Part shown: in pieces, positions 1 to 16,216 of the stretch | How positions within the stretch are numbered: the first letter of the stretch is position 1 | Layout: every line of letters begins with the position of its first letter | NCBI GenBank assembly: GCA_903922535.1 | Contig: CAIXUF010001083.1 | Span: 1-16,216 of the forward strand | Source: Candidatus Hydrogenedentota bacterium | GTDB lineage: Bacteria; Hydrogenedentota; Hydrogenedentia; Hydrogenedentiales; CAITNO01 | DNA: 16,216 bases | Reading direction: 5' to 3' | The notes under the pieces: model-generated | What the model was told of the DNA's origin: nothing | The model's database searches: none | What the model saw: the letters and a program-made list of their open reading frames with translations, nothing else | Program-made: the position numbers and the translations under genes

Positions 1-267
1 CTCATCCCCAACGTCCTCGCGGCGGCCAACGTTCCGGCGGGCAACACCGCCGCGCTCGTCATCGGCCCGCCGATCATGATCAAGTACACCCTGCCCGTGC
101 TCGACAAAATAGGTGTGGCCGCGCCGGACATCTACACCAGCCTCGAAAACCGCATGAAATGCGGTGTCGGCAAATGTGGCCGCTGCAATTGCGGCCCGGT
201 GTATGTGTGCAAGGAAGGTCCCATCTTCACGATGGAGCAGCTCAACGCGCTACCCGCGGATTTCTGA
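1..267 (+). CDS. Flavin/2Fe-2S electron-transfer subunit, C-terminal part (hydrogenase gamma / anaerobic reductase subunit B type)
   Basis: The frame is open from base 1, so the N-terminus lies off the window; 88 residues are visible, ending at TGA 265-267. The first part carries the GPPIM(I)K motif that follows the NAD(P)-binding region in dihydroorotate-dehydrogenase-B/hydrogenase-gamma reductases. The last third has a compact cysteine motif, C-x4-C-x2-C-x7-C, which is the 2Fe-2S binding domain of that family, followed by EGPIF and a short tail. Known members pass electrons between NAD(P)H, FAD and a 2Fe-2S cluster within cytoplasmic NiFe hydrogenases, sulfhydrogenases, anaerobic sulfite reductase or heterodisulfide-reductase-linked complexes. 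Which complex this belongs to depends on upstream genes that are not visible. A dihydroorotate dehydrogenase electron-transfer subunit (PyrK) is the main alternative, but the closely spaced CGVGKCGRC pattern fits the hydrogenase-gamma type better. Confidence 0.85.
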   Translation, partial: LIPNVLAAANVPAGNTAALVIGPPIMIKYTLPVLDKIGVAAPDIYTSLENRMKCGVGKCGRCNCGPVYVCKEGPIFTMEQLNALPADF

Positions 268-311
268 AGAACAAAGTTCAACGAATCACGACTGGCCGCG
301 TCGCCCGCATC

Positions 312-328
312 AAGCGGCGCGCTTCTTT
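312..328 (+). terminator. Weak intrinsic-terminator-like hairpin after the electron-transfer gene
   Basis: AAGCG (312-316) and CGCTT (320-324) can pair around a 3-base loop, and CTTTT follows at 325-329. It lies 45 bases after the stop of the first gene. The stem is only 5 base pairs and the T tract is short, so this is a low-confidence call. The rest of the 268-494 gap holds one more small GC hairpin (GGGGCG 424-429 with CGCCCC 435-440) but no gene that I can support. Confidence 0.3.
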
Positions 329-494
329 TGTGCCTCCCCTTTTGTGGTGTCAAATTCACGACCACACGCCCCCGCACTTGGAAAACACGGGCGCAAGGTG
401 ATACCTTACAGCCCCGGCGTACAGGGGCGAATAGCGCCCCGAGGAACCTTGTTTACGCGAGTCGGGATTAATCCAAAGACACCGGGCACGAAAC

Positions 495-1178
495 ATGGCG
501 AAGAACACCGACATCCCCATCCACCACCGCACAAAGAAACGAACCGAGTTCGGGCCCACCACCCGCAGGATCGGCCGGGCGTTGCTGACACTCATCGGCT
601 GGCGGCTGGTGGGAAAGCATCCCAATGTGGACAAGTGCGTGATCGCCTGCGCGCCGCACACCTCCTACTGGGACTTCCCGCTCACCTTCGCCGCCTCCAT
701 GGCGCTCGGCATCCCCGGCGTCTTCATGATGAAGGACACCATGTTCTGGTGGCCGCTGGGCGTGCTCCTTCGCTGGATGGGCGCCATACCCATCAACCGC
801 AGCTCTCCCGTCGGCATCGTTGATCAAATGGTGCAGGTCATCCAGGAAAGCGAAAAGATCTACGTCGTTGTCACGCCCGAAGGCACGACGAAGGGGGTGC
901 AGTTCTGGAAACTGGGCTTCTACCGCATTGCCAACGGGGCCGGCGTGCCCATTCAGTTCGGCATCATGAACTACCGCGAAAAATGGATCGGCGTGGCCGA
1001 CCTGTTCCACACTACGGGTGACCTCGAAAGCGACTGGCGGGAAATCACGGACAAGTTTGAGGCGTACGTGGGGGTGACCCCAAAGTACCGTCCGCTCGAA
1101 GGGGGCAATCTCCCGCTTGTCGCCCGCAAACGTCCCGAAACCGTGACAGCAGAGCACACAGGAAGGAGTCTCTCTTGA
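495..1178 (+). CDS. PlsC-like lysophospholipid / 1-acylglycerol-3-phosphate acyltransferase family protein
   Basis: This 227-residue protein has the four acyltransferase blocks in order. The catalytic H-x4-D is HTSYWD (residues 55-60), the acceptor-binding block is PINRS (99-103), VTPEGT (126-131) carries the conserved E-G, and GVPIQFG (150-156) is the fourth block. A hydrophobic stretch around residues 83-97 could contact the membrane. Family members transfer a fatty acyl group to lysophosphatidic acid or related glycerol, sugar or ornithine lipids at the inner membrane. This short divergent subgroup is common but its acceptor is often undefined, so I give no gene symbol. The ATG at 495 is preceded by only a poor ribosome-binding site; the next in-frame start lies well inside the protein. 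Its stop overlaps the TTG start of the next gene, so the two are probably translated together. Confidence 0.85.
   Translation: MAKNTDIPIHHRTKKRTEFGPTTRRIGRALLTLIGWRLVGKHPNVDKCVIACAPHTSYWDFPLTFAASMALGIPGVFMMKDTMFWWPLGVLLRWMGAIPINRSSPVGIVDQMVQVIQESEKIYVVVTPEGTTKGVQFWKLGFYRIANGAGVPIQFGIMNYREKWIGVADLFHTTGDLESDWREITDKFEAYVGVTPKYRPLEGGNLPLVARKRPETVTAEHTGRSLS
1161..1168 (+). promoter_or_regulatory. Ribosome-binding site fixing a TTG start at 1175
   Basis: GGAAGGAG lies 6 bases before TTG at 1175-1177. This strong Shine-Dalgarno supports the unusual TTG start, which puts a clean signal peptide at the N-terminus of the next protein. It sits inside the last codons of the acyltransferase gene. Confidence 0.75.
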
Positions 1179-2653
1179 AAACGACCGTTCCTCTCATCAT
1201 GACAGTCTTGCTCACTGCGGCCTGTGCGGCGTTCGCGCAAACGCCCGCCGAACCGGTGAACATCGGCGCCCGCCTGGAACCGCTGGTGGACCGGATGATC
1301 ATCGACACCCTGACAGGCACCATCCACGCGCTCTGTCCCATCCAGGCGGGGGAGACGGTGCTCCGTTTTGACGCCCCTTGGGAGGGAAGATACTGCGGCT
1401 ATGTGACCGTCTTCAAAGATGCGGACCGTTACCGCATGTACTACCGCGGCCTCCCCGACGACAACAAGGACGGCTCGACTTCCGAAGTGACCTGCTACGC
1501 CGAAAGCCTCGACGGGCACTACTGGGTCAAGCCGAACCTGGGCATTTTCGAGGTACGCGGAACGCGAGAGAACAATGTCATCTTTGCGAACCATGCCCCC
1601 TTCTCGCACAACTTCGCCCCCTTCCTCGACGCCAAGCCGGGCGTGCCCCCGGCGGAGCGTTACAAGGCCCTGGCCGGAACCTCGGAAAAGGGGTTGACGG
1701 CCTTTGTCTCCGCCGACGGCCTGCACTGGGACACCCTGAAGGAAGCCGTCATCACCAAGGGCGCTTTTGACTCCCAAAACGTGGCCTTCTGGTCCGAACT
1801 GGAACAGTGCTACGTCTGCTATTTCCGCACTTGGACGGAAAACACCTACGGCGGGTTCCGCTGGATCAGCCGCACCACGTCGCCCGACTTCCTGAACTGG
1901 TCCGAGCCGGTGGTCATGGACAAGGGCTCCGCGCCATGGGAGCACCTCTACACCAACCAGACCCAGCCCTACTACCGCGCCCCGCAGCTCTACGTCTCCG
2001 TCGCCGCGCGTTTTATGCCGGGCCGAAAACTGGTCTCGGACGAAGTGGCCGCACGGCTCGGAATCCAGGGCAGTTACGGCGGCGACTGTTCGGACAACGT
2101 GCTCATGACCAGCCGCGGCGGCAACAGTTATGACCGCACTTTCCTGGAAGGCTTCATCCGCCCCGGGCTCGGCCCGGAAAACTGGACCTCGCGCACCAAC
2201 TATCCGGCCTGCGGCATCGTGCCCACCGGCAAGAATGAAATGTCCGTGTTCGTCCAGCGCAACTATGGCCAGCCCACCGGCCACCTCGTGCGCTATCCCA
2301 TGCGCCCCGACGGATTCGCCTCAGTCAAGGCACCCTACAGCGGCGGCGAGATGATCACCAAACCGCTCCTCTTTGAGGGCGACGCGCTGCTCCTCAACTA
2401 CGCCACCTCCGCCGCCGGCAGCATGCGCGTGGAAGTGCAGGATGCCGCCGGCAAGCCTGTGGACGGCTTCACCGCGGACCAGTGCGACGAGTTCTTTGGC
2501 GACTTTCTGGACCGGCCGGTGCATTGGAAGGACGGGAAGTCATTGGCCGAACTCGCGGGCCAACCCGTGCGGCTCCGTTTCGTAATGAAAGACGCGGATC
2601 TTTATGCAATCCAGTTTGGAAAGGCTGACAACGGTCCAGCCGCGTCAAAGTAA
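1175..2653 (+). CDS. Secreted beta-propeller protein, GH32/GH43-like (sialidase/BNR-like fold)
   Basis: This 492-residue protein starts at TTG with a strong ribosome-binding site. Residues 1-21 form a signal peptide ending in AFA before QTP. The body contains repeated short motifs seen in five-bladed-propeller glycosidase-like proteins: D-x-Y-R-M-Y-Y-R-G near residue 90, E-S-x-D-G-x-x-W near 110, SADGLHWD near 184, and FDSQNVAFW near 200. Near residue 320 there is D-N-V-L-M-T-S-R, followed by a 'YDRTFLEGFIRPG' stretch. The C-terminal quarter (about 375-485) looks like an all-beta accessory domain ending in an RLRFVMKDADLYAIQF-type strand. Families with this architecture are frequent in Planctomycetota-like genomes and are annotated as GH32-like or hypothetical. 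I cannot assign catalytic residues, so enzymatic activity and substrate are open. It is probably periplasmic or secreted and translationally coupled to the acyltransferase. Confidence 0.8.
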   Translation: MKTTVPLIMTVLLTAACAAFAQTPAEPVNIGARLEPLVDRMIIDTLTGTIHALCPIQAGETVLRFDAPWEGRYCGYVTVFKDADRYRMYYRGLPDDNKDGSTSEVTCYAESLDGHYWVKPNLGIFEVRGTRENNVIFANHAPFSHNFAPFLDAKPGVPPAERYKALAGTSEKGLTAFVSADGLHWDTLKEAVITKGAFDSQNVAFWSELEQCYVCYFRTWTENTYGGFRWISRTTSPDFLNWSEPVVMDKGSAPWEHLYTNQTQPYYRAPQLYVSVAARFMPGRKLVSDEVAARLGIQGSYGGDCSDNVLMTSRGGNSYDRTFLEGFIRPGLGPENWTSRTNYPACGIVPTGKNEMSVFVQRNYGQPTGHLVRYPMRPDGFASVKAPYSGGEMITKPLLFEGDALLLNYATSAAGSMRVEVQDAAGKPVDGFTADQCDEFFGDFLDRPVHWKDGKSLAELAGQPVRLRFVMKDADLYAIQFGKADNGPAASK

Positions 2654-2745
2654 TGGACGAAAATGGACGATACAGACCAACCTGACGGCTGATTCTGTTT
2701 TGCGTCCATTTTGTCCATCGAGTCCATTCTGTCCATACTGTCCAT
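2653..2745. repeat. Inverted ATGGAC/GTCCAT array with 9-base period, copy 1
   Basis: GTCCAT occurs at 2704, 2713, 2722, 2731 and 2740, an exact 9-base period with variable 3-base spacers. Facing it are ATGGAC at 2653 and 2663. Bases 2653-2669 can pair with 2703-2718 as a 16-base-pair stem with one bulged G and a loop of about 33 bases. The first base of the left arm is the last base of the propeller gene's stop codon. The array lies in the convergent gap between plus-strand and minus-strand genes. No T tract follows on the plus strand, so it is not a standard intrinsic terminator, although it could still shape 3' ends. A related array lies at 10634-10743. Confidence 0.85.
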
Positions 2746-2816
2746 CATCAAAAAGAAACCCGTGGTGCTATTACTATAACTTTGGAATAAGGGCGTCAGC
2801 GTTATCCACGTAAACC

Positions 2817-3020
2817 TTACCACTCACTGCGAAGCCCCTTCTGTTCACGAAGTGCGTCCCCCTGCCAGACGAGCCGCCCGAAACGTTTGGAAATGATCTC
2901 AGCAATAATCACCTGCCCTTCGATTGTCAGGCGTTGCAGCATTTGCTTCACTGCCTTCTGCAAATCAGCATGCAGGGCCTTTGACATTTCATCAATCTGT
3001 TTGTCCGTAATTTTCCACAC
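2817..3020 (-). CDS. Small hypothetical protein (67 residues), possible
   Basis: This open frame starts at GTG 3018-3020, 17 bases after the 602-residue gene ends, and stops at TAA 2817-2819. The product looks like a real cytosolic protein: mixed charge, mostly helical, with an I-T-D-K-Q-I-D-E-M start and regularly spaced hydrophobics. There is no signal peptide or membrane segment. An AAAGGA ribosome-binding site sits only one base from the GTG, which is too close; an internal ATG at 2985-2987 is an alternative start. Its base composition is less GC-rich than its neighbours, which may mean a recent arrival or a decaying gene. I do not recognise the family. The position suggests cotranscription with the polysaccharide genes, but no functional link can be read. 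Confidence 0.45.
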   Translation of the reverse strand: MWKITDKQIDEMSKALHADLQKAVKQMLQRLTIEGQVIIAEIISKRFGRLVWQGDALREQKGLRSEW

Positions 3021-3037
3021 ATCCTTTCGTGTGTTCT

Positions 3038-4846
3038 TCAGTCGGCAGGGGTACTCCCGCCTGCGCTGTCAACGCTCAGACACACCACACGCACCTCACC
3101 GGGCGGCACGCGAAAAGTGATGTGGGCCGGATCCAGTTCCTGGTCGGTGTCAACACCCCAAAGCACGGCGTGATTAACTTTCTGCCTGCCGCGTCCTTCG
3201 ACAGTTACTGCCTGTTCAGCGGCCGCATTGATGACAGGCGGCTCGCGGAAGGTCTTGGTGATGCCCTCATTGTTCACCACAGTAATCAGCCATCCGGTTT
3301 CCGTGCGGTTGAACAGGGCTTCAACACGACCGGAAACCGTGAAGGGGATCAGGTCGCGCGTAATCGCCGCCAAGGCCTTTGCCAGGGGGCGTTCCGCGGT
3401 GGGATGTTCCGGTTTCGACGAATCGAGCACAAACACCTCGCCTTCGCCATGCCGGCCACGCGTGTAACCGTTCGGCTCCGGTGCACCCAGCGTTTCGGCA
3501 ACTTCTTTCGGCAGCAGGCCGGTCGCCTTGTCCGCCGCATCGAGCAGCAGCGTGCCGCCGCCTGAAACGTACTGGTCCAGCCGTTGGGCCAGTCCGCTGT
3601 CGGGCGCGAAATCACCCACCGGAACAAGGACCGGATAGCTGCGCAGCACTTCCGCAGACGCTTTGGCCAGCAGTACGTCCGCGATGTCGCCACAGGGCGA
3701 AGCCACCAGCCGGAGCGCTTCCGTGTGCATGTAGTCCGGATCTTTCCAGTCCGGATTTCCCGGTTGACGGTCGGGCCGTTCCGGCTGGTCGGGATCGCCC
3801 AGGCTGCCCGGAAACAGGACGTTCAACGCGTCCAAGATGCGCTGGTCGCCCGGCGTGTAGGGAAAGGCGTTCCAGGACAGTTTCTTGCCGAATCCCGGGT
3901 AGATACCGTGGTCAAAGGGCAGCAGCAGGGCAACCGGCGCGTAAGCAACACCGCGGTCCGGATGGTGCCGTGTGAAGCGGTAGAACTCAGCAGCTTTTTC
4001 TCCCAGCGACGACAAGGTTAGCGTGCCATCCGGCCCCGGCTCCTGTGACGTGAAGCCGTTTAGCCAGCCGCCTTCGGCGACCACCACGTTCGCGCCGGCC
4101 ATGTACGCCGCGTAATAGGTCCGCGCGTGCAGACTGATTGAATGGCCGTTTGTGGGACCCGAATTTTGGCCCCAGGTGCGCTTTGGGTCCTCATCAAACA
4201 TGGAAGGGCCGTACCAGGAGGAAAAGTCGATCAGCCAGGGCTTGCCGTACTGGCGGGCCGCGCCGCGCGTGAAGGCGATGTGCGCCTGGATGCTGTTGAT
4301 GTTCTCGCCCACCTCGCTTCCCACCACGTCGCAGCCCCATTCACAGGCATAGTGCTGGTAGCAGTAGTGGCCGTTGACCGAGACGAAGCAGGCACGCTGT
4401 TCGGCGGTTGCCTTCGCCAGTGCGTCCTCCCGCAGGTGCAGGTAATAACGGCGCACGCAGTCAAGGGCCTCGGCGCGGGATTGGGGCGGCGTCGGGTAGC
4501 CGCCAAAGTGCTTGTATCCCGCGCCGTCCGGCTGCCCGTTCTTCAGGTTGTGGAAGGAGTAGCCCCATTCGCCCACGCCGCATTGGGCGGGCTCAGGGTC
4601 GGCCAGGAGCCTCTTCTCCAGTGTGCGCATGTGGGGCGCACTTTCAGATCCCCCGCCGAGAGTGAACCAGAAAGGCCGACCCTGCACCGGAATGCACCGG
4701 GCCGGGCCGGATGCAATCGATGCGTATGTTGGCGGTTCAAGTTGCGCGGACAGGGCCGCAGGAGCGGACAGAATCCCTGCCATTGCGACCACGGGAATGA
4801 GCAAGTCCCGCAGCCTCCTTTGAATGCTTTCCCTGGGGTCTTTCAC
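3038..4846 (-). CDS. Secreted glycoside-hydrolase-like protein with C-terminal trimerisation-like domain
   Basis: This 602-residue protein starts at GTG 4844-4846, directly abutting the stop of the upstream gene. The N-terminus has basic residues, a hydrophobic core (residues 15-31) and a signal-peptidase site after ALSA (residue 34). Residues about 40-300 look like a TIM-barrel hydrolase. They include an acidic GSEVGEN (176-182), a GAARQYGKPW strand and turn (195-204), and LIDFSSWYG (205-213). Residues about 300-470 resemble the class-I-glutaminase-like trimerisation domain of beta-galactosidase families: LRSYPVLVPVGDF, then YVSGGGTLLLDAADK. Residues about 500-595 look like a beta-sandwich. 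I infer an extracytoplasmic glycosidase, GH42-like in architecture. The catalytic pair is not proven, although E178 or E181 are candidates. The last codons overlap a GC-rich imperfect inverted repeat at 3044-3061. Confidence 0.7.
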   Translation of the reverse strand: MKDPRESIQRRLRDLLIPVVAMAGILSAPAALSAQLEPPTYASIASGPARCIPVQGRPFWFTLGGGSESAPHMRTLEKRLLADPEPAQCGVGEWGYSFHNLKNGQPDGAGYKHFGGYPTPPQSRAEALDCVRRYYLHLREDALAKATAEQRACFVSVNGHYCYQHYACEWGCDVVGSEVGENINSIQAHIAFTRGAARQYGKPWLIDFSSWYGPSMFDEDPKRTWGQNSGPTNGHSISLHARTYYAAYMAGANVVVAEGGWLNGFTSQEPGPDGTLTLSSLGEKAAEFYRFTRHHPDRGVAYAPVALLLPFDHGIYPGFGKKLSWNAFPYTPGDQRILDALNVLFPGSLGDPDQPERPDRQPGNPDWKDPDYMHTEALRLVASPCGDIADVLLAKASAEVLRSYPVLVPVGDFAPDSGLAQRLDQYVSGGGTLLLDAADKATGLLPKEVAETLGAPEPNGYTRGRHGEGEVFVLDSSKPEHPTAERPLAKALAAITRDLIPFTVSGRVEALFNRTETGWLITVVNNEGITKTFREPPVINAAAEQAVTVEGRGRQKVNHAVLWGVDTDQELDPAHITFRVPPGEVRVVCLSVDSAGGSTPAD

Positions 4847-7120
4847 CTATTGCTTCTTCTGTTCCGGCAGCCACGTGTCCAGCAGGTAGCGCACGTTGAT
4901 CACCTTGGCCGCAAGGTCTACCGGCACATAGAAGTAATGGTTCGACGCCTCGTAGCCGATGCGCGAATCGGCGGTCTGGAGCGCGTACAGCCGCTTGGCC
5001 AGCGCGAGTTCGCTGCGTAGCGCCTCTTCCGCCTTTGCCAGCAACGCGCCTCGCGCCTCCGGCGTCTTGGCCTTCTCCAGCGCATTTCTGGCCGACACAA
5101 ACGCGGACTGGTTGGCCACACTGCGGAAATGAATGGCGCATGCCTCGGCGACGACGGTTTCTTCCAAGAGCGCCTTGGTGTTCGGCTCGTCCGCCGTCCG
5201 GTCCTTCGCCGCGGCGCGCAGGAGCGCCACCGCCTGATCGAATCCGTCGGCCATCTTGCTGAACTGCCCTATGAAGACATCCGCAGGAAAATTCCCCCGC
5301 CATGCGTCCAGTCCATCATAGGGGAGGCCCACCATCGTCGCGGCATAGCCGGTGGGGGCGCCCCATAGCGGGTTGGCCGGACCCATGTGCTGCGGACCCA
5401 TGTAGACCGTGCTGCCGTTGTAGGGGTATTCCGAAAAGGCCGTGCTGCATGTCTTCCATGCATCCACGGCAATCGGGCCAAGCTCCTTGCCAAAACGCCG
5501 CTGCGCCACAATTCGGAGCACCTCATCCACATTCGGTGCGGTGTCATGGCCCATCTCCGCAAAGACCTCAAGATTCGGCGAGGGACATCCGCCGAGCGTC
5601 CAGCCCAGCATCAGCCCGTCCACACCCGCGCCGCGCATATTCGACGCGTGCTGTGCCGCCAGTCCCACCGCCGGGATATAGGGCACCGACGCCAGTTCCC
5701 AGGTCACATTCGCCTGCACCTTGGCCAGCACCTTCAGCCCGGCTTCTTTCGCCACCGCCCAGTTCTTCGTGGCGCGCGGTCCCGGACCGGGCGTCGACAG
5801 GGAGTACTCGCCGATGACACTGTCCACGCCGCCGCGGTTGATGGGGATGCTCCATTCGCTCACGCTCATCATCGAGACGCGCTTGGGCAGCGCGTCCACG
5901 ATGGGCTTGGGCCAGTCGTCTTTCCAGCCCCAGTCCCACGCGATGAGCCGGGCCTTGCCGCCGCCCGCGTCGATGCCCTCCTGCAGCGTCCTATGTAGGT
6001 CGGCAATCACGGCCGGGCCGCCTTCCTTGGCGCAGCGCGGGCAGTTGGCCCCGCCATAATGGGACCAGCAGTTGGTCAGGTTCTCCGAGGCGCTGATGGT
6101 GAAGAACCCGGCAAGATCGGGCACGGCCTTGCAGATGGACGCCACACCATTGCGCAGGTAGTCGCGCACTTCGGGCGCACTGCTGCACATGCTGGCGAAG
6201 CCGCTTTCCTCGACGCCCTTCAAGTCGGGGTGTTTCTCGAAGAACGACAGTGGCATGGCGCGCGGCTCGTTCAGATAAAGATAGATGCCGATGCCATATC
6301 TCTTGGCCCGTTCCACCAGCCTGGCTAGGCTCCTCAGCCGCTCTATGCGGCGGTCGCTCATCGAGGGGTCCCACGGGAAATCGGCCAGTTTGTACAGTAC
6401 AGCCTGCATCCAGACGCCGTTTACACCGGTGCGCGAAAGTTGGTCGAGATAGCCGTCGGGAAAGGACTCGGGCGCACCGTCCAGCAACGGGTCGCCGTAC
6501 ATGGCGAAATAGGACGAACAGAAACGCGGGCTGAAGATGTTGGTCGCGGGCTTTTCGTCGGACGGCGGCAGCGGCGCGGACAGGCGGTCAATGAATCCAA
6601 ACAGTGGGTCCTTCGCACCACCCAGGCCGTCGGGGAATTCCTGTTGAACTATCTGCGCGATTTCCGCCGCGCGCTTCGCCACGGCCGGTTCCGGCGCCTT
6701 GTAATGCAGCGGTTCGCACTTGGGTTTCAGACTGCCCAGCTTGATGTACAGGAAATCATCCTCACGCAGTGTGTAGGCAAGCTGATCGGGCGTCCAGTCG
6801 AGCAGTTGCAGCAACTGGTCATAGGGCAGCAGGTGCCAGTTGCGGCGGATCACCGTGATGAATGCGCGCTGCTTCACCGCGTCCGAGATGGGCGTCTGCT
6901 CCGGCAGGCCCATGCTCTTGGCAAGATCGGCGATCTGCCCCGGTTCCGCGCCGACCACCTTCGCCATGCGGTCCACCGGCACCAGCGGCCAGTTGAACCA
7001 CACGAATGCGTGCAGCCGGTCGGGGAAGTGGGGGAGGGGCACCGGTTCCGGGGTGGGCCCCGCCGGCAGCTCCATTGCGTGCATCATTGCCAGTCCAAGA
7101 ATTGCCCATGCGGTCATCAT
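4847..7120 (-). CDS. TIM-barrel glycoside-hydrolase-like protein with a distinct N-terminal domain
   Basis: This 757-residue protein has its ATG at 7118-7120 overlapping the previous stop by 4 bases (ATGA). AGGAGG at 7125-7130 is 4 bases from that ATG and 7 from the next one, so the second Met may be used. A short hydrophobic N-terminus lacking basic residues could be a weak signal peptide. Residues about 30-135 form a separate, probably helical domain with HAFVWFNWPLVP and VIRRNWHLLPYDQLLQLL motifs. Residues about 195-560 look like a TIM barrel: TGVNGVWMQA, YGIGIYLYLNEPRAMP (275-290), ISASEN (342-347), a cysteine cluster C-x8-C-x2-C (351-363), and LIAWDWGWKDDW (392-403). Residues about 610-757 are helical. 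The fold recalls GH20-like or DUF4838-like hydrolases, but I do not assign a family or catalytic residues. It is the middle gene of a three-gene secreted-protein operon. Confidence 0.7.
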   Translation of the reverse strand: MMTAWAILGLAMMHAMELPAGPTPEPVPLPHFPDRLHAFVWFNWPLVPVDRMAKVVGAEPGQIADLAKSMGLPEQTPISDAVKQRAFITVIRRNWHLLPYDQLLQLLDWTPDQLAYTLREDDFLYIKLGSLKPKCEPLHYKAPEPAVAKRAAEIAQIVQQEFPDGLGGAKDPLFGFIDRLSAPLPPSDEKPATNIFSPRFCSSYFAMYGDPLLDGAPESFPDGYLDQLSRTGVNGVWMQAVLYKLADFPWDPSMSDRRIERLRSLARLVERAKRYGIGIYLYLNEPRAMPLSFFEKHPDLKGVEESGFASMCSSAPEVRDYLRNGVASICKAVPDLAGFFTISASENLTNCWSHYGGANCPRCAKEGGPAVIADLHRTLQEGIDAGGGKARLIAWDWGWKDDWPKPIVDALPKRVSMMSVSEWSIPINRGGVDSVIGEYSLSTPGPGPRATKNWAVAKEAGLKVLAKVQANVTWELASVPYIPAVGLAAQHASNMRGAGVDGLMLGWTLGGCPSPNLEVFAEMGHDTAPNVDEVLRIVAQRRFGKELGPIAVDAWKTCSTAFSEYPYNGSTVYMGPQHMGPANPLWGAPTGYAATMVGLPYDGLDAWRGNFPADVFIGQFSKMADGFDQAVALLRAAAKDRTADEPNTKALLEETVVAEACAIHFRSVANQSAFVSARNALEKAKTPEARGALLAKAEEALRSELALAKRLYALQTADSRIGYEASNHYFYVPVDLAAKVINVRYLLDTWLPEQKKQ

Positions 7121-10100
7121 TTTGCCTCCTCCGCCCGAAGCGCCGCGATCTCCGCGGCGATTCGCGCCCGTTGCTGTTTGATGAGGTTGAAGTCAATCTC
7201 GTAATCCCGCGTCTTCCGCGTGATTTCGTCAATGCCCTTGATCTGTCCGCCCACCACCTGTTCCACCATCACGTCAATCGCGGCCAGCGCATGGTCAGCC
7301 GCCGCAACTTTGCCCGCCGCGCGTGCCTTCTCCGCCTCCGCGCGCAGCGCGTAGAGCGCGCGATAGTCTTCCTGCCCGTCACGGCAGGCTTCCCAGCGAC
7401 GCGACGGTGTCACCTGGTCGCCCGTCTGGTATACCACGGACCAGTCCGCCGTCTCCAGCGGCCACCACGTGTCATGATACTTGTAGCACCAGAAACCCGA
7501 GCCCTTGAGCCCCAGCTTCCACGCGGTCCACGCATACGCGCGGTAATAGCCCAGCGGCAGCAGGTTCTTGCCTGGGTCCGTCGCCTCATATGCCCAGAGC
7601 GTCTTGGAATTCTGCTGGAACCAGTGCAGCAGTTCCGGGTCGCGCTTGAGCACGTTCACTTCGGGCTGCCACACGTCGATCAAATCCTTGAACTCCGCCA
7701 CGTACTGCACGCGCATCATGCCCGTCGGATCGGCATAATTGCGAATCTTGGGATCGACGGCCTTCACCCGTTCGCAGAATTTGCGCAGCTCTGGAATGAT
7801 CGTCTGTCCCGTCAGCCACGGCTCATCGTAGGGGTAGAACACCCAGCGATCATAGCCCCATCCTTTCTCCGCCAGGTGTGACGCCAGGGTGCGCACCGCC
7901 GTGGCGAAGCCCTGGTTGGCTTCCGGGCTGTCCGCCGCGGGGGCCTTGCCGTCCGGCCATTGCAGCGACGGCGGCCCCGCAAAGGTCAACTGGAACCACG
8001 CAGGCAGCCGGTCCAACGACTTGTCAAAGGTGGTCCAGTCGGACGCATCTGCCGCCGCGCCCTGCGCGTCCACCGGCACGGCGGGCAGATGCGGACCGTA
8101 GGCCACGCTCATCCCATGGTCCAGCATGTCCTTCAATTGCTGGTCTGAAGTCTCGGCGATGTCCACGCCCACCCAGTTCATCTGCGCATACACGCCCTCG
8201 GGCAGCCGCACCGGCAGTACCTCGATGGTCACCGGAATTTCGCGCAGTGTGCAGCTTTCTTCCAGTGAACCCAAATACAGCGTCACCGTGTGCATGCCCG
8301 CTTCCAGCCCGTGCGTGTCCACCACCAGCCACAGTTGTGACGTTTCCAGCGGGGACAGCGTGATGGTACGCGACAGGTCCAGTTCGGGCAGCGCATCGAG
8401 CACCTGTCCGCCGTTGGGCGCGGACACCATGACGCCGCGCCGCAGCGTGATGTGATTGGCCAGTTCCGGGTCCTTGTCGGGCGCGTTGCCGCCGAATTTC
8501 GGCTTGTTGAACACGCAGCGCACATTCATTGCGTGGTCGGTCACGTTGAGCAGATTGATCGCGGCATCCTCCGACTCGTCGCCAAATGCTGTTATCTTGA
8601 TCGGCGGCGCGGGCTCAAGTCTTCCCGGCGACTCATCGGGCGGGAACGGGTCCCAGGGATTGTCATCCCGCCAGCAAACGAAGCTGCCACTGTTTCCTCC
8701 CGTCCAGAACTCGGCCAGAGCGTTGGCGCGGCGCGCAAGGCATGTCGCCTCGCGGCGCAGCGCCGTGGCCTCCTCCGCAAGGGCCGCGTCGAGTGGATTC
8801 TTCTCCGCCTGCCCGCGGACCTGATCGCGATGCGCGGTCAGACGCGTCAGGCCAAGCAACAAACCGTCCACCTCGTCGCCCCTGCCTGCCGCGATGGCGT
8901 TGTTGCAGTCACCAGACAGGCGGTCCATGCCGCACTCGTCCTCCGCCTCGGTGGCAAAACCGCCCTCAAACCCGGCGAGCGGCGCGGCCAGGCCGGAGGC
9001 GAGCAATTGCGTGCCCAGCACGGTCATGCCGGGCACGGGCACACGAAACGATAGCATCGCGTCCGTTGCGCCGGACACCACGGGCACAACACGGATTTCT
9101 GACAGGGCATCGGCTCGACGAACGGAAATCTCGATGAAGGCCTGATCCGGCGCGGGTGTGGTCCAAACGGCGTGGACTTCATTGTCGCCGACGACGAACC
9201 CGTAAATGTCCAGATGCATTCCCTCGACCGGCTTGGCCGGAACGGCAACGGGCACGCCCGGTGCGACATTGCCCCGGCCGGTCAGCGCCGAATCGCCGCG
9301 CTGCGAGGGCCACACAACGCGGCCTTTGCCGCCCCAAGCAATGCACTGCACCGCGTCGGGCAGGCAGACGATGGCTTCCAGCACGCCATCCCCGTCCAAG
9401 TCACCCATCGCGGTCGCGGTAATGCCGTTGCCGCCCAGTTTCAGCGGCGTGACCTTTGTTCCGTCATCACTCACCAGAAAGTGGCTCGCGCCGGTGACCG
9501 GGTCCGTGTCACGGACGCCCACCAGCACCTCGGGGTGGTTGTCGCCGTCCACATCGCCGATGCTCGGCGGCGAAAAGATGCCCCGTCCGGCCAGTTCGCG
9601 CCGCCAGCGCTCCGATCCGTCCTGGTCCGTGCAATAGAGGAAATTGCCCTTGTCCCCATGCACCACCTCCAGCAACCCGTCCCCGTCCATGTCCGCCGTG
9701 GCAAGGGCCACGTAGCTCTGCATCTCATCCTTCACGCGCCATAGCAGCTTTCCCGTGCCGCCGTCCAGGGCCGTCAGGCAGGTGTTGTTGCCTGCGTTGC
9801 TCCGCGTGAACAGCACCTCCACGTGTCCGCTGTGCTCCAGGTCTGCCAGATTAATCCCGGACCGCCCGTAGGTCATGGTATTGTCCGTGAAGCGCCACTT
9901 CACCGCGCCGAACCCATCGAGACAGTAGAGGTTGCCGTTGTCCGTGCCATAGACGATTTCCGCGAAGCCGTCGCTGTCCGCGTCGCCGATGGCCGGAATG
10001 CCCGCGCGGAACCGGTCGCCGAAAAAGCGCCAAAGCACATGGCCGTCGGATGCAAGACAGTACACCCAGCCGTCCAACCGGCTGACCACGGTTTCCAAAC

Positions 10101-10509
10101 CCGGTGAGGGGTGCACATCACTTACGGCGGGCATTTGCAGGCCCTGCTTTTGCGCCTGCAAGTCAGCCGTCCAGCGGGTTTTGCCCATACTGTCCAGACA
10201 GACCACCATGCCGTTTGCAAGCACCACCAGCGCCTCCGGATCGCCCTTGCCGTCAATGTCCGCCACCGCCAGCGGCTGCGCCACGTTTGCTGGAAGCGTC
10301 TCGGTCCACACGGCCTTTCCCGTGCCGTCCAGCAGGAACACCTCCGTGCCGACCGCCGTGATAACGCCGGTCGGATTCTCCGCATCAGGATACAGCGTGG
10401 GGGGGGTGGCCATGGTTTTGGTGGGATAAGACCATTTAACGGTCTGTGCGGAGGCTGGGTGGTTCAGAAAAAGAAGGGCACACAGGATAAAGCAAGCACA
10501 GCGGAGCAT
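7117..10509 (-). CDS. Secreted eight-repeat propeller fused to a GH123/DUF4091-like catalytic domain
   Basis: This 1130-residue protein starts at ATG 10507-10509. GAAAGGA is 6 bases upstream, and a signal peptide ends at ASA (residue 21). An upstream in-frame ATG at 10743 is rejected because it would translate a repeat array. Residues about 35-400 hold eight repeats of roughly 45 residues. Each has a D-x-D-G calcium-loop-like turn (ADMDGDGLLEV, GDLDGDGVLEA) and an L-D-G-x-G-x-x-x-W strand, mixing FG-GAP/VCBS and PQQ-propeller features. Residues about 420-600 include a fibronectin-like strand region and a helical segment; about 640-770 is a beta-sandwich. Residues about 775-1060 resemble the GH123 catalytic barrel, with FYPYDEP (891-897) supplying adjacent D895-E896, then VWQPEVN and SGFWCYKYHDTWWP. 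In GH123 N-acetyl-beta-galactosaminidases an adjacent Asp-Glu pair drives substrate-assisted catalysis. GalNAc as substrate is inference only. A helical tail ends the protein. Confidence 0.8.
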   Translation of the reverse strand: MLRCACFILCALLFLNHPASAQTVKWSYPTKTMATPPTLYPDAENPTGVITAVGTEVFLLDGTGKAVWTETLPANVAQPLAVADIDGKGDPEALVVLANGMVVCLDSMGKTRWTADLQAQKQGLQMPAVSDVHPSPGLETVVSRLDGWVYCLASDGHVLWRFFGDRFRAGIPAIGDADSDGFAEIVYGTDNGNLYCLDGFGAVKWRFTDNTMTYGRSGINLADLEHSGHVEVLFTRSNAGNNTCLTALDGGTGKLLWRVKDEMQSYVALATADMDGDGLLEVVHGDKGNFLYCTDQDGSERWRRELAGRGIFSPPSIGDVDGDNHPEVLVGVRDTDPVTGASHFLVSDDGTKVTPLKLGGNGITATAMGDLDGDGVLEAIVCLPDAVQCIAWGGKGRVVWPSQRGDSALTGRGNVAPGVPVAVPAKPVEGMHLDIYGFVVGDNEVHAVWTTPAPDQAFIEISVRRADALSEIRVVPVVSGATDAMLSFRVPVPGMTVLGTQLLASGLAAPLAGFEGGFATEAEDECGMDRLSGDCNNAIAAGRGDEVDGLLLGLTRLTAHRDQVRGQAEKNPLDAALAEEATALRREATCLARRANALAEFWTGGNSGSFVCWRDDNPWDPFPPDESPGRLEPAPPIKITAFGDESEDAAINLLNVTDHAMNVRCVFNKPKFGGNAPDKDPELANHITLRRGVMVSAPNGGQVLDALPELDLSRTITLSPLETSQLWLVVDTHGLEAGMHTVTLYLGSLEESCTLREIPVTIEVLPVRLPEGVYAQMNWVGVDIAETSDQQLKDMLDHGMSVAYGPHLPAVPVDAQGAAADASDWTTFDKSLDRLPAWFQLTFAGPPSLQWPDGKAPAADSPEANQGFATAVRTLASHLAEKGWGYDRWVFYPYDEPWLTGQTIIPELRKFCERVKAVDPKIRNYADPTGMMRVQYVAEFKDLIDVWQPEVNVLKRDPELLHWFQQNSKTLWAYEATDPGKNLLPLGYYRAYAWTAWKLGLKGSGFWCYKYHDTWWPLETADWSVVYQTGDQVTPSRRWEACRDGQEDYRALYALRAEAEKARAAGKVAAADHALAAIDVMVEQVVGGQIKGIDEITRKTRDYEIDFNLIKQQRARIAAEIAALRAEEAK

Positions 10510-10515
10510 CACAAA

Positions 10516-10522
10516 TCCTTTC
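10516..10522 (-). promoter_or_regulatory. Ribosome-binding site fixing the 10509 start
   Basis: On the minus strand GAAAGGA lies 6 bases before the ATG at 10507-10509. It selects the start that gives a signal peptide over the in-frame ATG 234 bases upstream. Confidence 0.7.
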
Positions 10523-10540
10523 GTTTGCGGAATGTTCCTC

Positions 10541-10546
10541 ACTATA
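10541..10546 (-). promoter_or_regulatory. Candidate -10 element for the polysaccharide operon
   Basis: TATAGT on the minus strand lies about 32 bases upstream of the ATG at 10509. It sits in the AT-richest part of the gap between the folate run and the secreted-protein operon. No convincing -35 is seen at 17 or 18 bases (best match TGGAAC, 3 of 6), so this is a location hint only. Confidence 0.2.
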
Positions 10547-10633
10547 GAATGCGGGAAACCCTTAGTTCCATCGGGATTCGTGCTCCCATAGAGGCGGCTA
10601 TTCTGCGGGGCATCGCCCAGGACTATTGAGGCA

Positions 10634-10743
10634 ATGGACTTTATGGACGATATGGACGACATGGACAGCATGGACGCAATAGGTGGGTGAATCAGATGCA
10701 CGTCCATCTCGTCCATAAAGTCCATTTCGTCCGTAGAGTCCAT
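10634..10743. repeat. Inverted ATGGAC/GTCCAT array with 9-base period, copy 2
   Basis: ATGGAC occurs at 10634, 10643, 10652, 10661 and 10670. The facing units are GTCCAT at 10702, 10711, 10720 and 10738, with a one-base variant (GTCCGT) at 10729. The period is exactly 9 on both arms, the 3-base spacers vary, and the loop between arms is 26 bases. Folding brings all five hexamers of one arm opposite those of the other, giving a ladder of 6-base-pair stems separated by 3-base internal loops that pair only in part. The array lies in the 288-base gap after the HD-domain gene and before the polysaccharide operon. The same unit appears at 2653-2745. Confidence 0.9.
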
Positions 10744-10797
10744 GACGCAAGTTTGTCAAGCCAGTCGAACGGACGTTTTCGGAATGATGGGTTGGCT

Positions 10798-11391
10798 TCA
10801 GTCTTCCTGCGCCGCCAGCCCCTTCAGCGCGTCCAACTGCTCCTTCAGCGTCTCCAATATGGGATGGTCCCATCCCTGGCAGAGCGCCTCATACATGGAC
10901 TCGTAATACCACAGGCTGCCCTCGCGGCCGCCCTTAAACACCTTCCAGGTGTCCTCGCCGTGCTGGCGCAGGCCCCGGTAGACGGAGCGCATGTTGTGCA
11001 GCTTGTCCGCCGCGACAATGAGCCGCACGTCCGGACCGGCCGTGGCCGCCTCTGCCAGGTGCTTTTCCTTGCGCTCGCGCCAGGGCGGTTTGGGCATTTC
11101 CAGCGTGTCGCTGCACGCCAGCACCAGTTCGGCCACGCGGGGGCCGAACTCTTCGCCGATGCGGTCGAGCGTTTTTTGGCCGCCCTGGTCCTCCGCCGCA
11201 TCGTGCAGCAGCGCCGCGATGAACAGGTCCTCGTCGCCGCCGTACTCGCCCACGATGGAGGCCACGCCCAGCAGGTGCGTCACATAGGGGACCCGCTCCG
11301 GCCCCCGCCGCCGCTGCCCGCCGTGCAGTTCGAAGGCCAGCGTCAGCGCTTCCAGCACCCGCTCCGTGTAGGTATGGCCGGTCTCGCTCAT
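10798..11391 (-). CDS. HD-domain phosphohydrolase, (p)ppGpp-hydrolase (MESH1/SpoT-HD) like
   Basis: This 197-residue protein starts at ATG 11389-11391, overlapping the previous stop as ATGA. A longer open frame starts upstream, but the overlapped start gives the family's normal N-terminus. The HD metal site is complete: H39 in YVTHLLGVA, H63-D64 in ALLHDAAED, and D129 in AADKLHNMRSV. HDxxED (residues 63-68) and the D-K-L-H-N-M-R block are characteristic of RelA/SpoT hydrolase domains and of stand-alone alarmone hydrolases. There is no synthetase, TGS or ACT domain, and the length matches a small alarmone hydrolase. Expected activity is Mn-dependent removal of 3'-pyrophosphate from (p)ppGpp, or of a phosphate from a related nucleotide. 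A generic HD phosphohydrolase remains possible. It is the last gene of the run containing the folate genes. Confidence 0.85.
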   Translation of the reverse strand: MSETGHTYTERVLEALTLAFELHGGQRRRGPERVPYVTHLLGVASIVGEYGGDEDLFIAALLHDAAEDQGGQKTLDRIGEEFGPRVAELVLACSDTLEMPKPPWRERKEKHLAEAATAGPDVRLIVAADKLHNMRSVYRGLRQHGEDTWKVFKGGREGSLWYYESMYEALCQGWDHPILETLKEQLDALKGLAAQED

Positions 11392-12281
11392 TTCGTTCCG
11401 CGCTCCTTCAACACCGTGATCAGTGCTCCGGGCTCGTCCGTCTGGATGCCGTCCACCTTCCATTCCAGCAGCGGCATCCAGGTGACGGGTCCCAGGTCAT
11501 CCACAATGACGGCCGCGTGGCTGTTGTGGCAGGTCTCCACGAAGGCTGGCGTCAACGTCTTGAAACTGGATGCGACGACGACGAGTTTGAACGTGTCCAG
11601 CATCCGTTGCAGTTCGTCCTTCGAGTCCGGCTCCGGCATGGGGAAACATTCCGGGCAGGCCTTCTGCAGGTCGGTTATCTCCGAACCGCCCGCATACCAG
11701 ACGCAGTCGCGTTCCATTCCGCGCTCGCGCAACATCTTGACAATCTGCTCCACATTCGCGGCCTTGAGATCAATATAGACGCCGATCTTGCCCTTGCACA
11801 GATCCAGGATTTCACCCAGTTCGGGAATCCGTTCATTCTTCCATTCGGGACCCACGCGGCTGCCAATATCCATGGCTTTCAGTTCGGCCAAGGTGAAGTT
11901 CTTTACCGGACCCTTGGCGTCCTTCGTATAGCCATCCACTTCGCTGTTGTGCATGCTGACGATGTGGCCGTCTTTCGTGGTGCGGGTGTCGATTTCGACA
12001 AAGTCCGCGCCCAGTTCAATCGCCTTGGCATATGCGGCCAGGGTGTTCTCCGGAATGCCCACGTGCGCGCCCCGATGCGCCACCACATACACGCCGCCTT
12101 GCCGCGGCTGCTTTGGCAAAGACATCACGGGACCGGCATATGACAAATCGATACAGCCGGCAGAAAACAACGACAGCATGACAATCAAGCACAGAAACGG
12201 CGACCGGCCTGCGGATGCGTGACAGGTGCTGCCAATGCCGCTTAATCTGTAATTCGTAATTCTCAATTTGCAACTCCTCAT
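11388..12281 (-). CDS. Glycerophosphodiester phosphodiesterase family lipoprotein
   Basis: This 297-residue protein has the GDPD core: H69-R-G, E78-N-T, E96-x-D98 and H111, then IGVYIDLK and a C-terminal [12 protein letters not shown]. Known enzymes hydrolyse glycerophosphodiesters to glycerol-3-phosphate and an alcohol using a bound divalent metal. A hydrophobic stretch (residues 28-41) ending in FSAGC43 suggests a lipoprotein anchored outside the cytoplasm. Two oddities stand out. The catalytic loop reads HN instead of the usual HD, and the region after it ([10 protein letters not shown]) departs from the canonical LDRTTxGxG. The ATG at 12279-12281 overlaps the folE stop as ATGA, yet residues 4-13 are encoded by an AT-rich repeat-like stretch, so the N-terminus may be extended by inserted sequence. 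The substrate may differ from simple glycerophosphodiesters. Confidence 0.85.
12241..12273. repeat. AT-rich AATTACGAATT-type repeat remnant at the 5' end of the GDPD gene
   Basis: On the minus strand this stretch contains AATTGAGAATTACGAATTAC, which encodes KLRITNY-type residues. It is much more AT-rich than its surroundings. The same residue pattern (NYELRITNYELR) is familiar from translations of dispersed low-complexity intergenic repeats in many bacteria. Only about one and a half units are present, so the repeat origin is inferred. Confidence 0.4.
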
Positions 12282-12847
12282 CTGCTCACATCCCGGTTAA
12301 TCAACTGGAGGAACTCCGTCCGCGTAATCGCATCATCATGAAAACTGCCCAGCACCGACGACGTGGTCATCACCGAATTCTGCTTCTCCACACCGCGCAT
12401 CATGGTGCACAGATGGCGACATTCTACCACCACACCCACCCCTTCCGCCTTGGTGTGGTCCATGATCGCCCGCGCAATCTGCGCCGTAAGCCGGTCCTGG
12501 ATTTGCAGCCGCCGCGCATAGAAATCGACGATGCGGGCGATCTTGCTCAGGCCAAGCACTTTCTTTCGGGCGATGTACCCCACATGCACCCGGCCGAAGA
12601 AGGGCAGCATGTGGTGTTCGCACAGGCTGTACAGTTCAATGTCCCGCGAGATGACCATGTTGTTGGACTCTGCCTCGAAGATCGCGCCGTTGATGATCTC
12701 GTGAATGTCCTTGCGGTATCCCGAGGTCAGGAAATCCAGCGCCTTGGCGTAGCGCATGGGCGTTTTGAGCAGTCCTTCGCGGTCCGGGTCCTCACCCATT
12801 TCTTTCAACAGCTCGCGGATGAGTTCCGCGGCGCGTTCAACATTCAT
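12278..12847 (-). CDS. folE: GTP cyclohydrolase I
   Basis: This 189-residue protein matches type I GTP cyclohydrolase along its full length. Zinc ligands are C76 and H79 in LCEHHMLPF and C147 in [11 protein letters not shown]. The block [27 protein letters not shown] is followed by QDRLTAQIA, and the C-terminus has the S-V-M-T-T-S block. It opens the imidazole ring of GTP and rearranges it to 7,8-dihydroneopterin triphosphate, the first step of folate and pterin synthesis, normally as a cytoplasmic decamer. The length fits the bacterial family with a short N-terminus. It starts at ATG 12845-12847, overlapping the folK stop by 4 bases, and its own stop overlaps the next ATG, so translation is probably coupled. 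No pyrophosphatase for the next step is visible in this run. Confidence 0.97.
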
Positions 12848-13365
12848 AATCCAAGCCTTTCCAGTGTCGCGCGGGTGAATTCCCGTGCGGGTTCCAGCCG
12901 CGCGACGGCCTCCAAATCGGCCAGTTCCCGCAGGGGGCGTCCGGTGCCCGGAACTACAAGATCCGGAGCCAGTTCAAGCACGGCCGCCGCCAGAAAGGGG
13001 CGGCGCCACAGGTCGGGGTCGGGCAACACCAGCCCGTCCTGGTCCATGATCTCGTCTCCAAACAGCAGCAGGTCCAAATCAATCGTCCGGGCCGCATAGC
13101 GGTCTGCCGTGCGTATCCGTCCCATTAGCATTTCGATGACGCGCAGCACGGCCAGCCTGAGCGTGCGCGCGTCGCCGCCGAAACGTACCACAGCCACACC
13201 GTTCAGGTACTCGGGCTGTTCCGGCCGTCCAATGGCTGCGGTTCGGTAAAAGGTGGACAGTGCCACAAGTTCGGTGCGTTTCTTCAGCAGATCCAGCGCT
13301 TTGGGCAAATTCTGTTCCGGGTCCAGGTTCCCCGCCACGGAGATATGGCAGATCGTGCCTGACAC
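12844..13365 (-). CDS. folK: 2-amino-4-hydroxy-6-hydroxymethyldihydropteridine pyrophosphokinase
   Basis: This 173-residue protein starts at GTG 13363-13365, 3 bases after the folB stop. It transfers pyrophosphate from ATP to 6-hydroxymethyl-7,8-dihydropterin. The HPPK features are [10 protein letters not shown] (residues 11-20, replacing the common G-S-N-L), [10 protein letters not shown] (37-46) and YLNGVAVV (53-60). The signature [11 protein letters not shown] (93-103) contributes the two magnesium-binding aspartates, D96 and D98. The usual P-H-P motif is P-D-P here (residues 115-117), a modest departure. No DHPS (folP) domain is fused to it and none follows. It lies between folB and folE in a tightly packed block. 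Confidence 0.95.
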
Positions 13366-13368
13366 CGT

Positions 13369-13731
13369 CTAAGTCAACCCCGGCCGGGTCCGGGAGATTT
13401 CCACGGCCACGCTGCGCGCGAAACGCAAGGCCCCCGGCTTGTCCAGAATGACGTCGGCGCGGGAAACGCGCGGGTTCGCCAGGCAGACATTGGCGACCTC
13501 CTCGGCCAGCCGTTCCAGAAGGAAGTATTCCGACGCCTCGGCCATGGCCACGATCCGCTTCTTGACCTCCTTGTAGTCCACGGTGTCCTCGATGCGGTCG
13601 CTCAGGCAGGCGTCCCCGTAGTCTGCGTGCAGGGTCACGTTGATGACAACGTCCTGCCGTGCCTCGCGCTCTTCGGGGTAAATGCCCACCACGCACCGCA
13701 CCTGAAGGTCCCGAATGTGAATCTTATCCAT
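13369..13731 (-). CDS. folB: Dihydroneopterin aldolase
   Basis: This 120-residue protein starts at ATG 13729-13731, with GGGGGA 6 bases upstream, and overlaps the end of the SDR gene by 8 bases. The longer frame starting at 13842 only reads the SDR gene out of frame. The family pattern is complete: I-R-D-L near the start, VVGIYPEERE (residues 14-23), where a glutamate binds the pterin, VDYKEV (51-56), LLERLAEEVA (71-80), and the catalytic lysine K98 in ILDKPGAL. It cleaves dihydroneopterin to 6-hydroxymethyl-7,8-dihydropterin and glycolaldehyde, usually as an octamer. Its length is the usual one. The immediately following folK uses its product. Confidence 0.95.
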   Translation of the reverse strand: MDKIHIRDLQVRCVVGIYPEEREARQDVVINVTLHADYGDACLSDRIEDTVDYKEVKKRIVAMAEASEYFLLERLAEEVANVCLANPRVSRADVILDKPGALRFARSVAVEISRTRPGLT

Positions 13732-14473
13732 AGATATTCCCCCGAAGATGCCGGCCGCCGTCCACGTACAGTGTCTGGCCGGTGACAAACCCGGCACGCA
13801 GCAGGTAGAGCACCGCGTCGGCCACACCGCCCTCCGAACCATAACGATTCAGCGGGTTCGTGTGTTTCAGCGATTCAAGATAACCGGTGTCCCTGCCTTC
13901 CGGCGGCAGCACGAGACCGGGCGCCACCGCATTCACCCGCACCAGCGGCGCAAACTCGATGGCCATGATGCTCGTGAGCGTCAGCAGCATGCGTTTGGCC
14001 AGGTGGTAGGGGACATGCTTGCGGTCATAGTCGGCCGCCAGCGCGTCGATCATATTCACAATCGCACCCGGCCGCTGCTGCGCCGCAAAGGCGCGCGCGG
14101 CGTACATCGGTGCCAGCGCGTTCACGTTCACGTTCTCCAGCACCGCTTCCGCGGTGCTGTCCGCAAAGGCGCACTCGCTGAACAGGCTCGCGTTGTTGAC
14201 CAGGATGTCCAGTCCGCCGGTCTCGGCGGCGGCGCGCTCCACCAGTTCCGCCGCCGTTGCGGGGTTCGACAGGTCGGCTTCAAAGAGCCACGTGCGCGCG
14301 CCAAGCAGGTTCGCCTCGGCGGCCGTGGCTTCCGCTTCGGCGGCGGAGGCTCGGTAGTGGATCGCCACATTCGCGCCCGCCCGCGCAAGGGCAAGGGCCA
14401 CGGCACGGCCCAGCCTGCGCCCCGCGCCGGTTACCAGCGCGGTCTGCCCTGCCAGCACTATCCGGTCAGTCAT
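13724..14473 (-). CDS. Pteridine reductase-like short-chain dehydrogenase (PTR1/FolM type)
   Basis: This 249-residue Rossmann-fold reductase starts at ATG 14471-14473. The nucleotide-binding loop is TGAGRRLG (residues 15-22), that is T-G-x3-R-x-G. That is the form seen in PTR1 and FolM, rather than the T-G-x3-G-x-G of ordinary SDRs, and it favours NADPH. NNAS is at 93-96. The active site has Y156 and K160 (YHLAK), and the usual catalytic serine is replaced by D143 in NMIDALAADY, again as in PTR1. The C-terminus ends with TGQTLYVDGGRHL. With folB, folK and folE directly downstream, a role in reducing dihydropterins or dihydrofolate is well supported by context. Whether it acts as the cell's dihydrofolate reductase is unknown. 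It starts 4 bases after the upstream protease gene. Confidence 0.85.
   Translation of the reverse strand: MTDRIVLAGQTALVTGAGRRLGRAVALALARAGANVAIHYRASAAEAEATAAEANLLGARTWLFEADLSNPATAAELVERAAAETGGLDILVNNASLFSECAFADSTAEAVLENVNVNALAPMYAARAFAAQQRPGAIVNMIDALAADYDRKHVPYHLAKRMLLTLTSIMAIEFAPLVRVNAVAPGLVLPPEGRDTGYLESLKHTNPLNRYGSEGGVADAVLYLLRAGFVTGQTLYVDGGRHLRGNIYG
13738..13743 (-). promoter_or_regulatory. Ribosome-binding site fixing the folB start
   Basis: GGGGGA on the minus strand is 6 bases before ATG 13729-13731, within the last codons of the SDR gene. It supports the short folB start. Confidence 0.6.
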
Positions 14474-14477
14474 CTGC

Positions 14478-16216
14478 TTAGCCCCCCTGCTTTTTGTCCC
14501 AGCGCGGCTCCAGCTCAATATAGACCGTGTGAATGCCGCGAAGCACTTTGAACACCACCGAGTCGGCCATGCTCTCGGCGACCTTGGACATGGTCTCCTT
14601 CACGGCGGTCACGTCGGCCACGGCCGCGCCGTTGATCTCAAGCAGCAGGTCGCCGTTCTGGACCATCCCCAGCGAGGCCCAGCCGCCCGGCCGCACCTGC
14701 TCGACAAGAACACCCTGCTGGTCCTCGCGCCAGCGCTCCGACGCGATGTCGAACATGGTGATGTCACGGACGGTGAATTCAAACACGTCGTCGCGAAAGC
14801 GCTTCATCTCGCGGGCCAGTTTGGGCGCCCGCACCAGTTCCACCGCCGCCTTCACTTCCTCCGTGCCGCGCAGAATCTGGAGTTCGGCCGTGGCGCCCAC
14901 GCTGTACTGCCGGACAAAGGCGGCGAGGTCCTCGCCGTCCTCCGGGCGGTTGGCCGTCATCTTGGTGCCGTCCACTGCGAGAATCAAGTCGCCCACCTGG
15001 ACACCCGCCTTGGCCGCCGTGCTGTCGCGGTACACGTGCGTCACACGGAAGCCCGTGAGCCCCGCCGCGCCCATCTGCTCCGCCAGGTCGCGGGTGATGA
15101 CCTGCGTCTCCACGGGCAGCCACGCCCTTTTCGCCTCCAGCCCCGGATCAATCAGCTCTTTGAGGCCGACGCTCACCACCGTTTCAAAGCGCTGGGTCTT
15201 GCGTTCAAAGGTCACCAGCGTTGGCACCGGCTCGTCCTTGCCCTTGGTGATTTCCTCGGTGGCCGCCATCAGGTCGCCCACGCTTTTCACCGGCTTGCCG
15301 CCCACCGCAACGATCACATCCTGCCCCTGCAGCGCCGGTTTGGCCTCGCCGGAGGCCCCGCCCGGACGCACCGACGTGACCAAAACGCCGTCCGTGCTGT
15401 CGCGCTTCATTTCCCGCGCCATCATGAAGGACAGGTCGCGAAAAGTCAGGCCCCACTGCGGCTGCTCAAACTGTTTCAACTGCACCGGTTCGCGCTCCGC
15501 CGGGGTCACGGTGAGTTCCGTCACCGCGCCGGCGCGCTCCACCTTGGCTGTTACCGGCTGGCCGAGGGCCAGTCCGGCAACAAGCCGGTTAAAGTCCGGC
15601 AACTGCACCGAAAACTTCACATCCACCGGCGTGCCCGCCAGTTCCACCATATAGTCGCCCGCCTTCAACCCGGCCTTGTCGGCCGGAGAGCCCGCAACGA
15701 CGCCGCCGATAAGCGCGCCCGTCGTGTGCCCGTCGGACTTCAGCCGGGGCTGCACCTCAACCCCCAGCCAGGCGCGTTTCACCTGGCCGTTGGCCATGAG
15801 CGCCTCCGCCACCTCCCGCGCAAGGTTTCCCGGAATCGCGCCGCTCAGCCCCAGTTTAATCTCGTTGATGCCGATGACCTCGCCGCCCAGCGTCACCAGC
15901 GGCCCGCCTGAGTTGCCCCCGAAAATCTCCGCGTCGTGGCCCAGCCAGCGCACCAGCGAGCCCACATTCTCGCCGTCCTGCTTCATGCCGCCGCCGTACT
16001 TGCCCATCCATTCCGGCATCGTCATTTCAGTGTTGCTCAGAATTCCGAGCGTCACCGACTGCGACAATGCCAGCGGACAGCCCATTGCCAGCACGTGATC
16101 CCCCACGCGCATGGCCGACGAGTCGCCAAAGGAGGCCACCGGGAACACCCGGCCGTTGGTGTTCTTCAGCTTGATGACCGCGATGTCCGTCAGCGGGTCC
16201 GTGCCCACCAGTTCTA
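14478..16216 (-). CDS. HtrA/DegP-like trypsin-type serine protease with four PDZ-like domains (5' end off window)
   Basis: The frame runs off the window on its N-terminal side; about 578 residues are visible and the catalytic histidine is not seen. Remaining triad residues are the aspartate in LTDIAVIKL, at the very edge, and the serine in FGGNSGGPL about 92 residues later, so the protease core appears active. Four PDZ-like modules follow: LGVEVQP/GSPADKAGLKAGDY, GVLVTSVRPGG/GQDVIVAVGG, FRVTHVYRDSTAAKAGVQVGD, and GVLVEQVRPGG/NGDLLLEING. Typical DegP or DegS proteins carry two or one. Known family members act in the periplasm as quality-control proteases or regulators of envelope stress. Any export signal lies outside the window. 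It heads the visible gene run but has no obvious link to folate synthesis. Confidence 0.88.
   Translation of the reverse strand, partial: ELVGTDPLTDIAVIKLKNTNGRVFPVASFGDSSAMRVGDHVLAMGCPLALSQSVTLGILSNTEMTMPEWMGKYGGGMKQDGENVGSLVRWLGHDAEIFGGNSGGPLVTLGGEVIGINEIKLGLSGAIPGNLAREVAEALMANGQVKRAWLGVEVQPRLKSDGHTTGALIGGVVAGSPADKAGLKAGDYMVELAGTPVDVKFSVQLPDFNRLVAGLALGQPVTAKVERAGAVTELTVTPAEREPVQLKQFEQPQWGLTFRDLSFMMAREMKRDSTDGVLVTSVRPGGASGEAKPALQGQDVIVAVGGKPVKSVGDLMAATEEITKGKDEPVPTLVTFERKTQRFETVVSVGLKELIDPGLEAKRAWLPVETQVITRDLAEQMGAAGLTGFRVTHVYRDSTAAKAGVQVGDLILAVDGTKMTANRPEDGEDLAAFVRQYSVGATAELQILRGTEEVKAAVELVRAPKLAREMKRFRDDVFEFTVRDITMFDIASERWREDQQGVLVEQVRPGGWASLGMVQNGDLLLEINGAAVADVTAVKETMSKVAESMADSVVFKVLRGIHTVYIELEPRWDKKQGG

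Follow-up and report, generated by a model that had tools for sequence, protein, structure and literature searches.

The window, which is the whole 16,216-nucleotide stretch of Hydrogenedentota DNA analysed here, contains two arrays of a short unit, ATGGAC, facing GTCCAT (Table 1). Array 2 lies between two genes of the minus strand, some 125 bases upstream of the beta-propeller and FG-GAP repeat gene, whose likely start is at 10509. A mechanical ORF call pulls a 1208-residue ORF of this strand into array 2 by placing its start at 10743 (window 10510–10743); its likely start at 10509 comes with an apparent signal peptide. The ORF at 1175–2653 shares the final base of its stop codon with array 1. 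Both arrays lie downstream of a transcription unit, as the sequence-only reading had placed them.

Table 1 Features of the window around the two arrays
Feature	Position	Strand	Description
Array 1	2653–2745		Two ATGGAC facing five GTCCAT; family of array 2
Beta-propeller and FG-GAP repeat gene	7117–10509	minus	Next gene on the strand of the HD-domain gene
Array 2, 5' arm	10634–10675	plus	Five ATGGAC, period 9
Array 2, loop	10676–10701	plus	26 bases
Array 2, 3' arm	10702–10743	plus	GTCCAT three times, GTCCGT, GTCCAT; period 9
HD-domain gene (PF13328)	10798–11463	minus	Stop about 55 bases from array 2

Structure of the arrays in the window

The ATGGAC units of array 2 start at 10634, 10643, 10652, 10661 and 10670, and the facing units at 10702, 10711, 10720, 10729 and 10738. 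The 5+5 array in 9-base register throughout, proposed from the letters, is borne out with one qualification: four of the five facing units are exact GTCCAT, and the unit at 10729–10734 is the variant. Array 2 is beyond chance. The window contains 24 copies of ATGGAC where 7.9 are expected, a total reached in 0 of 200 shuffles, and its longest exact run at a 9-bp period, whatever the word, has five units as compared with at most three in 100 Markov shuffles. The RNA fold of array 2 is −68.8 kcal/mol on the plus strand (z −8.1) and −56.9 kcal/mol on the minus strand (z −5.5), with equally stable shuffles in 0 of 200 cases for each. An intrinsic terminator at array 2 is ruled out by eye, as no T run follows the array. 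An Rfam scan of the window gave zero matches, and so did a plasmid search with window positions 10600–10780.

The two ATGGAC units of array 1, at 2653 and 2663, are spaced by 10 bases, which puts them one base off register; five GTCCAT units occupy 2704–2745. Array 1 is thus a 2+5 array of the same family.

Dispersal of the arrays and variation at the window site

The window looks like Hydrogenedentota from its 757-residue protein: a search with it within that phylum identifies proteins of three genomes, G040, G051 and G042, at 88%, 86% and 84% identity, and these genomes are probably close kin of the window. In G051 the syntenic site holds a single short arm of two exact units and one variant, and in G040 it lacks ATGGAC units altogether; the G042 contig stops short of the site. 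The array is not conserved at this gene pair, a case that the sequence-only reading had itself named as speaking against its proposal. The G040 site (L209, 12975–13340) carries other filler, with cccttcgggg-type palindromes in the place of the array.

Five regions of G042 (L335, L336, L338, L339 and L340) have an element in common, loop included. Three pairs of these copies are 90–92% identical across 92–126 columns, and the other pairs listed are 75–84% identical. Sequence beyond the arrays is partly common too, indicating that what is copied may be longer than the array; a longer match between these regions, each of 1.1–1.6 kb, was not found. Aligned with its loop to these copies, window array 2 shows 76% identity with L335 (93 columns) and 75% with L340 (96 columns). 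Array 2 is a copy of an element that is widespread and dispersed, not a conserved feature of its site.

Scanning a genome collection with the pattern ATGGAC N3 ATGGAC, a gap of 8–38 and GTCCAT N3 GTCCAT identifies at least 118 stretches, and the ATGGAC arrays do form a family as had been suspected. Lentisphaerae, Chlamydiae, Chlorobiaceae, Hydrogenedentota, Sumerlaeota, Cloacimonadota, Planctomycetota, Desulfomicrobium, Geobacter and others are among the matches listed. One viral contig matched a stricter pattern; the array occurs on an IMG/VR contig (L001, 1758–1830). Near-identical flanks accompany several arrays of one Lentisphaerae genome (L005, L024, L026, L105, L118 and L119), which means that these arrays sit in larger repeats.

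With crude ORF calling, 56 of 97 arrays are intergenic compared with 9.5% of random positions, after exclusion of 21 arrays at the edges of contig pieces, and by the same calling convergent gaps account for 43% versus 24%; the expected intergenic enrichment is thus observed. Loops of 114 facing ATGGAC elements range from 3 to 38 bases, most commonly 21, a range shaped by the gap limit of the scan. The first base is C in only 10 of 303 left-arm spacers of these elements. Pairing between their spacers is 0.377 in register and 0.36–0.42 out of register, both above the 0.284 of a global permutation, which fits a genome-specific spacer make-up and not covariation. A constrained regulatory RNA ladder at the window site, as the sequence-only reading had envisaged, is not supported, because the spacers lack covariation and the array is short or missing in relatives.

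A four-helix-bundle protein associated with the arrays

A script located the array inside a reading frame, directly before a conserved motif, at 8 of 119 pattern loci. Four proteins from such loci belong to the four helix bundle suffix family (4HBS, TIGR04258), all scoring over 40 bits and over its curated cut-off. All four match TIGR02436 over its cut-off in their N-terminal part, and their PF05635 scores are 26.4–31.6 bits against a gathering threshold of 33.8; a precomputed PF05635.18 label is present in 119 of 120 relatives listed, including one that shares 99% identity with one of the four. Pfam and NCBIfam scans of the four proteins detected no nuclease or HUH/Y1 transposase domain, and the sole further match, a glycine-rich one, is far below cut-off. 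The bundle superposes on solved members of the S23/Avd-type four-helix bundles and resembles 8ub7_B, a chain, presumably Avd, of a DGR ribonucleoprotein; a sequence search of solved structures gave nothing significant. A low-confidence, array-encoded stretch precedes the fourth (suffix) helix. An array-type peptide is present at this place in 15 of 15 relatives compared by eye, which are closely related to a single query; one 4HBS protein has at least 8000 relatives, and the suffix need not be in all of them. Proteins of the CGGATC class (L133 and L134) end by eye in a cysteine-rich segment, which we take to be like a topoisomerase-type zinc finger.

No neighbour gene is conserved in 20 4HBS neighbourhoods of 12 kb: two families occur in three loci and the others in at most two, although the ORF filter retained the 4HBS frame itself in 15 of 20, so that weak neighbours could be missed. 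The two recurrent families were rejected, one being antisense frames over 4HBS genes, as read from coordinates, and the other generic ABC ATPases, with two of the three loci a syntenic Chlorobi pair.

A frame was obtained from 155 of 156 fetched 4HBS loci. Arrays of a 9-bp-periodic word with at least three linked copies occur at 92 of these 155 loci and in 0 of 465 shuffles. Exact facing 2+2 arrays of any word occur at 42 loci with period 9 and at 7 with period 10; none has period 7, 8 or 11 in the 155 loci, and none was found in shuffles. The own-word array lies upstream, downstream or in the gene before the fourth helix, and among the 81 loci with a labelled word, repeats within 300 bp of the gene are upstream in 59 and downstream in 40. 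Where two arms face each other in 4HBS loci, the head-to-head orientation is fixed as predicted, with 46 '><' against 1 '<>'. Most exact runs lack a facing partner: a single exact arm is all that 147 of 205 elements in the 4HBS loci and 27 of 33 in a second locus set show, counts in which degenerate partner arms may be missed.

The array word differs by 4HBS clade; for example, a related group including L139, L232, L244, L263, L264, L277, L289 and others carries CACGGAC at a 10-bp period. At 81 of 115 loci the word is the one predicted by the closest protein from a different genome, and the other 40 of the 155 loci have no word label. On a tree of 115 of the 155 proteins (40 were left out because core or suffix was not found), words track the protein overall but not in every class, with 42 of the 115 carrying no word and excluded from the class count: the TATAGGAC group and a mixed group do not cluster, and GTGGAC requires 9 changes for its 13 rows. 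The repeat word coevolves with the protein, with some classes unclustered on the tree.

The sequence-only reading had called for a protein whose presence follows the arrays, and 4HBS co-occurs with them in Hydrogenedentota and Chlamydiota. A 4HBS match is present in 39 of 48 genomes with facing ATGGAC arrays and in 0 of 14 controls, and absent from 9 of the 48; these genomes were chosen for their arrays, which biases the words near their 4HBS genes toward ATGGAC. Co-occurrence was analysed by phylum in sets of 68 and 232 genomes, from phyla picked for array-bearing members. Word-class counts are genome-wide with the fetched 4HBS loci subtracted, and compare genomes having the class protein with the rest; reversed-pattern controls give 0 or 1 match per genome and strand for five words and at most 5 for CACGGAC. 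The Fisher tests, at thresholds of 1, 5 and 10 matches and uncorrected, treat genomes as independent and ignore kinship and incompleteness.

Word and protein class agree best for CACGGAC (7/11 versus 3/57 at 10 matches; 9/11 versus 12/57 at 1), AAGGAC (5/7 versus 6/61 at 10; 6/7 versus 14/61 at 1), TCGGAC (6/11 versus 5/57 at 10; 8/11 versus 8/57 at 5; 9/11 versus 13/57 at 1, p=3.6e-4) and CGGATC (9/13 versus 11/55 at 1; 2/13 versus 3/55 at 10, which is not significant). The CGGATC and TCGGAC patterns partly match identical GGATCGGAC arrays. Agreement is not confined to matching pairs, as AAGGAC arrays at 1 match are associated with the GGGAC class (p=3e-4) and the ATGGAC class (p=7e-4) as strongly as with their own (p=2e-3). 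GTGGAC arrays show no significant association with the GTGGAC class in the 68 genomes. For ATGGAC alone the link between gene and array is weak: p=0.013 against any 4HBS in Hydrogenedentota, and p=0.26, 0.26 and 0.044 against the ATGGAC class at 1, 5 and 10 matches. TCGGAC arrays were predicted beforehand for G070 and G071, which have TCGGAC-class proteins and none of the first five words. G070 has 13 TCGGAC matches, 6 of them outside its 4HBS locus, and is an independent success; the 4 matches of G071 all lie within its 4HBS locus, so that it is not. Four genomes with at least 20 array matches have no 4HBS match (G064 with 77, G107 with 57, G051 with 27 and G042 with 22), and the Chlamydiota genomes G022 (66) and G023 (69) have no TIGR04258 match. 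Most genomes are drafts, and hence a missing gene is weak evidence.

A proposed repeat and partner-protein system and the alternatives

According to parts of the published accounts (PMC2817692, PMC8266576), REP/REPIN elements and RAYT (TnpA-REP) proteins form 'REPtrons', in which palindromes are dispersed, the gene is flanked by its own repeats, repeat and protein coevolve, and gene presence is linked to repeat abundance. As far as those parts go, the present elements are alike in being dispersed and palindromic, in having cognate repeats that flank the gene, in word–protein coevolution and in the link of gene to abundance. However, the 4HBS partner is a four-helix bundle with no transposase domain found in the four proteins scanned, each arm repeats a short word at a period of 9 or 10 bp, and the gene often has an array inside its reading frame. 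4HBS is like the S23, or 23S rRNA intervening-sequence, family (PF05635, TIGR02436) in its TIGR02436 match and similar fold, but its fourth helix is a separate suffix domain after the array-encoded stretch. To our knowledge, no role of the S23-type bundle family is settled outside DGRs. Rickettsia palindromic elements are palindromic repeats that can lie in reading frames and presumably move from lineage to lineage. PARCELs, in the part of their description drawn on here, are also palindromic, can sit in reading frames, are thought to cross lineages and have a 25-residue motif (PMC2996958). The present repeats resemble both as palindromes that can lie in reading frames and presumably pass between lineages, whereas, unlike PARCELs, they have a unit of 9 or 10 bases and a candidate cognate protein. 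Titles and opening parts of abstracts, in a literature that excludes most subscription papers and all of bioRxiv, contain no link between four-helix bundles and arrays, and the term 'four helix bundle suffix' occurs in 0 papers of it; the terms four helix, Hydrogenedent-, Chlorobi-, Lentisphaer- and tandem are absent from PMC12306157.

Clade-linked words, co-occurrence, arm polarity and multiple whole elements in one genome suggest that the arrays probably, though far from certainly, belong to a repeat/partner-protein system of RAYT-like logic with 4HBS as candidate partner. The array would be its non-autonomous, dispersed hairpin element, and 4HBS its S23/Avd-type four-helix-bundle partner, whose gene often encodes an array of its own word in the part joining the third helix to the suffix helix, with more copies often upstream or downstream. 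4HBS, perhaps oligomeric like its S23 relatives, would bind the repeated word within a folded strand, and such recognition would mobilise the element, allowing it to be copied or maintained in the way that RAYT serves REPs; the chemistry could be provided by 4HBS itself, a host nuclease or another helper. Array-rich genomes without the gene, the weak ATGGAC link, one-armed runs and the lack of spacer covariation count against this reading. The window copies may be orphaned, because two of the three closest genomes have no 4HBS match.

The main rival is regulation at the RNA level, in which 4HBS would bind array hairpins in mRNAs to protect or process the transcripts, the array in its own mRNA would serve autoregulation, and spread would be secondary. 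The intergenic enrichment, highest in convergent gaps, the stronger fold of array 2 on the plus strand and the likeness of 4HBS to a DGR ribonucleoprotein chain are consistent with it, but the spacers do not covary, the window-site array is short or absent in two close relatives, and a facing array is alike on both strands and hence marks no transcript strand; we regard this regulon as rather unlikely. The same fold resemblance, together with the resemblance of PF05635 to Avd described in part of PMC10053308, would also suit a route in which 4HBS is an Avd-like cofactor and the arrays move via a reverse transcriptase encoded elsewhere. Reverse transcriptase presence is mildly tied to arrays (25/43 versus 5/25, p=0.0026, own loci not subtracted). 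However, 14 genomes with at least 20 array matches, including G105 (336), G057 (283) and G099 (213), have no PF00078 match. Unlike the case of DGR Avd, no reverse transcriptase lies near a 4HBS gene among the Hydrogenedentota matches listed (101 for 4HBS and 64 for reverse transcriptase): their one common contig, G078:C23, many contigs being short, has the two about 64 kb apart, with the reverse transcriptase match below cut-off. A reverse transcriptase seems not to be required, and this route is improbable. Neutral minisatellites, arising by slippage and template switching without a partner, would account for variable arm length and frequent one-armed runs; they are more improbable still in view of a period of exclusively 9 (or 10), the 46:1 polarity of facing pairs, words that follow protein relatedness and the array slots at the 4HBS gene.

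The repeat/partner-protein system may, as a tentative proposal that falls somewhat short of an even expectation, represent a new class of hairpin repeats, either parasites of the genome or domesticated, whose periodic 6–7-base word is read in a clade-linked code not by a transposase but by a four-helix-bundle protein, which has its own gene marked by an array between two helices. The matched proteins and DNA words give direct predictions of binding. If the proposal is true, REP-like systems of repeat and partner arose with a protein unrelated to transposases.
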